This document shows, one piece after another, positions 1-62,357 of a stretch of 62,357 nucleotides of DNA. Made by a program: the position numbers and the translations under genes. The notes under the pieces are model-generated. The model ran no database searches and was not told the DNA's origin. It worked only from the letters and a program-made list of their open reading frames with translations. The stretch's first letter is position 1. Each line of letters opens with the position of its first letter. The stretch covers positions 1 to 62,357 of the forward strand of contig JAAFJU010000013.1 in NCBI GenBank assembly GCA_013298165.1, written 5' to 3'. The DNA comes from Synechococcales cyanobacterium bin31.maxbin.ball.101. GTDB taxonomy: Bacteria > Cyanobacteriota > Cyanobacteriia > Leptolyngbyales > Leptolyngbyaceae.

Positions 1-173
1 GGAAAGATAATTCCCATCAAAACCAGCGTTGTCACCAACAACTCACGAATGAGTGCATAGTAGTCCTCCATGGCATTTGAAACCTCTGCTTCAGCAAGCT
101 GATCAGTGTTCTCATCAACAACCACGGTGGCCTCAGCCATGTCAGTCTCAACTAGTAATGTGGGGTCCTCCAT
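1..173 (-). CDS. atp1: ATP synthase subunit I (Atp1-like), N-terminal part
   Basis: This is the first 57 codons of a gene that runs off the left edge. The ATG is at 173-171. An acidic N-terminus is followed by a segment ending DYYALIRELLVTTLVLMGII, which enters a hydrophobic helix. That pattern (aromatic pair, charged stretch, then the first membrane helix) is typical of cyanobacterial Atp1, the small membrane protein encoded at the head of the atp operon and thought to help c-ring assembly. If so, atpB would follow to the left of the window. A second in-frame ATG at codon 12 could be the real start. The identification rests on a short fragment. Confidence 0.65.
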   Translation of the reverse strand, partial: MEDPTLLVETDMAEATVVVDENTDQLAEAEVSNAMEDYYALIRELLVTTLVLMGIIF

Positions 174-411
174 AACACGATCGATTCCACACTCAGGACT
201 GTGGCTTCACAAAAGACATCCCCACGCGATTTAGAAACAGTTACCTGAATCTCTGTTCGCAATGAGTATTTATGCTCTTGTCATGAGCCACAGCAAATCA
301 TATCACGCAGGGGGATCATCTTTTAGAGAATGAAGAATAGAGAATTGAAAATTCAGAAAAGGGGCGTTACACTGGGGCCATCACTGACTAAACCAGACAT
401 GAGGGGCGATG
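174..411. other. Divergent intergenic region, atp1 / toxin-antitoxin
   Basis: This gap separates the leftward atp1 gene from the rightward toxin-antitoxin operon, so it should hold promoters for both. I see no convincing -35/-10 pair, terminator or repeat. A purine-rich GAGGGG at 401-406 is the likely ribosome binding site of the antitoxin. Confidence 0.4.
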
Positions 412-681
412 ATGCGATCGATCACCCAGCTTACGATCGACGAACTGACTGAAGAACTGTTGACCTTGCCGGACAGCGATCGGGCCATGCTTGCCGATCG
501 ATTGTGGGCTAGTTTGGACGCTGAAGATTTAGAGGATGCTGACAATACTCCGCTTTCACCTGCCTGGAGCGTTGAGATCAAGCGACGAATGGCGGCGATC
601 GAGAATGGAACGGAACAGTTGATCCCAGGGGAGGAAGCACTGGCCCAAGCTCGCTTAGTTTTAGAGCGATTTAAGAAATGA
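412..681 (+). CDS. Addiction-module antitoxin (RelB/unstable antitoxin family)
   Basis: A protein of about 89 residues with the layout of the small putative addiction-module antitoxins: an N-terminal helix rich in Leu/Glu (LTIDELTEELLTLPDSDRAM, then LADRLWASLD), an acidic linker, and a basic C-terminus. In this family the N-terminal part usually dimerises and the tail wraps the toxin. Two ATGs lie in tandem at 409 and 412. GAGGGG (401-406) is 5 nt from the second but only 2 nt from the first, so 412 is preferred. Its stop overlaps the start of the RelE/ParE-like gene (ATGA at 678-681), implying coupled translation. Such modules normally repress their own promoter through the antitoxin; that is inference here. 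Confidence 0.8.
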   Translation: MRSITQLTIDELTEELLTLPDSDRAMLADRLWASLDAEDLEDADNTPLSPAWSVEIKRRMAAIENGTEQLIPGEEALAQARLVLERFKK

Positions 682-989
682 AATTTAGTCTCTCATCAGG
701 GGCTTTGTTAGATTACTCAGAGGCGATCGAGTTTTATGCAGAGCAAAGCCCAGAGCTAGGTCAAGCATTTATTAATGCGGTCGAGAATTCAATCTATAGG
801 ATCCGAGAATTCCCAGATCGTTGGGGAATCCTGGAGGGAGATGTTCGCCGATGTCAGGTCAAGAAGTTTCCATATAGTGTCCTTTATAGTTTTAAGGATG
901 ATGAACAGGAACCTTCTGTTGTGATCATTGCGGTCATGCATGGACGACGAGAAGAAGGATATTGGAAATCACGGATAGGCTTAGGTTAG
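678..989 (+). CDS. RelE/ParE-family toxin
   Basis: A 103-residue protein with the RelE/ParE pattern: an N-terminal helix with ALLDYSEAIEFYAEQSPELG, a middle segment with REFPDRWGILEGDVRRC, then beta strands (KKFPYSVLYSF, VVIIAVMHGRREEGYW). The RRC..KKFPYSVLY and AVMHGRR elements match the toxin core, where basic and aromatic residues act on ribosome-bound mRNA (RelE type) or where the fold targets gyrase (ParE type). The sequence alone does not decide between these targets. It starts inside the antitoxin stop codon, as expected for a cognate pair. Length and motifs look intact. Confidence 0.8.
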   Translation: MKFSLSSGALLDYSEAIEFYAEQSPELGQAFINAVENSIYRIREFPDRWGILEGDVRRCQVKKFPYSVLYSFKDDEQEPSVVIIAVMHGRREEGYWKSRIGLG

Positions 990-993
990 TGCT

Positions 994-1533
994 ATGGATA
1001 CTGAATTATTGCAAGCGATTTTGGATGAGCTTAAGGCGCAGGGGCGATCGAATCCCAGCATTGCTCTGGGGTTTAGCCATCCGCCGAAGGCCCGCTACAT
1101 CTACGCCAACCGCCAATACCCCGACTGTCTCTGGTACTTCTGGAATGGGGCCAAAAATATCCATGAACCGATCGAGCACCATGCCCTGACCGGAATCATC
1201 GAAAAACTCGAAATCGAAGAGAAAGAGTTTCGCGGCAAACCGGATCCGAAGGTCAATCTCCATATCCGAGCCGATCGTCCCTACGTGATCCAGTCCGGAC
1301 TCGACACTCTGTTTGCCAAAGGACTGCTCTATACGCTTTCAAAACTTCCGACCGAGGCATTTAAGAGACCGATTACGATCGCTGTGGAAGCTGGAGAAAC
1401 GGACCAAGTTTTATTCTGTCGAATTTATAATCCCCTCACCGGGAATGCCGTCTATGCCCCCTACCCCGATGACGCGAATTGGGAAACCGTCAAAAATCGG
1501 GCGATCGAAAAAGTCGAAGCTCGTCAAACCTAA
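994..1533 (+). CDS. Conserved protein of unknown function
   Basis: A 179-residue soluble protein that I cannot assign. It begins MDTELLQAILDELKAQGRSN and carries aromatic-rich stretches (ARYIYANRQYPDCLWYFWNG) and a tail with AIEKVEARQT. There is no signal peptide or membrane helix. It starts 4 nt after the toxin stop, so it probably shares that transcript, but nothing in it resembles a known third component of a RelBE module. A strong hairpin (1542-1580) follows it. Confidence 0.6.
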   Translation: MDTELLQAILDELKAQGRSNPSIALGFSHPPKARYIYANRQYPDCLWYFWNGAKNIHEPIEHHALTGIIEKLEIEEKEFRGKPDPKVNLHIRADRPYVIQSGLDTLFAKGLLYTLSKLPTEAFKRPITIAVEAGETDQVLFCRIYNPLTGNAVYAPYPDDANWETVKNRAIEKVEARQT

Positions 1534-1541
1534 CAAAGCAC

Positions 1542-1580
1542 AAACCCCTATTGATCTAAGTATGAGATCAACAGGGGTTT
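1542..1580. terminator. Long near-perfect hairpin between convergent genes
   Basis: An inverted repeat pairs AAACCCCT-a-TTGATCT with AGATCAA-c-AGGGGTTT around a 7-nt loop. It sits between the rightward gene ending at 1533 and the leftward tic22 ending at 1641. The stem is strong but neither side has a long U tract, so it could be a terminator without a classical tail or an RNA-end stabiliser. Confidence 0.6.
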
Positions 1581-1601
1581 GAAATCGTCCCCAATCCAGC
1601 A

Positions 1602-1634
1602 CCCCCAGAATTGGGGGCCGGGGGGCGGTTCGTC
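1602..1634 (+). repeat. Dispersed palindromic repeat, single copy
   Basis: Core CCCCCAGAATTGGGGG (1602-1617) is followed by ccggggggcggttcg. The same core with the same GC-rich flank recurs near 11.2, 14.7, 26.2 and 39.1 kb. Here it lies just past the stop of tic22. Confidence 0.85.
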
Positions 1635-1640
1635 AGAATC

Positions 1641-2450
1641 CTACTTAGTTGGTGCAGGTGCAGGTTTAGCCGCAGGTGCAGGTGCGGCACCCGGTTTGCC
1701 CGCTGGACGAAGCGTCTGTAAGAACTGGATCGCCTCAGTATTTGGAATCAGAATCAACTGCTCCAAACTGGCATCCTTCTGGGGACTCTGCATCGCATCC
1801 AAGATATTCTCCAACAGCAACACTTGAATATCTGCTGTCTTTGACAAATCAGGCTGAGACTGCTTAAAGCGATCGATAAACGTCTGAAGCTGCTCCTTCT
1901 CAAAGAACATCGGAATCGCCGTCTCATTCCCCTGCTGAATCGTCAGCAAGCCTTTCTCCTTATCCTTACCCGCCCGCGCCACAAACAGCGGCGTTCCAGG
2001 GAATGCCTGAAGCTTAGCACCTGCGGCATTCGCTAATGCCAGTGCGGCTTCTGACTGCTTGCGGGTGGGAATATAGACAAAATCAAGCTGAGAGGGATTG
2101 TTTTTGCTCTTCATTTTCAGCTCGTACACCTCAGCCATCGACAGCGGACGAACCTGCAAGCTCTTCGCTAGGTCCGGCTTTTCCGCCTTCAGACGAGCCA
2201 AGAAGTCTTGAGCATCCTTCTGACTGAGGAACACCCGCGAAATCGGGTTGGCTTTCTGGCCTTGGGGGGGATTGGAGACGAGGGGGGCACCTTTATCATC
2301 TGTCAAGGTAAAGACTGGAATCGGACCTAATTTTTGGACAATCTGCTCTGGGGTCAGCGCAAGGACGGACAGAGCATTGAGGAGAAGCGCGCTCAGGACG
2401 GCACCACTGGCCAAGCTCACTTTCGCACTCCAACGGATCAAAGATTTCAT
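1641..2450 (-). CDS. Tic22-like protein
   Basis: A 269-residue exported protein of the Tic22 family, the cyanobacterial relative of a chloroplast import component. Cyanobacterial Tic22 is periplasmic/thylakoid-associated and has been linked to outer-membrane biogenesis together with Omp85. Visible features are an N-terminal signal-like segment (residues 1-32, hydrophobic run SGAVLSALLLNALSVLAL), then a repeated alpha/beta layout: IPVFTLTDDKG, VFLSQKDAQDFLARLKAEKP and a second unit IPMFFEKEQLQTFIDRFKQ. The C-terminus is a low-complexity Ala/Pro/Lys tail (GAAPAPAAKPAPAPTK). The omp85 gene in this window (26104) would be its functional partner, although it is not adjacent. Confidence 0.8.
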   Translation of the reverse strand: MKSLIRWSAKVSLASGAVLSALLLNALSVLALTPEQIVQKLGPIPVFTLTDDKGAPLVSNPPQGQKANPISRVFLSQKDAQDFLARLKAEKPDLAKSLQVRPLSMAEVYELKMKSKNNPSQLDFVYIPTRKQSEAALALANAAGAKLQAFPGTPLFVARAGKDKEKGLLTIQQGNETAIPMFFEKEQLQTFIDRFKQSQPDLSKTADIQVLLLENILDAMQSPQKDASLEQLILIPNTEAIQFLQTLRPAGKPGAAPAPAAKPAPAPTK

Positions 2451-2742
2451 TCAGACTCCTGAAGCCACAGGGGGCAGCGGTAAAAGGACAAACTGGTGTA
2501 AGACGGGATGATTTAGGGTCGTAAACAGGGACATGGGATTCAGAAAATGCTCAATCCCAATTTGACGCATGACCAAGCCTTCATTATTTACCAAACTTTG
2601 GATGGGTCGATCGCTGATGATTGTGCCACATTCAAAGCTTGGTTCTGCCAAATTTTAGACCAAGGACATAGCTGTCCCTGAACCGAAATTCAGCGACTAA
2701 CCCATCGATTGACGATCGGACGATCGGTGAAGTTCCGTCTGA
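2451..2742. other. Intergenic region upstream of tic22
   Basis: About 290 bp lie between tic22 and the DUF3593 gene, both leftward. I see no repeat, RNA or supported gene. One 66-codon open frame has no recognisable features and I do not call it. Confidence 0.4.
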
Positions 2743-3141
2743 CTAAGGATTTTCGGAATCCAAACGTTCAGCACTGGGAGTTTCGGGAAACGGAGAACTT
2801 GATATTTTATGCTTTGAGATTATAGATGCTGAAGTCGGATCTGAGTGGAGTGCTTGAGAAAACCCCCAAACCACCACCACATTCGAAAGCGTTAAAAACG
2901 ACTCTGCACTGCCATGCAGCCAATCCACATTCGCCAGTTCTGCCCCATAGGCCACCTTGGCATAAATCCCTGCCGGAATCGTCACCACCACAAAGACCAG
3001 CAGTAGATAAAATCCCCGCAGTGCGATTTTCGGGGTCTGGCCAGACTTTCCCAGAAACCACAAAAAGCCTAAATAGGGAAAGAGCGACAGGCCAAACAAC
3101 GATTCCTTAGAAAGTAAGCCAGACAGCAAATCATTCAACAT
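2743..3141 (-). CDS. DUF3593 membrane protein
   Basis: A 132-residue integral membrane protein with about three hydrophobic helices: SLFPYLGFLWFLGKSG, GFYLLLVFVVVTIPAGIYAK and SFLTLSNVVVVWGFSQAL. A polar C-terminal tail follows (from about residue 105). The pattern matches DUF3593, a small family confined to cyanobacteria and plastid-bearing eukaryotes and commonly encoded next to a DUF2499 protein, as here. The two genes overlap by 11 bp, so they are probably translated together. The function is unknown. Confidence 0.75.
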   Translation of the reverse strand: MLNDLLSGLLSKESLFGLSLFPYLGFLWFLGKSGQTPKIALRGFYLLLVFVVVTIPAGIYAKVAYGAELANVDWLHGSAESFLTLSNVVVVWGFSQALHSDPTSASIISKHKISSSPFPETPSAERLDSENP

Positions 3142-3445
3142 CAGCAGGTTCCACCGATCGGTTTTTCCAAATCCACCAAGCCGCCGCCATCATTGTGCCA
3201 TTGCCGATCACCGTCGTCGCGGCCTGCACTGTCACCAGCCAGTCCAGACTCACCGCATTATCAAAAAAATGCCAAGTACAGGCGCACATCGCACTGACCA
3301 GCGACGGCAACATGCCCCAGGACATCGATCGCCAAGCGGGAAGATTTTTCACCTCGGCAAAGCGCCAGATCAGAAAAATCGCCACAATCCATTCAATGAC
3401 GCTAGAGATATGAATAATCCAAGTCGGAATCGAAAGTGCATTCAT
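3131..3445 (-). CDS. DUF2499 (Ycf49-like) membrane protein
   Basis: A 104-residue protein with three predicted membrane helices: WIIHISSVIEWIVAIFLIW, SMSWGMLPSLVSAMCACTWH and ATTVIGNGTMMAAAWWIW. The CACTWHFFDNA segment is typical of DUF2499, also called Ycf49-like because some algal plastid genomes carry it. It is first in a two-gene leftward operon with the DUF3593 gene. The fixed pairing suggests one complex in the thylakoid or plasma membrane, but no function can be read from the sequence. Confidence 0.75.
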   Translation of the reverse strand: MNALSIPTWIIHISSVIEWIVAIFLIWRFAEVKNLPAWRSMSWGMLPSLVSAMCACTWHFFDNAVSLDWLVTVQAATTVIGNGTMMAAAWWIWKNRSVEPADVE

Positions 3446-3505
3446 CAGCTACTCAGCAAAGTCTGATCTATTATAGAAGCCTATTTCCCAAGCTCCTAAG
3501 ACATC

Positions 3506-4564
3506 ATGTCAAAAAAACGCGCGATTCTCTGCGGCTACTATGGCATGGGAAATGCTGGGGATGAAGCCCTCTTGGTTTGTCTATTACAAGCGTTGCCTGC
3601 CCATATCGAACCTGTCGTCCTCTCCAAAACCCCAGCAGAAACCCGCGATCGCTACCAGGTCAAGACCTGCGATCGGTGGGATTTGTGGGCGGTGATGCGC
3701 GAGATGCGTCGATCGGATTTTTTCATTTGGGGCGGTGGGAGCTTGATGCAGGACAGCAGCAGTCGCGTCAGTCCGCTCTACTACGGCGGCTTGATGAAAC
3801 TCGCACAGATGTTTGGACTGCAAACGATCGCCTGGGCACAGGGTCTCGGTCCCCTAAACCACCGATCGAACCGTTGGTTAACGCGACATGTTTTGAAACG
3901 CTGTCGGCTGGTGACGGTGAGAGATACGGTTTCTTATGAGTTGGTGCAAAACTGGGGTATTCCGGTGACGATCGCCCCGGATCCTGTCTGGGCCATGAAA
4001 GCTGAGAAGTCTGTAGATCTTTCCCATCTCCCATTTCCTCGTGTTGCGGTCAATCTTCGGGAGCATTCGAGCTTGACACCCGATCGGCTAGAACTGATCA
4101 CGGAAGCCTTAATACAATGGCAGAAATCCTTTGGCAGCACGATCGTTCTATTGCCATTCCAAGAAAGTCTAGATGGCAAGCTAGCAAGAGAATTACAGGC
4201 GAAGATTCCTGGCAGTGTGATTCAAGCTGTTGAATCCCCACAGATTCTAAAAGGGATATTTCCATGGATGCAGTTTACGATCGCAATGCGACTCCATGCA
4301 GTGATCATGTCGGAGTCCGAGGGGATCGACTGTTTTGCATTGTGCTACGACCCGAAAGTAACCCGTGTCATGCAGGCGGCGCATCTGGACGGACTTGAAC
4401 TCACCAACCTAAGTTCGGTGGACATGGAACCTGGACATCTAATAGGAGATTGGCGACGAATGCTCTGCCGCAGTGGAACACAATCCGACGTGCGAAACGT
4501 AACACCCTTAATCCGAGACGCTAAACAACATCAAGATCTCTTGCAACAAGTCTTAGGTGACTAA
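3506..4564 (+). CDS. csaB: Polysaccharide pyruvyl transferase CsaB
   Basis: A 352-residue protein matching CsaB, which adds ketal pyruvate to cell-wall polysaccharide; in many bacteria this creates the ligand for S-layer-homology (SLH) domains. The N-terminal glycine-rich motif GYYGMGNAGDEAL (residues 10-22), the second motif IWGGGSLMQD (about 74-83) and the C-terminal segment TIAMRLHAVIMSE are the usual landmarks. It has a GT-B-like fold with no signal peptide, so it acts in the cytoplasm. Cyanobacterial outer-membrane porins carry SLH domains, so pyruvylated wall polymer would tether the envelope. It is monocistronic, with a divergent neighbour on the left and a convergent one on the right. 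Confidence 0.88.
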   Translation: MSKKRAILCGYYGMGNAGDEALLVCLLQALPAHIEPVVLSKTPAETRDRYQVKTCDRWDLWAVMREMRRSDFFIWGGGSLMQDSSSRVSPLYYGGLMKLAQMFGLQTIAWAQGLGPLNHRSNRWLTRHVLKRCRLVTVRDTVSYELVQNWGIPVTIAPDPVWAMKAEKSVDLSHLPFPRVAVNLREHSSLTPDRLELITEALIQWQKSFGSTIVLLPFQESLDGKLARELQAKIPGSVIQAVESPQILKGIFPWMQFTIAMRLHAVIMSESEGIDCFALCYDPKVTRVMQAAHLDGLELTNLSSVDMEPGHLIGDWRRMLCRSGTQSDVRNVTPLIRDAKQHQDLLQQVLGD

Positions 4565-4579
4565 TACCCTAACGCTCTA

Positions 4580-5560
4580 TTAAGGCCGTTGCCCGAAGCG
4601 CTGAATGAGTTCTTCTTGGGACAGTTGCATAACAGCCCTGACCCGATCGATCGGACTTAGGTTCAATAATGCCGGAACTACAGCGGCGAGTTTACGATCG
4701 ATAGTGCCAAATTTCACCAACAACATGCTTTCAAGGGTGGTGCGATCGCCCTCCTGCCGTCCTTCCTGCCGTCCTTCCTGCCGTCCTTCCTGCCGTCCTT
4801 CCTGCCGTCCTTCTTGCCGTCCGACTGCTATGCCTTCTCGGATGGTTTGATTGCGCCAGTCTTCGTAGAGGGCGTCGATGTTGAGAAGGGTTTCTTGGTC
4901 GTTGGTGGTGAGGTTGGGTTGGCTTTTTAGCATGATTCTGAGTTTGGTGATGTTTTCGCGGATGAAATCGGTTAGGGGTTGTTGGGGTAATTCTAGCAAT
5001 TCTTCAATGGCTTTGCGCTGAACTTCATCGCGACCAAGAAGCCGAAGTAGAAGGGTCTCAGGAATGACGGGAAGTTGGTGGACGACGACGAAACCGATCC
5101 GCAAGGTATCCCCGAAGAAATAGAAGCCTTTGGGCCATTTCTTTTTGGCGATCGCATTGCAGCCGTTCAGGGATTTCTCCGAAGCGGTGGGGACGATGAG
5201 CCAAAGTTGAGGCTGGTCTTGGGGTTTGATTTTTTGCTTCTCGCGTTTCGATCGTCGGGACCATTCGGCACGGACACGGCAGAGTTTTTCGATGCAGTGA
5301 AAGAGGTCTTCGGTGGAAATAGGATTGCGGAAGACTTCGATTAAGGAGGGTGCGATCACCATTTTGCCCAGTTGTCCGAGCAGTTCAATGGGTTGGCGAG
5401 ATTGTGGGATGAACCAGATATCGACTTGCAGGGCCTCACCCGGTGGGAGTTCAAAGCTGATTTCGATTTCTTGGCTGAAGGGCGAGAGCATTCCTTTCAG
5501 ATATTGTTTGGCAAACTGATCGTGGCGGTTTTTGGTCATGGCGATCGCAGGATTCATCAA
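4580..5560 (-). CDS. Cyanobacterial protein with GRQE repeat tract
   Basis: A 326-residue protein of a family abundant in filamentous cyanobacteria and often left as hypothetical. The N-terminal part has LPPGEALQVDIWFIPQ, LGQLGKMVIAPSLIEVFRN and LWLIVPTASEK, a layout resembling PD-(D/E)XK-like nuclease folds; I infer this from pattern only. The middle is helical (PETLLLRLLGRDEVQRKAIEELLELP). Residues about 242-267 are a run of GRQE units coded by a 12-bp tandem repeat. The C-terminus (LESMLLVKFGTIDRKLAAVV then LNLSPIDRVRAVMQLSQEEL) resembles the DUF4351-type tail of such proteins. It abuts the upstream PQQ-propeller gene with no gap. Confidence 0.6.
   Translation of the reverse strand: MMNPAIAMTKNRHDQFAKQYLKGMLSPFSQEIEISFELPPGEALQVDIWFIPQSRQPIELLGQLGKMVIAPSLIEVFRNPISTEDLFHCIEKLCRVRAEWSRRSKREKQKIKPQDQPQLWLIVPTASEKSLNGCNAIAKKKWPKGFYFFGDTLRIGFVVVHQLPVIPETLLLRLLGRDEVQRKAIEELLELPQQPLTDFIRENITKLRIMLKSQPNLTTNDQETLLNIDALYEDWRNQTIREGIAVGRQEGRQEGRQEGRQEGRQEGRQEGDRTTLESMLLVKFGTIDRKLAAVVPALLNLSPIDRVRAVMQLSQEELIQRFGQRP
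4753..4824. repeat. 12-bp tandem repeat inside a coding sequence
   Basis: Five perfect copies of cctgccgtcctt (4753-4812) plus one degenerate copy. The unit is a multiple of three, so copy-number change keeps the frame. It codes for GRQE units in the protein on the minus strand. Confidence 0.95.
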
Positions 5561-6937
5561 TTAACGAAAGGGTGATATGTGTCCCAGCCAAGTTCTCCAG
5601 CGAGGTATCTGGGCAACGACATAGACCCGATCGCCCTCGGTAATCGGAGCGACCCAATCATGCAGTTCTTCAGAATCCTGCTTCCAAATGAGACGACCAT
5701 CTGCCGAGTCGATCGCAACTATTTTTTCAGGCTTCTCGCCGCTCACCGTGAACACCAATCCTGAACTGTCAGCGATCGTAGAACGAAATTTGGATATAGC
5801 TGGCTCCTTAAGTTGTGTAAGTGATCGTTGTTGTCCAGATAGGAGATCAAAATTGACTAACCATCTCTTTTTAGGCTTAGTGGCTGTCAAGTCATTGTTA
5901 AATTCTATACAATCTAGAATCAGTCCTTGAGGCGAAATTGAAACATCTGCATCTGTGCCGCAGTTAAGTTTCTTAATATCAGCATTCCAAATCTCCTTTC
6001 CTGTCCCGATATCAATCGCCTTTACACGTTGCCAAGAAGTAAAAGAATCATAGATTAAATTATTCTTTGCGATCGACATTTGACGTGGATATTGAAACGG
6101 GAGAGACCCTGGAATTGTATTTTTTAGTTTTCCAGTTTCCCAATCATATAGATAGAGTATTTCTTTCGCATTATTATAGACTAAAAAATATTGATCTGTA
6201 GATGCAGTTTTGTAGACTAACATGAGTGCTAGAGGATCCTTAAACAATTGTTCATCCTGAGACCATTTAGGAATCGGCTCTACCGTCGTTCTCCAGAGGC
6301 TCTTTCCAGTCAAGGGTTCAATTCTTTCAATCGAGATGCCTGTTGATTGAAATTTCAAGATCCCAGCCTTGTTTTTTTGCAATGTAATTCCAGATTCTTT
6401 GCGTGCGTGCATCCATGGACGATCGATTGTCCATTTGATGTCGCCTGTCGCCGGGTTCAGAGTGATGATTTTCCCTTTTGATTTAGGATCTGGATTCACA
6501 GCGATCGTCACATTCTCCGAGGTCAGGTTTGGAGGCGTGGAGAATAATGCTTCATAATTTAAATAACTTGGAGCATTAAACTCCCAAAGACGCTTGCCAC
6601 TCACTGCATCCAATGCCGTTAAATGGTACTGATCCTTTGTGCCATCCTCAAACTTGCGATCGTCCAGTCGATGATAGCCCGTAATAAATAGTTTGCCTGA
6701 CTGAGCCGTGAGACTTCCCACCCTACTACTCTCGATCGGCACGGACCAGAGGTATCGGCCTGTCTTGCTGTCCAATGAGACTAAATAGGGAAGCTTAGAC
6801 GTAATATGCTCCTCGATGGGTCTCTTGGAATTCGTTCTATCCCACACAAAGAGCAGCCCACCTCCCGCAATCAATCCGATCGCAGACAGGCGAAAAAGAC
6901 TCTTTAGCAGTTCTCTGAGTTGTGAATATTGATTCAT
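5561..6937 (-). CDS. PQQ-like beta-propeller protein, membrane anchored
   Basis: A 458-residue protein with an N-terminal membrane helix (about residues 16-30, LSAIGLIAGGGLLFVW) and then repeated propeller blades. Blades show the pattern LDxxTGxxLWxxxI: VSLDSKTGRYLWSVPI, TALDAVSGKRLWEF, ITLNPATGDIKWTI, ERIEPLTGKSLWRT, KAIDIGTGKEIWNA and VAIDSADGRLIWKQ. This is the BamB/PQQ-dehydrogenase repeat without obvious catalytic residues, so binding or scaffold roles are likelier than an enzyme. A good ribosome site (GAGG, 5 nt before ATG) supports the start. It is followed directly by the GRQE-repeat gene, suggesting co-transcription. Confidence 0.75.
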   Translation of the reverse strand: MNQYSQLRELLKSLFRLSAIGLIAGGGLLFVWDRTNSKRPIEEHITSKLPYLVSLDSKTGRYLWSVPIESSRVGSLTAQSGKLFITGYHRLDDRKFEDGTKDQYHLTALDAVSGKRLWEFNAPSYLNYEALFSTPPNLTSENVTIAVNPDPKSKGKIITLNPATGDIKWTIDRPWMHARKESGITLQKNKAGILKFQSTGISIERIEPLTGKSLWRTTVEPIPKWSQDEQLFKDPLALMLVYKTASTDQYFLVYNNAKEILYLYDWETGKLKNTIPGSLPFQYPRQMSIAKNNLIYDSFTSWQRVKAIDIGTGKEIWNADIKKLNCGTDADVSISPQGLILDCIEFNNDLTATKPKKRWLVNFDLLSGQQRSLTQLKEPAISKFRSTIADSSGLVFTVSGEKPEKIVAIDSADGRLIWKQDSEELHDWVAPITEGDRVYVVAQIPRWRTWLGHISPFR

Positions 6938-7203
6938 ACATTCCTCGGAACAGAGAAGTCATGGAATGGTCTATGACTGAATGACGATGGAGTCCTAGTA
7001 TTCATGCCATGCCCATTAATTGTTTAACTAGATGGAAATAAGCGTGAAACGCTTACGATTCCACAAATCTTAGACTCTACTCACCTTCGGACTTACGCTA
7101 CTGTCAAAAAGACTTAATTTCCTTCTCCCATACTTAAGCTATCCTAGCGTTAGGTTTCAACAGGCATTTTCATCGGCAGGCCGTCAGGTAGGACATCAAA
7201 ATC
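6938..7203. other. Divergent intergenic region
   Basis: This 266-bp gap lies between the leftward PQQ-propeller gene and the rightward coiled-coil gene and must contain promoters for both. I found no clear palindrome, repeat or RNA signature in it. Confidence 0.4.
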
Positions 7204-8427
7204 ATGAATGAATCTCCCCAAAATCAGCCCCATTCCACCTCTTCGACTCCGTCAGACGAATGGGAAACCGTGAATTTTCCTGATGCCCTATCCGTGGATC
7301 AACTGCCGGAGCAACCCCACGAAAGCCCCGTCACCCCAAGCTTAGTCAGCGGTGACTTCTACCTTAAGGTGCAAAGCCAAAACCAAGAACTCCGATCGCA
7401 AGTCGCTGAACTCGAAGCTGCACTACTCCGATCGCAAGGCTCCCTCCGCGCCGAAATGGAACGCTGGGAAGCCCTCGCCCTCGCCCAGTCCGAAGCTGAT
7501 CCCGCTGAAACCTCCGAAAGCCGCCTCGCCCAGCAAACCCAAGCTCTATCCGGATCCCAAGCTCGTCTCGGCCAGCTTTTTGTCGAACTGGAAAGCTCCC
7601 ACCGCATGGCCCAGCGACAACAGATCCTAGTCGAAACCCTGACGGAGCAGCTACAGAATAGTCACGAGCAAATCGCCCAACTCGAACGCGAATGCGCTGC
7701 CGTCCAGCAACGAGCCAGCGAAAGCCTCCAGCAACTCTCCCAGTCCGAACAAACCAACCGAGATCTCCGATCGCGCCTCCATCGCCAACAGCGCTACACC
7801 CTCCAGTTCAAAGCGGCCCTCGAAAAATGTCTGGATGTTCCCCCCGCCACCGCCCAGGGATTTGTTGCGGACTTCCTAGAAGAAGCTGATAGCGCGCCCG
7901 TGGCCACAACCCCACCCAAGGTGAAAATTCCCCGATCGCAACCCGTCCAGCCTTGGGGCGTCGCCAGCACGGTTGAAGAGGTCCCAGCCCTCCAGTCCTG
8001 GGCTAACGCGATCGTAGACAACACCCCCGAGGAATCCCCCAGCTTGGAATCCCCTGAACAACCCATCGAAGCGATCGCCCCATCACTAGACGAAACCTCG
8101 GGCGCAGCAGCAGCACTGGAAGCGATCGCGACCTCCGAAACAGATTCTGAGCTGGGTGACGCTATTGACCTAGATCAAGTCAAACCCAATACCAATCTTG
8201 ACGAAGCTGAACGTCTAGACAATTGGGCACAGGTGATTGCTCAGGTGAATGCAATCATGGGCGAAGAGGTCACAATTGTCGAACAAAGCCCAGACGTGAC
8301 CACAACTGAAGAAACACCCGCTAAACCCCTACCTCCGATCGCCCCCGTGATCGCCAAAGCCAAACCTCAGAAACGCGAATCTCTGAGCGCGATCGACTTA
8401 CCCTCCTTTCCAAAACGCGATCGGTAG
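7204..8427 (+). CDS. Coiled-coil protein of unknown function
   Basis: A 407-residue cytoplasmic protein. After a disordered Pro/Ser/Glu-rich N-terminus, residues about 55-205 form long heptad-like helices (SQNQELRSQVAELEAALLRS, ILVETLTEQLQNSHEQIAQL, ERECAAVQQRASESLQQLSQ). The second half is acidic and low in complexity, with short Pro-rich stretches and the tail SAIDLPSFPKRDR. No catalytic domain or membrane segment is visible. The architecture suggests a structural or scaffold protein. It is monocistronic, and the next gene converges on it. Confidence 0.65.
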   Translation: MNESPQNQPHSTSSTPSDEWETVNFPDALSVDQLPEQPHESPVTPSLVSGDFYLKVQSQNQELRSQVAELEAALLRSQGSLRAEMERWEALALAQSEADPAETSESRLAQQTQALSGSQARLGQLFVELESSHRMAQRQQILVETLTEQLQNSHEQIAQLERECAAVQQRASESLQQLSQSEQTNRDLRSRLHRQQRYTLQFKAALEKCLDVPPATAQGFVADFLEEADSAPVATTPPKVKIPRSQPVQPWGVASTVEEVPALQSWANAIVDNTPEESPSLESPEQPIEAIAPSLDETSGAAAALEAIATSETDSELGDAIDLDQVKPNTNLDEAERLDNWAQVIAQVNAIMGEEVTIVEQSPDVTTTEETPAKPLPPIAPVIAKAKPQKRESLSAIDLPSFPKRDR

Positions 8428-8442
8428 GACCCAGCCTTCGAA

Positions 8443-9042
8443 TTACAGAGAACCTTCGAGCGTTTTTTGGATCTCTTGACTCCACAGAGAATTCTCTTTT
8501 GTGGCATTGAGTGCAAAGGAGGCTGCACCGTTTTCGACTTTGAAGACAGGTTTGTCTGCACCGTTCACGTGTGACACTTTCAGGGTTTTCAATTTTGCGG
8601 CAACGGCTTTACGGCCTGTGTCATCGCTACAGATGTTCTGTAATGCACTAGTAAAGCCTTCTACCGATCGGTTCACGGCATTGCTATTAGTCAGCGCTTC
8701 GATCGTTTTACTGGCTTCTTCACCATTGCCAAAACTATTCCAGTCGATTTCGATTTTAACGGTTGAGCCTTGACATTTTTCTGCAATCTTCTTCTCAAAC
8801 TCAGGCATAAATTTATCGTTGTACTGGTCGATCACGCGCCGATCGGTCAAATTGAAGGTAGGAGTTCCAGAGACAGCACTTGCATTGGCGACTGTTTTAG
8901 CATCGGTTGTCTTAGCGTCAGGACTTTGAGCCGCAGATTGAGAACCCGTGGATTGGGTTGGCTTACAGCCACTGATCGCGATCGTCCCACAGAGAAGCAG
9001 AACGGCATAGGCAGAGAATCTAGACGAGAAGAAAGACAGCAT
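8443..9042 (-). CDS. Lipoprotein of unknown function
   Basis: A 199-residue protein with a clear lipoprotein signal: basic start, hydrophobic stretch AYAVLLLCGTIAISGC and a lipobox ending ISG-C at about residue 26. A Gln/Ser/Ala/Lys/Asp linker (KPTQSTGSQSAAQSPDAKTT) precedes the folded part, which is Lys/Asp-rich with two cysteines (EKCQGSTVKIEID, LQNICSDDTGRKA) that may form a disulfide. It is probably anchored in the inner or outer membrane facing the periplasm. I do not recognise the domain. Confidence 0.7.
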   Translation of the reverse strand: MLSFFSSRFSAYAVLLLCGTIAISGCKPTQSTGSQSAAQSPDAKTTDAKTVANASAVSGTPTFNLTDRRVIDQYNDKFMPEFEKKIAEKCQGSTVKIEIDWNSFGNGEEASKTIEALTNSNAVNRSVEGFTSALQNICSDDTGRKAVAAKLKTLKVSHVNGADKPVFKVENGAASFALNATKENSLWSQEIQKTLEGSL

Positions 9043-9156
9043 AGTTGTTTAACTGAATGGATTGGATTGAACTAGGGTCATCTACCGATCGCCCCTAGAG
9101 AGCTATGCAAAATCAGCCCCAAAGCCTATTAATCCCCAATTAACCCCAATAGTCAT

Positions 9157-9193
9157 AAAAAACGCTCCCCATCACTAAAACGGGGAGCGTTTC
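9157..9193 (-). terminator. Rho-independent terminator
   Basis: The stem pairs AAACGCTCCCC with GGGGAGCGTTT around an 11-nt loop. Read on the minus strand the hairpin runs straight into TTTTTT, so it terminates the zinc peptidase transcript. Confidence 0.85.
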
Positions 9194-9242
9194 CATAGTT
9201 TGCAGAATGGTTCGCAACCGATCGCAAACCCTAAAAATTGGA

Positions 9243-9947
9243 TTAGTTGCGACGATCGCCACTGAAGAAAATCATGATGATGTATTGCATCACTTGCAAC
9301 AAAGAGTAGAGCGCCGTTGCCACATAGGTAAAGGCCGCTGCATTCAGCACCTTTTTCGCACCCCTATTTTCTTCGCCCTGCAAAATCCCAAATTCATCAA
9401 TCATCCGCAGTGCCCGCGCCGAAGCGTCAAACTCCACCGGAAGCGTCACCAAATGAAACACCAAACTCGACGCAAATAAGATCAAACCCACATAGACAAA
9501 AAGCAAACTAATGCCCTTCAACGCCCCGAACATCATGCCACCCATGATCAACATCGGCCCAAACTGAGCACCGATATTCACTGCGGGTACTAGGGCCGAT
9601 CGGAGATTCATGGCCTGATAGCCTTCCACATCCTGCAAGACGTGACCACACTCATGGGCTGCCACCGCCGCCGCCGCCAAAGAGGTCGAGCCATAGACCA
9701 CCTCAGAGAGCCGAACGGCCTTCGCGCTCGGGTCATAGTGATCACTCAAAACCCCGGCCACAGGCTCAACCGTAATATGGCTCACTCCCATGCGTTTGAG
9801 AATGGCCTCAGCCACCTCTGCGCCTGTCATGCCCATGCTGGACTGGACTTGAGAATATTTGTCGTAGGTGCCTTGGACGCGCTGCTGTGCCCACCACACC
9901 AGCAACATGCCAGGAAGAAGCAACAACATAGATGGATGAAAGAACAT
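9243..9947 (-). CDS. YugP-family zinc metallopeptidase
   Basis: A 234-residue membrane protein of the neutral zinc metallopeptidase family typified by YugP. The zinc motif HECGHVLQD (HExxH variant HECGH) lies near residue 93, after an N-terminal membrane helix (MLLLLPGMLLVWWAQQRV). Two or three further helices follow (ALVPAVNIGAQFGPMLIMGG, ISLLFVYVGLILFASSLVF and a C-terminal helix). The segment VPVEFDASARAL after the helices is also family-typical (here LPVEFDASARAL). Substrates are unknown; a role in membrane protein turnover is the usual guess. It is monocistronic with its own terminator. Confidence 0.88.
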   Translation of the reverse strand: MFFHPSMLLLLPGMLLVWWAQQRVQGTYDKYSQVQSSMGMTGAEVAEAILKRMGVSHITVEPVAGVLSDHYDPSAKAVRLSEVVYGSTSLAAAAVAAHECGHVLQDVEGYQAMNLRSALVPAVNIGAQFGPMLIMGGMMFGALKGISLLFVYVGLILFASSLVFHLVTLPVEFDASARALRMIDEFGILQGEENRGAKKVLNAAAFTYVATALYSLLQVMQYIIMIFFSGDRRN

Positions 9948-10062
9948 GGTTTAGCTCGCTTAGGTCATTTAAATGCTTTCGATTTATATGCTAACATCTG
10001 CCCTGAAAAGTGCCACGATCGGCAACCTCGACCCATTTTGGGTGGATTAGTGAACTCAACCC

Positions 10063-10662
10063 ATGACTCAATCTTTGAATCCAGCACTCCGTTCGAAAGT
10101 CTTCACCTGGCTTGAGTCTGAAGTCCCTGAATCCCGAATTCGTCACATTCTGCGCGTGGAAACGATGGCGATCGACCTTGCCCATCGCCATGACATTGAC
10201 CCAGTCAAAGCCAGTCAAGCGGCCATGATGCATGACTTGGCAAAATTTTTTAAACCTGAAAAGCTATTAGCCATGGCCCAATCCCAGGGTTTGACCATCG
10301 ATCCCATCTGCCAAGCCGCACCCCATCTGCTCCATGCGGAGGTGGGCACGATCGTCGCTCGGGACGTTTTTCAGGTGACGGAGGGTTCGGTTTTGCTGGC
10401 GATCGCCAACCACACCCTAGGTACACCGGGCATGGATGCCCTATCCTGCATTATTTATCTGGCCGACAGTTTAGAGCCGGGACGGGGAAAAACGGAAGAA
10501 CTGGAAAGCCTGCGTCACCTCTGTCACAAAGATTTAAAGGAAGCGGTTTGGAGAACGGCGGATTTTAGTTTGCAGTATTTGCTAAGATCGCAACAGCTCA
10601 TCCATCCAAGGACGGTAATGACCCGAAATTGGTTTTTACAAGAGGTAATCTCTCCCACATGA
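10063..10662 (+). CDS. yqeK: YqeK HD hydrolase (Ap4A hydrolase)
   Basis: A 199-residue HD-domain protein. H(R/I) elements RIRHILRVETMAIDLAHRH, the metal-binding MMHDLAKFF (HD near residue 57) and the later IANHTLGTPGMDALSCIIYLADSLEPGR segment are the YqeK signature. Family members hydrolyse diadenosine tetraphosphate symmetrically to ADP. In many bacteria yqeK directly precedes rsfS, as here; the two genes overlap by ATGA (10659-10662), which points to translational coupling and a link to ribosome assembly or stress. Confidence 0.9.
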   Translation: MTQSLNPALRSKVFTWLESEVPESRIRHILRVETMAIDLAHRHDIDPVKASQAAMMHDLAKFFKPEKLLAMAQSQGLTIDPICQAAPHLLHAEVGTIVARDVFQVTEGSVLLAIANHTLGTPGMDALSCIIYLADSLEPGRGKTEELESLRHLCHKDLKEAVWRTADFSLQYLLRSQQLIHPRTVMTRNWFLQEVISPT

Positions 10663-11135
10663 CAGAACAACTCATCTCGACCGATCTGACGGCCGATGAC
10701 TTTCAGTCGGTCGTAGACCATCGCCCGGACCCTGAAACTCTCTCCACACCAGAGTTCGTCATCGATCGTAATGACCCCCTCTTCAAGATGGCTTGGCTAG
10801 CAGCCGAGGCGGCGGACGATCGGAAAGGCGGTGACATTGTGTTACTTCAGGTCGGTGTGGTGTCTTCCATTGCTGAATACTTTGTGATTGTCACCGGATA
10901 TTCTCGCGTCCAAGTGCGGGCCATCACTAACTCCGTCGAAGAGAAAATCACCACGACCCTAGGCCGTGAGCCGTTGCGCAGTGCGGGCGGGGCGGAAGGT
11001 GTCTGGTCTTGTCTCGACTACGGCGATGTTGTGGTTCATATTCAAATGCCGGATACCCGAGACTTTTATGCTCTAGAAGCCTTCTGGGGTCATGCTCCGA
11101 AGGCCGTTTTTGTCCCAGAAGCGCCTGAGGCTTAG
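10659..11135 (+). CDS. rsfS: Ribosome silencing factor RsfS (Iojap family)
   Basis: RsfS binds uL14 on the 50S subunit and blocks joining with 30S when nutrients are low. The conserved core is present: AAEAADDRKGGDIVLLQVGV, VSSIAEYFVIVTGYSRVQVRA, then GVWSCLDYGDVVVHIQMPDTRDFYALEAFWG. A short acidic N-terminal extension of about 35 residues precedes the domain. The chosen start at 10659 sits in the ATGA overlap with yqeK; the longer in-frame start at 10629 lies wholly inside yqeK and is less likely. A paired dispersed repeat follows the gene. Confidence 0.93.
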   Translation: MTEQLISTDLTADDFQSVVDHRPDPETLSTPEFVIDRNDPLFKMAWLAAEAADDRKGGDIVLLQVGVVSSIAEYFVIVTGYSRVQVRAITNSVEEKITTTLGREPLRSAGGAEGVWSCLDYGDVVVHIQMPDTRDFYALEAFWGHAPKAVFVPEAPEA

Positions 11136-11142
11136 TTCTTTG

Positions 11143-11226
11143 GCGACCTGCCCCCCGGTCCCTAATTCTGGGGGAGCTAGAGTTCGGCCCAGTGTCCGGT
11201 TCCCCCAGAATTGGGGGTTAGGGGGC
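11143..11226. repeat. Inverted pair of the dispersed palindromic repeat
   Basis: A minus-oriented copy (about 11150-11176, one base diverged in the core) and a plus-oriented copy with a perfect core (11201-11216) face each other across about 25 bp. The same head-to-head arrangement occurs at 39040-39122. The right end runs into the glycosyltransferase gene, whose stop codon lies inside it. Confidence 0.85.
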
Positions 11227-12348
11227 TAATAATTTCGCAAGCTGTGATCCGATCGCTCCTTTATCAAAAATCTTCAAGCATTCCGATCGCAGATAGTCGC
11301 CATCGGTGCGTTGATCCCCGCCCTTCAGCATCTCGATCGTTGCCATGGCTACCTCATCGGGATCGCGGTGCGGCACTCGCCAGCCTAGCCTTCCATCTTG
11401 CAGCGGTTCCGCTGATCCGTCCGCATCTCCCGACAGGACCGGAACCCCGCAAGCCATCGCCTCCAAATAGACAATCCCGAACCCTTCCTGGGAGGGCATC
11501 ACGTAGGCATCGGCCAAATTGTAATGAGCCGCCAAATCCTTCGTCGCCACAAATCCCGCAAAAATCACCCGATCGGCCACTCCCAACTCCACCGCCAACG
11601 CCGCCAACCTCGGCTGGTCATCGCCGCGCCCGAGGATCAAATATGTAACATCTGGGACCGATCGTAAAATCTCCGGCAACGCCCGAAGGGTGACATCGAC
11701 GCCCTTGTACCGATCGCCCGACCACAGCCTTGCCACGGTCATCAGAACTTTTGAATCCTCCAAGCCATACTTTGCAATCCAATCCTGCGACTTCGGCTGT
11801 GGCTGAAACGCTTGACCATCGACGGCACAGTACAGAAACTCGACTTTTTCGGGTTCGATCTGGTTCGAGGCACAGAGCCGATCGCGGGAATAGCGGCTAA
11901 TCGTCCAAATCTTCGCACTAGCCTGCAATGCCTTCTGTTGCGATTTTCCCAACGGCTCCCAAACTTCCTTCCCGTAGGTCAACACTGTAAATGGAATCCC
12001 CAATGGCTGACAAATGGCCCGAATGACAGGCGCAAGATTAATATGTCCGCAATAGAGGTGGCTCGGCTTCGATCGCACCACATAGGCGACTAAGGCAGCA
12101 ATCAGTTTTAAACGACCCACTTGAGGCGACGGGTGTTTAAAAAAGTGAAAGTTGAGGTGGGGATCTGCGAAAGGATTGGGCATTTCGGCGCTGTCCCGCA
12201 ACAGAAAAATATCGGCAACAGTCTCATTCCCGCCTTGCGAAACCGCTGGTAGAGCCTTCGGCATTGCCCTCAGCAGGTCGCCCACATAGGACTGAATGCC
12301 ACCTTCACAGGACAAAATTTCTAAGAAAACGAACGCAATGCGGGACAT
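11218..12348 (-). CDS. Glycosyltransferase family 4
   Basis: A 376-residue GT-B glycosyltransferase. The N-terminal half carries the acceptor side (VFLEILSCEGGIQSYVGDLL). The C-terminal half has the GT4 signature: MTVARLWSGDRYKGVDVTLR, YLILGRGDDQPRLAALAVEL, and the EX7E motif in SQEGFGIVYLEAMACGVPVL, which binds the nucleotide sugar. It probably acts in cell-surface polysaccharide or glycolipid synthesis; donor and acceptor cannot be read. The last codons (KLLAP-stop) are supplied by the edge of the dispersed repeat, so the C-terminus may have been altered by the element. Confidence 0.88.
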   Translation of the reverse strand: MSRIAFVFLEILSCEGGIQSYVGDLLRAMPKALPAVSQGGNETVADIFLLRDSAEMPNPFADPHLNFHFFKHPSPQVGRLKLIAALVAYVVRSKPSHLYCGHINLAPVIRAICQPLGIPFTVLTYGKEVWEPLGKSQQKALQASAKIWTISRYSRDRLCASNQIEPEKVEFLYCAVDGQAFQPQPKSQDWIAKYGLEDSKVLMTVARLWSGDRYKGVDVTLRALPEILRSVPDVTYLILGRGDDQPRLAALAVELGVADRVIFAGFVATKDLAAHYNLADAYVMPSQEGFGIVYLEAMACGVPVLSGDADGSAEPLQDGRLGWRVPHRDPDEVAMATIEMLKGGDQRTDGDYLRSECLKIFDKGAIGSQLAKLLAP

Positions 12349-12446
12349 GGCAACGATTAGGGGGTGGGGTTCTAGACGCCGATCGGATAGGCATCCCGAT
12401 CGTCCCCTCCATCATTCCCAAAATCCCGCTAGCGCTATCTGAAGGC

Positions 12447-12731
12447 TTAATCTTTCTTTCGCGCAGTTTTAATCATGCGAACGAGGGTCGTATGGGCATC
12501 TTCAGAATGCTCCAACTCGTGGTCAAAGGTCACGCGCAGTGGGACGGATGCCCCATTGACTTCGGCAGTCAAATCCATGCCTAAGGGATCGATCGCCACC
12601 ATGGTCGCCGCACTGGCCTCTGGTGTTTGACCGTAAACGGTGGCATAGAGCAGGACCGCTTCTGCATGGTCATCATTCATGTGAGCGCAGATGCGATTGC
12701 TCACGGCAGTTGTAATAGGATCAGCAGCCAT
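12447..12731 (-). CDS. DUF2470 domain protein
   Basis: A 94-residue single-domain protein. The N-terminal motif RICAHMNDDHAEAVLLYATV, followed by MVAIDPLGMDL and VPLRVTFDHELEHSEDAHTTL, defines DUF2470, which is related to the C-terminal part of heme-utilisation (HugZ/pyridoxamine-oxidase-like) proteins. Stand-alone copies are common in cyanobacteria and plants. A heme or cofactor link is family knowledge only; no catalytic residues can be assigned. Confidence 0.85.
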   Translation of the reverse strand: MAADPITTAVSNRICAHMNDDHAEAVLLYATVYGQTPEASAATMVAIDPLGMDLTAEVNGASVPLRVTFDHELEHSEDAHTTLVRMIKTARKKD

Positions 12732-12909
12732 CAGAAAACCCCGGTTATTAAATTCATAAAATCATCTGAACTCCTCTAGTCTACCAAAAGCGATCGCTTC
12801 AAATGTCCGAAAGGAGGATTTGGGTTTCTCAGGGTCTGCAGGATCGGGGAGGTCGATCGCGCTAATCACCATACGTTATAATCAATCCACGGAACCATAG
12901 TCCAAATGT

Positions 12910-13206
12910 ATGAACCGATCGCAAGTTCTCGCCATTCTCCAAACGCATCTCCCCACGATCGAAGCCATGGGAGTCCGATCGCTTGCGTTGTTCGGATCGG
13001 TTGCTCGTGATGAAGCCTCACCGGAAAGCGATATTGATTTTGCCGTAGAGTTCGATGCTCCGCCAACGTTTGATGGATATATGAATTTGAAGATTCTTTT
13101 AGAAGATACGCTCGATCGGGATATCGATCTGATTCCCATTCAATCCATGAAGCCAGAAGTCAAAGCAACCATGCAAAACGATCTTTACTATGTCACGCAA
13201 AATTAG
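12910..13206 (+). CDS. mntA: MntA-type minimal nucleotidyltransferase (antitoxin)
   Basis: A 98-residue MNT-fold protein with the motif GSVARDEASPESDIDFAVEF (residues about 29-48), containing the GSX10DXD signature with both aspartates, and a third acidic strand DIDLIP. In HepT-MntA modules the nucleotidyltransferase neutralises the HEPN toxin by AMPylating a tyrosine. It overlaps hepT by 17 bp, the standard arrangement. The catalytic residues look intact. Confidence 0.87.
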   Translation: MNRSQVLAILQTHLPTIEAMGVRSLALFGSVARDEASPESDIDFAVEFDAPPTFDGYMNLKILLEDTLDRDIDLIPIQSMKPEVKATMQNDLYYVTQN

Positions 13207-13528
13207 TCTTTATCTCAACGATATTCTGAAAAGCTGTGGGAAAATTACGACCTACACCCAGGAGATGAACTATGAAGCGTTTCTGGAAGACGATCGCACC
13301 TACGAAGCGGTATTGCTGAATCTTCAAATCATTGGCGAGTCTGTTAAAAATATCCCGAATGACGTTCGCGATCGATCGCCTGAAATTGAGTGGCGAAAAA
13401 TTGCTGGGTTGCGAGACATGATTGCTCATGCCTATTTTCAAATTGAACCAGGAATTGTTTGGGATATCGTTCAAACCAAAATTCAGCCCTTACAAAAAGC
13501 TGTCTTAGAATTAACGGAACTCCTCTAG
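13190..13528 (+). CDS. hepT: HepT-type HEPN toxin
   Basis: A 112-residue helical protein of the HepT family. The RX4HXY ribonuclease motif is visible as R-DMIA-H-A-Y within GLRDMIAHAYF (about residue 75-85), and the N-terminal KISLYLNDILKSCGKITTYT region is typical. HEPN toxins of this class act on RNA; the tyrosine in the motif is the residue AMPylated by the partner MntA. The complete motif and the overlapping gene pair suggest a functional module. Confidence 0.87.
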   Translation: MSRKISLYLNDILKSCGKITTYTQEMNYEAFLEDDRTYEAVLLNLQIIGESVKNIPNDVRDRSPEIEWRKIAGLRDMIAHAYFQIEPGIVWDIVQTKIQPLQKAVLELTELL

Positions 13529-13534
13529 TTTGTC

Positions 13535-16042
13535 CTACTTTGGATATACCACCGTCACTCCTGTCCCGCCGTCATATTTTTCCGCAGGTTCAAATTTCGC
13601 GACTCGATCGTGCCGCTTTAAATAAGCATGAACGCCTTGCTTGAGCTTGCCTGTGCCGTGGCCGTGGATGATCCAAATGGGTCCATGATTCGCGGAAATG
13701 GCGCGATCGATCACAATTTCGGCATCCGCCACCCGCTGTCCCCGAATGTCAAACGTCGTGCTTTCGGTTCGCACCGCCGGAGCAGAGGGAGTTGGGTTTT
13801 GTGGAGGTTGGTTTTTAGCTTTTCGCTCTTCTTTGGGTTTCTCTTCGCGTTCGACTTTTTGACCCTGCAGTGATTCGATTTCGTAGACCGAAACGTTCAT
13901 TTTCATAATCCCAAACCGCACCGTGAGTTCTTCCCCCTCACTCGCCAAAACCTCTGCCGTCTGCCCAATGCGCGGAATCCTCACCCGATCGCCCACCTTC
14001 GGCATAAATCCAGGCTTTTTCTTTTTGGTTTCAGCGGAGGGGAGGTGTTTGTCGGCGAGTTTGTTGAGGCGATCGGTAGCGAGTTGCGCGTCTTGTCCCG
14101 TCGGAGTCCCTTTTTGCAATTGCTTGATCACCTGAGCAACCTGCGATTTGGCATCCAGCAGCATTTTTTGCACAGCATCTTCTTGCGCTTGTTTGAGTTC
14201 GCGTTCGCGCTCTTTTAAGACCTGTGCTTTTGCCGTCACTTGCTCATAGAAAAACTCCGCTTGTTTGATTAACCGTTCCGCTTCTTTGGCTTTCTCTTCC
14301 TGCTCTCGCCGCTGCGCTTCCAGACCTGCAATGACTTCGTTAACATCTTGGCTCATGCCGCCGATGTAGCCACGGGCGTCTTCTACGATCGCAGACTGCA
14401 ATCCTAAGCGAGATGCGATCGTTAATGCATTCGATCGTCCGGGGATTCCCCACAGCAATCGATAGGTCGGCTCTAGTAGCACATCATCAAACTCCACCGA
14501 CGCATTTTCAAACCGTTCATCTTGATATTTCAATGCCTTCAGTTCACCGAAGTGTGTGGTGGCGATCGTCAATTTTGCACGGTTGGCGAGATGTTTTAGC
14601 AATGCGATCGCTAATGCAGAACCCTCGGACGGATCAGTTCCCGCCCCCACTTCATCCAGTAAGACTAATGCATTGGACCGATCGGCAACAATTCCACTAA
14701 ATTCCGGTTCCGGCTCCCCCAGAATTGGGGGCTGGGGGGCCATCCGGGTTTCTGCAACATCCGCATCCAATGCATCCAAAATCCGTCCAATCCGACGAAT
14801 ATGTCCCGAAAACGTAGACAAACTTTGCTGCAACGATTGCTCATCCCCAATATCCGCCAACACCTGCCCAAACCAAGGCAATTCCACAGGTTCCCGCGCT
14901 GGGACAAACAACCCCACCTTCGACATCAACACCGCCAACGCCAAGGTTTTTAACGTAACTGTCTTACCACCTGTGTTTGGACCTGTGATCGCAACGACGC
15001 GAATCTTTGGATCAATATTCAAATGCGTCGGAATCACCGCGCGGCCTTCTTCATTTTTATGTTGCCAAACCAGCAACGGATGGCGCAAATTGCGCAAGGT
15101 AATATTTTGATTGCCCGCTGCCGCCTCGTCCCAATCAATAAAGGTGGGCGGATTAGCTTCAAGCCAGTAGCTATAGCGCGATCGGGCTGTTGCTAAATCC
15201 AACATCGTACAAATAGCCACAAGATGCTCCAGGTCCTCTTGAACCTCTGCAACGAGTGCCGTCAACTTCCGCCGCACGGCTTCTTCTTCCGCTTGTTCTT
15301 GACGTAAAAACTGCCGCAATGCATTGTTCATTTGCACAGTGGACTGCGGCTCGATGAACAAGGTCGCCCCACTGGTCGAGGCATCGTGAACAATGCCGGG
15401 AATGTGTTCTTTATAGTTTGATTTAATCGATAGGACGTAGCGCCCGTCGCGCTGAGTGATCACGGATTCTTGAATCGCACTGGAATGGCGACTCATCATC
15501 TTGTTCAAAATGTCCAAAATCCGATCGCGGGTTGATCGGATCTTCTCCCGAATGTCCGTCAGCTTCGGACTAGCCCGCTCTGTGACTTTCCCCCGATCGT
15601 CAATACAGCGATAAATCTCTTGTTCAATCTCTGGATAGGTCCGCAGATCGGCCACCATCTCTAAAAGCGTGGGCACGTTTTCTGCATTTTCGATCGCTCG
15701 ACGCAGGGTTCTGGCCCCGGACAAGGTGGTGGAAATATTCAGCAGTTCTTCGCCCGAGAGCAAGCCTTGCAGGGACGATCGTTCCAGCGCATCCCCAATA
15801 TCCTGAATCCCCCCAAAGGGAAGTCCCCCAGAGACCGATTGATCCAACTCGTAGGTCTCACGGGTCTGGGCGAGGAGGTGCAGGGTCTCTTCTTTGGTCG
15901 CAGGAATTTGAAGGTGATGGGCGGCGATCGACCCGAGTTTTGTCGCGGCGAAGGTGGCCAAGTGCTGACACAGGCGCGACCATTCCAATAAATTGAGGGT
16001 TTCTTGCTGGATCAAGGGAGGTGGTGGAGACGATCGGGACAT
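13535..16042 (-). CDS. mutS2: MutS2 endonuclease / ribosome-rescue ATPase
   Basis: An 835-residue MutS2: clamp/lever helices, ATPase with P-loop GPNTGGKT (354-361), Walker B LVLLDEVGAGTD (459-470), a long coiled coil (about 560-640), a KOW-like segment (PKVGDRVRIPRIGQTAEV) and a C-terminal Smr domain with DIRGQRVADAEI and IIHGHGTGKL. MutS2 suppresses recombination and, in Bacillus, splits collided ribosomes. It has an extra stretch of about 25 residues (428-456) just before Walker B, where usual MutS2 proteins go almost directly from the lever helix to LVLLDE. That extra peptide (with PQPPILGEPEPE) is coded by the dispersed repeat at 14711-14743 in frame. All key ATPase residues remain. Confidence 0.93.
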   Translation of the reverse strand: MSRSSPPPPLIQQETLNLLEWSRLCQHLATFAATKLGSIAAHHLQIPATKEETLHLLAQTRETYELDQSVSGGLPFGGIQDIGDALERSSLQGLLSGEELLNISTTLSGARTLRRAIENAENVPTLLEMVADLRTYPEIEQEIYRCIDDRGKVTERASPKLTDIREKIRSTRDRILDILNKMMSRHSSAIQESVITQRDGRYVLSIKSNYKEHIPGIVHDASTSGATLFIEPQSTVQMNNALRQFLRQEQAEEEAVRRKLTALVAEVQEDLEHLVAICTMLDLATARSRYSYWLEANPPTFIDWDEAAAGNQNITLRNLRHPLLVWQHKNEEGRAVIPTHLNIDPKIRVVAITGPNTGGKTVTLKTLALAVLMSKVGLFVPAREPVELPWFGQVLADIGDEQSLQQSLSTFSGHIRRIGRILDALDADVAETRMAPQPPILGEPEPEFSGIVADRSNALVLLDEVGAGTDPSEGSALAIALLKHLANRAKLTIATTHFGELKALKYQDERFENASVEFDDVLLEPTYRLLWGIPGRSNALTIASRLGLQSAIVEDARGYIGGMSQDVNEVIAGLEAQRREQEEKAKEAERLIKQAEFFYEQVTAKAQVLKERERELKQAQEDAVQKMLLDAKSQVAQVIKQLQKGTPTGQDAQLATDRLNKLADKHLPSAETKKKKPGFMPKVGDRVRIPRIGQTAEVLASEGEELTVRFGIMKMNVSVYEIESLQGQKVEREEKPKEERKAKNQPPQNPTPSAPAVRTESTTFDIRGQRVADAEIVIDRAISANHGPIWIIHGHGTGKLKQGVHAYLKRHDRVAKFEPAEKYDGGTGVTVVYPK
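14711..14743 (+). repeat. Dispersed palindromic repeat inside mutS2
   Basis: A perfect core CCCCCAGAATTGGGGG (14716-14731) with the flanks ccggct and ctggggggc shared with the intergenic copies. It is read in frame, on the antisense strand relative to the repeat, as part of the MutS2 insertion at residues about 434-445. Confidence 0.9.
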
Positions 16043-16289
16043 TAACTATTGTAAAGGATCTGTCTCTCTTTCGGGGACTGGAGTTGGGGATTTGCGATCG
16101 GTCGGACTGGAGAGAGGGGCGATCGCTACGGGGATTTTTGTGAAGCAGGAATAAAATGTATAAAATTTTTGTGTGATGAGATATTTTTGCGTGGGGAGGG
16201 AATGATAAAAACATTGAGAGTCGAAAAATCCAACTTTAAAGGGCTGGAACTCCGACTTAGACCTTCTAATTTCTCAATCTTCTATTGCT
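16043..16289. other. Divergent intergenic region, mutS2 / exported protein
   Basis: This 247-bp gap holds the promoters of two divergent genes. It is AT-richer near 16150-16270. I see no clear operator or RNA signal. Confidence 0.35.
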
Positions 16290-16847
16290 ATGACTAATCA
16301 TTCTGCGATTAAACGGATTTCGATCGGGTTCTTGTCGATGGCAAGTGCAAGTTTATGGCTTGGCTATACTTCGATTGCCCAAGCCCAAGCTAGTCTGACG
16401 ACAGAATCACGATTGGGGACGAATGGCATTGGTCCGGTGTTAACTGGAATGTCGTTGGAAGAAGCGATCGAAGCATCAGGGCTAAGGTTTAAAACAGGTT
16501 CAGCGGGTAATGGTGGATGTAAGGATGTTCAGCCGATCGGAGGACCAAAAAATCTCTGGTTCATGGTGAATGATGGATCGATCGCAGTTGCCTATGTTCG
16601 TAATCCGGCAATCAAGACTTTGCGAGGCGCGAAAATTGGGGATTCAGAATCGAAGATTCGATCGATGTATCCAGGACAGTTAAAGCCTGCGGAATCTTTG
16701 AGTTTATCTATGAAGAATTTACAATTTGTTCCGAAGGATGCGGACGATCGAAATTATCGAATTGTGTTCTCTTTTAGGAAGGGTAATTTAGTTGGTTTTC
16801 GATCAGGACGTTTGCCTGAGGTGCTTTGGGTTGAGGGTTGTTTTTAG
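16290..16847 (+). CDS. Exported protein of unknown function
   Basis: A 185-residue protein with an N-terminal signal peptide (MASASLWLGYTSIAQAQA, probable cleavage after AQA). The mature part has TNGIGPVLTGMSLEEAIEAS, CKDVQPIGGPKNLWFMVNDG and LRGAKIGDSESKIRSMYPGQ, repeated patterns of a small alpha/beta domain found in several exported proteins that monitor threshold or drift (GPVLTGMSLEEA and GAKIGDSESKI look like two related units). Two cysteines, near residues 77 and 184, may pair. No enzyme motif is seen. Confidence 0.6.
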   Translation: MTNHSAIKRISIGFLSMASASLWLGYTSIAQAQASLTTESRLGTNGIGPVLTGMSLEEAIEASGLRFKTGSAGNGGCKDVQPIGGPKNLWFMVNDGSIAVAYVRNPAIKTLRGAKIGDSESKIRSMYPGQLKPAESLSLSMKNLQFVPKDADDRNYRIVFSFRKGNLVGFRSGRLPEVLWVEGCF

Positions 16848-16891
16848 AATCCATCGTTAGAAATTAGCTTTATTTAAATTGGGTTACTGAC

Positions 16892-17953
16892 ATGAGAAAG
16901 GGTTTTGCTTGGGTTGGACGATCGATCTCAGTTATGATGCTGGCGCTTGGGATTGTTGGAGTAGAGGATGAAAGAGGGGATGCTCTGGTCCATAGAAATT
17001 CCAAAATTCCTATGAGCCAGAGTGTTATCAATCCCGCTCATCAAACTGCCCAACGGATTCCTATTGTCGTCTATGGAAGACCTGGTTGTTCTCTAACTAT
17101 TGAAGTTAGAAATGGTCTTCACTATAATAATATTCCTTACGAATTTAAAGATATTAATAATGAGTCAATTAGACAAGAAATGTTTGATTGGATAAGAGCG
17201 GCAAATATTAATACATCGAGGCAAATTATACTTCCAGTAGTGACTATCAATAATAGTAAAGTCATAGTTTCTCCGGATGTAAAAGATGTAATTACAAACT
17301 ATAGAAATTCTATTCCAAAATCCCCTCTTGTTTTGCCACCTCAGGTAGATAATACCTTTTATGGGATTTTTAAGCGTACTGGAGGATTTAAAATTAAAAA
17401 TCTAGAACGGTCAGCCTTAGCCAGTGAACATAAACCTTTACTTTCTCTAGCAATTCGTAAGACTTTGGCAAAAGCAGGTTCTTCTTATAAAGGGCAAAAT
17501 TATTCATTTTTTGAATTAGACGTTAATAGTGATAACCGCAAAGATGCATTTGTGATTTTACATGGTGAAAAAGGGGTTAGTGGTAACGGAAAAAATATAT
17601 GGCTCTATGAAGCTCTAGATTCTGGAAACTATCGTTTGGTAGAAGTATTTCAGGATAAAGTTGCACTGCTTCCATATGATAGAACAACCCTTGATTGGAA
17701 GAGAATTCTTCAAGTTCCAGGTTCAATTATTTCTCTTACAAATAAAACACAATACCAGGATTGTTCCGTAGGAACTCAAAGAGGATCCTATGCCGGGAAT
17801 GGGATTTTTAGGTCGCTTCATTTCTATCGTTTCTGCAATACCGTTACAAATGAGAAATTTAAAATTTCTGGTACGTTAATTGAAATTCCACCAAACGACA
17901 AAATTTTGCAAGACGAAATTTTTCCTGTGGATGATCGCTCATCTGAAAGATAG
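16892..17953 (+). CDS. Exported protein with glutaredoxin-like domain
   Basis: A 353-residue protein that starts with a basic residue pair and a hydrophobic stretch (SISVMMLALGIVGV), suggesting export or anchoring. Residues about 56-140 resemble glutaredoxin: IPIVVYGRPGCSLTIEVRNG (one active-site cysteine, CSLT instead of CPYC), YNNIPYEFKDINNESIRQEM, the cis-proline strand QIILPVVTINNSKVI and a final helix. The rest (about 150-353) has no recognised domain but two cysteines (QDCSVG, YRFCNT). The gene is clearly AT-richer than its surroundings, with codons such as AAT, ATA and AAA dominating, which suggests recent acquisition. Confidence 0.6.
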   Translation: MRKGFAWVGRSISVMMLALGIVGVEDERGDALVHRNSKIPMSQSVINPAHQTAQRIPIVVYGRPGCSLTIEVRNGLHYNNIPYEFKDINNESIRQEMFDWIRAANINTSRQIILPVVTINNSKVIVSPDVKDVITNYRNSIPKSPLVLPPQVDNTFYGIFKRTGGFKIKNLERSALASEHKPLLSLAIRKTLAKAGSSYKGQNYSFFELDVNSDNRKDAFVILHGEKGVSGNGKNIWLYEALDSGNYRLVEVFQDKVALLPYDRTTLDWKRILQVPGSIISLTNKTQYQDCSVGTQRGSYAGNGIFRSLHFYRFCNTVTNEKFKISGTLIEIPPNDKILQDEIFPVDDRSSER

Positions 17954-18060
17954 TTATTCCAAAGAATAACTTAAGTGAATTTCGCATCAAGCAGAGCTTT
18001 GATTTTACGTTTAACCATTTCGAATATTTCTTTCCAACTAGTCAATAAAGCTTAAATCTC

Positions 18061-18480
18061 ATGAATAAGATCTTAATTTCTCTTATTATCTTGAGTTCGA
18101 TCGCCCTTCCCCAAGCTGCCCAAGCTGGACGAGTCGAACCCGAAGCCGTCAAATGCTGGTTTTACAAGGGAAATTCGATCGCGCTCAAGAACACCTGCAC
18201 CTACGAATCACACTCTTGGATGGGCGGATGGACTGCACAGCTAACCTGGGAGGACGGTGTTAGCAACACGATCACCTACGGAAAACAAGGCAGAGGAGAT
18301 TACTCCGCTTGTCCCAGTGATGACCAGTATGCGATCGATGGCACCTGCGGACGAGTCTACTACCGCAATCCACAAAGCCTTAAACGCATCTCTGAATCAA
18401 TGGCACAACGACTACGTGACAATCAATCGGTAGTAACCTGCGTTCAACTCAACCAAAAATCCGTCTGCTGGAAACGATAA
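18061..18480 (+). CDS. Small exported cysteine-containing protein
   Basis: A 139-residue protein with a signal peptide (ILISLIILSSIALPQAAQAG, cleavage after AQA). The mature protein has six cysteines (VKCWFYKG, KNTCTYES, YSACPSDD, DGTCGRVYY, VVTCVQL, SVCWKR), consistent with disulfides in the periplasm or outside. The family is unknown to me. It lies 20 bp before another small exported gene, so the pair is likely co-transcribed. Confidence 0.55.
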   Translation: MNKILISLIILSSIALPQAAQAGRVEPEAVKCWFYKGNSIALKNTCTYESHSWMGGWTAQLTWEDGVSNTITYGKQGRGDYSACPSDDQYAIDGTCGRVYYRNPQSLKRISESMAQRLRDNQSVVTCVQLNQKSVCWKR

Positions 18481-18500
18481 ACTCCATCCTTGCTCTACCC

Positions 18501-19016
18501 ATGAAACCTTATATCCCGATTACCTTCACCCTCCTCTCCTTAAGCCCGATCTTCCTTCCCTCTTCCTCCCAAGCTAGCCCCAACCATTGCCATTACACCC
18601 TCGGTACCGCATCCGGTGGACAGTCGGTCAAACTCGATCGCTGCACCATAGAACGTCAACGCGATCGACGAGTCAACTTCACCTACATGCTCGGGGATGA
18701 ATCCATCAACGCCCAAGCTAACTGTCGCACCAACACCTGGACAACCTTCCCCGATCGTACCACCCACTCCCCTCAATCTCGCGCCACCTCAGATCTGCTG
18801 AAACTTGTTTGTAGTGCCCCGTCTTCCAACCCTGGAACCGGAATTGGAATCGTCTTTGATCCACCCTCTCACATTCGCAAATCTCCTAATGGGGCGATCG
18901 TTTGTACGATTCGAGAATTGACCGCGATCGAATTAGCAGGCGGTGTCACAAATGATGGCTGGGTGAGAACTCGCGCTTGCGGGGGTGGCGTCATTCATCA
19001 GAGCCAAATTCGATAA
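18501..19016 (+). CDS. Small exported protein, SH3b-like C-terminus
   Basis: A 171-residue protein with a signal peptide (TFTLLSLSPIFLPSSSQASP). The middle contains paired cysteines (NHCHYTLG, LDRCTIERQ, QANCRTN, KLVCSA). The last 50 residues, with PSHIRKSPNGAIVCTIRELT and GWVRTRACGGGVIHQSQIR, resemble a bacterial SH3 domain of the kind that binds peptidoglycan or other wall ligands. It follows another small exported protein by 20 bp. Confidence 0.55.
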   Translation: MKPYIPITFTLLSLSPIFLPSSSQASPNHCHYTLGTASGGQSVKLDRCTIERQRDRRVNFTYMLGDESINAQANCRTNTWTTFPDRTTHSPQSRATSDLLKLVCSAPSSNPGTGIGIVFDPPSHIRKSPNGAIVCTIRELTAIELAGGVTNDGWVRTRACGGGVIHQSQIR

Positions 19017-19171
19017 CTATGAATCCGATCGCATTCTACCTTTTCATGGAAGATGCGATTTTCGGGTGGATGCCATAGTTTGAGTGTGATGGCTTGGAAG
19101 TGTAGGCGGACTAGCGATCGTGACTCTATTGGAAGAATTACGTGAATGGCGATCGGAAATGGTGTAGAAAA

Positions 19172-19702
19172 CTAACGATCGACTTTATCAGTGCCTAATC
19201 CACAGCGTTTTGCATCGATTGGAGGTGCAATGGTTTTAGTCCCTGGTAATTTTGAACGGCATAGGATTGCCGCCTTTGAAATTAAATTGCCATCATTTTC
19301 CATCTTGATTAATGGGATTGATCGATCGAGCAATATCGCTCCAACATAAGCTCTTGAATATGGATTTTTAGGAATTGAGTAATGAAAAACACTGTGATCG
19401 TCAGACTTTACAATCAGTAGGCTTACCGTTTTCTGAATCTTTAAACTGACTACACGATTATCGGAGCGTATTCCAAGTGCTTCAACAGAATCCGCCAATC
19501 TTCCATTTTCTAAGAAGTAGGCCATCTGAGCGCGGTTCATTGAGCCAGCATATGCTTTAGCTTCATAGTCTCCACCTGGTTTATTCGCTGCATTCTCATT
19601 TATAAACCAAACAGATCCCAATACGATGGCTAGACAACAAATGATGCCGATCGATAAATAAAAAAATCCCTGTCTCTTTCTGAAAAATTGCAAGTTCTGC
19701 AT
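19172..19702 (-). CDS. Type IV pilin-like (GspG/H-type) protein lacking Glu5
   Basis: A 176-residue protein with one N-terminal membrane helix (FYLSIGIICCLAIVLGSVW) after a short basic segment ending RQG. The region EAKAYAGSMNRAQMAYFLEN matches the cyanobacterial pilin-like G/H family, where the same helix follows the prepilin helix. A prepilin peptidase site can be imagined after QG, but the residue at mature position 5 is Ser, not the conserved Glu. It may therefore be a membrane protein derived from a pilin rather than a working subunit. Confidence 0.6.
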   Translation of the reverse strand: MQNLQFFRKRQGFFYLSIGIICCLAIVLGSVWFINENAANKPGGDYEAKAYAGSMNRAQMAYFLENGRLADSVEALGIRSDNRVVSLKIQKTVSLLIVKSDDHSVFHYSIPKNPYSRAYVGAILLDRSIPLIKMENDGNLISKAAILCRSKLPGTKTIAPPIDAKRCGLGTDKVDR

Positions 19703-19778
19703 ATCTGTAAAAGTAGACCATCGCCTTTGGATGAACCAGCATCAATATAATGCATCTCCTCGGACAAATTTAGGTCGG

Positions 19779-20027
19779 TTACTCGGGATCATTGAGGATA
19801 GATTCTAAGATTTCTGGAGTGAGTCCGTTGCGGGCAGCTTCTGCTCCGATGGCATCCATCGTCTGACGAAGCTGGTTTAGCGATTCTTGGTGGGTGATTG
19901 TGCGGGACTGAAGGAAGAGGGTGATTTGGGCTTGGAGACGATCGCGATCGATGCGGTCTAGTGTGTGATACGTCTGTGCGATTTCGGGGGAGACAGGAAT
20001 GGTGATGGCTTCGGTGATGGGTTTCAT
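19779..20027 (-). CDS. Orphan antitoxin-like small protein
   Basis: An 82-residue acidic helical protein. The C-terminus (AARNGLTPEILESILNDPE) is nearly the same as that of the small protein at 29725-29943, so the two are paralogs. Proteins of this size ending NGLTPEILxxIL are usually the antitoxin half of PIN or RelE modules in cyanobacteria. No toxin gene follows here; the next 75 bp show no open frame that I can support. It lies 77 bp from the MazF/PemK gene but is probably separate. Confidence 0.5.
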   Translation of the reverse strand: MKPITEAITIPVSPEIAQTYHTLDRIDRDRLQAQITLFLQSRTITHQESLNQLRQTMDAIGAEAARNGLTPEILESILNDPE

Positions 20028-20104
20028 ATCGCTTCAGAGATGAAGGTCTAGTGTTAGTTTAGCAATTCCAGTGCGATCGATGCTTTAACATCGCTTATCA
20101 GGTA

Positions 20105-20479
20105 TTACCTCAGTGGCAAATCCAGCGTGTACCGCAAAGCTTCATCTACGATCGTCATCTCGATCGACCCAATTCTTCGCCCAATTTCCATTGTCGCGAC
20201 TGTCGCCAAGTTATCCGTCATCACTACTGAATCTGATAACAACCCAGACTGTTTCCCTTCGATCGAATCCAATTGAATCAGCACACGACTCGGATATCCG
20301 GATCGCCCGACTCGGCTCGTAATCATCGCCACAATAAATTGTGAGAGTCCCGTCTTCAGATAACTCGCCTGAACCACCAAAGCCGGACGAAGTTTCGTCG
20401 ATCGCAGATCAGAATTTGGAAACTTGACCAGCAGCACATCACCCCGCTGATAGCTGCCTCTTGTGGGTGTCGTAGGCAT
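20105..20479 (-). CDS. MazF/PemK-family endoribonuclease toxin
   Basis: A protein of about 124 residues with the MazF/PemK beta-barrel: YQRGDVLLVKFPNSDLRSTK, LRPALVVQASY, then IVAMITSR and LLSDSVVMTDNLATV. The RGDV and RPALV elements form the RNA-cleaving site. MazF-type enzymes cut single-stranded RNA, leaving a 2',3'-cyclic phosphate and a 5'-OH. The start at MPTTPTRGSYQRG (20479) is chosen because upstream codons to 20518 run deep into the antitoxin gene; even so, the two genes overlap by 41 bp. The RNA end-repair operon begins about 250 bp away on the other strand. Confidence 0.85.
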   Translation of the reverse strand: MPTTPTRGSYQRGDVLLVKFPNSDLRSTKLRPALVVQASYLKTGLSQFIVAMITSRVGRSGYPSRVLIQLDSIEGKQSGLLSDSVVMTDNLATVATMEIGRRIGSIEMTIVDEALRYTLDLPLR

Positions 20480-20690
20480 CGTAAATCTCCATCTCTGGAC
20501 TATCCCAGTCCTCTGCAAATTGACTGAGGCGCGATCGTAAATCGGCTAACTGTAGCAAATCTAAATCCTCAACAATGCTCTCGTCTGGATTTTGTTTTAA
20601 CGACAGAAGCCTCGCCAAGGAAACCAACGAAGATAGTTCTTCATCTGGCAACATCTCGATTACTGACAAAAGCGTTTGACGAGTATCCAT
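20439..20690 (-). CDS. Antitoxin paired with the MazF/PemK toxin
   Basis: An 83-residue protein, first in the leftward pair. Its helical N-terminus (TLLSVIEMLPDEELSSLVSL) and acidic C-terminal part (FAEDWDSPEMEIYDAYDTHK) suit an antitoxin whose tail occupies the toxin's RNA groove. It has no AbrB or ribbon-helix-helix signature that I can see, so DNA binding is not obvious. The assignment rests on size, overlap and position. Confidence 0.65.
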   Translation of the reverse strand: MDTRQTLLSVIEMLPDEELSSLVSLARLLSLKQNPDESIVEDLDLLQLADLRSRLSQFAEDWDSPEMEIYDAYDTHKRQLSAG

Positions 20691-20790
20691 AGGTTCTGCT
20701 GGGTCGGTTATCCCTATTCTACCCTACAACTCGATCGCATTCTCTCTTGTTAATCGAGAGATGAGTAATACAAAACCTTTCACCAAACGC

Positions 20791-20828
20791 TTGACAGCTT
20801 TATTTCAGCGATGCTACAACTGTAGTAT
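20791..20828 (+). promoter_or_regulatory. Candidate promoter and 12-bp palindrome before the RNA-repair operon
   Basis: A perfect TTGACA (20791-20796) is followed at 17-18 bp spacing by a weak TACAAC, which forms part of the palindrome CTACA-AC-TGTAG (20814-20825). A better -10 (TAGTAT, 20823) is too far from the -35. A regulator bound to the palindrome could cover the -10, so control by repression is possible. The leader to the start codon would be about 100 nt. Confidence 0.4.
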
Positions 20829-20937
20829 AGAAAGTTTCACCCTAAGAAGACCATGTAACCCTCAACCCTGAAACAGATTGACATCACCTGCAACCGATCG
20901 GCGATCGCAGGTCACTTGGTTCTATGGGGAGATGGTC

Positions 20938-21729
20938 ATGGAGAAAATTTTTAAATACCCGAGAACTCATCATATTCAGGGTTCTCGGCTGCAACCCGGC
21001 GATGAAGACTTAGATGCGGTGTCGCTGAAAACGCTGTTCGATCGTCACGTCGTAGTCGAAGAAAAGATCGATGGAGCCAATGCGGCTATTAGCTTTGATG
21101 CTGCGGGAACGCTGCGGCTTCAGAGTCGAGGGCATTACCTGACAGGTGGGCCGCGTGAGCGCCATTTTAACTTGTTTAAGCAATGGGCTTCGGTGCATTG
21201 TGCGGCGTTTTATCAGGTGTTGGGCGATCGCTATATCCTCTATGGAGAGTGGCTTTACGCGAAACATACGGTGTTTTATGATGCGTTGCCCCATTACTTT
21301 TTAGAGTTTGATGTGTTGGACTTGGAAACACAGCAGTTTCTTAGTACCGAGCGGCGACGGGCGTTACTGGCGGGATTGCCGTTGGTTTCGGTTCCGGTAT
21401 TGTTCGCAGGACATCTCACGTCTGAAAAACAATTGATGGCACTGCTGCAACAATCCAATTTTATTCAAGAGGGGCATCTCGATCGATTTGATGCGGCTTG
21501 TATTGAACAGGGATTGGAGGTCGATCGAGCTAGGAAGCAGACGGATGTGTCTTCTTTGATGGAAGGGTTGTACCTGAAAGTCGAGGAAGCGGGTGTGGTC
21601 CAAGCACGCTATAAGTACGTGCGATCGGACTTCCTGACGACCATTTTGCAATCGGAAAGTCATTGGCTCAGTCGCCCGATTATTCCAAACCAATTGCGAT
21701 CGGACGTTGATTTGTTTACAGGTAGGTAA
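20938..21729 (+). CDS. Rnl2-type RNA ligase
   Basis: A 263-residue stand-alone ATP-dependent ligase core. All nucleotidyltransferase motifs are visible: I EEKIDGAN with Lys43 as the probable AMP acceptor; Ia LQSRGHYLTGG; III ILYGEWLYAKH (about 100-110); IIIa HYFLEFDVLD; IV MEGLYLKVE (208-216); V ARYKYVR (223-229). The small size and motif spacing fit the T4 Rnl2-like RNA ligase group rather than DNA ligases with an OB domain. It would join 3'-OH and 5'-phosphate ends. The start at 20938 has GGGGAG 6 nt upstream; the longer frame from 20878 lacks this. Five nucleotides separate it from the HD-Pnk gene, whose product would prepare its substrates. Confidence 0.85.
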   Translation: MEKIFKYPRTHHIQGSRLQPGDEDLDAVSLKTLFDRHVVVEEKIDGANAAISFDAAGTLRLQSRGHYLTGGPRERHFNLFKQWASVHCAAFYQVLGDRYILYGEWLYAKHTVFYDALPHYFLEFDVLDLETQQFLSTERRRALLAGLPLVSVPVLFAGHLTSEKQLMALLQQSNFIQEGHLDRFDAACIEQGLEVDRARKQTDVSSLMEGLYLKVEEAGVVQARYKYVRSDFLTTILQSESHWLSRPIIPNQLRSDVDLFTGR

Positions 21730-21734
21730 TCGTT

Positions 21735-22892
21735 ATGAAACCCTTTTATTTTCCACTAACCCCAACGCAACCCGATTATGCCCTTGATTGGGAGACGATC
21801 GTTCAAACCTATACGTGGCTACAGCCCTTAGAACATTGTCCTCAAAACCCCGACTATCACGCCGAAGGCAATGTTTTGATCCATACGCGATTGGTTTGTG
21901 AAGCGCTGATTGCATTGCCTCAGTGGCGTCAACTGGGTTCCACTGAGCAATCTATTTTGTTCGCGGCGGCGTTGTTGCATGACATTGCAAAGCCTGCGGC
22001 GACAACGATCGAACCGGATGGCAAGATCACCGCGAAAGGTCACGTTCGTCAGGGTGTGAAGATGGCGATGGGCATTTTGTGGCGGATGGGCGTTGAGGTT
22101 GAGCATCGGCTGGCGATCGGCAATTTGATTCAGTATGGGAGCCTGCCCATGTGGTTTTGGGATAAGCCTGATCCGCAGAAGGCGATGATTACCGTAAGCA
22201 CCGTGAGTCGGTGTGATTGGGTGGCGCTGTTGTCGGAGGTGGATGTGCGGGGGCGGTGGTGTCAGGACCAAGCGGCGATTCTCGATCGGATTCAATTCTT
22301 TCGCGAATATGCGATCGAGTTGGGGATTTTCGATCGTTCTTGGCCATTTGCTTCAGACCATAGCCGATTTCTGTATTTCCAAAAGGAGAATGCCGATCCG
22401 AGTTATGCGGCCTTTGATGACACGGTTTGCGAGGTGATGTTGTTGTCTGGGCTTCCAGGGATGGGCAAGGATACCTGGATTGCAAATCACTGTGCCACAT
22501 TGCCTGTGATTTCGCTGGATGTCATTCGTCAACGGCTGGGGGCTGCTTCTACGGGCGATCAGGGTGAGGTGATTCAATGTGCGAAGGAACAGGCCAAAAC
22601 CTATCTGCGGTCTCAACAATCCTTTGTCTGGAATGCGACGAATCTTTCGCAGCAACTCCGATCGCAATTGATTGAACTCTTCACTAATTACCATGCGCGG
22701 GTCAATATTGTGTATTTGGAGGTTCCCTTGACTATCCAACAGCAACGCAATCGTGCCCGTAGTGCTGTAGTGCCACAACAGGCTATTGATCGAATGGTCG
22801 ATCGGTTGGAAATCCCACAAATCACAGAAGCTCACAGCGTTCAGTGGATTCTGAATGCAAATCTAAAAACAAAACAAGCGATTAAATTATGA
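21735..22892 (+). CDS. HD-Pnk: HD phosphoesterase fused to polynucleotide kinase
   Basis: A 385-residue fusion. The N-terminal half is an HD domain: His50 (VLIHTRLV), LLHDIAKPAAT (His82-Asp83), AKGHVRQG (His103) and SRCDWVALLSEVD (Asp161/170). The C-terminal half is a P-loop 5'-OH kinase: GLPGMGKDT (239-247), the general-base type motif ISLDVIRQRLG (Asp262, Arg265) and the lid QQQRNRAR (about 336-342). This matches the HD-Pnk type characterised in Runella slithyformis, which removes 2',3'-cyclic phosphate or phosphate ends and phosphorylates 5'-OH ends. It would heal both ends of a broken strand for the adjacent ligase. It overlaps the next gene by ATGA. Confidence 0.87.
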   Translation: MKPFYFPLTPTQPDYALDWETIVQTYTWLQPLEHCPQNPDYHAEGNVLIHTRLVCEALIALPQWRQLGSTEQSILFAAALLHDIAKPAATTIEPDGKITAKGHVRQGVKMAMGILWRMGVEVEHRLAIGNLIQYGSLPMWFWDKPDPQKAMITVSTVSRCDWVALLSEVDVRGRWCQDQAAILDRIQFFREYAIELGIFDRSWPFASDHSRFLYFQKENADPSYAAFDDTVCEVMLLSGLPGMGKDTWIANHCATLPVISLDVIRQRLGAASTGDQGEVIQCAKEQAKTYLRSQQSFVWNATNLSQQLRSQLIELFTNYHARVNIVYLEVPLTIQQQRNRARSAVVPQQAIDRMVDRLEIPQITEAHSVQWILNANLKTKQAIKL

Positions 22893-23689
22893 AAATACTC
22901 AAACTAGACGAGAAACCGTTCCATCGGATGCGGTTTCTGAATGCCGCGAAAGGTGGTGGGACTGAATCTCAGACTTTGCCCTTTCTACATGGCGTGGTCG
23001 ATCAATTGCCCGACACGATCGATGCACTATTGCTCACCAGCGATCTTCAAGGGGTCGTTCCATTTGGCAATACTACAAGGCTGCTGGGTGAAGAAGTCGC
23101 GTCATGCTATCTCGATCTCGCAAAGCAGAATGGGTTGCCATTGCCCGATCGCACTGGCGTAATTCTCGCAGGGGATCTCTATGCCGCGCCGCAGGGTGAC
23201 AAGCGCGGGGCTTCAGGCGATGTCCGATCGGTGTGGGAAGCCTTTGGGCGATCGTTTCAGTGGGTGGTGGGTGTTGAAGGCAATCACGATCGGTTTGGGA
23301 CTGAACGGGACCGAGCCGCTTTAATGAAGCATCCGAGCATTCATTTGCTGGACCATGACGTTGTGCAGTTTGACACCGTTCGCATTGGCGGCGTGAGTGG
23401 CATTATGGGCGATCCGAAAAAGCCGGGACGACGGGATGAAGCTGAATTTCTCTCAGCACTCAAACTCGTCCAAGAGCGCAACCCGCAGATTCTGATCCTG
23501 CATCAAGGACCTAGAGGAGCTGCTGATCAATGGGGGGATGAGCAGGTGACGCAACGCCTTACGCCTGCGTCGAATTTACTGACGGTTTGTGGTCATGTTC
23601 ATTGGAAGACGCCCCTGGCTGCATTGAATTTGACCCATCAAGTGATCAATGTGGATAGTCGAGTGGTCGTGCTGACGGCTAGCCCGTGA
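22889..23689 (+). CDS. Metallophosphoesterase of the RNA-repair operon
   Basis: A 266-residue calcineurin-like phosphoesterase. The binuclear metal ligands can be followed: SDLQG (Asp52), ILAGDLYAAP (Asp96), EGNHDRFG (Asn132-His133-Asp134), LILHQGP (His205) and CGHVHWK (His236, His238). The first motif has SDLQG rather than DxH, a variation seen in some family branches. It is translationally coupled to HD-Pnk (ATGA, 22889-22892). MPE genes are neighbours of HD-Pnk in other bacteria, and those studied hydrolyse phosphomonoesters or diesters at nucleic-acid ends. Here it may remove 3'-phosphate or cyclic phosphate, or act as a nuclease. Confidence 0.85.
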   Translation: MKILKLDEKPFHRMRFLNAAKGGGTESQTLPFLHGVVDQLPDTIDALLLTSDLQGVVPFGNTTRLLGEEVASCYLDLAKQNGLPLPDRTGVILAGDLYAAPQGDKRGASGDVRSVWEAFGRSFQWVVGVEGNHDRFGTERDRAALMKHPSIHLLDHDVVQFDTVRIGGVSGIMGDPKKPGRRDEAEFLSALKLVQERNPQILILHQGPRGAADQWGDEQVTQRLTPASNLLTVCGHVHWKTPLAALNLTHQVINVDSRVVVLTASP

Positions 23690-24326
23690 CATCATGCTGC
23701 TGCACGTAAAGAGCCGCTTGGGTCCGATCGCGCAATCCCAATCGACTCAAAATATTGGTCACATGGTTTTTGACGGTCCGTTCTGAAATAAAGAGCTGAG
23801 CGGCAATTTCGCGATTGTTTGCTCCAGTGCCGAGCACTTGTAAAATCTCTTGTTCTCTGGGTGTGAGTTCTGGGAAATTCTGAGTTGTGGGTTTAGAAAC
23901 AGGGACTGCCATTGCTTTTTCCATTAAGCCCGGACCGAGATAGCTATAGCCCTGGTGAATCGATCGAATGGCGATCGCTAAATCTTTCGATGGTGTGTCC
24001 TTGAGGAGATAGCCTTGGGCACCTGCCCGCATGGCCTGTACGACATCTGCGTCATCATCGAAGGTGGTGAGAATTAAGACGCGAATTGCAGGAAACTGCG
24101 ATCGAATCTGTTGAGTTGTTGCAATGCCATCCATGACGGGCATTCGAATGTCGAGGAGGACGATATCTGGAAGGGGTTCTAAGGTTTGGAGTTGTGCGAC
24201 CGCCTCGGCACCGTTGGCTGCATCGCCTACAACTTCAATATCGGATAATGCCAACAGCAAACTTCTCAATCCATCTCGGATTAAGGCTTGGTCATCGACG
24301 ATGAAGACACGAATGGAGTCAACCAT
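23679..24326 (-). CDS. NarL/FixJ-family response regulator
   Basis: A 215-residue regulator: receiver with acidic pocket VDDQ (Asp11-Asp12), phospho-acceptor Asp59 in VLLDIRMPVMDG, LILTTFDDD and LLKDTPSK (Lys), then a LuxR-type helix-turn-helix (ELTPREQEILQVLGTGANNR, EIAAQLFISERTVKNHVTNI). The start at MVDSIRVF (24326) is preferred over 24359 because the domain begins there. It overlaps the kinase gene's end by 46 bp, and the two form a classical pair. Its last 11 bp overlap the end of the phosphoesterase gene on the other strand. A fragment of a close paralog remains at 29966-30011. Confidence 0.9.
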   Translation of the reverse strand: MVDSIRVFIVDDQALIRDGLRSLLLALSDIEVVGDAANGAEAVAQLQTLEPLPDIVLLDIRMPVMDGIATTQQIRSQFPAIRVLILTTFDDDADVVQAMRAGAQGYLLKDTPSKDLAIAIRSIHQGYSYLGPGLMEKAMAVPVSKPTTQNFPELTPREQEILQVLGTGANNREIAAQLFISERTVKNHVTNILSRLGLRDRTQAALYVQQHDVTG

Positions 24327-25822
24327 GAATGAATGCGCACTTCCACTTGCACAGTACAACCTTGCCGGGGCGCACTCTGAATCTGGAGTTCTCCTCCGAT
24401 CGCCATCGTGCGTTCCCTGATTCCCTGCAACCCAAATCCACTGCTGGTTTGGGTCATTTGAAATCCGTCCCCATTGTCCATAATTCTCAGACGCAGCAAG
24501 AGGTCCGTTGTGCCACTTTCTGCCGTTTCCTCTGCGATCGACTCTGCTGTCAGGTCGATCGTCACTTGGTTTGCATGACTATGGCGCGTAATATTGGTCA
24601 GGCATTCTTGGATGATGCGATAAAATGCCGTTTGAATTTCGATCGGAATCCGCAGGTCGTTGGGTAAAGGAGAATAGGTTAAGTTAGCCGTGGTTAAGAG
24701 CCGAAATTCTTGAATCAATCCTGCGATCGCCTGATCAAAGGATTGGTTGATCAGCAGGTTATTCCGCATTTGGGAAACCGATCGGCGGATGTCTTGTAGG
24801 GCCGTGTGGGACAGGGTTTGAGCTTGGGTGATGAAGGAGTAGGCGCGATCGTCTGTGCTGGGATTAAAATACACGAGGGCGTTTTCAAGTTGTATGCTTT
24901 GGGCGGTGAGTGTATGTCCGAGGGAATCGTGAATTTCGCGGGCGATGCGATTGCGTTCTTCGAGGAGGGTTTGGTCTTCGATGCGTTGGGCGTATTGGCG
25001 CAGTTGGCTATGGGCTTGGGCGAGTTGTTCTCGGTTGCGGCGTTCTGAAATTAAGCTGTTGACGAGTAGAATGAGCAATGCTGAGATGAGTGTGAAAACG
25101 ATCGTGACGTTAAACACATATCCACTTAGAATTTGTCGAATATTATCTGCGCTCAGATTCACGGGATTAATTAATCTCATAAAGTCTGACCAAATCAAAC
25201 TAATGGAAAGCGAAACCGTATGATAGGAGAGAAAGAATCCAGCGATCGCGAGTCCACGACTGATTCCTGTAAAGAGTAGAGACGATCGAATCAGGGCGAT
25301 TAAATGCAATAAGAGCAGCGTTTCTAAATGAAGTCCGGTATTGATTTTAAGGGAACATAGGACAAAGAAGATTTGCCATAAGAGGAGAAATTCGACGACG
25401 GTGTAGAGCCATTGATTCAGCAAAAGTTTTTGTCGTGAAATCTGGGTTCCAAGCCAGATAAAGGTTCCAGTCGTCAGAATTAAGAGTATCCAACGGGTGA
25501 TTTCAAATAATGGAGGTAGTAAGGTAATGCCTAGGATTGCGATCGGACTGCCTAAAATAAAGGCGATAAAGGGTTTATAGCTCGCCGGAATGCGCCAACA
25601 GACGACACAGGCGATTAGCCAAGTGATCGGTACGAGCCAGCCGATCGGATGGGTAATGCCGAGACCGACTGAAATGGAATGTTTGTCGCCTCCTTGAGTG
25701 AAAATAATATGCAAGGTATCCTGGGGCGCAAACCAAGGATAAAGCATTGCTAATGCCAACAGCACCCATTCAACATAGAGCAAGGGTTTTAACGGATGGG
25801 CAATCGATCGCCAGATCTTCAT
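24281..25822 (-). CDS. NarX/DesK-type sensor histidine kinase
   Basis: A kinase of about 513 residues. The N-terminal half contains seven or eight membrane helices (for example YVEWVLLALAMLYPWF, LVPITWLIACVVCWR, FIAFILGSPIAILGITLLPP), so sensing is probably in the membrane. The dimerisation/phospho-acceptor helix is EERNRIAREIHDSLGHTLTA (HisKA_3), followed by FYRIIQECLTNITRHSHANQ and the ATP lid DNGDGFQMTQTSSGFGLQGI. I start it at MKIWRSIAHPLKP (25822): the upstream 90 codons would be translated from a repeat element (PLAPLKRGN, PLYKGDLGGSG) and have no protein character. It is the partner of the regulator that follows. Confidence 0.88.
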   Translation of the reverse strand: MKIWRSIAHPLKPLLYVEWVLLALAMLYPWFAPQDTLHIIFTQGGDKHSISVGLGITHPIGWLVPITWLIACVVCWRIPASYKPFIAFILGSPIAILGITLLPPLFEITRWILLILTTGTFIWLGTQISRQKLLLNQWLYTVVEFLLLWQIFFVLCSLKINTGLHLETLLLLHLIALIRSSLLFTGISRGLAIAGFFLSYHTVSLSISLIWSDFMRLINPVNLSADNIRQILSGYVFNVTIVFTLISALLILLVNSLISERRNREQLAQAHSQLRQYAQRIEDQTLLEERNRIAREIHDSLGHTLTAQSIQLENALVYFNPSTDDRAYSFITQAQTLSHTALQDIRRSVSQMRNNLLINQSFDQAIAGLIQEFRLLTTANLTYSPLPNDLRIPIEIQTAFYRIIQECLTNITRHSHANQVTIDLTAESIAEETAESGTTDLLLRLRIMDNGDGFQMTQTSSGFGLQGIRERTMAIGGELQIQSAPRQGCTVQVEVRIHSWLTPFVSSSSMTKP

Positions 25823-25982
25823 TGGAATTCTAAATAGAAGAGTGAGTTCTAATATACGTGAAAGCCTGATGCGTTGCTCTAGTCCAAAGGTCACGGTGGG
25901 AGTCGGTACTTTTGGCAGGGGGCAATTGGGCGGTTCGATCGATTCGGGAGTGAGGTTGAATTCGGTAGAGTCATTGCACATT

Positions 25983-26081
25983 CCCGATCCCCCTAAATCC
26001 CCCTTGTAAAGGGGGACTTTGAAGAGTGCGATTGTTTTCCTCCTCTTGTTCCCCCTTTTCAAGGGGGCTAGGGGGATCGGG
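25983..26081. repeat. MITE-like element with terminal inverted repeats
   Basis: A 99-bp block begins CCCGATCCCCCTAAATCCCC and ends with the near-exact inverse (CTAGGGGGATCGGG). Each arm is itself palindromic (CCCCCTTG-taaa-GGGGG and CCCCCTTTTCAAGGGGG). Elements of this type are common in cyanobacterial genomes. It lies in the divergent promoter region between the histidine kinase and omp85. Confidence 0.85.
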
Positions 26082-26103
26082 CTTATCGCCATGACCCGTA
26101 AAT

Positions 26104-28092
26104 ATGAAACTCTTCTTTCTTGCGTTTAACACTACGATCGTCACTGTTCTCACGATCGCCCCTGCCATTGCAGAACCCCCGGCGAACCGCCCCCCGGCCC
26201 CCAATTCTGGGGGAGTTAGAGTGGTAGAAAAACTTGATGTTCAATTGGATCAGCCTGTTTATGAAACAATCGCTGATTCAACAGAACCTAAAATCACTGT
26301 CGTAGAACTGATTGTGAAAGGGGTTACGGGAGATCTGGAAGATGAAATCTATCGGGTGATTCAAACCAGGCCGGGACAATCGGTGAGCCGATCGCAATTG
26401 CAAGAAGATGTTGAACGCATTATTAAAACAGGGCGATTTGCCAAGGTGCAGGCGGTGCCTGAGGAGACGGCTTTGGGGGTGCGGGTGACGTTCACAGTAG
26501 AGCCGAATCCGGTGTTGAAACAGGTTCAATTGACTGGACGAAAGGTGATTCCAGAACAAGTTGTTGAAGATGCCTTTCGATCGCAGTATGGTCAACCCCT
26601 CGATCGTAATACCTTCCAAATGGGCATCAAAACCTTAAACAAATGGTATCAAGACAATGGCTACATCCTCGCGCAGGTGGCTGATACGAGCAATATTACG
26701 CCCGACGGTGTGGCGACGATCGAGGTTGCAGAAGGGGAAGTGGAAGATATTCAAATTCAATTTCTCAACCGAGAGGGCGAAGAGAAAGATGCTCAAGGCA
26801 ATCCCATTAAAGGCACAACCCGATCGTTCATCATCACTCGTGAAATGGAAACACGATCGGGCGAAATAGTGAATCGCAATAGACTGCAGGCTGATTTGCA
26901 ACGCATTGCGGGATTGAGAATTTTTAAAGATGTCAAAGTGAGTTTTGCGCCGGGAAGCGAGCCGCGCAAGGTGATTGTCGTCATTCAACCGATCGAACAA
27001 TCCAATATCACCGCAACACCCGGCATCAACTGGAGTTCTCGCACGGGGTTTTCGGCGATCGGCAGTCTGCAAGCAGGCAACATTGGTGGCAATAACCAAA
27101 AGCTCAGTGCTGAACTGGAACTGGGCGATCGGACCTTAGCTTATGATCTCAGTTTTACCGATCCTTGGATTGGCGGCGATCGGTATCGCACAGGCTATAC
27201 GGCGCGGGTGTTTCGGCAACTCGGGACTTCGCTAAATTTTGAAGGCGGTAAGACGGATGTAAAACTGGCGAACGGCGATCGACCGCGCATTCTTCGCACA
27301 GGCGGGGCGGTGACGTTTAATCGATCGCTCAGTCCAGACCCCTTAAAACGATCGGATTGGGTTGCGTCCTTAGGATTGCAATATCAAAACATCGAACTCC
27401 AAGATGCCAGTCGCAATAGCGTTTCCAAAGATGCCCTAGGCAATAATCTGAGTGCCAGTGGGACTGGACGCGATGACTTCCTGTCGATTCCGCTGACTCT
27501 CACCTACGACAAGCGTAACGATGCCCTTACGCCTACCCAAGGTTCTGTCTTCCGGTTCTCGTCTGAGCAATCCATTCCGATCGGTCAAAGCAGCATTTTT
27601 TCCAATGCGCTACGGGCCAGTTACAGCACCTACGTCCCTGCAAATTTACTCCAGATCACGCCCGGTTGTCGCAAAAAAGATCCGAGTGCGATCGACTGTC
27701 CTCAAGCCTTAGCATTCAATCTGACAGGCGGTACCATTTTAGGCAAACTTCCGCCCTACCAGGCGTTTTCCCTAGGCGGGAGCAACTCGGTGCGGGGCTA
27801 TGAAGATGGAGATGTTGGGAGCGCCCGCAGCTTTATTCAAGCCTCAGCGGAATATCGATTTCCGGTTCTTTCGCTGATTAGTGGGGCGCTATTTGTCGAT
27901 GCCGCAACCGATTTTGGCAGCGGGCGCAGCGTGATCGGGACACCGGGAGAGGTGCGGAGCAAATCGGGCAATGGATTGGGATATGGATTGGGAGTCCGAA
28001 TCAATTCGCCATTAGGCCCGATTCGGCTCGATTATGGCTGGAACGATCGGGGTGAAAACAAACTGCACTTCGGCTTGGGTGAACGGTTTTAA
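26104..28092 (+). CDS. Omp85 / BamA outer-membrane assembly protein
   Basis: A 662-residue Omp85 protein: signal peptide (residues 1-23, ending AIA), a Pro-rich linker, three POTRA domains (about 64-136, 137-213 and 214-300) and a C-terminal 16-strand barrel ending HFGLGERF with terminal Phe, as needed for outer-membrane insertion. The barrel has the conserved VRGYEDGDVG element of the lid loop. It inserts beta-barrel proteins into the outer membrane; three POTRAs are the cyanobacterial form, related to chloroplast Toc75. The linker residues NRPPAPNSGG (28-37) are coded by a copy of the dispersed repeat, inserted in frame just after the signal peptide. Confidence 0.93.
   Translation: MKLFFLAFNTTIVTVLTIAPAIAEPPANRPPAPNSGGVRVVEKLDVQLDQPVYETIADSTEPKITVVELIVKGVTGDLEDEIYRVIQTRPGQSVSRSQLQEDVERIIKTGRFAKVQAVPEETALGVRVTFTVEPNPVLKQVQLTGRKVIPEQVVEDAFRSQYGQPLDRNTFQMGIKTLNKWYQDNGYILAQVADTSNITPDGVATIEVAEGEVEDIQIQFLNREGEEKDAQGNPIKGTTRSFIITREMETRSGEIVNRNRLQADLQRIAGLRIFKDVKVSFAPGSEPRKVIVVIQPIEQSNITATPGINWSSRTGFSAIGSLQAGNIGGNNQKLSAELELGDRTLAYDLSFTDPWIGGDRYRTGYTARVFRQLGTSLNFEGGKTDVKLANGDRPRILRTGGAVTFNRSLSPDPLKRSDWVASLGLQYQNIELQDASRNSVSKDALGNNLSASGTGRDDFLSIPLTLTYDKRNDALTPTQGSVFRFSSEQSIPIGQSSIFSNALRASYSTYVPANLLQITPGCRKKDPSAIDCPQALAFNLTGGTILGKLPPYQAFSLGGSNSVRGYEDGDVGSARSFIQASAEYRFPVLSLISGALFVDAATDFGSGRSVIGTPGEVRSKSGNGLGYGLGVRINSPLGPIRLDYGWNDRGENKLHFGLGERF
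26181..26220 (-). repeat. Dispersed palindromic repeat inside omp85
   Basis: Core CCCCCAATTCTGGGGG at 26198-26213, with the left flank ggcgaaccgccccccgg that is the reverse complement of the flank ccggggggcggttcgtc at 1618-1634. It is read in frame as the Pro-rich linker after the Omp85 signal peptide. Confidence 0.9.
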
Positions 28093-28649
28093 CCAGAATT
28101 CTGAGTCAAAATCGCATGAACCATTCTCATTTCTGTGACCCGTTCCACCGACTGACTAGCCGTGGTCATCACAAACCAGCCCAGCCTTACAGAGTAAACA
28201 ATTTGGGCGCGGACTTTGGACTCCAATGGAGAAAAGCCAAGCTGGGCAAACAATCCTTGAAGATAATCCAATCGCTGACGATCGACCCGATCGATCACCT
28301 CAGCCGCCCTCGTATCATTCACGGACCAAACTCGAATCGCCTTTTCCAACCCATCGTCATCTCCCGCCGCAATCTCAAACAAACTCAACAGTTTAGAACT
28401 GGCTGAACTGTCCAAGGCTTCAATTTCCTCAATGACCTGCCGAGTATTCAGCTTCTCCCATTCCTCCAAAATCGCAACCAACAGATCATCCCGATTTTTA
28501 AAATGCCAGTAAAAACTGCCTCTTGTGATCTCTAATGCCTTCGCCAAGGGATCAACCCGCACGGACTCAATTCCCTTTTCCACTAGGAGCTTAATCCCCA
28601 TGGCTAGCCAGTCTTGCCGACCGAGTTTTGCTGCTGATTCTTTTTCCAT
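28089..28649 (-). CDS. TetR-family transcriptional regulator
   Basis: A protein of about 186 residues. The N-terminal TetR helix-turn-helix reads AMGIKLLVEKGIESVRVDPL, AKALEITRGSFYWHFKNRDD and LLVAILEEWEK; the C-terminal helices form the ligand pocket. The start at MEKESAAKLGRQDW (28649) is preferred over 28667, because the longer form would be coded by the operator itself. The ATG lies at the edge of a perfect palindrome (28648-28661), so it probably represses itself and the divergent SnoaL gene. Its stop overlaps the omp85 stop by 4 bp, tail to tail. Confidence 0.9.
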   Translation of the reverse strand: MEKESAAKLGRQDWLAMGIKLLVEKGIESVRVDPLAKALEITRGSFYWHFKNRDDLLVAILEEWEKLNTRQVIEEIEALDSSASSKLLSLFEIAAGDDDGLEKAIRVWSVNDTRAAEVIDRVDRQRLDYLQGLFAQLGFSPLESKVRAQIVYSVRLGWFVMTTASQSVERVTEMRMVHAILTQNSG

Positions 28650-28709
28650 ACAGTACTGTATTGACATCCCTCAAGACGATTGCTATGGTGTCTCCATACA
28701 CTACTGTAT
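28648..28709 (+). promoter_or_regulatory. Two TetR operators flanking a promoter
   Basis: Operator 1 is the perfect palindrome ATACAGTACTGTAT (28648-28661); operator 2 is ATACACTACTGTAT (28696-28709), 48 bp centre to centre. Between them a promoter points right: TTGACA (28661-28666), 17 bp, TATGGT (28684-28689). Operator 1 abuts the -35 and the regulator's start codon; operator 2 covers the expected transcription start of the SnoaL gene. Confidence 0.8.
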
Positions 28710-28728
28710 GTTGAGGAAAAAGAAAAGT

Positions 28729-29175
28729 ATGATGAGTTCATTAGATCAAAACCAGTTAAATCAAAATAAATCGATCGCCCTTCGCTTTGCCAATGAGGGA
28801 TGGGGAACGATGCCGCATTGGAGAATGGTTTGGGATGAGTTAATGCATGAGGATGTGATTTATCACTTCAATAGTGCGCCTGAGGCGATCGTTGGACTGG
28901 AGGCGAATAAAGCCTTTAATGCAGATCTGTTTTTGGGGTTTCCTGATATTTGTTCTGAGATTGAAAGCACGATCGCAGAGGGAGATAGCGTGGTCTATCG
29001 CACGACGCTACAGGGAACCCATACGGGGAATTTTCTCGGGATTCCACCGACGGGGAAAGGGGTCAAAATTAATGACTTCACATTGCTCCGAATTGTGGAG
29101 GGAAAAATTGTGGAGTGGTGGTATGACTGTAATTTATTAGCTGTGATGCAGCAGTTGGGTTTAATGCCTGCCTAA
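28729..29175 (+). CDS. SnoaL-like ester cyclase-family protein
   Basis: A 148-residue protein of the SnoaL/NTF2-like fold. Markers are VWDELMHEDVIYHFNSAPEA, FNADLFLGFPDICSEIESTI and VVYRTTLQGTHTGNFLGIPP followed by GKGVKINDFTLLRIVEGKIV and EWWYDCNLLAVMQQLGLMP. SnoaL relatives cyclise polyketide esters, but many small bacterial copies act on unknown xenobiotics or metabolites. ATG 28729 follows a GAGG-A-rich stretch; the earlier ATG at 28708 lies in the operator near the expected transcription start and has no ribosome site. It is divergent from, and evidently controlled by, the TetR gene. Confidence 0.82.
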   Translation: MMSSLDQNQLNQNKSIALRFANEGWGTMPHWRMVWDELMHEDVIYHFNSAPEAIVGLEANKAFNADLFLGFPDICSEIESTIAEGDSVVYRTTLQGTHTGNFLGIPPTGKGVKINDFTLLRIVEGKIVEWWYDCNLLAVMQQLGLMPA

Positions 29176-29273
29176 GCTGGGAGAGCAGGTATGGCGGTTG
29201 ATGGGCTGCTGAAGAACAATAGGCCGATCGTGCCTGCTACAATGAGCCTAACGACGATCGAGGACTCTGCATC

Positions 29274-29498
29274 ATGACCTCCATTTCCATTCTTCCCGTC
29301 ACCAATTCCAGAGATCCGTTTTTCACCATTGAACAGCAGCAACGACTGTCTACACTAATGGCTGCTTGGCGAGAGGCCCTCGATCGGGAAGATCCCTTTC
29401 CCACGGTGCTAAAAACAGAACTTGAGGCATTAGTCGAAGCTGAATTGATGGCATCAGCCTATCGACTGCAATCTTTCGATCAGTCAACGGGAGCATGA
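29274..29498 (+). CDS. Small protein of unknown function
   Basis: A 74-residue acidic helical protein (PFFTIEQQQRLSTLMAAWRE, LKTELEALVEAELMASAYRL). It resembles small antitoxin-like proteins in size and composition, but I do not recognise it. The frame continues after its TGA into a DUF4351-like remnant (29499-29603), so it might be the left part of a decayed gene rather than a complete one. Confidence 0.4.
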   Translation: MTSISILPVTNSRDPFFTIEQQQRLSTLMAAWREALDREDPFPTVLKTELEALVEAELMASAYRLQSFDQSTGA

Positions 29499-29603
29499 CC
29501 TCCGGTCGGTCAAAGACCATCGCAGGTTGAACAATTATCGGTGACACAACTGGATGAATTGAGTGATGCACTGCTAGATTTTGACGTCACTTGGACACAG
29601 TAA
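29499..29603 (+). pseudogene. DUF4351 C-terminal remnant
   Basis: An open frame with no start ends in QVEQLSVTQLDELSDALLDF followed by a few residues and TAA (29601-29603). LSxxQLExLxxALLDF is the C-terminal signature of DUF4351, a domain common in cyanobacterial nuclease-like proteins. The rest of the gene is absent. It is in the same frame as, and directly after, the stop of the 29274 reading frame. Confidence 0.6.
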
Positions 29604-29724
29604 ATTGGGAGTAAATCTGTCGAGATAATGTATGGGGTTGACTTTTAGGGCGATCGCATTTCCGTCTGAACTCCATAACGAGTAGAATAGTGTAGATAAA
29701 CTCTTCTCTAGAGGAACAAGCCTC

Positions 29725-29943
29725 ATGGAAACGATCGAACTTCAAGTGGATGCAGACGTTGCCAGAACCTTCCAATCCGCACAACCCGAGCAACAGCAGA
29801 AAGTCCAAGCGCTCATGAGCCAGTGGCTAAAGCGTGCCATGGCAGTCACTCAACTCCAAGCGACCATGGATAGTCTCAGTGACGAAGCAGAAGCCAATGG
29901 TCTAACGCCAGAAATTTTGCAATCGATTCTGGATGATGAATAG
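29725..29943 (+). CDS. Orphan antitoxin-like small protein
   Basis: A 72-residue protein beginning METIELQVDADVARTFQSAQ and ending EANGLTPEILQSILDDE; it is a paralog of the protein at 19779-20027. A toxin gene would be expected directly downstream. An ATG at 29945 opens MKFVLD, which is how many PIN-domain toxins begin, but the frame closes after 15 codons. The module therefore seems to have lost its toxin. Confidence 0.55.
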   Translation: METIELQVDADVARTFQSAQPEQQQKVQALMSQWLKRAMAVTQLQATMDSLSDEAEANGLTPEILQSILDDE

Positions 29944-29944
29944 T

Positions 29945-29992
29945 ATGAAATTTGTTTTAGATTTAGTGTATCGATCGGATTGCGATTGCTAA
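29945..29992 (+). pseudogene. Possible PIN-toxin start, truncated
   Basis: ATG at 29945, one base after the antitoxin stop, codes MKFVLD and then VYRSDCDC before a stop. MKFVLDTN is a usual PIN-domain opening with a catalytic Asp. The continuation is replaced by sequence of a response-regulator remnant on the other strand, so a deletion junction probably lies near 29962-29966. Confidence 0.35.
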
Positions 29993-30011
29993 ATCCTTCG
30001 ACGGTGTGTAC
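29966..30011 (-). pseudogene. Fragment of a NarL-type response regulator gene
   Basis: Read on the minus strand this 46-bp piece codes TPSKDLAIAIRSIH, identical to residues of the intact regulator at 23955-24000 on the same strand. The two DNA segments differ at about 7 of 46 positions, mostly third-codon changes. A stop follows directly after RSIH and no further similarity is seen on either side. Confidence 0.7.
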
Positions 30012-30117
30012 GAATTAATTCGCCCTAGGGTCCGATTCGGTGAGATTATGGATAATAGTGTAAGTAGCTGTATTACCGCTTACTATTTCAGAGAAGAACC
30101 CTATATTTCACGGGATT

Positions 30118-30492
30118 ATGTCGCCGATCGTCCTATTCATCATTACTCTGAATATCTGTCTCTCGTTTACCTGTCTATGGGTAGCCAAAACGATCGTGCA
30201 ATGGCATCAATCCATCACCCAAATCAATCAATCCCTTACGATCGCTGAATTCAAACTCAGGACGCGCCCACAGTTCTCAAGGGACCCAGCCCTGGAGCAT
30301 CTGCAAACCCAAGTTCAGCAGTTTCAGCATCAAATCCAGCCGCAACTGGTTCCACTCCTCCAGGTTTTGTCCGCGCTCTACCAAATGCAGCGGCTGTGGA
30401 ACCGGACCGGACAAAAGCTTCGATCGCCTGCTTCATCCCCTACGCATAGGATGAACATTCAACAAAGCGCGAGGAATCCAAGAAAACGATAA
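30118..30492 (+). CDS. Small membrane-anchored coiled-coil protein
   Basis: A 124-residue protein with one N-terminal membrane helix (IVLFIITLNICLSFTCLWVA) and then a helical, Gln-rich cytoplasmic part (ALEHLQTQVQQFQHQIQPQL, then VPLLQVLSALYQMQRLW). The C-terminus is basic. It starts an apparent operon with the YtxH and DUF948-like genes, which also have one membrane helix and a coiled coil. I know no function. Confidence 0.6.
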   Translation: MSPIVLFIITLNICLSFTCLWVAKTIVQWHQSITQINQSLTIAEFKLRTRPQFSRDPALEHLQTQVQQFQHQIQPQLVPLLQVLSALYQMQRLWNRTGQKLRSPASSPTHRMNIQQSARNPRKR

Positions 30493-30532
30493 GATTGAAC
30501 CTAGTGATAACTGATCGCCGCGTGAAGGTTTT

Positions 30533-30895
30533 ATGTCCAATCCTCGTTCTGGTCGTTTTTTGAGTGGTGTCTTGCTGGGGGCAGCAGCAGGAGCGATCGC
30601 TGGTCTCCTCAGTGCCCCCCGCCCCGGCCAAGAAACTCGTCGCCAACTCAAAAAAACTGCCCAACAATCCGCCGAATCTCTCCCCGAGCTAGCAGGAGAA
30701 CTCACCACAGCCCTACAGGTCCAAGCCGATCGCCTCTCCGAAACCGCCCGCCAAAACTGGGACGACACCTTGCTCCGGCTCAAAGAGGCCATCGCCGCCG
30801 GAGTCGAAGCGGGTATGGAAGCCAGTCAGCGTGGCTCTAGCACCGATCGATCGTCCGATCGGCAAATGTCCGCCTACCCTGTGGACGACGAATAA
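30533..30895 (+). CDS. YtxH-domain protein
   Basis: A 120-residue protein. The glycine/alanine-rich membrane helix FLSGVLLGAAAGAIAGLLSA followed by PRPGQETRRQLKKTAQQ is the YtxH (gas-vesicle/general stress) domain. A helical tail follows (LPELAGELTTALQVQADRLS). Family members are linked to stress in Bacillus, without biochemical function. The stop overlaps the next start by one base (TAATG at 30893-30897). Confidence 0.85.
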   Translation: MSNPRSGRFLSGVLLGAAAGAIAGLLSAPRPGQETRRQLKKTAQQSAESLPELAGELTTALQVQADRLSETARQNWDDTLLRLKEAIAAGVEAGMEASQRGSSTDRSSDRQMSAYPVDDE

Positions 30896-31275
30896 TGGAT
30901 CCGCTCTTTTGGCTTGGCGTCTCATTATGTCTGGTGGCGATGAGTCTAACGGCGGTGTTGATCGTCGCGGTGCCCGCATTTTTAGAACTGAGCAAGGCCG
31001 CCCAAAGTGCCCAAAAGCTCTTCGATCTCCTGGCCCGTGAGATGCCGCCCACTCTGGAAGCCATGCGCCGCACCGGACTAGAGCTGTCGGATCTGAGCGA
31101 GGACATGAGCCAAGGTCTAGAACATGCAAACCACGTCGTCAAACAGGTCGATCAGAGCCTCACGGACGTGAAGCAACAGGTAGAACGAGCCACAGTCGGG
31201 ACGACTAGCTTAGTCGTGGGAATGCAAGCCGCTTGGCGATCGTTCCTCCGGGGTGGGCGCAAGAGAAGGCGCTAA
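30895..31275 (+). CDS. DUF948-like membrane protein
   Basis: A 126-residue protein: membrane helix (FWLGVSLCLVAMSLTAVLIV) and then a long amphipathic helix with LSKAAQSAQKLFDLLAREMP and VVKQVDQSLTDVKQQVERAT. This matches DUF948, often encoded beside YtxH proteins, as here. The pair probably forms a membrane-associated coiled-coil complex. The C-terminus is highly basic (GGRKRRR). Confidence 0.75.
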   Translation: MDPLFWLGVSLCLVAMSLTAVLIVAVPAFLELSKAAQSAQKLFDLLAREMPPTLEAMRRTGLELSDLSEDMSQGLEHANHVVKQVDQSLTDVKQQVERATVGTTSLVVGMQAAWRSFLRGGRKRRR

Positions 31276-31358
31276 TCAGGAGAAGCGTTGACGGGGGATC
31301 ACCTCACCCGTAAGATGAGAGATATTATTAACAAATGTAACCGCTTTAACCTCGCCGA

Positions 31359-32168
31359 ATGAAACTTTTTTCTTCTCTCACATGGTCTCAGGCTTTGATC
31401 AAAGGGTGTTGCGTTGCATTGGCGGCGATCGTGCTCTGGTGTACCCCAGCGGGAGCCTACGAAAACCCCGACCTACTTCCAGATCATCCGACTAACATCA
31501 TCGATCTTGCCAGAACGTTGACCCCATCCCAGGAAGAGCGGCTGGATAAAGAGATTTCGAGCTTCGAGGAAGAGACCGGGTGGAAATTGCGAGTTCTGAC
31601 CCAATTCGATCGGACACCGGGTCGGGCTGTGAAGCAGTTTTGGGGGTTGGATGATAAGAGTGTGATGCTGGTGGCGGATGCGCGGGGCGGCAACATTTTA
31701 AACTTTAGCGTCGGTGAGGATATTTATCCCTTGCTGTCCCGGACCTTCTGGATTGAGCTACAGACTCGCTTTGGCAACCAATTTTTTGTAGCAGAAAATG
31801 GAGAAGATGAAGCCATTCTCCAGACGATTCAGACCCTGGAGCTTTGCCTGCGTCAAGGCGGCTGTAGCGTCGTACCCGGACTGCCACAGGAGCAGTGGGT
31901 GTTGACCTTCATTACCTCAGCCGTCGGCGGGATTGTCGCGGGCTTTGCGGGGCAGCCTCGGAAAGAGGGTGAGTTCTTTTCTTGGCAGTGGTCGTTGATT
32001 TTCTCGCCGCTGTGGGGGATTTTGTTCTTGGCCTTCGGCATTGGTCCGGTGGTGACACGCACGACCGATTGGTTGCCGTTGGCTCGAAATGTGATTGCTT
32101 TTCTTGGCGCGGCGGTATTGGCGGTGGTCGTACCAGGATTGATTCGTCCGGCAAAAGAAGAGTCTTGA
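31359..32168 (+). CDS. psb32: TPM-domain protein, Psb32-like
   Basis: A 269-residue protein with a signal peptide (ALAAIVLWCTPAGAYE), a lumenal/periplasmic TPM domain (about 35-165: IIDLARTLTPSQEERLDKEI, ETGWKLRVLTQFDRTPGRAV, KSVMLVADARGGNILNFSVG) and a C-terminal membrane part with two or three helices. The TPM-plus-tail layout, as in cyanobacterial Psb32 and chloroplast TLP18.3, is associated with photosystem II repair under high light. A short Cys pair (LCLRQGGCS) sits before the membrane region. Confidence 0.8.
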   Translation: MKLFSSLTWSQALIKGCCVALAAIVLWCTPAGAYENPDLLPDHPTNIIDLARTLTPSQEERLDKEISSFEEETGWKLRVLTQFDRTPGRAVKQFWGLDDKSVMLVADARGGNILNFSVGEDIYPLLSRTFWIELQTRFGNQFFVAENGEDEAILQTIQTLELCLRQGGCSVVPGLPQEQWVLTFITSAVGGIVAGFAGQPRKEGEFFSWQWSLIFSPLWGILFLAFGIGPVVTRTTDWLPLARNVIAFLGAAVLAVVVPGLIRPAKEES

Positions 32169-32252
32169 GCCTTGATTTAGACGATCGGCACTCAGTAGAT
32201 CTATGTAATTAAACCTACGATGGGTTTGGGGTAGTCCTTACGGACGTAAACT

Positions 32253-32365
32253 ACGACTCCGCTCACCCCACGAATCCCAGGCTTGAGGACTGAGCGGAGT
32301 CGAAGTCCGGGTTATGCCCACTAAATCCTGAGTTGAGGACTGAGCGGAGTCGAAGTCCGGGTTAT
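32253..32365. repeat. 33-bp direct repeat with inverted partner
   Basis: Two exact 33-bp copies (32283-32315 and 32333-32365) beginning ttgaggactgagcggagt are spaced 50 bp start to start. An inverted partial copy, cgactccgctca, lies at 32254-32265. The motif TGAGCGGAGTCGAAG is a widespread small bacterial repeat, able to form a hairpin with the inverted copy. Confidence 0.85.
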
Positions 32366-32395
32366 TGGCAAATCCCTAATCCCTAAGTTTCTAAC

Positions 32396-32432
32396 CAAAA
32401 ACGATCGGCTTTTTCAAGACCGATCGTTTTTT
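32396..32432. terminator. Bidirectional terminator hairpin
   Basis: AAAAACGATCGG pairs with CCGATCGTTTTTT around CTTTTTCAAGA. The stem carries T-runs on both strands, so it can end psb32 transcripts rightward and the J-domain gene leftward. Confidence 0.85.
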
Positions 32433-32434
32433 AG

Positions 32435-33451
32435 TCAATACATCTTCTGGAAGAATGAAGGACCTTTCATAAAATCTTTGACGGTGATCTTTCGATCCCT
32501 AAAATCGCTGACAAATTGGTACATTTCATTAATGATTCTAATTTGTGCTTCAGTTTCTGCGATCATCTCGCCGATCGGATCGAAACCATGCTTCGTCATC
32601 TTCTTGTATTGAGCGACGATCGCTCCTTGGGGCGTATTTTTAGTTTGACGGATTTCTTGTTTAAGGTTGGCAAATTGACGATTGAGAACTGCATTTTCTT
32701 GTTCGATTTGCGCACATCGTCGCACCAGATCATTTTCGTTGTCTCGATCGATGATTTCTCCCATCTCATGTTGTTTTTCGATCGCCAGCAACTTCGCCAA
32801 ATCTCCCGATTGATAGGCTTGATTGATCTCTTTCATGACTTCCGTTTGGTATTCGCGATCGCGATCGTCCTGCACTTTATCGGGGTGAAAAACATTCGCT
32901 AATTTCAGAAAAACCTGGCGAATTTTTTTAAGTTCATCTGGATCCATTTGGGGTGCTTCGGGTTCTGAGGTGAAATCCGATCGGTCTTGCGATCGACCTT
33001 GACCCCCAAAAAAATCTTCGGCATTCCACTCATCGTCCTCGTCTACTTCTATGAATTGATCTCCATTAGCATCCACTTCCTTGGGGCTAATAATGCCTGA
33101 AGCTTGGAGCATGTAGTAAATTTGTTCAATATCTTTTCGCGTTTGTTTGCCTAGTTTTTTTCGATTGAAAATTTCTGTAAATACCCCATGAATTTTCTCA
33201 TCGATTTCCAATAATTGTTGAAGAATCGGTGCGCTTCGTTGAGATATTTCTACCCCAATTTCTTGTATTTTAGTCAGTAGATTATTGAGTTCAGTGCGTT
33301 TTTTTTCGATTTGCTTGAGTAATTTTTCATTATCCCGCTCCAAAAACTCTAATCGAAGCCGTAGCTCGGACGGTGCCAGCCCATCAGAGTTAGCTGCTGC
33401 AGTGGCGCTAGCCGTCTGGCGAGTAGTTGTAGATTTAGGTTTTCGAGCCAT
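32435..33451 (-). CDS. J-domain protein with internal J domain
   Basis: A 338-residue protein. Helices at 28-75 and 225-260 look like coiled coils. The J domain is internal: MDPDELKKIRQVFLKLANVF-HPD at 189-191, then KVQDDRDREYQTEVMKEINQ and AYQSGDLAKLLAIEKQHEM. The HPD tripeptide needed to stimulate DnaK is intact. No zinc fingers or C-terminal DnaJ domain are present, so it is a specialised co-chaperone; its client is unknown. Confidence 0.8.
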   Translation of the reverse strand: MARKPKSTTTRQTASATAAANSDGLAPSELRLRLEFLERDNEKLLKQIEKKRTELNNLLTKIQEIGVEISQRSAPILQQLLEIDEKIHGVFTEIFNRKKLGKQTRKDIEQIYYMLQASGIISPKEVDANGDQFIEVDEDDEWNAEDFFGGQGRSQDRSDFTSEPEAPQMDPDELKKIRQVFLKLANVFHPDKVQDDRDREYQTEVMKEINQAYQSGDLAKLLAIEKQHEMGEIIDRDNENDLVRRCAQIEQENAVLNRQFANLKQEIRQTKNTPQGAIVAQYKKMTKHGFDPIGEMIAETEAQIRIINEMYQFVSDFRDRKITVKDFMKGPSFFQKMY

Positions 33452-33502
33452 ACAAATCCTCCATCAATTTGACCCAATCTGATCTCGATACTAGGCTGCT
33501 CT

Positions 33503-33520
33503 TTGTATCAAGCGATACAA
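33503..33520. promoter_or_regulatory. Perfect inverted repeat, possible operator
   Basis: TTGTATC-aagc-GATACAA is a perfect 7-bp inverted repeat in the divergent region between the J-domain gene and the Cache kinase gene. It lacks a U tract, so an operator is likelier than a terminator. No regulator can be named. Confidence 0.4.
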
Positions 33521-33644
33521 TAAATCTGTTTATAAAATATTGTTCCAAGACTAATATCTTGGGGAATTTTAGGTAAACGGAGATTGTATCCGTGGAACTC
33601 TTCCATCATGTCACGCTCCGTATAATCTTTTCGAGCTTCTCAAG

Positions 33645-35957
33645 ATGTATCATCTGGCAAACCATATTCCCTCAGTCATCCGTCGATCGATTCTGCATAA
33701 GTCGATGCTGTGGCTTGGATTGCCGATTATTGGAATTTCTGCGCTTGCAACGTTTATTGGCTATCACAATGCCCTTTCTACACTCGAAGCCCAGGCTAAA
33801 GATCAACTAAACAACTATTTAGTCGAACGGGGCAAACGGGAAAGTCAAGTCTTTCAGCAGGCTCAAACCAATCATGCCCATCTCAAAAGCATCTTATTAG
33901 CGGATCTTAAACAATCAAGAACCACCCATCCCAATGATGCATTTGAGGCGTTGGTCAAACCTTGGAATGATGGGACCTATCGTAATTTTGATCAATCTAA
34001 ACCGATCGAACAATTTGATACCAGTCGCAATTCCACCGTTTTTATCGGTCGGAATGTCAAGCTGACTCCGTCTTTAAAGCAGGACATTCTGGTCTTCAAA
34101 CGGATTACTCAATCCTATGGTCCTGCATGGCAGACTAGCTTTACCAATTTATGGATTAATAGTGCGGCAAATGTTTCAACGGGCTATTGGAATGGAACCC
34201 CTTGGGCCTTTCAGGCGGAGGCGACGGTAGACCTCAACCAAGAAGAATACGGCTACATTGCCCACAAAGATAAAAATCCCGATCGTCGCCCGCGCTGGAC
34301 TGGGGTTTACTTTGATGCGGTGCCCAAGAAATGGATGGTGTCATTGGTGACGCCTGTGGATGATGAACAGGGTAATCATGTGGCCTCGATCGGTCATGAT
34401 ATTATGCTAAACGATCTGCTCGATCGGACCCAGAACGATACCTTACCGGGAAGTCAAAACTTAATTTTAACGAAAGCTGGACGACTGATTGTCGATCGCG
34501 ATCGGACGGATGCAATTCAAAAAGCCAATGGTCAGTTGAGGATTGACCAGCTTAATGATCCAAAGCTCCTCCATATTTGGCAACAGGCTCAACAACTTAA
34601 AACAGACATCACGATCACAACCTCCCCCGATTCCAACCATCTGATTGGAATCACTCGCCTGATGGGGACAGACTGGTACTTTGCAACGGTCTATCCAAAG
34701 CAATTGATTTATAGTCAAGCTCTGCAAGATATTATCCCGCTGGTGCTCTTGTCGATCGGTTCTGTTTGTTTAGAAATTTTATTTATTTATTTTGTCTTAT
34801 TTAAACAGGTAAATCAGCCCCTTCAGAAATTGTTGAGCGCAACCGAGAAGCTGTCTGCTGGTGAGTTTGATCTGGATCTGGCGAGTAGTAGGATTGATGA
34901 GGTGGGGGTGTTGTCCCGATCGTTTACTCAGATGGCGCAAGATCTTCAAGCCTCATTTATGCAGCTTAATCTCCAGAATGAAACCTTGGAGTCCCAGGTT
35001 GCCGATCGGACGGCAGCTTTAACCAGTACCCTCAATGATCTAAAACTGGCTCAAGGCCAACTGATTCAAAGTGAAAAAATGTCGGGTCTAGGACAAATGG
35101 TGGCAGGGATTGCCCATGAGGTGAATAATCCTGTCAGCTTTATCCATGGAAATTTAACCCCTGCAATGCAATATGTCGAAGATTTGTTTGCCCATTTACA
35201 GCTTTATCAGAGTCAGGCAACAGAGGCAGATCTAGCGGATCATGCAGAGGAAATTGATCTGAAATTTATAGGAGAAGATCTGCCTAAGCTCCTAGGTTCT
35301 ATGAAAGTCGGGACCGATCGGATTCGGGAGATTATTTTGGGATTACGGAACTTCTCTCGTCTCGACGAAGCGGCGCTCAAAACCGTTAATCTTCATGATG
35401 GGATTGATAGTACATTGCTCATTCTCAATCATCGATTGGAACAAAATGCGCCGAAAATTCTGATTCATAAAAACTACGGTCCGATCGGGATGGTTGATTG
35501 CTATCCGAGTCAGTTCAATCAAGTCATTATGAATCTTCTAACCAATAGTATTGAGGCTCTGGAAGAATACGCTAGTCAGCATTTGGATTGGATGATTCAG
35601 CAACAGTTAATCCATGGAAATGAGATTGCTCCTTGGAAACCGATGATTTCTATTGCTACGCAGGGCTGTGACAGTATGGTCGAAGTGAAGATTCAGGATA
35701 ATGGTCCTGGTATTCCAAAAGATATCCGCGATCGGATTTTTGATCCATTCTTTACCACAAAAGAAATCGGTAAGGGAACGGGACTCGGCCTATCGATTAG
35801 TCACACGATTATTGTAGAAAAGCATCACGGGTTCATCGATTGTGAGTCTGATGAGCAGCTTGGGACGACCTTTACCATTCGGATTCCGTTACGCCAAGGA
35901 TGGAAAGACGGTGCTAAATTGACCCACCTGAAACAGTCGCTGGGCGCTCTCAACTGA
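33645..35957 (+). CDS. Cache-domain sensor histidine kinase
   Basis: A 770-residue kinase. A membrane helix (about 24-42, [17 protein letters not shown]) is followed by an external double-Cache region (about 45-365, with [20 protein letters not shown] and [20 protein letters not shown]), a second helix ([20 protein letters not shown]), HAMP (about 400-450), a coiled coil, HisKA with [16 protein letters not shown] and an ATPase domain ([37 protein letters not shown]). It is close in its kinase core to the one at 57862. No response regulator is adjacent. Its end overlaps the convergent EVE gene by 69 bp. Confidence 0.9.
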
Positions 35958-36368
35958 CACAGGAATGACAGAAAGCCGGGTGCCGCGCTTGACGACGAGC
36001 AGCTCATCCTCATTGAAGTGCGATCGTAAAACATCGAGCGAAATTAATTCAGGTAGCGTCTCCACATATTGACATTTTACCGTATGCCAGCGCGGGGCTT
36101 CTGGGGTTGATTTTGGGTCAAAATAATCACTATTCGGGTCAAATTGCGTCGGATCCACGACCATGGTTTCGACAATTTTGGCGAGACCTGCGAGTCCGGG
36201 GGGCTTGGCATTGGAGTGGTAGAAGAAGGCATAGTCGCCGGGTTGCATGGCCTTGAGGAAGTTGCGGGCTTGATAGTTGCGGACGCCGTCCCAGATGCCG
36301 ATCTGTTCTTTTTTGAGGTCTTCGATGCCATAGACATCGGGTTCAGATTTGATCAGCCAGTAGGACAT
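35889..36368 (-). CDS. EVE-domain protein
   Basis: A 159-residue EVE (PUA-like) protein: SYWLIKSEPDVYGIEDLKKE, WDGVRNYQARNFLKAMQPGD, YAFFYHSNAKPPGLAGLAKI and [16 protein letters not shown] domains bind modified bases in nucleic acids through an aromatic cage. The tail overlaps the end of the Cache kinase gene. Confidence 0.92.
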   Translation of the reverse strand: MSYWLIKSEPDVYGIEDLKKEQIGIWDGVRNYQARNFLKAMQPGDYAFFYHSNAKPPGLAGLAKIVETMVVDPTQFDPNSDYFDPKSTPEAPRWHTVKCQYVETLPELISLDVLRSHFNEDELLVVKRGTRLSVIPVSVESAQRLFQVGQFSTVFPSLA

Positions 36369-36535
36369 GGGTTCTGGGATTTGAGGGATTCGGGGGTGAG
36401 GGCTTATTTCTCAGGAATCTCAAAGAAACTTAGCTCAAAGAATTGTATCGCTTATGCGGCATCAGGATAAATTGGTATGGATCTGTTTTTGTGATGGACT
36501 GTTGTGTTGGATCGTTGTGTTGGATTGAAAGTTCT

Positions 36536-37351
36536 ATGAGTCAAGATGCGCTCTCGCTGTTAAAAGAAACCAGCCGTACCTTTTATATTCCCATTAGTCG
36601 TCTTCCGGTGGGGTTGCGGGAGGCGGTGGCGTCTGGGTACCTGTCGATGCGGGCGATCGATGAAGTGGAGGATCATCCCACGGTGGAGAATGGGGTGAAG
36701 GCGGAGGTGTTGCGATCGATCAGTCAAGTGATCCAGTCGGGTCGAGGTGCGTTTGAGTCAGGCTCATTTGATCAGGCTTTCGGGTCGCACCGATCGGCTT
36801 TCCCTGAGGTGTCATTGCGTCTGGCGGAGTGGTTGAATGAAGCCCCGCCCTCGATCGCTCCGCGCATCTGGGAAGCGACCGCGACGATGGCCGATCGGAT
36901 GGCGTACTGGGCGGATCACAACTGGGAGATTAAGACAGAATTCGATCTCGATCGGTATACCTTTAGTGTGGCAGGTTCCGTGGGATTGTTGCTGTCGGAT
37001 CTATGGGCGTGGCATGACGGAACGCAGAGCGATCGATTGGAAGCGGTGGGCTTTGGCCGTGGGTTGCAGGCGGTGAATATTTTACGAAACCACGGCGAGG
37101 ATTTGGTGCGTGGGGTGAGTTTTGTTCCAGAGGGTTGGGGCAAAGAGGATTTGGACCAATATGCGAGGCGTAATTTATTGTTAGCCGATCGCTATACCAC
37201 AGCATTACCAGCGGGACCCGCAAAAGATTTTTGTTTATTACCGTTAGCATTGGCCCAGGGAACATTGGACACAATGACAAAAGGGTTTCCAAAATTATCC
37301 CGAGAACAAGTTGGCGCGATCGTATCCGGGATCATCGACATCAAGATTTAA
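36536..37351 (+). CDS. Squalene/phytoene synthase-family protein
   Basis: A 271-residue trans-isoprenyl head-to-head synthase homolog. FYIPISRLPVGLREAVASGY and the first metal motif AIDEVEDHP (DxxxD) are intact. The second region reads LQAVNILRNHGEDLVRGVSF, where the first Asp of the usual DxxED is Asn (NHGED). The substitution may be typical of this branch or may alter magnesium binding. The start at MSQDALSLLKETSRTF (36536) fits the family N-terminus; upstream in-frame ATGs at 36443 and 36494 add Cys-rich residues without homology. Product (squalene, phytoene or other) cannot be decided. Confidence 0.75.
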   Translation: MSQDALSLLKETSRTFYIPISRLPVGLREAVASGYLSMRAIDEVEDHPTVENGVKAEVLRSISQVIQSGRGAFESGSFDQAFGSHRSAFPEVSLRLAEWLNEAPPSIAPRIWEATATMADRMAYWADHNWEIKTEFDLDRYTFSVAGSVGLLLSDLWAWHDGTQSDRLEAVGFGRGLQAVNILRNHGEDLVRGVSFVPEGWGKEDLDQYARRNLLLADRYTTALPAGPAKDFCLLPLALAQGTLDTMTKGFPKLSREQVGAIVSGIIDIKI

Positions 37352-37439
37352 ATCAAACCCCGTTACATTTAGACAACTCCAGTAAACCTCCGAAACAAGC
37401 GTAACAGCAAGCCACCAAACGGTGTACGATCGAATCCAT

Positions 37440-37588
37440 AGCTAGGGGTGCCAAGAACCACTGTACTAAATCTTAAGTCATGGCGATCGGCTGAGAAACC
37501 ACCCTTAGAACCTGAAAAGGGCCACTGATTAAGGATCGTTTGAGTCTCGTTCAGTCGTCTCTGGGTAATACCAGCGAAGGGAAGCTGT
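37440..37588 (+). ncRNA. TPP (THI) riboswitch
   Basis: Conserved blocks occur in the right order: CTAGGGGTGCC (from 37442), GGCTGAGA (37489-37496), the ACCCTTAGAACCTGA block (37501-37515) and CTGGGTAATACCAGCGAAGG (37561-37580) before GAAGC. These are the pyrimidine- and pyrophosphate-sensing loops of the thiamine pyrophosphate aptamer. One variable stem is longer than in the minimal aptamer. It lies 22 nt before thiC, so it should reduce thiC expression when TPP is plentiful. Confidence 0.95.
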
Positions 37589-37609
37589 TTATTTTTAAGG
37601 AAGACTTCT

Positions 37610-38995
37610 ATGTTGCGTTCAGATTGGATTGCGAAACGTGCGGGACATGGCAATACCACCCAGATGCACTATGCACGTCAGGGCTTGATCACAGAAGAAA
37701 TGGACTACGTGGCAAAACGGGAAAACCTTCCGCCTAGCCTGATTCGGGATGAAGTGGCCCGAGGTCGCATGGTGATTCCGGCGAATATTAATCACCCGAA
37801 CCTCGAACCCATGGCGATCGGCATTGCCTCCACCTGCAAAGTCAACGCCAACATCGGCGCTTCGCCCAACTCCTCCGACATCAACGAAGAAGTCGCCAAG
37901 CTTCACTTGGCGGTCAAATATGGCGCAGATACCCTGATGGATCTGTCCACAGGCGGCGGGAACCTCGATGAAATTCGGACGGCCATTATTAATGCTTCTC
38001 CGATTCCGATCGGCACCGTCCCCATCTACCAAGCCCTCGAAAGCGTCCACGGCAACTTCGACAACTTCACCGAAGACGACTTCCTCCACATCATCGAAAA
38101 ACACGCCCAGCAAGGCGTAGACTACATGACCATCCATGCGGGCCTGCTGATTGAGCATTTGCCCCTGACCCGCAGTCGGATCACAGGCATTGTCTCACGG
38201 GGCGGCGGCATCATCGCCAAATGGATGCTCCACCACAAGCGCCAAAACCCGCTCTACACCCGCTACACCGACATCATGAATATCTTCAAACGATATGATG
38301 TCACCTTTAGCCTTGGCGACTCGCTCCGTCCCGGCTGCACCCATGATGCCTCCGACGACGCGCAATTGGCTGAACTCAAAACCCTCGGACAACTGACCCG
38401 TCGGGCTTGGGAAGATGACTTGCAGGTGATGGTCGAAGGTCCGGGACATGTACCCATGGACCAAATTGAATTCAACGTCCGCAAGCAAATGGAAGAATGC
38501 TCCGAAGCGCCCTTCTACGTCCTCGGTCCCTTGGTCACAGACATTGCTCCCGGCTATGACCACATCACCAGTGCGATCGGTGCGGCCATGGCAGGCTGGT
38601 ACGGCACAGCAATGCTTTGCTATGTGACGCCGAAAGAACACTTGGGTCTGCCCAATGCGGAAGACGTTCGCAATGGCTTGATTGCCTACAAAATTGCGGC
38701 CCATGCAGCGGACATTGCCCGTCACCGTCACGGGGCACGCGATCGGGATGACGAACTGTCCCGCGCTCGCTACAACTTCGACTGGAATCGCCAGTTTGAA
38801 CTGTCCCTTGATCCAGAACGCGCCAAGGAATACCACGACGAAACGCTGCCTGAAGACGTTTATAAGACCGCAGAATTTTGTTCCATGTGTGGACCAAAGT
38901 TCTGTCCGATGCAGACCAAGATCGAAGACCAAGATCTGTCAGATTTGCAGGACTTCTTGAAAAAAGACGGTGAACGCCTTAAAGCTGCTGTTTAG
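37610..38995 (+). CDS. thiC: Phosphomethylpyrimidine synthase ThiC
   Basis: A 461-residue radical-SAM enzyme that converts aminoimidazole ribotide to HMP-phosphate in thiamin synthesis. Landmarks: [67 protein letters not shown], and the C-terminal iron-sulfur motif Cys424-x2-Cys427-x4-Cys432 ([12 protein letters not shown]). It is preceded by a TPP riboswitch and is monocistronic. Confidence 0.98.
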
Positions 38996-39039
38996 GTTCT
39001 CCTTTCATACCAGATCAATCCGTTATTGCGACGCATTAG

Positions 39040-39122
39040 GCCCCCTAACCCCCAATTCTGGGGGGACATGAAATGAATCGATCTCCGGCTCCCCCAGAAT
39101 TGGGGGCTGGGGGGCGGTTCGC
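39040..39122. repeat. Inverted pair of the dispersed palindromic repeat
   Basis: A minus-oriented copy (core 39050-39065) and a plus-oriented copy (core 39091-39106) face each other across about 25 bp, the same arrangement as at 11143-11226. Each core is itself a perfect palindrome around AATT. It sits in the thiC-queF gap. Confidence 0.92.
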
Positions 39123-39145
39123 CAAGGCATCAATAACGTATAAAA

Positions 39146-39189
39146 ATAAGGGGACGTTTGGATGATCATTCCAAAGCCCCTTTTTTATT
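39146..39189 (+). terminator. Rho-independent terminator
   Basis: GGGGACGTTTGG pairs with CCAAAGCCCC (with a short internal mismatch) and is followed by TTTTTTATT. It ends rightward transcripts from thiC before queF. Confidence 0.8.
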
Positions 39190-39227
39190 GTTCTGTTTTA
39201 GTTTTCTCCGCATTCCAGGAATCCACC

Positions 39228-39662
39228 ATGAGCCAAACCATTCAAACCGCCCCCAACCTCGACAGCACTGCCACCGCCACGGACGATCGGGTCAAGTACG
39301 GCGAACGGGAAATCGAAAACGCCCAACTGATCACCTTCCCAAACCCCCGTCCGGGAAGGATTTATACCATTTCTGTCGTGCTGCCAGAGTTCACTTGTAA
39401 ATGTCCATTTTCGGGCTATCCTGATTTTGCGACCATGCATGTCAGCTATGTGCCGAACGATCGGATCATTGAACTCAAAGCAATCAAACTCTATATCAAT
39501 AGCTATCGCGATCAATACATTTCCCACGAAGAAGTCACAAACAAAATCCTCGACGATCTGGTCGCGGCTTGTGATCCCTTAGAAATGACCATTAAAGGCG
39601 ACTTCCAACCCCGAGGCAATGTCCACATGGTCGTCGAAGTCAAACATGTAAAAGCCTCCTAG
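39228..39662 (+). CDS. queF: NADPH-dependent preQ0 reductase QueF
   Basis: A 144-residue QueF of the short (single T-fold) type; it reduces preQ0 to preQ1 in queuosine synthesis. The active site is in VVLPEFTCKCPFSGYPDFAT, with Cys59 as the probable thioimide nucleophile and Asp66 as acid; later ELKAIKLYINSYRDQYISHE is the substrate and NADPH region. The start at MSQTIQ (39228) follows AGGAA; upstream codons overlap the terminator. No preQ1 riboswitch is seen. Confidence 0.95.
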   Translation: MSQTIQTAPNLDSTATATDDRVKYGEREIENAQLITFPNPRPGRIYTISVVLPEFTCKCPFSGYPDFATMHVSYVPNDRIIELKAIKLYINSYRDQYISHEEVTNKILDDLVAACDPLEMTIKGDFQPRGNVHMVVEVKHVKAS

Positions 39663-39666
39663 ATCA

Positions 39667-40860
39667 TCATTCCGCTGGCTGGGTCGGGAACTCAGCTAGC
39701 GTCACATTGAGCGTCACCACTTCTTTGCCGCGCATCAACTCCACCGGAACAGTCTCGCCGATCGTCGAACTCTCCACCACTGCCAAAATCTGAGCCAAGG
39801 TGTCCACAGGCTTGCCCTTGATCTTGCGGAAAATATCTCCCGCCTGCACCCCTGCCCTCGAAGCAGGCGAATCCTTAGCAATCCCCAAAATAATCACGCC
39901 CTTCTCTTGGGTCACATCCAACTTTTGATCCGACTCCCGCTTGATCCGAGCGCGTAACTCCGGCGTCAAATCGCCCATTTGGACCCCTAAGAAGGGATGG
40001 TTCGCTTTGCCCTGTTTGAAAAGCTGTTCCGCAATGCGCTGGGCCGTCTCGATCGGAATCGCAAACCCCAAGCCCTGCGCATTGGCCCGAATCGCCGTAT
40101 TAATCCCAATCACCTCACCCTGTTCATTCAGCAAGGGTCCCCCGGAATTCCCCGGATTGATCGCGGCATCGGTTTGAATAAAGCGCACTCGCTTATCAGG
40201 AATGCCCACCTCCGTACTGCTGCGACCGAGGGCACTGATAATTCCTGCCGTCACCGTATGGTCCAAGCCTAATGGGTTTCCAATGGCGATCGCCCATTGC
40301 CCCGGCACCAGCTTCGTCGAATCCCCCATGGGAATCGTCGGCAGTCCCTGAGCCTCTAGTTTGACCACTGCCACGTCTGTGACTGAATCTGCCCCGAGGA
40401 CCTTACCCGTCATCGTTCGTCCATCTTGCAGCGTTACTTTAACAGTCTCAGCCCCAGCGACCACATGGGCATTGGTCAACACTCTCCCATCCTCACTCGT
40501 AATAAACCCGGATCCCGTTCCACGACGGGCAGGCTCTTCCTCTTGGGGCGACTCGTCTGGAGCTTGCCGTCCAAAAAAACGCTTTAACAAGGCATTGGGA
40601 TCCGCCGAATTGGCGGTATTGGCGCGCGAAACTTCGATGCGTACCACCGCAGGCCCGACCCGATCGACCACGCCCGCAATAAAATTCGGGGGTGGCGACA
40701 GTGGATTCGTTGGGTTGCCTCGTAGGGATTGGGGTAATGCACCTGTCAGGGGCGGTGTGGCTGTCGGCTGCATCGCTTGATTCGCCATAATCAGCCCCGC
40801 CCCACTGCCGATCGCTAGAAGTGAAGTCCCCAATGCCAATTGTTTAAGCGTCAATCCCAT
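39667..40860 (-). CDS. HtrA/Deg-family serine protease
   Basis: A 397-residue exported protease: N-terminal membrane anchor or signal (LGTSLLAIGSGAGLIM), trypsin-like domain with His132 (LTNAHVVAG), Asp162 (SVTDVAVVKL), Ser239 (NPGNSGGPLLN), and one PDZ domain (about 290-390, ending TVPVELMRGKEVVTLNVTL). Cyanobacterial HhoA/HhoB/HtrA proteins degrade damaged periplasmic proteins; I cannot decide which ortholog this is. Its end is 4 bp from the queF end, tail to tail. Confidence 0.93.
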   Translation of the reverse strand: MGLTLKQLALGTSLLAIGSGAGLIMANQAMQPTATPPLTGALPQSLRGNPTNPLSPPPNFIAGVVDRVGPAVVRIEVSRANTANSADPNALLKRFFGRQAPDESPQEEEPARRGTGSGFITSEDGRVLTNAHVVAGAETVKVTLQDGRTMTGKVLGADSVTDVAVVKLEAQGLPTIPMGDSTKLVPGQWAIAIGNPLGLDHTVTAGIISALGRSSTEVGIPDKRVRFIQTDAAINPGNSGGPLLNEQGEVIGINTAIRANAQGLGFAIPIETAQRIAEQLFKQGKANHPFLGVQMGDLTPELRARIKRESDQKLDVTQEKGVIILGIAKDSPASRAGVQAGDIFRKIKGKPVDTLAQILAVVESSTIGETVPVELMRGKEVVTLNVTLAEFPTQPAE

Positions 40861-41051
40861 GACTTAGTTCCGTAACAATGATAATTTCCTTCGATCGCTA
40901 GCTTACTGCATGGATCTTGGATTGAGGAACTTTCCTGGATAGAAGTGATCCACGAACTAAACCGCACTCTAAACTATGCACTAGACTGGAATCAATCATT
41001 AGCATCTCCCACCGCCCGTTATTCCTAATCTATTCCTAAGAGGCGTGTCCT

Positions 41052-41879
41052 ATGAAACTGCTGAGATCTCGATGGTCTATCCTGGCGATCGGCCTGATTT
41101 CGATCTGTTTACTAACAGGTGCTTTCTGGTGGTGGAATCGCACCCAAAGCCCGGACCCCTCTCGTGCCACCGATGGCCACCTAGCGCTGGGCAATCCTAG
41201 TAACGCGAACGATCGCGATGAAAACAATTATTTGCTCCGCCGCAAGCAATACATCGTCTCCTACAACAACACCAAGCGCATCCCCAACTGGGTCAGTTGG
41301 AAGCTGGTGGCTAGCGACATTGGCAAAGTCCCCCGTCGTAATGATTTCAATGTGGATGAAACCTTGCCGAAGGGCTGGTATCAGGTCAAAAACACCGACT
41401 ACTCGGGGAGTGGGTACGATCGGGGTCACATGTGTCCTGCTGCCGATCGCAGTGCCACCGTCGAAGATAATACTGCGACCTTCATCCTGACCAATATCAT
41501 TCCGCAGGCCCGCGATAACAATCAAGGCCCTTGGGCCAAGCTGGAAGACTACACCCGTGATCAAGTGAAGCAGGGCAAGGAAGCCTATATTATCTCTGGG
41601 GGCTATGGTCAAAAGGGCGTTTTGCCAAAGGGTAAGGTGGCGATTCCGGCGCGAACTTGGAAGGTAATTGTGTTCGCGGAAGTGGGGAGCAAAGGGGCGG
41701 CGAGTGTGAATGATCGGACCCAGGTGATTGCGGTGGACTTGCCCAATGATGAAGGGATTAAATCCGATCGTTGGCAAACGTACAAAACCACGATTCGAGA
41801 GATCGAAGGCAAAACAGGCTATGACTTCCTAAGCACCGTCCCCAAGGAGATTCAAGACAAACTCGAAACTCAAAAATAG
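41052..41879 (+). CDS. Exported DNA/RNA non-specific endonuclease
   Basis: A 275-residue NucA-type nuclease. A signal or anchor helix (ILAIGLISICLLTGAFWWW) is followed by the beta-beta-alpha-metal core with SGYDRGHMCPAADR (His126 general base) and the metal Asn in ILTNIIPQARDNNQGPWAKL. Such enzymes cut DNA and RNA outside the cell or in the periplasm, for nutrient use or defence. Confidence 0.93.
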   Translation: MKLLRSRWSILAIGLISICLLTGAFWWWNRTQSPDPSRATDGHLALGNPSNANDRDENNYLLRRKQYIVSYNNTKRIPNWVSWKLVASDIGKVPRRNDFNVDETLPKGWYQVKNTDYSGSGYDRGHMCPAADRSATVEDNTATFILTNIIPQARDNNQGPWAKLEDYTRDQVKQGKEAYIISGGYGQKGVLPKGKVAIPARTWKVIVFAEVGSKGAASVNDRTQVIAVDLPNDEGIKSDRWQTYKTTIREIEGKTGYDFLSTVPKEIQDKLETQK

Positions 41880-41926
41880 TCAGTTCTCTCAGCGTTTCAA
41901 ACTCTTGAATGATATAACCATCATTT

Positions 41927-42308
41927 TCATACTTCGCCAATCTCCTGAATTGCTGTAACCAAAAATTGCTCGGCATGGTCAATCTGATTAGCGGCTTGCT
42001 CGGTTGTGACCGCATTCAATTGCCCGTAGTCGCCCGTGGTTCGGAGTTCCTGAGCTTCGATCAAAAATCGATGAAATTCAGTTGGGACGCGCTGAGGTTT
42101 GGTGAATTCCCGTCCAAAAGCTGCGATGACGGCTGAATTGTTTGGAAAAGGAGAGTCCTTCGCCTTCTAGAAAGGCTTCAGCAATGTAGAACATGCTGTA
42201 GTAAGCGCGGGAGGTTGCATAGTCTGGGTAGTTGTTGCTCAGGAGAAGCTTTGCGGCCTCTAGACTCTGTTGGGCTTTGAGAAGAAGTTCTCGTTGTTCA
42301 TCGGTCAT
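41927..42308 (-). pseudogene. Frameshifted HEPN-domain protein
   Basis: The first 55 codons are a normal HEPN N-terminus (LLLKAQQSLEAAKLLLSNNY, YATSRAYYSMFYIAEAFLEG). At about 42132-42141 the frame breaks: after LSFSK the +1 frame continues the family as SAVIAAFGREFTKPQRVPTE, FHRFLIEAQELRTTGDYGQL and NAVTTEQAANQIDHAEQFLV to a stop at 41927-41929. One base seems to have been gained in CAATTCA. The full-length product of about 126 residues is a HEPN protein that pairs with a MNT nucleotidyltransferase, here the adjacent upstream gene. A sequencing error is the alternative. Confidence 0.85.
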
Positions 42309-42619
42309 AGGAGCACACCTTCTTTCCGGATATTGCGAAGGAGGGAGCCGTTGCGAGTCTGGTAGTGGGTTTCGTCCATGAAAAGGCAGCTAATCACGAC
42401 ATCGTAATTTAGGGACAGATCTGCAACGACCTGACCTGTGCGACTAATCTCCTCTCCCGGATTGACGGGTGACTGGAGCACCACCAGAACATCGATATCA
42501 GATCCGGGTTCAGAATCCCCACGGGCTTGGGAACCGAATAAGGTCAGGTGACGGAGCCGATCGCCATACAAATCCGTGAGGTCTTGTTTGAGCTGAGTGA
42601 GAATGGGGGTAATGTTCAT
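42305..42619 (-). CDS. MNT-type nucleotidyltransferase
   Basis: A 104-residue MNT-fold protein with GSQARGDSEPGSDIDVLVVL (GSX10DXD) and a later acidic strand. It overlaps the HEPN gene by ATGA, the usual partner arrangement. The catalytic residues look intact while the HEPN partner is frameshifted. The start at MNITPIL (42619) or two codons upstream (42625) is preferred; the much longer frame reaches into ggt on the same strand. Confidence 0.82.
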   Translation of the reverse strand: MNITPILTQLKQDLTDLYGDRLRHLTLFGSQARGDSEPGSDIDVLVVLQSPVNPGEEISRTGQVVADLSLNYDVVISCLFMDETHYQTRNGSLLRNIRKEGVLL

Positions 42620-42698
42620 GATCATTAAGGACGATCGTTCCTTGGATAGCCTACAGAATATTCTAATGGACGCACTGACCACACTGGGCATTTCCCAA

Positions 42699-44483
42699 TC
42701 AATAGCCCGCGATCGTCCCTTCCCCTCTCGGATCAGCCGCCCCATCCAAACTCCCATCCGGCAGCAATTGAATTCCATTGGCATTGCCCCAGGGATTAGA
42801 TTCCAGTAAATTGTGGCCGCGCTGTTTTAAATGGTCTTGGGTCAATGGATCAAAGCCCCAGCGATCGAGCCTCGTTTGGTCTGGGAGCCATTGGTGATGG
42901 AGGCGGGGGGCGGCGATCGCTCGTTCCATATCCATGTCGTAGACGAGTGTATTGAGCAAAACCTGCAACACCGTTGTAATGATCGTACTGCCTCCTGGTG
43001 CGCCTGTTGCAAGACGAAACTGTTCAGGTTTGACCCCGTCTGATTGAAGGACGATCGTGGGGGTCATGCTGGAGAGCGGCGTTTTGCGGGGGGCGATCGC
43101 GTTGGCGGTGTTGCCCGTTAGGCCAAAGGCATTGGGCGTCGTCGGAGCAACTGCAAAATCATCCATTTCGTTATTTAAAATAATGCCCGTTCCCGGAACC
43201 ACAAGACCCGACCCAAAGGATAGATTCACGGTGAAGGTCAAACTCACGGCATTCCGATCGCGATCGACCACCGTTAAGTGACTGGTTTCACTAGATTCTT
43301 TAAGGACAGACGGTTCTGCGGCTTTGACTTGAATAGAGGGCGTGGCTTTTTCGGGATTGATTTCTTTGCGACGACGATCGGCGTAGGCTTTGCTAATTAA
43401 GGCATTGACGGGGACTTTGACAAAATCTGGATCGCCCAAATGGGTGGCCCGATCGGCATAGGCAATGCGCATGGATTCAATTAATCGATGGATAGAATCG
43501 GGATGATGCCAAGGCCGTTGATTGAGATCTCGTTTGAGCCGATCGAGTTCTAATAAATTCAATATTTGTAAGAGATGAATCCCACCGGATGAGGGCGGTG
43601 GCATGGAACAAATGCGGAAATTTGAGTCGGTTTTGGGAGGTGTTGCCGCATTGGGAATCGTGAATCGTCCACAAACCGGATCGCGCCAAATGGGTTTGTA
43701 TTGTTTCAAATCCTCTGCTGTAATCAATCCCCCTGTGGCCTGTTGATCCGCGACGATCGTTTTTGCCAATGCCCCGGTATACATCGTGTTTGGATCTTGT
43801 GCAATGGTTTGCAACGTGCGGGCGAGATCGGTTTGGATCAGGCGATCGCCAATGGCAGGAATTTGCCCATTTTTCAAAAAGATTCGACTAGCGGCAGGAT
43901 TCTTCGCGATCGCATCTCTCCGCCATCCCATCGCCTGTTGATAGCGTAAACTCACCGGAAATCCGTCACGAGCCAAGCTAACTGAACGCTCTACAACCTT
44001 GGCCCAGCTCAATTTCCCATAGCGTCGCTGCACGTCGTATAAGCCTGCGATCGTCCCCGGTACCGCCACTGACAACGGACCATTAATACTCAATCCCGGA
44101 ATCGCCTGACCCTTTGAATTTAAATACAAACTGGGGATTGCCTTAATCGGTGCGCGTTCCCGAAAATCCAGTGCTTTCACCGTTTTTCCATCATAAAACA
44201 GCAGAAACCCACCGCCCCCAATGCCTGCGGAAAACGGTTCGACGACTGAAATGGCGATCGTCGTTGCCACCGCTGCATCGACAGCATTCCCGCCTTCTTG
44301 AAGAATTTTCAGTCCCACCTGAGAGGCCATAGGGTGGGCGGATGTGACCATGCCTTGACGGGTGCGATTGAGAGTGATTTCAGCAAAGGCGGGGTTCGTT
44401 AATCCTAAACCGGAAACCAAGGACACCAGAATGAATAATGGTTTGGTCCCCAGAGATTCGATCGCAAAACGGTTAATCACCAC
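42699..44483 (-). CDS. ggt: Gamma-glutamyltransferase
   Basis: A 594-residue exported proenzyme: signal peptide (PLFILVSLVSGLGLTNPAFA), large-subunit motifs (LQEGGNAVDAAVATTIAISV, GIGGGGFLLFYDG), then autocleavage before Thr400 in SSETSHLTVVDRD, which becomes the nucleophile of the small subunit; GAPGGSTIITTVLQVLLN is the conserved oxyanion-region loop. It transfers or hydrolyses gamma-glutamyl groups of glutathione in the periplasm. Length is normal. Confidence 0.95.
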   Translation of the reverse strand: MVINRFAIESLGTKPLFILVSLVSGLGLTNPAFAEITLNRTRQGMVTSAHPMASQVGLKILQEGGNAVDAAVATTIAISVVEPFSAGIGGGGFLLFYDGKTVKALDFRERAPIKAIPSLYLNSKGQAIPGLSINGPLSVAVPGTIAGLYDVQRRYGKLSWAKVVERSVSLARDGFPVSLRYQQAMGWRRDAIAKNPAASRIFLKNGQIPAIGDRLIQTDLARTLQTIAQDPNTMYTGALAKTIVADQQATGGLITAEDLKQYKPIWRDPVCGRFTIPNAATPPKTDSNFRICSMPPPSSGGIHLLQILNLLELDRLKRDLNQRPWHHPDSIHRLIESMRIAYADRATHLGDPDFVKVPVNALISKAYADRRRKEINPEKATPSIQVKAAEPSVLKESSETSHLTVVDRDRNAVSLTFTVNLSFGSGLVVPGTGIILNNEMDDFAVAPTTPNAFGLTGNTANAIAPRKTPLSSMTPTIVLQSDGVKPEQFRLATGAPGGSTIITTVLQVLLNTLVYDMDMERAIAAPRLHHQWLPDQTRLDRWGFDPLTQDHLKQRGHNLLESNPWGNANGIQLLPDGSLDGAADPRGEGTIAGY

Positions 44484-44653
44484 AACTGACGCCTCTGCTT
44501 TGAGAGATCTACTCGCTCATAATACCGCTGTATCCGCCTCTCATCCTTCATTCATGGGACAGCCTACAGGTTTTGTCGTAAGATTATGCTGTCGATCGGT
44601 TGGAAATGGATTCCCAGCCGGAATCGTTGCGGTAAGTTTAGGACATTAGATTT

Positions 44654-45547
44654 ATGTTTAAGCGGAGTTGGTTAGGGGTTGCGTTGCGGGTGAAGGGTTC
44701 TGTCCTTCCGGCGGTGTTGCCCAGGTCGATCGTCTGTGGACTCGTTGCGGCAGCGATCGTGCTCCTAGCCCAGCAAAATATCAAACTGTTTGTCCCCTTA
44801 AAAGACAATTTGATTCCGAGCATTGTTCTAGGTTTGCTCCTAGTCTTCCGCACCAATACCGCCTACGATCGCTACTGGGAAGGTCGAAAAGCTCTCGGTA
44901 CCATCATGGTCAGCATTCGCAATCTCTCCCGCCAAATCTGGGTCCATACCACCGAAAAAGAACCCCTCGATCGTGAGAAAAAACGCATTGTCCTCAATCT
45001 CCTAGCCGCAATTCCCTACGTCACCAAACACCATCTTCGCAGTGAACCCATGGGCGGAGAAGTTCAGAAGTTATTGTCAGAAGCCCGATGGCAACAAATT
45101 CAGCAGAGTCAGCAAACCAGTAATGTTCCTTTGGAGGTGATCTTTTGGATTAGTGATTATTTAGAAACAGAATATCGATCGGGTCATTTAAACGTCAATC
45201 AATTGGTCGCAATGACTGGAATGCTGGATGCGATCGTCGGTGCGGTTGGAAGCTGTGAACGCATTTTGAAAACCCCCATTCCCTTGGCCTACGCCATTCA
45301 CTTGAAACAGCTCCTATTAATTTATTGTTTGTTTTTACCGTTTCAAACCGTGAAAGATCTGGGCTGGATGGCGGTTCCAGTGGTCACGATCGTCAGTTTC
45401 ACCCTCCTCGGCATTGAAGAAATCGGCGTCGAAATTGAAAACCCCTTTGGCACAGATTCCAACGATTTACCCTTAGACGGCATTTGTGAAACCATTCGTG
45501 GCAACGTCGAAGACTTGATGCGACTGTCGCCCGAGAGTCTAGATTAA
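44654..45547 (+). CDS. Bestrophin-family ion channel
   Basis: A 297-residue membrane protein of the bestrophin (UPF0187) family. Markers: RSIVCGLVAAAIVLLAQQNI, LLLVFRTNTAYDRYWEGRKA, LGTIMVSIRNLSRQIWVHTT and a C-terminal helix pair (LKQLLLIYCLFLPFQTVKDL) ending near GIEEIGVEIENPFG. Plant relatives are thylakoid chloride channels that tune the proton-motive force; bacterial ones form pentameric channels. Ion preference cannot be read here. Confidence 0.92.
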   Translation: MFKRSWLGVALRVKGSVLPAVLPRSIVCGLVAAAIVLLAQQNIKLFVPLKDNLIPSIVLGLLLVFRTNTAYDRYWEGRKALGTIMVSIRNLSRQIWVHTTEKEPLDREKKRIVLNLLAAIPYVTKHHLRSEPMGGEVQKLLSEARWQQIQQSQQTSNVPLEVIFWISDYLETEYRSGHLNVNQLVAMTGMLDAIVGAVGSCERILKTPIPLAYAIHLKQLLLIYCLFLPFQTVKDLGWMAVPVVTIVSFTLLGIEEIGVEIENPFGTDSNDLPLDGICETIRGNVEDLMRLSPESLD

Positions 45548-45734
45548 GAATAGGTCGTAAATATTAAGAAACAGGCCAATTAATCACATCCTTTCTTAGA
45601 AAGTAGTGCCTCGGAAGTAACGCTTAGGACTGAGGTTTGGGGACTATATTCTAAGCCTCAACCTTAGATAGAGCAAAAGTGAGCAATGGCTTAGATAGTG
45701 TTCTAGATATTGCTCATTTATTCAGGCTAAACTT

Positions 45735-47159
45735 GTGAAAAATTTAAGGCCGATTACAACAGCGCATCATCAATCAGCTAGCCAATCAGCACAGGCTTTG
45801 ACAACGATTACGATCGCTGCAACCCTCTCCCTGATTGGACTAGCCACCGCCTCAAGCGCTCAGGCGTTCCAAGTCAAATTTGAGCCAGTCCTTGACACAA
45901 ATACATTGATTCCAGGTCAGAACAAGAAATTCGAATCTTTTAGTGTGCCTTCTCTGCGGAGTGGCAATGTGGTTTTTCAAGGCAGCGACACCATTCCTTC
46001 CTTTCGCAACGACTACCGGGTCGATCCAAATAAAACCACCGTTTATGAATTACGGAACGGGAAGGTGATTGCAGTCCCTTCTCCCGGTGCTACCATTCCC
46101 AGTGGTAAACCTGAGGATGTCATTTCTAAATTTGGTCAATTTATTAACAGCACCCCCGGTTCCAGTGGTTCATCAGTGGTCTTTGCAACCAGAGATAACG
46201 TGGGAACGGTGCCCTCAGGAAAACAAACGGTCACGGGGCTGTATCGCGTTACGAATGGCACCCCGCGAACGATCGCCCGCAACGGCTGGACGGCATCCAA
46301 AGGGGAACGCTTTACAGATTTTGGATGTCTTTCTAGCGACACCGTCGGCTGTAATAGAGGGCTGGCCTTTAACTCATTTGATGTGAATGGTAGTTCAGTG
46401 GCCTTTGGCGCAACCACGATCACAGCCCAAAAGGCTAAAAATCGAGGTATTTTCCTATGGAAAGGTGGCGTCGGAATCCAGCCGATCGCCGATGAAAAGA
46501 CCCCCATTCCAGGTGGAACAGGCTCGTTTCTATTCGGCGACTTGCAGGAATCCCCCATCGGTGTCAGTGGCGATCGAGTCCTGTTTAGAAATATCACCGC
46601 CAACCCCGGGCAAACGGTGCAAAACGGGGTTTACCTGCGGGACAATGGCAGGCTATCAGTCCTGGCTAATCTAAATACCACCGCCCCCAACTCTGACCGC
46701 AAGTTTAGTCAATTTGGGGCGCTGGCGATCGGCGGCGAGACCATTCTGATCGCGGGCAAATACGAGAAGCCCATCGCTGGCGGTGTTGAAACCACTTCAG
46801 GACTGTATCAATTCTCAAATGGGGCATTAAATCCAATTCAAACAAAGACGGTGAGTGGCTTCTCTGGACAAGAATTCCGTCAAGATACTTCATTTGAATC
46901 GATTTGCATTGCGGATGGATTAATTGCCTATGTCTTGGTCGATAATTTTGCAAGTCGTTCCAATCCACGCATTGAACGATCGCTCTATGTGAAATACAAA
47001 AACAGTAGTCCTCAGCTTGTCGTCGGTAAAGATACAACATTCCCAGATGGACCTATTAGTAACTTCGATGTTGGCAAAGACTACTGTAGTAGTAATCAAT
47101 TAGTCATTTCCGTCAACATTCCCACGTCTAAGGTCTACAAAATCACCTTGTCTGATTAA
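45735..47159 (+). CDS. Exported repeat (propeller-like) protein
   Basis: A 474-residue protein with a GTG start and a signal peptide (TIAATLSLIGLATASSAQAF, cleavage after AQA). The mature part repeats a unit of about 65-75 residues with GxxVxF (SGNVVFQGSD, GSSVVFATRD, GSSVAFGATT, GDRVLFRNIT, GETILIAGKY) followed by a short GLY-x-F/W-x-NG strand pair (TGLYRVTNG, RGIFLWKGG, NGVYLRDNG, SGLYQFSNG). This gives five or six blades, as in a beta-propeller. It has no PEP-CTERM or lipobox; its role is unknown. Confidence 0.65.
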   Translation: MKNLRPITTAHHQSASQSAQALTTITIAATLSLIGLATASSAQAFQVKFEPVLDTNTLIPGQNKKFESFSVPSLRSGNVVFQGSDTIPSFRNDYRVDPNKTTVYELRNGKVIAVPSPGATIPSGKPEDVISKFGQFINSTPGSSGSSVVFATRDNVGTVPSGKQTVTGLYRVTNGTPRTIARNGWTASKGERFTDFGCLSSDTVGCNRGLAFNSFDVNGSSVAFGATTITAQKAKNRGIFLWKGGVGIQPIADEKTPIPGGTGSFLFGDLQESPIGVSGDRVLFRNITANPGQTVQNGVYLRDNGRLSVLANLNTTAPNSDRKFSQFGALAIGGETILIAGKYEKPIAGGVETTSGLYQFSNGALNPIQTKTVSGFSGQEFRQDTSFESICIADGLIAYVLVDNFASRSNPRIERSLYVKYKNSSPQLVVGKDTTFPDGPISNFDVGKDYCSSNQLVISVNIPTSKVYKITLSD

Positions 47160-47176
47160 AATGACTGGACTCGGTA

Positions 47177-48385
47177 TTACCGCGATCGTCCAGTCTCCAA
47201 TTGGGTCCGATCGATCGGCGTTGGAAATAGACTTCTAAACAATGCCTGCCGATCGGCCCGATTCTCCTTCGTTAAATTCCACAGAGTCTCATAGAAAAAG
47301 AACGAAACGCCCGCAAAGCCCTGTTGACGAACCGATTGGACCTGTTCTCGAATCTGCGAACCCGTTACAGCCTTCGCCTTCAACCCCGACAAAATCCCAA
47401 TTCCCGTGGGAATATGCTGACGCGCCGCCACATTCTCCGCCTGCAGCATCTCGGTATTAAAACTTGCCAAACTATCGCGATAAATTTGCGGCATCAGCTC
47501 TTCAATTAAGCCGCGATTTTCCCAATTCCGCCAATCCTGGAGCGATCGGTTGTAGGCATAATTGTAATTATTGGGAGACAGGCCAATCAAAACGGAGCTT
47601 TTCTGAGCTTTAACGGACTGAAAAATCCGAGTCAAAAACGCCGTAATCTTATCAGCGCGCCACTGCTTCCACTCCGCATTCTGGACATCGGCAGGCGGCG
47701 CTTTGCCTTGATGTTCTTGTTTATACAGGTTAATCGTAAAGTCATCGTAACCAAACTCCACAGGCAATCCAAAATGGTCATCCAATTGAATACCATCAAT
47801 GTCATACTGCGTCGTCAACTCCATGATTAAACTCAAAATAAACCGCTGCACTTCCGGCTTAAACGGATTTAACCAAACCCGTGACCAACGGCCTTCCATC
47901 CAAAACCGATCGCCATTGCGTTGACTTGTCAACCACTCCGGATGACGCTCCGCGATCGCCGAATCCTCCGGCACCATAAATCCAAACTCAAACCAAGGAA
48001 TCACCGCCAGCTTTTTAGCGCGACCCTGTTGAATTAATTCCGCTAAGGGATCTCGCCCCTGCAACCCTGCCGGACGCGGATCGATCGCCGCCCCAATCTC
48101 TTGCTGCATGACGCGACTAGGATATTGCGTATAGCCCCAGTTCCACATCGCTGGATAAAGGGTATTAAAATTCAGTTGCGACAAGGTTTGAACCGCATTG
48201 CTCAGTTGCGATCGATCGCTCAGCACATTGCTATCCACATTCGTCATCCACACCCCCCGAATTTCGGTCTTGCTGGGTGCGGCTGGGCTATGAAGACAAA
48301 TGGTAAAAACGAACGCGAGACAACAGAGTCCGATCGCCAAGAGTTTAGCGAACAACGGCTCTAAGCCAAACCTTTGACGTGTCAT
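47177..48385 (-). CDS. GHL10-family glycoside hydrolase-like protein
   Basis: A 402-residue exported protein (signal LLAIGLCCLAFVFTICLHSP) with a TIM-barrel GHL10 (DUF187) domain: EIRGVWMTNVDSNVLSDRSQ, LAVIPWFEFGFMVPE, VWLNPFKPEVQRFILSLIME and YDIDGIQLDDHFGLPVE, where the Asp pair is the likely catalytic or binding site. Relatives act on peptidoglycan or exopolysaccharide. It is 30 bp from the end of the following DUF362 gene, on the same strand. Confidence 0.88.
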   Translation of the reverse strand: MTRQRFGLEPLFAKLLAIGLCCLAFVFTICLHSPAAPSKTEIRGVWMTNVDSNVLSDRSQLSNAVQTLSQLNFNTLYPAMWNWGYTQYPSRVMQQEIGAAIDPRPAGLQGRDPLAELIQQGRAKKLAVIPWFEFGFMVPEDSAIAERHPEWLTSQRNGDRFWMEGRWSRVWLNPFKPEVQRFILSLIMELTTQYDIDGIQLDDHFGLPVEFGYDDFTINLYKQEHQGKAPPADVQNAEWKQWRADKITAFLTRIFQSVKAQKSSVLIGLSPNNYNYAYNRSLQDWRNWENRGLIEELMPQIYRDSLASFNTEMLQAENVAARQHIPTGIGILSGLKAKAVTGSQIREQVQSVRQQGFAGVSFFFYETLWNLTKENRADRQALFRSLFPTPIDRTQLETGRSR

Positions 48386-48414
48386 GAAAGCACCCTATAC
48401 TCGACTCCAACACT

Positions 48415-49377
48415 TTATCGCGTCGAGTAAGCGGCCATCGGTTCTTTAATAAATCGAATATATAAATGCTTAAAGGTCGATCGCAACACGCGCGGTGCCC
48501 CAAAATCGATCGCCATCATCTTCTCCGGCAATTTCCATCCTTCAAACCGCAATTCCTTCGGCGTCGCCAACGGAAACTCAATGTCCTCTAATTCTGGACA
48601 AAGCCCTAATTTCCGCGCCGCCGTAATCGTCAACACCCGTTCCGGTGCCACCTGCAAAATATCCACCACCGCCCGATCGAGCGCAAACACATTCGCCGAA
48701 GCCGCCAAAATTCCTAACTCGCGGGGTTCGCCGTTACTCGGCCCATTCCCCTCATGACCAATAATTCCATCTAAAATCGTTAAATTCGGCGAAATCGTCC
48801 GCGCCGTCTCTACCAACATCTGCCCGAAGCGATCGGCATCCTTGCCCGCTTCCATATGCCACCAGGCTTTCATCTTCCCCGGCACACAACCAAACAAATT
48901 CTTCACACCCATCGTCAAGGTGAGCTGAACGTGGGACTTAACCTTCGGCAGATTAATCACCACGTCAGCTTCCATGACTTCTTTTGACAGCAAAAAATGA
49001 TCAAACTCCTTGCTAACGGTTTCGTAGCGGACACCCTGGAATTCAACGATCGGAATCTGGAGTTCTTCCAATAATGGAGAATATCCATTTGCCTGGGCAA
49101 CACCCTTGGCACTTCCAAACGCAGGACCATCTCCTAGAAATGGCAACCCACCCGCCGCCTTCACCAACTGAGCAACACAATAAACAATCTCAGGTCTCGT
49201 GACACATTCTTTCGTCGGACGTGCTCCCGTGAGCAAATTCGGCTTTAAAAGAACGCGGTCGCCCGGTTTAACAAAGGCTTCCATTCCACCTAGCGGTTCC
49301 AGCAGAGCTTCGATCGACTGACGTAAGGCCATCCGATCGTAAGATTCAGCGCGAAGCAGGCTAACAGAAGAATTCAT
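48415..49377 (-). CDS. DUF362 domain protein
   Basis: A 320-residue protein matching DUF362: VLLKPNLLTGARPTKECVTR, GLPFLGDGPAFGSAKGVAQA, DVVINLPKVKSHVQLTLTMG and VKNLFGCVPGKMKAWWHMEA. Family members have unknown activity, sometimes with attached ferredoxin domains; none is present here. It is probably co-transcribed with the downstream GHL10 gene. Confidence 0.87.
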   Translation of the reverse strand: MNSSVSLLRAESYDRMALRQSIEALLEPLGGMEAFVKPGDRVLLKPNLLTGARPTKECVTRPEIVYCVAQLVKAAGGLPFLGDGPAFGSAKGVAQANGYSPLLEELQIPIVEFQGVRYETVSKEFDHFLLSKEVMEADVVINLPKVKSHVQLTLTMGVKNLFGCVPGKMKAWWHMEAGKDADRFGQMLVETARTISPNLTILDGIIGHEGNGPSNGEPRELGILAASANVFALDRAVVDILQVAPERVLTITAARKLGLCPELEDIEFPLATPKELRFEGWKLPEKMMAIDFGAPRVLRSTFKHLYIRFIKEPMAAYSTR

Positions 49378-49444
49378 TAGAAGGGAAACCCTGAAGAAAT
49401 TTAGCTTTAAAAGTCAAAATGCAAACAATGTAACTACGCAGTAA

Positions 49445-49621
49445 CTAGGCACGCCAAGACCGTTCGTCAGTCCAGAGCTTGTCGATACACCAAGCGGTGT
49501 CCTGTTCCGGGTGACTTTCACGAACCGAGTTCAACATCTTCTGAACTCGATCGTTATCGCCATGGAGCCAGTTGACGAGTTGCGTATATTTACGTTGTGT
49601 AGCTTGACGGATGGATTCCAT
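49445..49621 (-). CDS. Small protein of 58 residues
   Basis: MESIRQATQRKYTQLVNWLH then GDNDRVQKMLNSVRESHPEQ and DTAWCIDKLWTDERSWRA. The product is charged and helical with several tryptophans and one cysteine, without a signal peptide or membrane helix. The ATG at 49621 is preferred over 49636 because GAGGAA lies just upstream. It has an unusually long, structured leader (49670-49730), as expected for a small regulatory protein rather than random open frame. Confidence 0.6.
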   Translation of the reverse strand: MESIRQATQRKYTQLVNWLHGDNDRVQKMLNSVRESHPEQDTAWCIDKLWTDERSWRA

Positions 49622-49669
49622 AAAACAGTTCCTCAAAAAAGGTAGAAATTAAAAGTGGGAGAGGCTTAA

Positions 49670-49730
49670 GATTTCCTTCGGGATCACCCTTCAGGTCTTA
49701 TGTTCAGACTGCCTTTTTTACAAGGAAAGC
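49670..49730 (-). ncRNA. Candidate three-way-junction leader
   Basis: On the minus strand, TTTCCTT (49728-49722) pairs with AAGGAAA (49678-49672) to close a junction with two inner hairpins: CAGTCT/AGACCTG (49711-49706 with 49698-49692) and GGG/CCC (49689-49687 with 49682-49680). The 3' part CCCGAAGGAA and the three-helix layout recall the glnA/Downstream-peptide (glutamine) RNAs, which also precede short proteins, but the P1 and loop sequences do not match that consensus well. The assignment is tentative. Confidence 0.35.
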
Positions 49731-49822
49731 ACAACATTTAAAATCTAAAGATTTTATGCGAAGGGCGATTGCCTTCAAGAAAATCTACGGATAGATACAG
49801 TTCTTAATTGTGAGTCAAGTCA

Positions 49823-50869
49823 CTAATCAAATCTTAGCAAAGATCCCGATGGAAATCTCAACAAATCTGTACAGGGAAGTCCGGTTTCATCGGCTACAGA
49901 TTTTATAGCGTCCTGGGCAGCATAATTGTCCAAATGTGCCGTATTTAGCGCGATCCCCACGATCTTGGCTGGAAAAAACGATCCAGCAGCAGCGGCGATC
50001 GCCTCGTAAAGCTCGACTACTTTAGTCAGGGGTGGGATCGGGACTTCCGGATAGTTACGGATGTGGGTTTGTCCAGCGCGATGAACCAAAACTAAATGCG
50101 TCGGTTGAGATCCCCGGAGTAGTGGCAAGGTTGCAGTTGAGGCTGGATTAATCAGTGATCCTTGACCTTCAATATGTAAAATTTCATAACTATTTCCCTG
50201 GGCCATGACCAGCCGCTCCACCGCCCCCGATGCAAAATCGACCCGCACTGCATCCAGCGCGACACCTTCCCCGGCAATCATGATGCCTGCTTGCCCTGTT
50301 CCGAGGAATTTCGATCGCATTCCCTGCGATCGACAAAGCGCGTCAAGTGCAAGGCTGGCGGTCATTTTGCCCACACTCATGTCCGTGCCGACAGTGAGCA
50401 CTCGCTTACAGTTGAGACCCCGCGCCGCCCCCGATCCGACGGATAATCCCGGAGGTTCTTGCCGAATGTCCCAAATCAACGGTGGCGTTTGGCTCCGGCT
50501 CAAAATCTCCGTAATTTCCGGGTGGACAGAAAGCTGGGTATGCAACCCATTTACGATCGCAAGTCCCGCCGCCACCGCTTGTTTGACCTCCTGTAACCAA
50601 GCCTCAGGCAGGACACCCCCCGAGGGTGCAATTCCAATTAATAGGACATCCGGTTGATGTATCAGTGCCGCTTGGAGAGAAGCCACGATCGGCGCATCAC
50701 AAGCGATGCCTGTTAAATTTGAAAAACTTTGATCGGGACATTGTTCATCAATGACGGCCACGATCGACTCGGGATAGTGCCGAATCACGGCAAGGCCCGT
50801 TTTGCCTTTGGTGCCTTGAACGCCTTCATGTAATAGAACAGCGACGCGATGCTGAGAAAGTTGAAGCAT
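49823..50869 (-). CDS. DUF1611 P-loop protein (DgcN-like)
   Basis: A 348-residue protein of the DUF1611 family. An N-terminal Rossmann-like part (VAVLLHEGVQGTKGKTGLAV) precedes a P-loop domain with VLTVGTDMSVGKMTASLALD and KFLGTGQAGIMIAGEGVALD, then HIEGQGSLINPASTATLPLL. Characterised DUF1611 members include DgcN, an N-acetyltransferase of D-glutamate breakdown; the usual partner (an enolase-type racemase/epimerase) is not in this window. The start at MLQLSQHRVA (50869) is preferred over 50944. Confidence 0.8.
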   Translation of the reverse strand: MLQLSQHRVAVLLHEGVQGTKGKTGLAVIRHYPESIVAVIDEQCPDQSFSNLTGIACDAPIVASLQAALIHQPDVLLIGIAPSGGVLPEAWLQEVKQAVAAGLAIVNGLHTQLSVHPEITEILSRSQTPPLIWDIRQEPPGLSVGSGAARGLNCKRVLTVGTDMSVGKMTASLALDALCRSQGMRSKFLGTGQAGIMIAGEGVALDAVRVDFASGAVERLVMAQGNSYEILHIEGQGSLINPASTATLPLLRGSQPTHLVLVHRAGQTHIRNYPEVPIPPLTKVVELYEAIAAAAGSFFPAKIVGIALNTAHLDNYAAQDAIKSVADETGLPCTDLLRFPSGSLLRFD

Positions 50870-51069
50870 AGAATTATGAGTTTTGGGGTTTAAGAAAACG
50901 TGAATTTGAGACTTGTCTATGAAACATATAGGCCGAATTTGCACTTTTTATCCTAATAAACTCCGCCCAAAACCTCACCCTCTGGGTATCCTATTGATCG
51001 ACAAGTCACAAAAATCTGTTATCCCGTGGAATCCACCACAAGTCCTCTCTAGCTGAGCAACCTCTATTC

Positions 51070-52182
51070 ATGTCTGTTAAAAACATCGTCTTCATCGGCT
51101 TACTTGCCTTTATTCCCGTTTCGATCGCCGCCGAGTTTCTCCACTGGGGTTCGTTAGTGGTCTTCCTCACCGCAGCAGCAGCCATTTTGCCCCTAGCGGC
51201 CTGGATGGGGACGGCCACCGAAGAAATTGCCGTCGTCGCGGGTCCGACCCTGGGTGGATTGCTCAATGCAACCTTTGGGAATGCGACGGAGTTGATCATT
51301 GCGATCGCCGCCCTCAACGCAGGCTTAATCGATGTCGTTAAGGCGAGTTTGACAGGTTCGATTATTGGGAACTTGCTACTGGTGATGGGCCTATCGATGC
51401 TCTTAGGGGGCCTGCGCTATAAGGAACAGTCATTCCAGCCTGTGGTGGCGCGGATGAATGCCTCCTCGATGAACCTCGCGGTGATTGCGCTGCTCTTGCC
51501 GACGGCCATGAATTACACCTCGACAGGAATTAGTGAATCGACGATTCAACAGCTTTCGGTCGCGGTGGCGATCGTCCTCATCGGTGTCTATTGCCTGACC
51601 TTACTCTTCTCGATGAAAACCCACACCTATTTATATGATGTCGGCACCGCAGAAACCGAGGCCATAGAACTCGCCGCCGCCAACCTCGCTGGAGAAGAAG
51701 AAGCCCACAAACCCAATCTTAAACTTTGGATTACGGTCCTCTTTTTCTGCACCATTGCCGTCGCGATCGAATCAGAACTCCTCGTCGGTAGTCTAGAAGA
51801 AGCGACTTCGATGCTGGGGTTAACCTCACTCTTTACTGGGGTGATTTTGTTGCCGATCGTCGGAAACGCCGCCGAACATGCCACCGCCGTCACCGTCGCC
51901 ATGAAGGACAAGATGGACCTGTCCGTCTCTGTGGCCGTGGGTTCGAGCTTGCAGATTGCGCTGTTTGTTGCGCCGCTGTTGGTGATTGTGGGGTGGTTTA
52001 TCGGGCAGCCGATGGACTTGGATTTTAATCCGTTTGAACTCGTTGCTGTGACGGTCGCGGTGTTGATTACTAACTCCATCAGCTCCGACGGTAAGTCCAA
52101 TTGGCTTGAAGGAACGCTCTTACTTGCTGCTTACGCCGTCTTGGCCCTCGCCTTTTATTTCCACCCAGTCATTGCAGTTTGA
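51070..52182 (+). CDS. cax: Calcium/proton antiporter (CAX family)
   Basis: A 370-residue antiporter with 11 membrane helices. The two alpha repeats are visible: GGLLNATFGNATELIIAIAA then LNAGLIDVVKASLTGSIIGN, and IVGNAAEHATAVTVAMKDKM then LSVSVAVGSSLQIALF, with the paired glutamates (NATE, NAAE) that bind calcium. An acidic cytoplasmic stretch (TEAIELAAANLAGEEE) separates them. It would export Ca2+ using the proton gradient. Confidence 0.95.
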   Translation: MSVKNIVFIGLLAFIPVSIAAEFLHWGSLVVFLTAAAAILPLAAWMGTATEEIAVVAGPTLGGLLNATFGNATELIIAIAALNAGLIDVVKASLTGSIIGNLLLVMGLSMLLGGLRYKEQSFQPVVARMNASSMNLAVIALLLPTAMNYTSTGISESTIQQLSVAVAIVLIGVYCLTLLFSMKTHTYLYDVGTAETEAIELAAANLAGEEEAHKPNLKLWITVLFFCTIAVAIESELLVGSLEEATSMLGLTSLFTGVILLPIVGNAAEHATAVTVAMKDKMDLSVSVAVGSSLQIALFVAPLLVIVGWFIGQPMDLDFNPFELVAVTVAVLITNSISSDGKSNWLEGTLLLAAYAVLALAFYFHPVIAV

Positions 52183-52242
52183 GAAGCCTTGCTCGAAAAT
52201 GAATGAATCCCTCAATGAATGAATCCCCAGAGAGAAACTTCC

Positions 52243-52650
52243 ATGGCAGCTCAAAAAGACTTTGAAATCCAAAAGACCGATGCGGAGTGGCAAGCTCAGC
52301 TTTCCCCCGAAGCCTTCAAGGTTCTCCGTAAACACGGCACAGAGCGCGCAGGCAGCAGCCCTCTCGATAAAGTTTACGAACCCGGCAGCTACTTCTGCTC
52401 CGGCTGCGGAACCGAGCTGTTCAAATCCGACACCAAGTTCAACAGTGGCACAGGCTGGCCCAGTTTCTATCTCCCGATCGAAGGGGCCGTCGAAACCACC
52501 GTCGATCGCACCCTATTCATGACCCGCACGGAAGTCCACTGCGCCAAATGCGGCGGACACTTGGGTCACGTCTTCAACGACGGCCCAAAACCCACAGGTC
52601 TGCGCTACTGCATGAACGGCGTGTCGCTAGAGTTTAAGGCGAATGCTTAG
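52243..52650 (+). CDS. msrB: Peptide-methionine (R)-S-oxide reductase
   Basis: A 135-residue MsrB. Structural zinc cysteines Cys52/Cys55 (FCSGCGTE) and Cys100/Cys103 (CAKCGGHLGHVF), with catalytic Cys123 in RYCMNGVSLEF. It lacks a signal peptide. The start at MAAQKDF (52243) follows GAGAG; the frame from 52219 adds eight residues without support. It lies 60 bp after cax. Confidence 0.96.
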   Translation: MAAQKDFEIQKTDAEWQAQLSPEAFKVLRKHGTERAGSSPLDKVYEPGSYFCSGCGTELFKSDTKFNSGTGWPSFYLPIEGAVETTVDRTLFMTRTEVHCAKCGGHLGHVFNDGPKPTGLRYCMNGVSLEFKANA

Positions 52651-53013
52651 AGTGTCCCACCATGAGAGTGCGACCCTCACCCATTGTTAAGCAAATCCGT
52701 CCTCGGGTTGTTACAAATCCCTAAGTAGTATCCCTGAGTATCTAAACATACAACCGACTGAAACCCTTACCGACTATGCTGTGCTAGCAATCGTCAGGGC
52801 AGTCGGTTTTTTATTGCGATCGCTGATCGGGTGCGACCGTTCACCCCTGCTTGTAACGATCGGATGAATCTACTTCCCTATTACTGCAAAAGGTTGTACC
52901 TTTAGGGAATCGAAAGATTTTCTTAAGGTTTCGTTCTACTCCACATTTTTAACCTTATTCATTCGTCTAATTGACTCGCCTATATAGCCCGCCCCTCGTT
53001 AGAGCTAATTCTC
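52651..53013. other. Gene-free stretch with a hairpin RNA end
   Basis: In 363 bp I find no coding region. A long hairpin with terminator tail occupies 52752-52812. The right part (52880-53000) is AT-rich and probably holds the promoter of the 82-residue protein. Nothing else is supported. Confidence 0.5.
52752..52812 (+). terminator. Terminator hairpin with long loop; possible small RNA 3' end
   Basis: AACCGACTG pairs with CAGTCGGTT and is followed by TTTTTATT. The loop is about 39 nt and contains a second stem (CCCT/AGGG). The shape fits either the msrB terminator or the 3' end of a separate small RNA starting in the preceding 80 bp. Confidence 0.6.
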
Positions 53014-53262
53014 ATGAATGCCTTGTTACCAAATCAACTTAATCCCCTTCGACTTCGCCAGATCTGGACGATCGTTGAGTCCAGTCAGGCCAGCATGTTG
53101 GTGCGCCTAGACGATCCGGGCTTAGAAAAATGGCTGATGCGTCAATTCTCAAAGGATGCAACCTTGAGTACCGTTGAGTCCCAAGCCGTCAACCACTACA
53201 TCCACAGCAAGCTCCCCTTAATCCGTGAAATGGCAGAACAGAAGGTTCCGGCCATCGCATGA
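53014..53262 (+). CDS. Small conserved-looking protein
   Basis: An 82-residue helical protein: LNPLRLRQIWTIVESSQASM, LVRLDDPGLEKWLMRQFSKD and VESQAVNHYIHSKLPLIREM. It has no signal or membrane segment. The pattern (LRQIW..VE..QAS..L.LDD..L..WL) seems familiar from short cyanobacterial proteins, but I cannot name a family. It has its own promoter region. Confidence 0.6.
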   Translation: MNALLPNQLNPLRLRQIWTIVESSQASMLVRLDDPGLEKWLMRQFSKDATLSTVESQAVNHYIHSKLPLIREMAEQKVPAIA

Positions 53263-53280
53263 TTCTACCTTGACCCGCCG

Positions 53281-53862
53281 TTACGGCGTGGTGGACGTTT
53301 GAGGCAATGGAGATGAAGATTCGGCTGGCCTGTTGATGAGTTGATGAATCAACATGAAGCCGAGGTAGGACGGTAACAGTAGCACCGTTAAGCTAGCGGC
53401 CAGGATTGCCCAGCGCTTCCAGGGTGAACTTTGTCCGTAGCTCGTGCGATAGGGGTCGATCGGCAGAAGATCAGCGCGGAGAACTTCTCGCATCGCGATC
53501 GGTCGCTTGAATCGCAGGCGGCGATCGTCCAATTTTTCAAGAAGAATCCAGCCAGCAACCGCTTCTTCTTCCAATACTCGTCTAAAGATCGCGGAATCTC
53601 GGAATAAATCCTGGGGCGATCGTAAAATTTTGAACTCCCATCCGACCAGACGAGGATCACTATTACCTTTGCGATCTTTGGGAACGACTTTTTCATCCAT
53701 GGGGTCAATGGTTTCTTTAGAATCGTAGGGGGTCAATTGTTCTTCCTCATCTTCTAGTAGCGCTTGGTCTCGACGTTGCGCCGATCGCAGCCAGAGACTC
53801 ACCGCGATCGACTGAAGGCCCAAGCTTCCGGTTAAGAGACTAAATAGTGCAAGTTCACCCAT
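53281..53862 (-). CDS. Two-helix membrane protein of unknown function
   Basis: A 193-residue protein with an N-terminal helix (LALFSLLTGSLGLQSIAVSL) and a C-terminal helix (WAILAASLTVLLLPSYLGFM). Between them lies a soluble domain with WEFKILRSPQDLFRDSAIFR, RVLEEEAVAGWILLEKLDDR and RLRFKRPIAMREV. The start at MGELALF (53862) is preferred; the longer frame overlaps ribD. It follows ribD by 7 bp in the same direction, so the two are probably co-transcribed. Confidence 0.65.
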   Translation of the reverse strand: MGELALFSLLTGSLGLQSIAVSLWLRSAQRRDQALLEDEEEQLTPYDSKETIDPMDEKVVPKDRKGNSDPRLVGWEFKILRSPQDLFRDSAIFRRVLEEEAVAGWILLEKLDDRRLRFKRPIAMREVLRADLLPIDPYRTSYGQSSPWKRWAILAASLTVLLLPSYLGFMLIHQLINRPAESSSPLPQTSTTP

Positions 53863-53869
53863 AGGTTCT

Positions 53870-55009
53870 CTAGGTTTGGGGCTGGGGGGGGAAGTAAGCT
53901 TCGAGTAACCAATCCGATGCAATCGATTGTATACGGAGCTTTTTTAATTCGATCGCCTGTGTCATTTCCGTCAATCCCAGATCGCCAATGGGCGAAGGGG
54001 CCAGGGATCCTCCGATTATTTTTGGCGCTATGAAAGTATAGAGCTTTTGGACCGATCGATCGCGAAGGGCCTGAGCCGCCAAGGTTCCACCACATTCCCA
54101 CAATACCTGCCCGCAACCCCGGTCATACAGCATCGCCATCACCCGATCGGGTGTCAGCTTTGCGAGTTGAATAATTTCTACGCCTTGTCTGATCAGGGAT
54201 TTGTATACTTCGGGATTAGCATCATCTTGGGTGAACACCAGCGTTGGAATGTCTCGACAGTGCCATAGGTTGGATTCTACGGGAAGGTCTAGCGATCGGC
54301 TCATGACCACACGCAGGGGATTACGATCACTGACGCCATGGCTGGTGAGATGGGGATTATCTTTACGGACCGTGTTACCGCCGACAATAATGGCATCACA
54401 GTGCGATCGTAAATTGTGAACCCAGTTGCGCGACTCTGGACCTGTAATCCAAGCGCTATGCCCAGTGGTCGTGGCAATCTTCCCGTCTAATGTCATGGCG
54501 TATTTCAAGATCCCAAAAGGTCGCTGATGCAGGATCCGATAGACAAAGGCTTCATTCAAGGTTTCACAGTCTTCAGTTTCAATCCCAACCGTAACGTCAA
54601 TGCCCGCCGATCGAATTTTCTCAATGCCGCTCCCTGCAACTTGGGGGTTCGGGTCTACCATGCCAACGACGACCCGCGTGACTCCGGACGCAATGACCGC
54701 ATCAGAGCAGGGCGGGGTGCGTCCGTAGTGATTACAGGGTTCTAGATTGACATAAAGGGTTGCGCCCTGTGCCTGATCTCCAGCATGACGCAGGGCAAAG
54801 ACTTCGGCATGGGGTTCGCCTGCTTTGGGATGGAAGCCTTCGCCAACGATCGCGCCATCTTTAACAATGACACAGCCGACCATAGGATTAGGAGCCGTGC
54901 GTCCGATAGCTTGACGGGCGATCGTGAGGCAGCGCTGCATGTAGTGACGATCGATGTCGTGACGATCGATGTCGTGACGATCGATCGGAGTCGGGTCGGT
55001 AGAGTTCAC
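53870..55009 (-). CDS. ribD: Bifunctional riboflavin biosynthesis protein RibD
   Basis: A 379-residue RibD. The deaminase half has GEPHAEVFAL (His67, Glu69), LEPCNHYGRTPPC (Cys92, Cys101) for zinc; the reductase half has LKYAMTLDGKIAT, SHGVSDRNPLRVVM and a C-terminal ECGGTLAAQALRDRS. It makes the second and third steps of riboflavin synthesis. The extreme N-terminus is unusual: IDRHDIDRHDIDRHY, coded by a 15-bp tandem repeat (54945-54986). It starts 5 nt after the ferredoxin gene's stop. Confidence 0.95.
   Translation of the reverse strand: MNSTDPTPIDRHDIDRHDIDRHYMQRCLTIARQAIGRTAPNPMVGCVIVKDGAIVGEGFHPKAGEPHAEVFALRHAGDQAQGATLYVNLEPCNHYGRTPPCSDAVIASGVTRVVVGMVDPNPQVAGSGIEKIRSAGIDVTVGIETEDCETLNEAFVYRILHQRPFGILKYAMTLDGKIATTTGHSAWITGPESRNWVHNLRSHCDAIIVGGNTVRKDNPHLTSHGVSDRNPLRVVMSRSLDLPVESNLWHCRDIPTLVFTQDDANPEVYKSLIRQGVEIIQLAKLTPDRVMAMLYDRGCGQVLWECGGTLAAQALRDRSVQKLYTFIAPKIIGGSLAPSPIGDLGLTEMTQAIELKKLRIQSIASDWLLEAYFPPQPQT
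54945..54986. repeat. 15-bp tandem repeat at the ribD start
   Basis: Two exact copies of gtgacgatcgatgtc and a partial third, each carrying a CGATCG core. The period is a multiple of three and adds DRHDI units next to the start of RibD. Confidence 0.92.
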
Positions 55010-55014
55010 AGGAG

Positions 55015-55251
55015 TTACCAGGAGGGATCGTTGAAAAGATGAATAGTAATAGTTGCAACGTCGTCGGGAATGGCAGTAATACAGCTTCGCACGTCTTCAC
55101 CGTTCATTTCGACTTCGCAGGCGTTGCAGTTCCCCACCATGCAGCCTGTGGGAATAGAGACATTGGCCCGCGCAGCCACGCTCAGAAGGGATTCGCCGGG
55201 AATGGCGGTGGTGGTGAGATTGTCCGGAAGAAATTGAACGGTAACGGTCAT
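55015..55251 (-). CDS. Small [2Fe-2S] ferredoxin-like protein
   Basis: A 78-residue protein with a beta-grasp pattern and the cluster motif Cys37-x4-Cys42-x2-Cys45-x11-Cys57 (GCMVGNCNACEVEMNGEDVR then SC). In photosynthetic ferredoxins the last spacing is about 29, so this is a shortened type. The start at MTVTVQFLPDN (55251) is preferred because the longer frame begins far upstream without homology. It is directly upstream of ribD, and the two are probably in one transcript. Confidence 0.85.
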   Translation of the reverse strand: MTVTVQFLPDNLTTTAIPGESLLSVAARANVSIPTGCMVGNCNACEVEMNGEDVRSCITAIPDDVATITIHLFNDPSW

Positions 55252-55491
55252 GGTGGGCGGGGGGGAAGTATGGCAGAACACAAATCTAAAGACAGTGTAA
55301 ATCTGACTTGGATTTTTGAAAATCACTTGTATTCTAAGGGCTAAGGACAAACGGGTACGTTGCACCGAAAGGGTTAGGGATAAAGAGCGCACTGAGGGAT
55401 TGACTCATGCGCTTCTTTTTTTGCATTCTTTTTTTGCAAGGCAGCGATCGATTTTGCTGAGCGGTCCGATCGCTCTGACCGATCGAGGAGT

Positions 55492-56628
55492 ATGATCAAC
55501 CGAATGAATCACTATTTTGCGACGGTTGCACGGGGCCTTGAGTCATTAGCGGTGCAAGAAATGGAACGCCTTGGGGCACAGGACGTGGAGCCGCAGTTCT
55601 GTGGGGTGTCGTTTCGGGGCGATCGGGAATTGCTGTACCGGGTGAATCTTTGGGCAAGACTACCGTTTCGCATTCTGATGAAGCTGACGGAGTTTCCTTG
55701 CGAGAGTGCAGAGGATCTATACAAGGGGATCCAAACGATCGACTGGTCTGAGTATTTAACGCCGGAGAATACGCTAGCGGTGACGGCGACGGGGAAAAAC
55801 GATCAATTGAATCATACCCATTTCACAGCGCTGCAGGTGAAAAATGCGATCGTCGATCAACAAAAAGAAAAACATGGCGAACGATCGGACGTAGACATTT
55901 ACGAACCAGATTTGCAAATCAATGTTCATATTGATCCAGAGTTTTGCACCGTCAGCCTCGACAGTTCCGGCAAGAGTCTTCACCGTCGAGGGTATCGTCC
56001 AGCAATGGGCGCGGCACCCCTAAAGGAATCGCTGGCGTCTGCATTAATTGAAATGTCAGGCTGGCAACCGGATCAAATGTTTTACGATCCCATGTGTGGA
56101 TCGGGGACGCTGCCTTTAGAAGCTTGCCTCAAGAGTTTGAATATTGCGCCGGGGTTGTTTCGCGAGGGGTTTGGGTTTGAGACCTGGTTAGATTATGATG
56201 CGGCACTGTTGGAGCGGTTGATTGCCTCAGCAGAAGCGGAACAAAAGAAAGAGCTTTTGGCTCCAGTATGGGGAAGTGATGGCAATGGCGATATTGTGGA
56301 GCAGGCGATCGTCAATGCTACTCAATGCGGTGTGACCAATCACATCTATTTTTCTAAGATTGATCTAACAGAAGTCGTTGCGCCATCGGATAGCGGCATT
56401 CTGTTTTGCAATCCGCCCTACGGGGAACGCATTGGTCGCGATAGTGATTTGGGCGCGTTTTATAAGCAGTTAGGCAATGTGATGAAGCAGGAGTTCAAGG
56501 GCTGGACGGCTTATATCTTGAGTGGCAATAAGGAACTGTCGCAATGCATTGGTCTCCGATCGGCCCAGCGGACAGCCGTGTATAACGGGACGATTCCTTG
56601 TCAGTTGATGAAGTATGAATTGTATTAA
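55492..56628 (+). CDS. THUMP-domain class I RNA methyltransferase
   Basis: A 378-residue protein: N-terminal ferredoxin-like/THUMP part (HYFATVARGLESLAVQEMER, TVSLDSSGKSLHRRGYRP) and a SAM-dependent domain with YDPMCGSGTLPLEACL, and the catalytic NPPYGERIG. This is the RlmL/YcbY-N or TrmN-like type that makes N2-methylguanosine in rRNA or tRNA; the substrate cannot be decided. GAGGAG lies 1 nt before the first ATG, too close, so the second ATG at 55504 (MNHYF) may be used. Confidence 0.92.
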   Translation: MINRMNHYFATVARGLESLAVQEMERLGAQDVEPQFCGVSFRGDRELLYRVNLWARLPFRILMKLTEFPCESAEDLYKGIQTIDWSEYLTPENTLAVTATGKNDQLNHTHFTALQVKNAIVDQQKEKHGERSDVDIYEPDLQINVHIDPEFCTVSLDSSGKSLHRRGYRPAMGAAPLKESLASALIEMSGWQPDQMFYDPMCGSGTLPLEACLKSLNIAPGLFREGFGFETWLDYDAALLERLIASAEAEQKKELLAPVWGSDGNGDIVEQAIVNATQCGVTNHIYFSKIDLTEVVAPSDSGILFCNPPYGERIGRDSDLGAFYKQLGNVMKQEFKGWTAYILSGNKELSQCIGLRSAQRTAVYNGTIPCQLMKYELY

Positions 56629-56636
56629 ATGCCTTC

Positions 56637-56685
56637 TTAATTTAAAGGCCGAAGATTGCATTCAACCTTCGGCCTTTAAATTAAA
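56637..56685. terminator. Bidirectional terminator
   Basis: TAATTTAAAGGCCGAAG pairs with CTTCGGCCTTTAAATTA around about 13 nt. AT-rich stem ends give T-runs on both strands between the convergent methyltransferase and PEP-CTERM genes. Confidence 0.9.
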
Positions 56686-56718
56686 TTGTCAACACAAATC
56701 AGGAAACTAGAACACAAC

Positions 56719-57645
56719 CTAGACAGCAGACTGAGCTTTACGACGACGCTTCATAGCCGCGACGCCACTAATCCCAGCCAGGCTCAGAAGGACACCAGGC
56801 TCAGGAACATGCTTGATCGCCTCAGGACCCTTAATCACGACCTCATAGTTTCCAGTGTGAGAGATTTGGTCTCCGCGCTCAGTCAATCCAGAAGCAGAAG
56901 CTTGGAATGAGTAAGCATAGTCAGTCAATCCATTATATTCGTATTTAAAGACCTCGCTGGCTTGGATGGTTTTGCTGCTCAATTGTCCCTTCAGCAAATT
57001 CAAAGTTGTTTTCTGAGTCGTTGACAAGGATTTATTGCTGCTGATGTACTGATCAATTGACTTCGTAAACAGCGGGCTAGCATTATAGTGTCCCGCAAGA
57101 CCAATGCTGATATCTCCGGTTGTATTTTGATTAACGTAAGAAATATTAGGGTCACTAAAGCGCTCAAAGCCGCCATTGTTTTTGAAAATGCTGAAGAGTG
57201 ACGTTCCGACCGAAGACCCTGCGATCGACCCAAAGCCATTACTGGTCAGCGCTTGATTGAACCAAGACTGGCCAAAAGTCGTACCTTGATAGGCACTGTT
57301 CCAATCTGAAGCGGTCATGCTGCTGATGGCAATACTCCGGCCTCCGATCGTCCCCTTTAAAGTTGTCGCCTTACTGAAATCAAATCCTGCTTTTTCACTG
57401 CTAGCCGCAAGTTCAATGTTCCCAGTGGGTGAATTTTTATCCCCACTCAAAATGCTCTGTAAGGTTGCATTGGGGTTAGCAAACGTCTGTGTCGCAGTGG
57501 CATCATAAAGAATATAGTCCGTTGGCGCGGTGCCACTGATGGAAACATTCTTAATCCCATTGGCTTGAGCAGGTGCCAGGGCGATCGCGCTCATTCCGGA
57601 AGCGAGAAGGGTCGTGAGTAGTGCTTTTTGAATAAAAGTCGTCAT
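56719..57645 (-). CDS. PEP-CTERM sorting-signal protein
   Basis: A 308-residue exported protein: signal peptide (LLASGMSAIALAPAQANG) and a C-terminal sorting signal VPEPGVLLSLAGISGVAAMK followed by RRRKAQSAV. That tripartite PEP-CTERM signal is processed by an exosortase in EPS-producing bacteria. The mature body is Ser/Thr/Asn-rich (TAPTDYILYDATATQTFANP is similar to a repeated element) with no enzyme motif. The exosortase gene is not in this window. Confidence 0.9.
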   Translation of the reverse strand: MTTFIQKALLTTLLASGMSAIALAPAQANGIKNVSISGTAPTDYILYDATATQTFANPNATLQSILSGDKNSPTGNIELAASSEKAGFDFSKATTLKGTIGGRSIAISSMTASDWNSAYQGTTFGQSWFNQALTSNGFGSIAGSSVGTSLFSIFKNNGGFERFSDPNISYVNQNTTGDISIGLAGHYNASPLFTKSIDQYISSNKSLSTTQKTTLNLLKGQLSSKTIQASEVFKYEYNGLTDYAYSFQASASGLTERGDQISHTGNYEVVIKGPEAIKHVPEPGVLLSLAGISGVAAMKRRRKAQSAV

Positions 57646-57861
57646 AGCTTGAGAAGTCCTGAATGCGTGAGAGAAGTACAGAGAAAATCATCAGCTTATT
57701 CGGGAACTGATATAGTCCTATCATCCGTCACGACCTTGTCATCAACCCCATGGATGCTACGGATATTAAAATGAAGATTATAAGAAGTCAGTGATTGAAA
57801 TATAAAATTGAGAAAAACCTAAATTTAAAACCACTCTTAACTCGTGAATTCTAGCTAAATG
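57646..57861. other. Intergenic region upstream of the PEP-CTERM gene
   Basis: This 216-bp AT-rich gap lies between the PEP-CTERM gene and the end of the hybrid kinase operon. It probably contains the PEP-CTERM promoter; I see no clear terminator or repeat. Confidence 0.35.
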
Positions 57862-59259
57862 TTAGATGGGAAGACGAATTTGAAATTCTGTACCACTGCC
57901 GATCGTAGAATTACACAGTAACCGTCCACCATGTTTTTCTTCAATGATTTGCTGGCTGATCGCGAGTCCTAAGCCTGTCCCTTGACCGATCGGCTTCGTG
58001 GTAAAAGACTGTTCAAAAATACGCCCCTGAATTTCCTCAGAAATCCCTGTTCCGTTATCTTTAATGGATAAGCAAATCTCTTGGTTACTCCGATCGACGG
58101 ATGTTTCGATTGCAATAATTCCAACCTGTTCAGGATTGCGGCTAGGATGTTGATAGCTTTCATCAATGGCATCAATAGCATTTGCGACAATATTCATGAA
58201 TACTTGATTCAGAGGACCTGAATAAGCATTAATCATAGGAAGCTGTCCCAATTCCATTTTAATTTGAATTTCAGGCCGTAATTCATTCGCCTTAAGTCGG
58301 TGCTTTAAGATCATAATCGTACTCTCAAGACCTTCATGAATGTTGACTTCTGAAGGCGCTCGATCGTCTGATCTTGAAAAACTCCGCAAGGAAAGACTGA
58401 TCTCTTGAATCCGGGAAGAGCTGGATTTCATAGACTTGAGCAATTTGGGCAAATCTTCAAGTAAGTATTCCAAATCAATTTCTTCAATATAGTCTGAGAT
58501 CTTACTTGCAGGTGCGGGATAGACTTCCTGATATAAATTAATCAACCCAAATAAATCTTGGACGTAGCTGGTAGCATGTCTAATATTGCCATCAATACAA
58601 CCGATCGGGTTGTTGATTTCATGGCCAACTCCTGCCACTAATTGCCCCAATACCGACATCTTCTCACTTTGAATAAGCTGAAGTTGAGCTGTTTTTAGAT
58701 CATTAAGAGACTGCTCGACTTCATGGGTTCGAGCCTGAACGCGCTCCTCCAGAGATTGGGCTAGTTGTTGTAGTTCTAGGGCAGTTTGAGCTTGTTCGAT
58801 CACTTTCTGTTCTAGCGATCGACTCATATTAAAAAGATTCAGATGCAATCGAACTCTAGCTAGGACTTCTTCATGTTGAAAAGGCTTGGTGATATAGTCA
58901 ACAGCACCCAGTTCTAAGCCTTTAACTTTATCGACCGTATCCGAAAGAGCGGTCATAAAAATAATGGGTAATCCCGCTGTCTTGGGATCAGCTTTGAGCC
59001 TCCGACAGGTCTCAAATCCATCGATCCCAGGCATCATCACATCTAGCAAAATTAAACTAGGAGGCGCATATTCAACCTGTTCGATCGCAGACTCTCCATC
59101 GGTCGCGACTAACGTGATCCATCCTTGATCTCTCAAGGCATCTGACAACACCTTGAGATTTGTAGGATTGTCATCAACAAGGAGAATCCGCGTTTCCACA
59201 GGTGCTTCCTGCCGAGAGAGCATCATTTCACGGGGTAGCATTTGAGGACTGGTGATCAT
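57862..59259 (-). CDS. Receiver-histidine kinase hybrid
   Basis: A 465-residue soluble protein: an N-terminal receiver ([20 protein letters not shown], phospho-acceptor in [24 protein letters not shown]), a linker coiled coil, HisKA with [16 protein letters not shown] and HATPase ([40 protein letters not shown]). It begins in the stop codon of the preceding CHASE2 kinase (ATGA), so the two are translationally coupled and may form a relay. Confidence 0.92.
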
Positions 59260-62102
59260 TTTGATAGCTCTACGGTGGAGAAGGACTTGAGGAACTCTCG
59301 GATTTTTTTAGTCTGAAAGTTGCTCACTAGTTTTCTGAGTTCTGCGTTGAAGGCCGCACATTCAGGATGACTTAACTTGAGTTGTTCTAGATTGCCCTCA
59401 ATCGCCTGTAAATCTCCCATCATGGCAAGATGCAGTAATTGATGAACAGTATCGGGGGATGGAGGAATGATGCTGACGGGATGCTGACTTGTCAGATCTG
59501 GACTGATTACATCCTCAAGAGAATTCGAAACTTCTGGCATTTGAGTTTCGGCATAGAGCCACTCAACGGAGAGAAGCTGCGTCAGTCGATCGAGCAGATG
59601 TTCAAAATGAATGGGTTTTGCAAGGAATGCGTTCGCTCCGGCTGCAATGCTTCGAGTTTGGTCGGCTTCGAAGACGCTGGCACTGGCGATTAGAATGGGA
59701 GTCTGGGCAAAGGCTGGTGTCTGACGTAACGTCTCAACTAAGGATGCTCCATCTCGCTGCGGTAAGTTCAGGTCAGTAATGATCAGGTCAGGATGGTGTT
59801 GCTGAGCGATCGTTAACCCACTATCCCCATCCGCCGCTTCCAACACCTGAAACCCCAAATCCTGAAGCCAAGCAGATAGCAAATGACGATTCATAACGTC
59901 GTCATCTACTAGCAATGTCGTTGGCATAATAGACTGTTTTTTGAGTCCGACAATGCGCTTTTCCTGAGCATTGGTTTGGGAAGACCAATTTGAATTGATC
60001 ACCAAGAGCGGTAAATCAAAGAAGAAAATACTGCCTTCTCCAGCTTGGCTTTGGACTTGAATTTGACTCCCCATCAAATCAATAATACGAGTGCTGATGG
60101 AGAGTCCTAGACCTGTCCCTTCCGACTGTTTACCCACATCTCCGACTTGTTCGAAAGGAAGAAAGATCTTTTCGAGCTGTTCAGCAGACATTCCGACTCC
60201 AGTGTCTTCTACCTGGAAACGTAGGTGGGTAATATCGCCTTTTTGATTGGCAGCGATCGTTGAGCTAGAATCCTGAGGGGCAACATGGCTCACTCGAAGC
60301 GTGACGCTCCCTTGTTCTGTAAATTTAGTGGCATTACCGAGTAGATTGATCAGGACTTGCCTCAGCCGTTTTTCATCGGCTTGAACGCAAGTGGGAAGAT
60401 GCGCGTCTAGGTGAGTGCGGAACTGTAATCCTTTCTCTTCGGCACGTACTCGACAAATTTCTACCACGCCTTGTAGGAAGTTGGGGAGGATGAGTTCACC
60501 TGGACTTAGCTCCAGTTTTCGCGCTTCAATTTTTGATAGATCTAAGATGTCATTAATCAGGGTTAAGAGGTGCGATCCGCACTTATGAATGATGCTGACC
60601 CCTTCTTTTTCGGATTGAGTAAAGGTCTTCGATCGGGATAGGATCTGTGCGTAGCCCAGAATGCCATTGAGCGGCGTTCTCAATTCGTGGCTCATGTTGG
60701 CTAGAAATTCACTCTTAGCGCTATTGGCACTATCAGCCGCCTCTTTGGCTAGACGCAGTTCTTGAGTTCGTTCTTGAACTTTGATTTCTAGGGTTTTGGA
60801 GTAGTCAAGGAGTTGGTGGTTGGCAAATTCCAGTTGAATGTTGGCTTCTTCTAAGCGCTGCTGTTTGTAGGCTAGGGTGAAGGCGATTGCGCTGGCGATA
60901 ATACTGCTGAGGGTTGGGATAACCGGAATAAACCAGCCACCTAGAAATGCCCCGTAGCTACCGATGATCACGATAGGCAGGCTACCGATCGTGGTCATCG
61001 GTAGGCTCAAAGCTGAAATGCGTTTACGTTGAATTTGAGCAGCAATGATCCAACTTCCCAATGTGGAAATGACGCACCATCCAGCAATCCAGGAATATAA
61101 AACAATGGGCGTAAAACCATGACGGCTTGTGGGAGTTTGAATCGCACCTTGGACCAGTTGATGGGCGATATTGGCGTGAATGACAACGCCGGGAGTGGGT
61201 TTATTGGATGATAGTAATCCTTGACTATAGGGAGTCCCAAAGAAGTCATTGGTGCTTTCGCCGATCGAACCAATAAAAACCATTCGATCGCGCATTAGAT
61301 CAGGCTGGACACGACCCGATCGAATATCGCGCATGGAGACGTGCTGGAACCGTTGCAGATCGCCATACCAGTTTAGAAGGACCTGAAATCCCCCTAACTC
61401 ATTTTCTGGATAACCCGCCTCACCAATCTTGAGTTGTTCATAGGCCGTATGACCTAATTTATATTTAGGCCCTTTCTCATCTAATGTTTCCAGTTCAACT
61501 TTGCGCGATTCTAAATGCTTGAGGGCGACTTGAGTGGCGAGGCCGGGTTTGATGGTGTTGGATTCTTTTTCATCGTTAGCGGTTAGCATGGCACGACGAA
61601 CTCGCCGATCGCTGTCCAGGATTAAATCCGCAAGGGCGATTTGACCGAGGGTTTTGAGGATGGGGGAGGGCGGTACACGATCGCCGATTACTTTTTCGAC
61701 CCCAATGAGATTGGGCGTCGCTTTAAAAACAGCTTCTAGCTTGTCATAGCCTTTCCCTACGGGCATGTCACGGTATAAGTCCATGCCGATCGCCGTAGGC
61801 TTTTGGTCACGAATTTTGCTGAGTAGGTCGGCTAGGGCATCATCTGGAATGGGCCAGTTTCCCACAGACTGAATATCTTGTTCGTCAATGGTAACAACAA
61901 CAATATTAGAATCGGTTTTAGAAGCTTTACTGCTTTTGCTAATTTCAGTTTGTAATCTAAAGCAAAGGTCGCGGAATTCCCATTCCAAGAGATTAAAGCC
62001 ACCTAGGAATTGGACCAGGGAAATGCTGGCGGCAACCGTTGGCATGACCAGTAGGGAACGCCGGGAGCGATAGATCCAAGATTTGTGAAAAAAGCGTTTC
62101 AT
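59256..62102 (-). CDS. CHASE2 sensor hybrid histidine kinase
   Basis: A 948-residue protein: membrane helix, an extracytoplasmic CHASE2 domain (about 60-330, with [54 protein letters not shown]), three more helices (about 335-415), a coiled coil, HisKA ([20 protein letters not shown]), HATPase ([31 protein letters not shown]) and a C-terminal receiver ([33 protein letters not shown]). The ATG at 62102 is preferred over a TTG at 62108. It is coupled to the receiver-kinase gene that follows. Confidence 0.93.
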
Positions 62103-62108
62103 AACCAA

Positions 62109-62188
62109 CGATAGCTAAGGTGAGGTTCCCGGATGGATCACTGAGTCCACATGACTGTCAACTGAGCGATCAATCCGGGAAATAAAAA
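62109..62188. other. Short gap between DUF928 gene and kinase operon
   Basis: The gap is only 80 bp and holds no visible terminator, so the DUF928 gene and the two kinases could share a transcript. Confidence 0.4.
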
Positions 62189-62357
62189 CTACTGGTACTG
62201 AAGGAGTGGGACAGACTGAATGTCCTGTAATCCAACTGAAGTGAGCAGTTCTTGCCAGTTCTTTAAAGAAGCTTCGTCATTCGGCTTGGCTTCTCTCAAT
62301 TCCACTAGCGTTGTGGCGGTGTCATACCAGATGCCTAGGTTGGCAAGGGATTGGGCA
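62189..62357 (-). CDS. DUF928 protein, C-terminal end
   Basis: The last 56 codons of a gene entering from the right edge: AQSLANLGIWYDTATTLVEL, REAKPNDEASLKNWQELLTS and VGLQDIQSVPLLQYQ, stop TAG at 62191-62189. The LAxLGIWYD..TxLxEL..xxPND..xxxxW..LL.SVGL signature ends cyanobacterial DUF928 proteins. These are often encoded beside CHASE2 proteins, as here. Confidence 0.75.
   Translation of the reverse strand, partial: AQSLANLGIWYDTATTLVELREAKPNDEASLKNWQELLTSVGLQDIQSVPLLQYQ

Follow-up and report, generated by a model that had tools for sequence, protein, structure and literature searches.

A dispersed palindromic repeat carried in frame within a hypervariable loop of a cyanobacterial MutS2

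The locus described here raises the question of how a short dispersed DNA repeat comes to be read as protein in the middle of a core ATPase, and why it persists there. The gene concerned, mutS2, lies in the window, the whole analysed stretch of 62,357 nucleotides, which is one of the 356 contigs that make up the 5.39-Mb draft genome of a cyanobacterium. Its product contains MutS domain V (MutS_V), Smr and MSSS SH3-like domains (Pfam PF00488, PF01713, PF20297) and aligns over its full length to solved MutS2 chains, which identifies it as a MutS2 protein. Directly beside mutS2, at 12910-13528 of the window, a nucleotidyltransferase (MntA-like) gene is paired with a HepT-like RNase gene, likely forming a toxin-antitoxin module. 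The features of the locus and the repeat copies of the window are collected in Table 1.

Table 1. Position of mutS2, its loop and the repeat copies in the window
Feature	Position	Strand	Basis or remark
mutS2	13535..16042	-	ORF intact, 835 aa; Pfam domains; relatives
Walker B segment LVLLDEVG	14645..14668	-	Directly after the loop; invariant columns L459, L461-E464, G466 (alignment A1)
Hypervariable MutS2 loop DADVAETRMAPQPPILGEPEPEFSGIVADRSNA, 33 residues	14669..14767	-	From helix ...HIRRIGRILDAL to Walker B
Inferred insertion, 23 codons (net 69 nt) more than in either same-genus gene	14685..14759	-	63 nt between TGTTGC copies
Repeat copy in mutS2, 45 nt	14708..14752	+	Comparison with other genomic copies
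Repeat core CCCCCAGAATTGGGGG	14716..14731	+	Hairpin CCCCCA/TGGGGG
Repeat copy	1595..1635	+	No long ORF across
Inverted repeat pair	11140..11235	.	End of glycosyltransferase-like gene (11218-12348 -)
Copy in Omp85/Toc75-like gene (26095-28089 +)	26181..26222	-	In frame near N-terminus, after signal-peptide-like segment
Inverted repeat pair	39040..39125	.	No long ORF across

The repeat in mutS2 is real, as the original prediction had claimed, and it is carried in frame inside the intact 835-aa reading frame. Its extent had been given as 14702-14743; comparison with other copies places it at 14708-14752, reaching slightly further at the high end. The copy is built as TTCCGGCT-CCCCCAGAATTGGGGG-CTGGGGGGCCATCCGGGTTTC, and its tail CTGGGGGGCCATCCGGGTTTC (GGGGGGCCATCCGGGTTTC) recurs in the genomic copy L120:15006. 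What had been called a mobile palindrome is an approximate one, with a 6-bp stem (CCCCCA/TGGGGG) and GAAT in the centre. Across the 5.39 Mb of the host genome, 287 exact cores were counted, and 353 when up to one mismatch was allowed, far more than chance would give, which corresponds to the short, palindromic, high-copy character of REP/REPIN elements; the control, in which the core pattern was read backwards, gave 0 matches in the same 5.39 Mb. The consensus of the repeat is TCCGGCT-core-CTGGGGGGCGGTTCGCCAG. A search of the window against Rfam gave no match, and the repeat sequences, searched as text in the literature, returned only primer-like chance matches among the papers listed.

Two genomes of the same genus contain 7 and 1 exact cores, against 287 in the host; because of this difference, the family has most likely expanded recently and in a lineage-specific manner. 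The mobility that the original prediction ascribed to the repeat is likewise suggested by copy-number differences among sister species, transposition itself not having been seen. In sampled stretches totalling 440 kb, the 87 copies present form 25 inverted pairs and 37 singles. Such singles, alongside inverted pairs separated by short spacers, are also seen with REPINs, which are present in Nostoc punctiforme (PMC3116915); this repeat differs from them in that no RAYT transposase is linked to it and in that the copy in mutS2 stands alone, not in a pair. A RAYT transposase was considered as the mobiliser and rejected, since presence of the gene does not track repeat copy number across 43 genomes, and the one RAYT-like gene of the host genome has no flanking repeat copies. 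A REP-associated-type tyrosine transposase gene (L240, G000:C125:23432-23932) is present in the host genome but was found in neither same-genus genome, and the nearest 1.5 kb or so around it contains no repeat copies. Very small mobile repeated elements have been described in cyanobacterial genomes by Elhai et al. 2008 (via PMC3733652 and PMC3116915), and this repeat resembles them by description. The window also contains other repetitive DNA, including a 12-bp tandem repeat at 4737-4832 that codes for (QEGR)n in a 326-aa protein (4580-5560, minus strand), another dispersed-looking intergenic repeat at 32250-32365, in which a 49-nt unit occurs twice in tandem and contains inverted segments (GGACTGAGCGGAGTCGAAGTCC), and a terminator-like hairpin at 56637-56684, in which 4 nt separate the arms of a 22-nt inverted repeat (TTAATTTAAAGGCCGAAGATTG).

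Most of the 87 copies in the 440-kb sample lie outside recognisable genes, a proportion that is not unbiased because the sample was picked around repeat copies, and several are in frame within Pfam-recognised genes. According to predicted translation and Pfam, at least five other genes of the host have in-frame copies: an inverted pair in a pyridine nucleotide-disulphide oxidoreductase, two tandem copies in an X-Pro dipeptidyl-peptidase (S15 peptidase), a copy in the segment that links the OHCU decarboxylase and M20 peptidase parts of a fusion, a pair in a phosphorylase-family protein and a copy in a HEAT-repeat protein. In four cases (oxidoreductase, peptidase, phosphorylase and HEAT protein) the repeat peptide is absent from the orthologues of the same genus, and MutS2 and these four genes share the behaviour of Rickettsia RPEs, being conserved genes with an in-frame repeat that their orthologues do not have. 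RPEs are dispersed palindromes that occur in frame in unrelated housekeeping genes and are thought to be compatible with protein structure (PMC10969869, citing Ogata 2000 and 2002). The likeness is one of description: RPEs are about 150 bp long, nearly half of them intragenic, and encode a conserved peptide, whereas this repeat has a unit of about 45 nt, lies for the most part outside genes and is read in various frames. The in-frame copies are read in different frames among genes, which makes it unlikely that any one peptide has been selected for.

The history of the MutS2 copy can be followed in close relatives. Both same-genus MutS2 proteins are 89% identical to that of the window and lack the repeat; their loop, DALDEEGVEQANALVLLDE, has 10 residues, whereas that of the window, DALDADVAETRMAPQPPILGEPEPEFSGIVADRSNALVLLDE, has 33, a difference of 23. 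An insertion of about 25 residues had been proposed, with empty-site alleles expected in close relatives, and the comparison bears this out: the extra segment comprises 23 residues (69 nt) and both same-genus genes have the short, repeat-free loop. Had all relatives shared one length here with unrelated DNA, there would have been no insertion to speak of; the lengths found were 10 and 33 residues. The extra segment reads ...MAPQPPILGEPEPE..., and APQPPILGEPEPE forms a stretch of the predicted loop peptide. On the coding strand, a direct repeat, TGTTGC, lies at + coordinates 14754-14759 and 14685-14690, an offset of exactly 69 nt, and joining the flanks at TGTTGC yields DALDADVADRSNALVLLDE, equal in length to the 10-residue loop of the sisters. 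Similarity to L120:15006 stops 1 nt short of this inferred junction. When the flanks were shuffled, about 1.2% of trials (chance about 0.012) yielded a direct repeat of this kind at the 69-nt offset. Around other repeat copies, singles or pairs, no excess of flanking direct repeats indicative of target duplication was found, and for this reason the TGTTGC duplication is only suggestive and may be due to chance. The recognisable repeat accounts for 45 of the 69 extra nt and the other 24 nt do not belong to it; the next outgroup MutS2 (78% identical) has a loop of 48 residues without the repeat. These comparisons show that mutS2 of the window has an in-frame insertion relative to the same-genus genes, and suggest direct insertion as the event.

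The site of the insertion, between a helix and Walker B, had been correctly predicted. The helix is the one that follows the signature motif, and at this position sequence alignment leaves only about one residue in the solved MutS2 structures. An AlphaFold2 model of the window MutS2, computed from a 36-sequence alignment and weak overall (mean 68, pTM 0.47), has coil at residues 434-460 with pLDDT below 50 at 431-458, in keeping with the anticipated flexible loop.

Comparison across the phylum indicates that this loop is hypervariable well beyond the host. In a set of 101 distinct MutS2 genes from cyanobacteria, the segment from the helix after the signature motif to Walker B can be as short as 4 or as long as 96 residues, with a median of 26, and both of its flanks have invariant residues in the cyanobacterial MutS2 alignment. 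About seven further repeat families occupy the same loop in other cyanobacteria. They include the palindrome GTAGAGACG..CGTCTCTAC, found in four hosts with 155-275 genomic copies, CTCAGCA arrays (769 and 534 genomic copies), a 33-nt element (27 genomic copies), GGGGCTA arrays (19 copies), GGGGATC arrays (about 250, a figure from the control column of the GGGGCTA count) and, among further arrays, the Moorena-type AACCTTC arrays. In samples of 1-2% of the genome, recurrence of loop DNA was detected in about 7 of the 17 genomes tested and not in the others, so that some but not all of the long loops can be tied to dispersed repeats. On a MutS2 tree made without the loop sequence, the repeat-carrying label requires at least 10 changes, 8 of them forced by well-supported branches, and the loop switches between palindrome and arrays inside a single tight Calothrix-type clade. 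The loop is, on these alignments and tree mappings, an apparent landing spot for unrelated repeats that has been filled repeatedly across cyanobacteria. A search of open-licence literature yielded no description of the MutS2 loop. In three loops of Calothrix/Dulcicalothrix (L044, L049 and L050), perfect or near-perfect coding palindromes stand at one site with near-identical flanks and different centres; the arms are altered together (GCGACATGTCGC in L049 vs GTGATTAATCAC in L050), which suggests template-switch correction or repeated replacement.

The explanation that fits these observations best, and that is very probably correct, is an RPE/REP-like insertion that was amplified in the lineage and kept in mutS2 because a disordered surface loop tolerates it. 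A small hairpin-forming REP/REPIN-like repeat, present as singles and inverted pairs, would have amplified recently in the host lineage and inserted widely, most insertions in genes being removed afterwards. One unit would have entered mutS2, and the frame was retained because the net gain is 69 nt. In-frame insertions within disordered surface loops would persist, and the MutS2 loop would be such a place, where an insert between two conserved ATPase motifs may consist of almost any peptide; loops of this kind would record whichever repeats amplify in a given genome. Tolerance of the loop, rather than a special property of this repeat, is the likeliest reason for its survival, because the site is hypervariable in all cyanobacteria. 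The insert peptide is presumably neutral and MutS2 presumably functions normally.

An unlikely alternative history is that the loop grew by ordinary slippage, duplication and drift and that, instead of a mobile unit inserting, another copy served as the source of its repeat-like part through gene conversion or template switching. Tandem or inverted micro-repeats do form the loops of many relatives, the 24 extra nt outside the repeat would be accounted for, and the joint change of both arms between the L049 and L050 palindromes is what template-switch correction predicts. Against such piecemeal growth stand the 45-nt unit, the junction, which matches the point where homology to another copy stops, and the direct repeat at the offset of the length difference, all of which favour insertion.

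Selection for a hairpin, in RNA or DNA, has been weighed in two forms. That the loop is a phylum-wide site keeping hairpins on purpose, tuning MutS2 synthesis or the recognition of structured nucleic acid, is very unlikely; if true, the gene of a factor for ribosome rescue and anti-recombination would carry a purposeful hairpin within its coding sequence. It is also very unlikely that this repeat in particular was selected as a hairpin regulating MutS2, for instance because ribosomes move more slowly along the mRNA of this ribosome-rescue factor. Such regulation would be in line with the report on B. subtilis, in which collided ribosomes are split by MutS2 (PMC10897456), and with an enrichment of RNA-hairpin outliers (z <= -3) in cyanobacterial loops: they number 13 among 101 loops and 7 among 569 windows taken as controls from the same genes (Fisher p 3e-7, in a test that treats related genomes as independent, which they are not). 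However, most loops have no unusual fold, a rank test giving no significant overall shift in RNA fold energy and only a heavy tail; the window mutS2 copy itself folds moderately to weakly (z -1.8 to -2.15), is missing from both same-genus relatives and belongs to a repeat family that also occurs in unrelated genes. Chance similarity or misassembly at the repeat can hardly be credited at all: the genome is a draft of 356 contigs, but the core is exact, near-identity to another copy spans about 44 nt, the reversed control gave 0, and the gene continues intact to either side of the segment within a single 62-kb contig, with the frame kept over 69 nt.

The insertion into mutS2 extends a pattern that is known from other bacteria. 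GTAG/CGTC-tagged REPs are palindromes of 20-40 bp that occur within ORFs including uvrA, uvrB and recB, and genes of DNA synthesis and repair are prominent among the ORFs that contain them (PMC3733652). The repeat described here has neither a GTAG nor a CGTC tag at its consensus ends, and MutS2 is not named in the relevant passage of that source. In two Xanthomonas species, different REPs lie at approximately the same recB site (PMC3733652); there the case involves two species, whereas in the MutS2 loop many unrelated repeats share one site across a whole phylum. In-frame palindromes in repair genes were thus already known, and what appears to be new is that unrelated repeats have come to occupy the same loop again and again across the phylum.

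The locus provides a clear case in which non-coding repeat DNA has apparently become protein sequence, with empty alleles in sister genomes. The MutS2 loop can be regarded as an experiment that nature has repeated with unrelated repeats, through which the tolerance of a core ATPase for foreign sequence becomes testable. The same applies to the ideas that such loops may serve as neutral archives of genomic repeats and that intragenic palindromes may be kept perfect at the DNA level.

Follow-up and report, generated by a model that had tools for sequence, protein, structure and literature searches.

A putative REPIN-like paired repeat with unequal halves, widespread in cyanobacteria

Introduction

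Which kind of genetic element places two copies of the same short hairpin face to face, at nearly the same distance, in separate places of a cyanobacterial genome? The question is raised by a contig of the Synechococcales cyanobacterium bin31.maxbin.ball.101, analysed here over its whole length of 62,357 nucleotides (the window). The initial annotation compared the repeat with REP/BIME organisation, with the pair as the mobilised unit, the singlets as its relics and a REP-type transposase acting in trans. Small mobile repeats were reportedly studied in Nostoc in 2008. The exact repeat strings, searched in literature from which most subscription papers were absent, returned no relevant paper, and an earlier description is possible. 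In the present work, the repeat was followed through its own genome and its relatives, and its organisation, its neighbours and its possible mode of multiplication were compared with those of known systems.

Results

Copies of the Repeat in the Window

The window contains seven copies of the repeat, in which the core CCCCCAGAATTGGGGG precedes a short tag and a further G-tract (Table 1). The arms of the 39.1-kb pair are inverted copies, 92% complementary and 26 nt apart; those of the 11.2-kb pair are 81% complementary and 25 nt apart. The facing pairs about 25 bp apart and the three single copies initially described are thus confirmed. The neighbours of the 39.1-kb pair are thiC, whose stop is at 38995, and a queF-like gene. 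The 11.2-kb pair has rsfS on one side and, on the other, the convergent ORF 11218-12348, which is glycosyltransferase-like (match below cut-offs) and takes its stop codon from the TTA at 11218-11220 in the right half of the pair. DNA folding of both pairs gave z values of -3.2 to -3.9, and an Rfam scan of the window gave nothing at gathering scores.

Table 1. Repeat units and their parts in the window.
Feature	Position	Strand	Remarks
Left half, 39.1-kb pair	39040..39064	-	Type a: outer tag TTA, inner tail GACATGA
Spacer, 39.1-kb pair	39065..39090		26 nt; the two inner tails differ
Right half, 39.1-kb pair	39091..39115	+	Type b: inner tail CCGGCT, outer tag CT, third tract G6
Outer extension GGTTCGCCA	39116..39124	+	Of the kind found outside b halves with an a/f partner (25/27 pairs)
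Left half, 11.2-kb pair	11150..11175	-	Type b from tail AGCTAGA, by eye; one stem base mutated
Right half, 11.2-kb pair	11201..11226	+	Type f, by eye
Single copy	1602..1626	+	Intergenic, adjoins Tic22-like ORF (match below model cut-off)
Single copy	14714..14740	+	In frame in mutS2 (13535-16042, - strand), variable linker ahead of Walker B motif
Single copy	26189..26213	-	In frame in ORF 26104-28092 (Omp85-like, below cut-offs), directly after apparent signal peptide
Sister-family head-to-head pair	25986..26078		Loops TTGTAAA and TTTTCAA; left half type e, CCCCCTAAATCCCCC..GGGGGACTTTGA

The sister-family pair, with its TT..AA loops, adds to the copies initially described and is found in dozens of places among the matches listed, in three genomes of the same genus. 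Other repeats are also present in the window: two direct 49-nt copies (88%) with an inverted piece of another repeat containing GAGCGGAGTCGAAG at 32250-32365, and 12-bp tandem copies (CCTTCCTGCCGT) at 4737-4832, within ORF 4580-5560.

Genome-Wide Census and Orientation

The source genome has 5,388,309 bases in 356 contigs, is 96% complete and includes the window as contig C339. The core CCCCCARAATTGGGGG, searched with at most one mismatch, occurs 184 + 186 = 370 times. Since the reversed control gave 0, these copies are not due to chance, and an imperfect palindrome of 20-40 nt is present in many copies. The pattern searches took in head-to-head and tail-to-tail pairs: with a gap of 8-38, there are 56 exact pairs of the former kind and 0 of the latter. 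The genome-wide count by orientation and spacing that had been proposed is therefore strongly head-to-head, and a random orientation and spacing of the copies is excluded. Among 100 cores listed, 21 neighbour pairs lie less than 200 bp apart, all head-to-head and with 16-42 nt between the cores.

Unequal Halves and Relic Singles

The halves of a pair differ from each other. The 50 of the 56 own-genome pairs that were listed were read with their flanks. These pairs served both to define six half types (a to f), from the inner tail and the outer tag, and to test the combinations of types. The combinations are ab (17), ac (11), bf (10), bd (7), be (3) and ef (1), with one further pair having an unclassed half. 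Homotypic pairs number 0/50, compared to 12.2 expected at random, and none of 20,000 shuffles was as low. The features outside the hairpins are linked to the partner across the spacer. The b halves carry an outer GGTTCG in 25/27 pairs with an a or f partner versus 3/10 with a d or e partner (Fisher 0.0003; shared ancestry makes this and all other quoted probabilities too small), and in a-c pairs the spacer measures 16-17 nt in 11/11 cases. Such a linkage of outer features to the partner type is expected if pairs are copied whole.

The single copies point in the same direction. Loci L001-L030 comprise 14 pairs, one pair-like arrangement and 15 singles, and five of these 15 retain the inner tail of the missing partner 10-26 nt away, compared to 0.36 expected from random window sites. 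Inverted doublets (56 versus 0) with singles as remnants (relic tails in 5/15) are hence present in this genome. It is apparently the pair that is copied, rather than a hairpin on its own. What had been suggested of the organisation holds for the layout and, probably, for the pair as the copied unit; the relic origin holds for some of the singles. In the singles L009 and L017, an identical 21-nt palindrome, TTAGATGCCCGTAAGGGCTAT, breaks up the partner hairpin 5' of the core and may itself be a further small mobile repeat. The ac pairs L111 and L134 appear by eye to be reversed between outer flanks that are otherwise shared, which resembles a flip of the central part.

The exact AATTCT pair was also scanned in 84,980 species genomes, where at least 93 stretches were matched. 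The 80 titled stretches among the matches listed are cyanobacterial or from named cyanobacterial genera in 75 cases, from Armatimonadota in four and from Chloroflexota (Caldilineaceae) in one. Distinct pairs could be read 87 times from those 93 loci, and four of them have alike inner tails (shuffled mean 11.8, P 0.001). The unlike-halves rule has exceptions, namely L228, L249, L258 and L262, of which L258 and L262 are not cyanobacterial; in the Armatimonadota/Chloroflexota assemblies (L234, L242, L246, L258 and L262) the tails are other ones and two pairs have alike halves. In this independent set, the number of e halves was counted for the 71 pairs located on titled cyanobacterial contigs: it is exactly one in 55 pairs, zero in 11 and two in five, compared to 35.2, 20.9 and 14.9 at random. 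With 11 pairs added from untitled loci, the figures are 64, 13 and five (n = 82). A strict two-colour rule for the half types was considered and rejected: it fits 48/49 pairs in the own genome, yet b-e, b-f and e-f pairs all occur, and for this reason only unlike halves are claimed.

Wider Family and Hairpin Tips

The e-type half was searched in 386 genomes of the phylum as CCCCCTAAATCCCCC-loop-GGGGGACTTTGA, the loop being free in sequence and 4-8 long. It is present in 57/386 genomes and 34/143 genera, with reversed controls at 0, and among these 386 genomes none outside the class of the window carries it. The own genome has 86 such halves. The loops vary in a concerted manner: in 28 of 30 distinct loops taken among the matches listed, the end bases are complementary, and TA, AT, GC and CG all occur. 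The reading of 53 loci, 40 of them picked for loop diversity and three being duplicates of others, gave a partner recognisable by pattern at 28 loci and not at the other 25. The closing-pair class is alike in both hairpins of 25/28 pairs (shuffled mean 14.6), with 6/28 coming from one genome. Taken together, the orientation bias, the unequal and linked halves, the relic singles, the covarying tips and the spread over many genera are established at the level of sequence.

The paired unit or its e half is also borne by cyanobacterial plasmids. Matches of 89-100% to the first 36-37 nt of a composite query also occur on five Acinetobacter plasmids; the hairpin of these plasmids is e-half-like (L182 2501-2535, H39-H43) and up to 36/36 nt identical to that query.

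Genomic Context and Insertion Sites

The context was assigned from ORFs, without annotation, at 99 sites (82 from loci of the species-genome scan, 15 from the own genome and two from the window). The neighbouring genes are convergent at 25 sites, divergent at five and in tandem at 30; 11 sites lie inside an ORF and 28 are unassignable at locus edges. The unit is thus mostly placed between genes and away from promoters (25 convergent versus 5 divergent), and its preference for gene 3' ends is evident from the sequences compared. This location would suit a resident regulatory hairpin, selected and immobile, that acts as a terminator or as a stabiliser of mRNA 3' ends. On the other hand, a simple terminator scan (G+C stem plus T run) gave 0 sites at either window pair, a scan that also misses a bulged hairpin with a T run at 39148-39186, just 3' of the 39.1-kb pair. 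Moreover, some copies are inside genes, and the number of exact pairs varies from 0 to 56 among genomes of the genus. An immobile regulatory role is considered very unlikely.

A short unit with inverted ends and without coding capacity, carried on plasmids, also resembles a MITE of a DDE transposon, in which the halves would be the terminal inverted repeats. This likeness does not extend to the insertion sites. With the boundary provisionally taken as GGGGGC, no direct repeat of at least 5 bp flanks the unit at 110 sites. Direct repeats of 2, 3 and 4 bp number 43, 6 and 2, versus 37.8, 5.1 and 1.3 after shuffling, and there is no clear target-duplication excess at these sites. In 116 flanking proteins, the 25 commonest of 206 Pfam families include no transposase. 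An autonomous element enclosed by widely spaced '-...+' cores was likewise rejected, as the two own-genome intervals read contain ordinary genes. We take these to be a LysR-type regulator and a phosphoribosyltransferase-like ORF on C69 and a phosphatase-like ORF on C116. An autonomous parent with the same ends was not seen in the loci read. The MITE explanation is left with a small probability.

A clean empty site was sought at three copies and found at none of them. The mutS2 copy was dropped as a candidate (insertion of ~69 bp), the linker ranging from 0 to ~100 residues in aligned relatives. In G005 and G006, the sequences matching the left and the right flank of the 39.1-kb pair are on different contigs, and at the 1.6-kb single the gap is shorter in relatives and the alignment poor.

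Search for a Mobilising Enzyme

The initial proposal was a classical REP/BIME moved in trans by its cognate RAYT (TnpA-REP). The dimer geometry, the size, the gene-end location and the relic singles are alike, and the own genome does encode one intact RAYT. Its two Y1 matches are on C333 (short, IS200-like) and C125 (the intact RAYT; NF047646, 183.7 bits) and thus, as had been stated, outside the window. The C125 RAYT (L034 about 9250-10000, G000:C125) lies between inverted ATGCGTT..AACGCAT palindromes, with GTAG on one side, and forms with them another REP system of this genome, distinct from the paired repeat. AATTCT-type cores come no closer to this RAYT than about 8 kb, and sister-type hairpins no closer than about 6.7 kb. 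The hairpin feet of the repeat argue against the same enzyme. GTAG or GTGG is found at the 5' foot of 0/100 halves on the outer side and of 0 on the inner side, and CGTC at the foot of 0/100. The defining tag being missing at all these feet, the unit is outside the GTAG and CGTC superfamilies.

The relatives provide a similar picture. Y1 matches occur in 38/42 genomes of the order, and 20 RAYT-like loci from it were read: palindromes of their own flank 9/10 short RAYTs, the paired repeat flanks none of these 10, and the long RAYTs have no flanking hairpin of the repeat's kind, except for the broken L098. In 80 Y1 loci from other genomes (L050-L099 and L152-L181), which are a part of all Y1 genes, three (L098, L152 and L171) have any C5..G5 hairpin in the stretch of flank covered. 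The first of these (L098, G032:C17) is a broken long RAYT-like ORF with five CCCCCTTAAAAAGGGGG-type hairpins within 1 kb, in and beside the ORF. One 97% complete draft genome (G009) has five exact pairs and no Y1 match, and a tblastn search of four Y1 proteins against 153 repeat loci (838 kb) gave no match. The long RAYT-like family (alignment A1) was tried as the mover and rejected; it is present in 42/386 genomes, in 20/57 of those with e-halves and in 7/25 of those with at least 10 e-halves. The suggested check, i.e., a Y1 gene flanked by such a pair, consequently came out negative in the loci read, and the action in trans of a REP-type transposase is not borne out by the only intact RAYT of the genome. 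A classical REP moved by its cognate RAYT is therefore regarded as improbable.

Because no linked Y1 gene, tblastn match, transposase neighbour or target repeat was found, a Y1-type movement of the unit is proposed by analogy and regarded as rather doubtful.

Triplex Layout of the Halves

Each half consists of a C-tract, a loop, a G-tract, 1-5 nt and a second G-tract, which is the C-G-G order of class II intrastrand triplexes. In E. coli, a class II motif folds in vitro with TTA or CCG as second loop, and its in vivo footprint lacks the expected protection in the available part of the report (PMC4666352). The same source describes some cyanobacteria as very rich in G/C-rich triplex motifs, and uses a tract limit of 6 (PMC4666352).

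In the repeat, stem length is related to the third tract of its own half (rho 0.67 in 64 pairs; 0.75 in 53 pairs on titled cyanobacterial contigs) and not to that of the partner (0.00 and -0.06, respectively), figures that are descriptive since the sets share ancestry. In the own genome (48 pairs) the stems hardly vary and the corresponding rho is -0.05. The stem reaches at least 6 in 34/145 halves and otherwise measures 4-5; a third tract of at least 6 accompanies 34/34 halves of the first kind versus 24/111 with a stem below 6. For CTA or TTA as second loop, the stem/third-tract table reads 16, 2, 0, 19; for CT-like second loops the association is not significant (0.53). Folding predicts a single long hairpin, formed by mutual pairing of the outer tracts. 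If this pairing acted alone, the tract lengths should follow the partner; they follow their own half, and this candidate was rejected, stem length being independent of the partner's third tract. In own-genome pairs, the lengths of the two third tracts show a negative correlation (rho -0.51). Each half may fold as a class II C-G-G intrastrand triplex, a tentative assignment.

The layout opens a different way of multiplication, in which an intrastrand triplex motif would spread through errors of replication or repair, without a dedicated transposase. The C-G-G order, second loops such as TTA, CTA and CT, and the agreement of long stems with long third tracts are in its favour. The triplex-rich cyanobacteria, the lack of mobility genes linked to the E. 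coli motif in the part of the source available (PMC4666352) and the lack of a mover found for the repeat agree with it as well. Conversely, stems of 5 are below the published limit of 6 (PMC4666352), the folding is a prediction, and linked unequal halves at many sites arise more easily by transposition. Multiplication by such errors keeps a minor share of the probability. In a related and rather unlikely version, paired unequal triplex motifs would multiply head-to-head without a REP transposase, the third G-tract being recognised or self-acting and the unlike tails evading palindrome-cutting nucleases.

Discussion

The observation is confirmed, and the initial interpretation is partly supported. 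The overall verdict is that of a REPIN-like repeat, widespread in cyanobacteria, with unequal halves, without the GTAG tag and with a possible triplex fold, the mover not having been found. There is a good probability that the unit is REPIN-like, as suggested by its organisation. It would be a non-autonomous element of ~65-95 bp, formed by two inverted stem-loops whose stems match and whose inner tails and outer tags differ, and the pair would be copied, scattered and lost as one unit. By analogy with REPINs, the movement may occur as single-stranded DNA by an enzyme of the HUH/Y1 type supplied in trans, and the unlike tails may keep the unit from being fully palindromic and thereby from being cut by the cell. 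As a whole, this explanation by a REPIN-like non-autonomous pair is considered probable.

Such a unit would widen the REPIN class to paired repeats without a GTAG tag or a linkable RAYT, and would uncouple copying in pairs from the single enzyme to which the movement of REPs is ascribed. The matching stems and differing tails make the heterodimer preference directly testable, and the link between REP-like pairs and triplex motifs can be tested with short oligonucleotides.

The elements of the IS200/IS605 family have hairpins near their ends, oriented alike on one strand, and produce no target duplication. The repeat shares with these ends, and with their non-autonomous derivatives, the terminal hairpins and the lack of target duplication. 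It differs in that its hairpins are inverted and that no TnpA-like match is present near its copies.

In layout and behaviour, the unit is like REPINs and BIMEs. These elements, as far as described in the accessible text, also have two inverted palindromes and a spacer as the copied unit, singlet remnants and an extragenic bias; unlike them, the present unit has no GTAG foot, no linked RAYT found, unlike tails and an extra outer G/C tract per half (PMC3116915). The GTAG and CGTC REPs, including the cyanobacterial GTAG-12, GTAG-15 and GTAG-16, are often head-to-head dimers as well, but here neither tag is present at 100 feet, and the stems match and the tails differ (PMC3733652). Several REP families prefer heterodimers, for which protection from SbcCD has been suggested as the reason, and some REP dimers lie within other palindromes (PMC3733652). 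This preference is recorded in the available part of the 2013 survey as one without an obvious explanation (PMC3733652), and the unequal-halves rule extends the heterodimer trend already recorded for REPs.

The single half, finally, resembles TMECO, the class II triplex motif of E. coli, which has on one strand a C-tract, a loop, a G-tract, a short loop and a G-tract, is intergenic in that species and belongs to a kind of motif in which some cyanobacteria are rich (PMC4666352). In contrast to TMECO as reported in the accessible part of that study, the cyanobacterial unit has stems of 4-6 and is arranged in head-to-head unequal pairs, and its triplex is a predicted one (PMC4666352).
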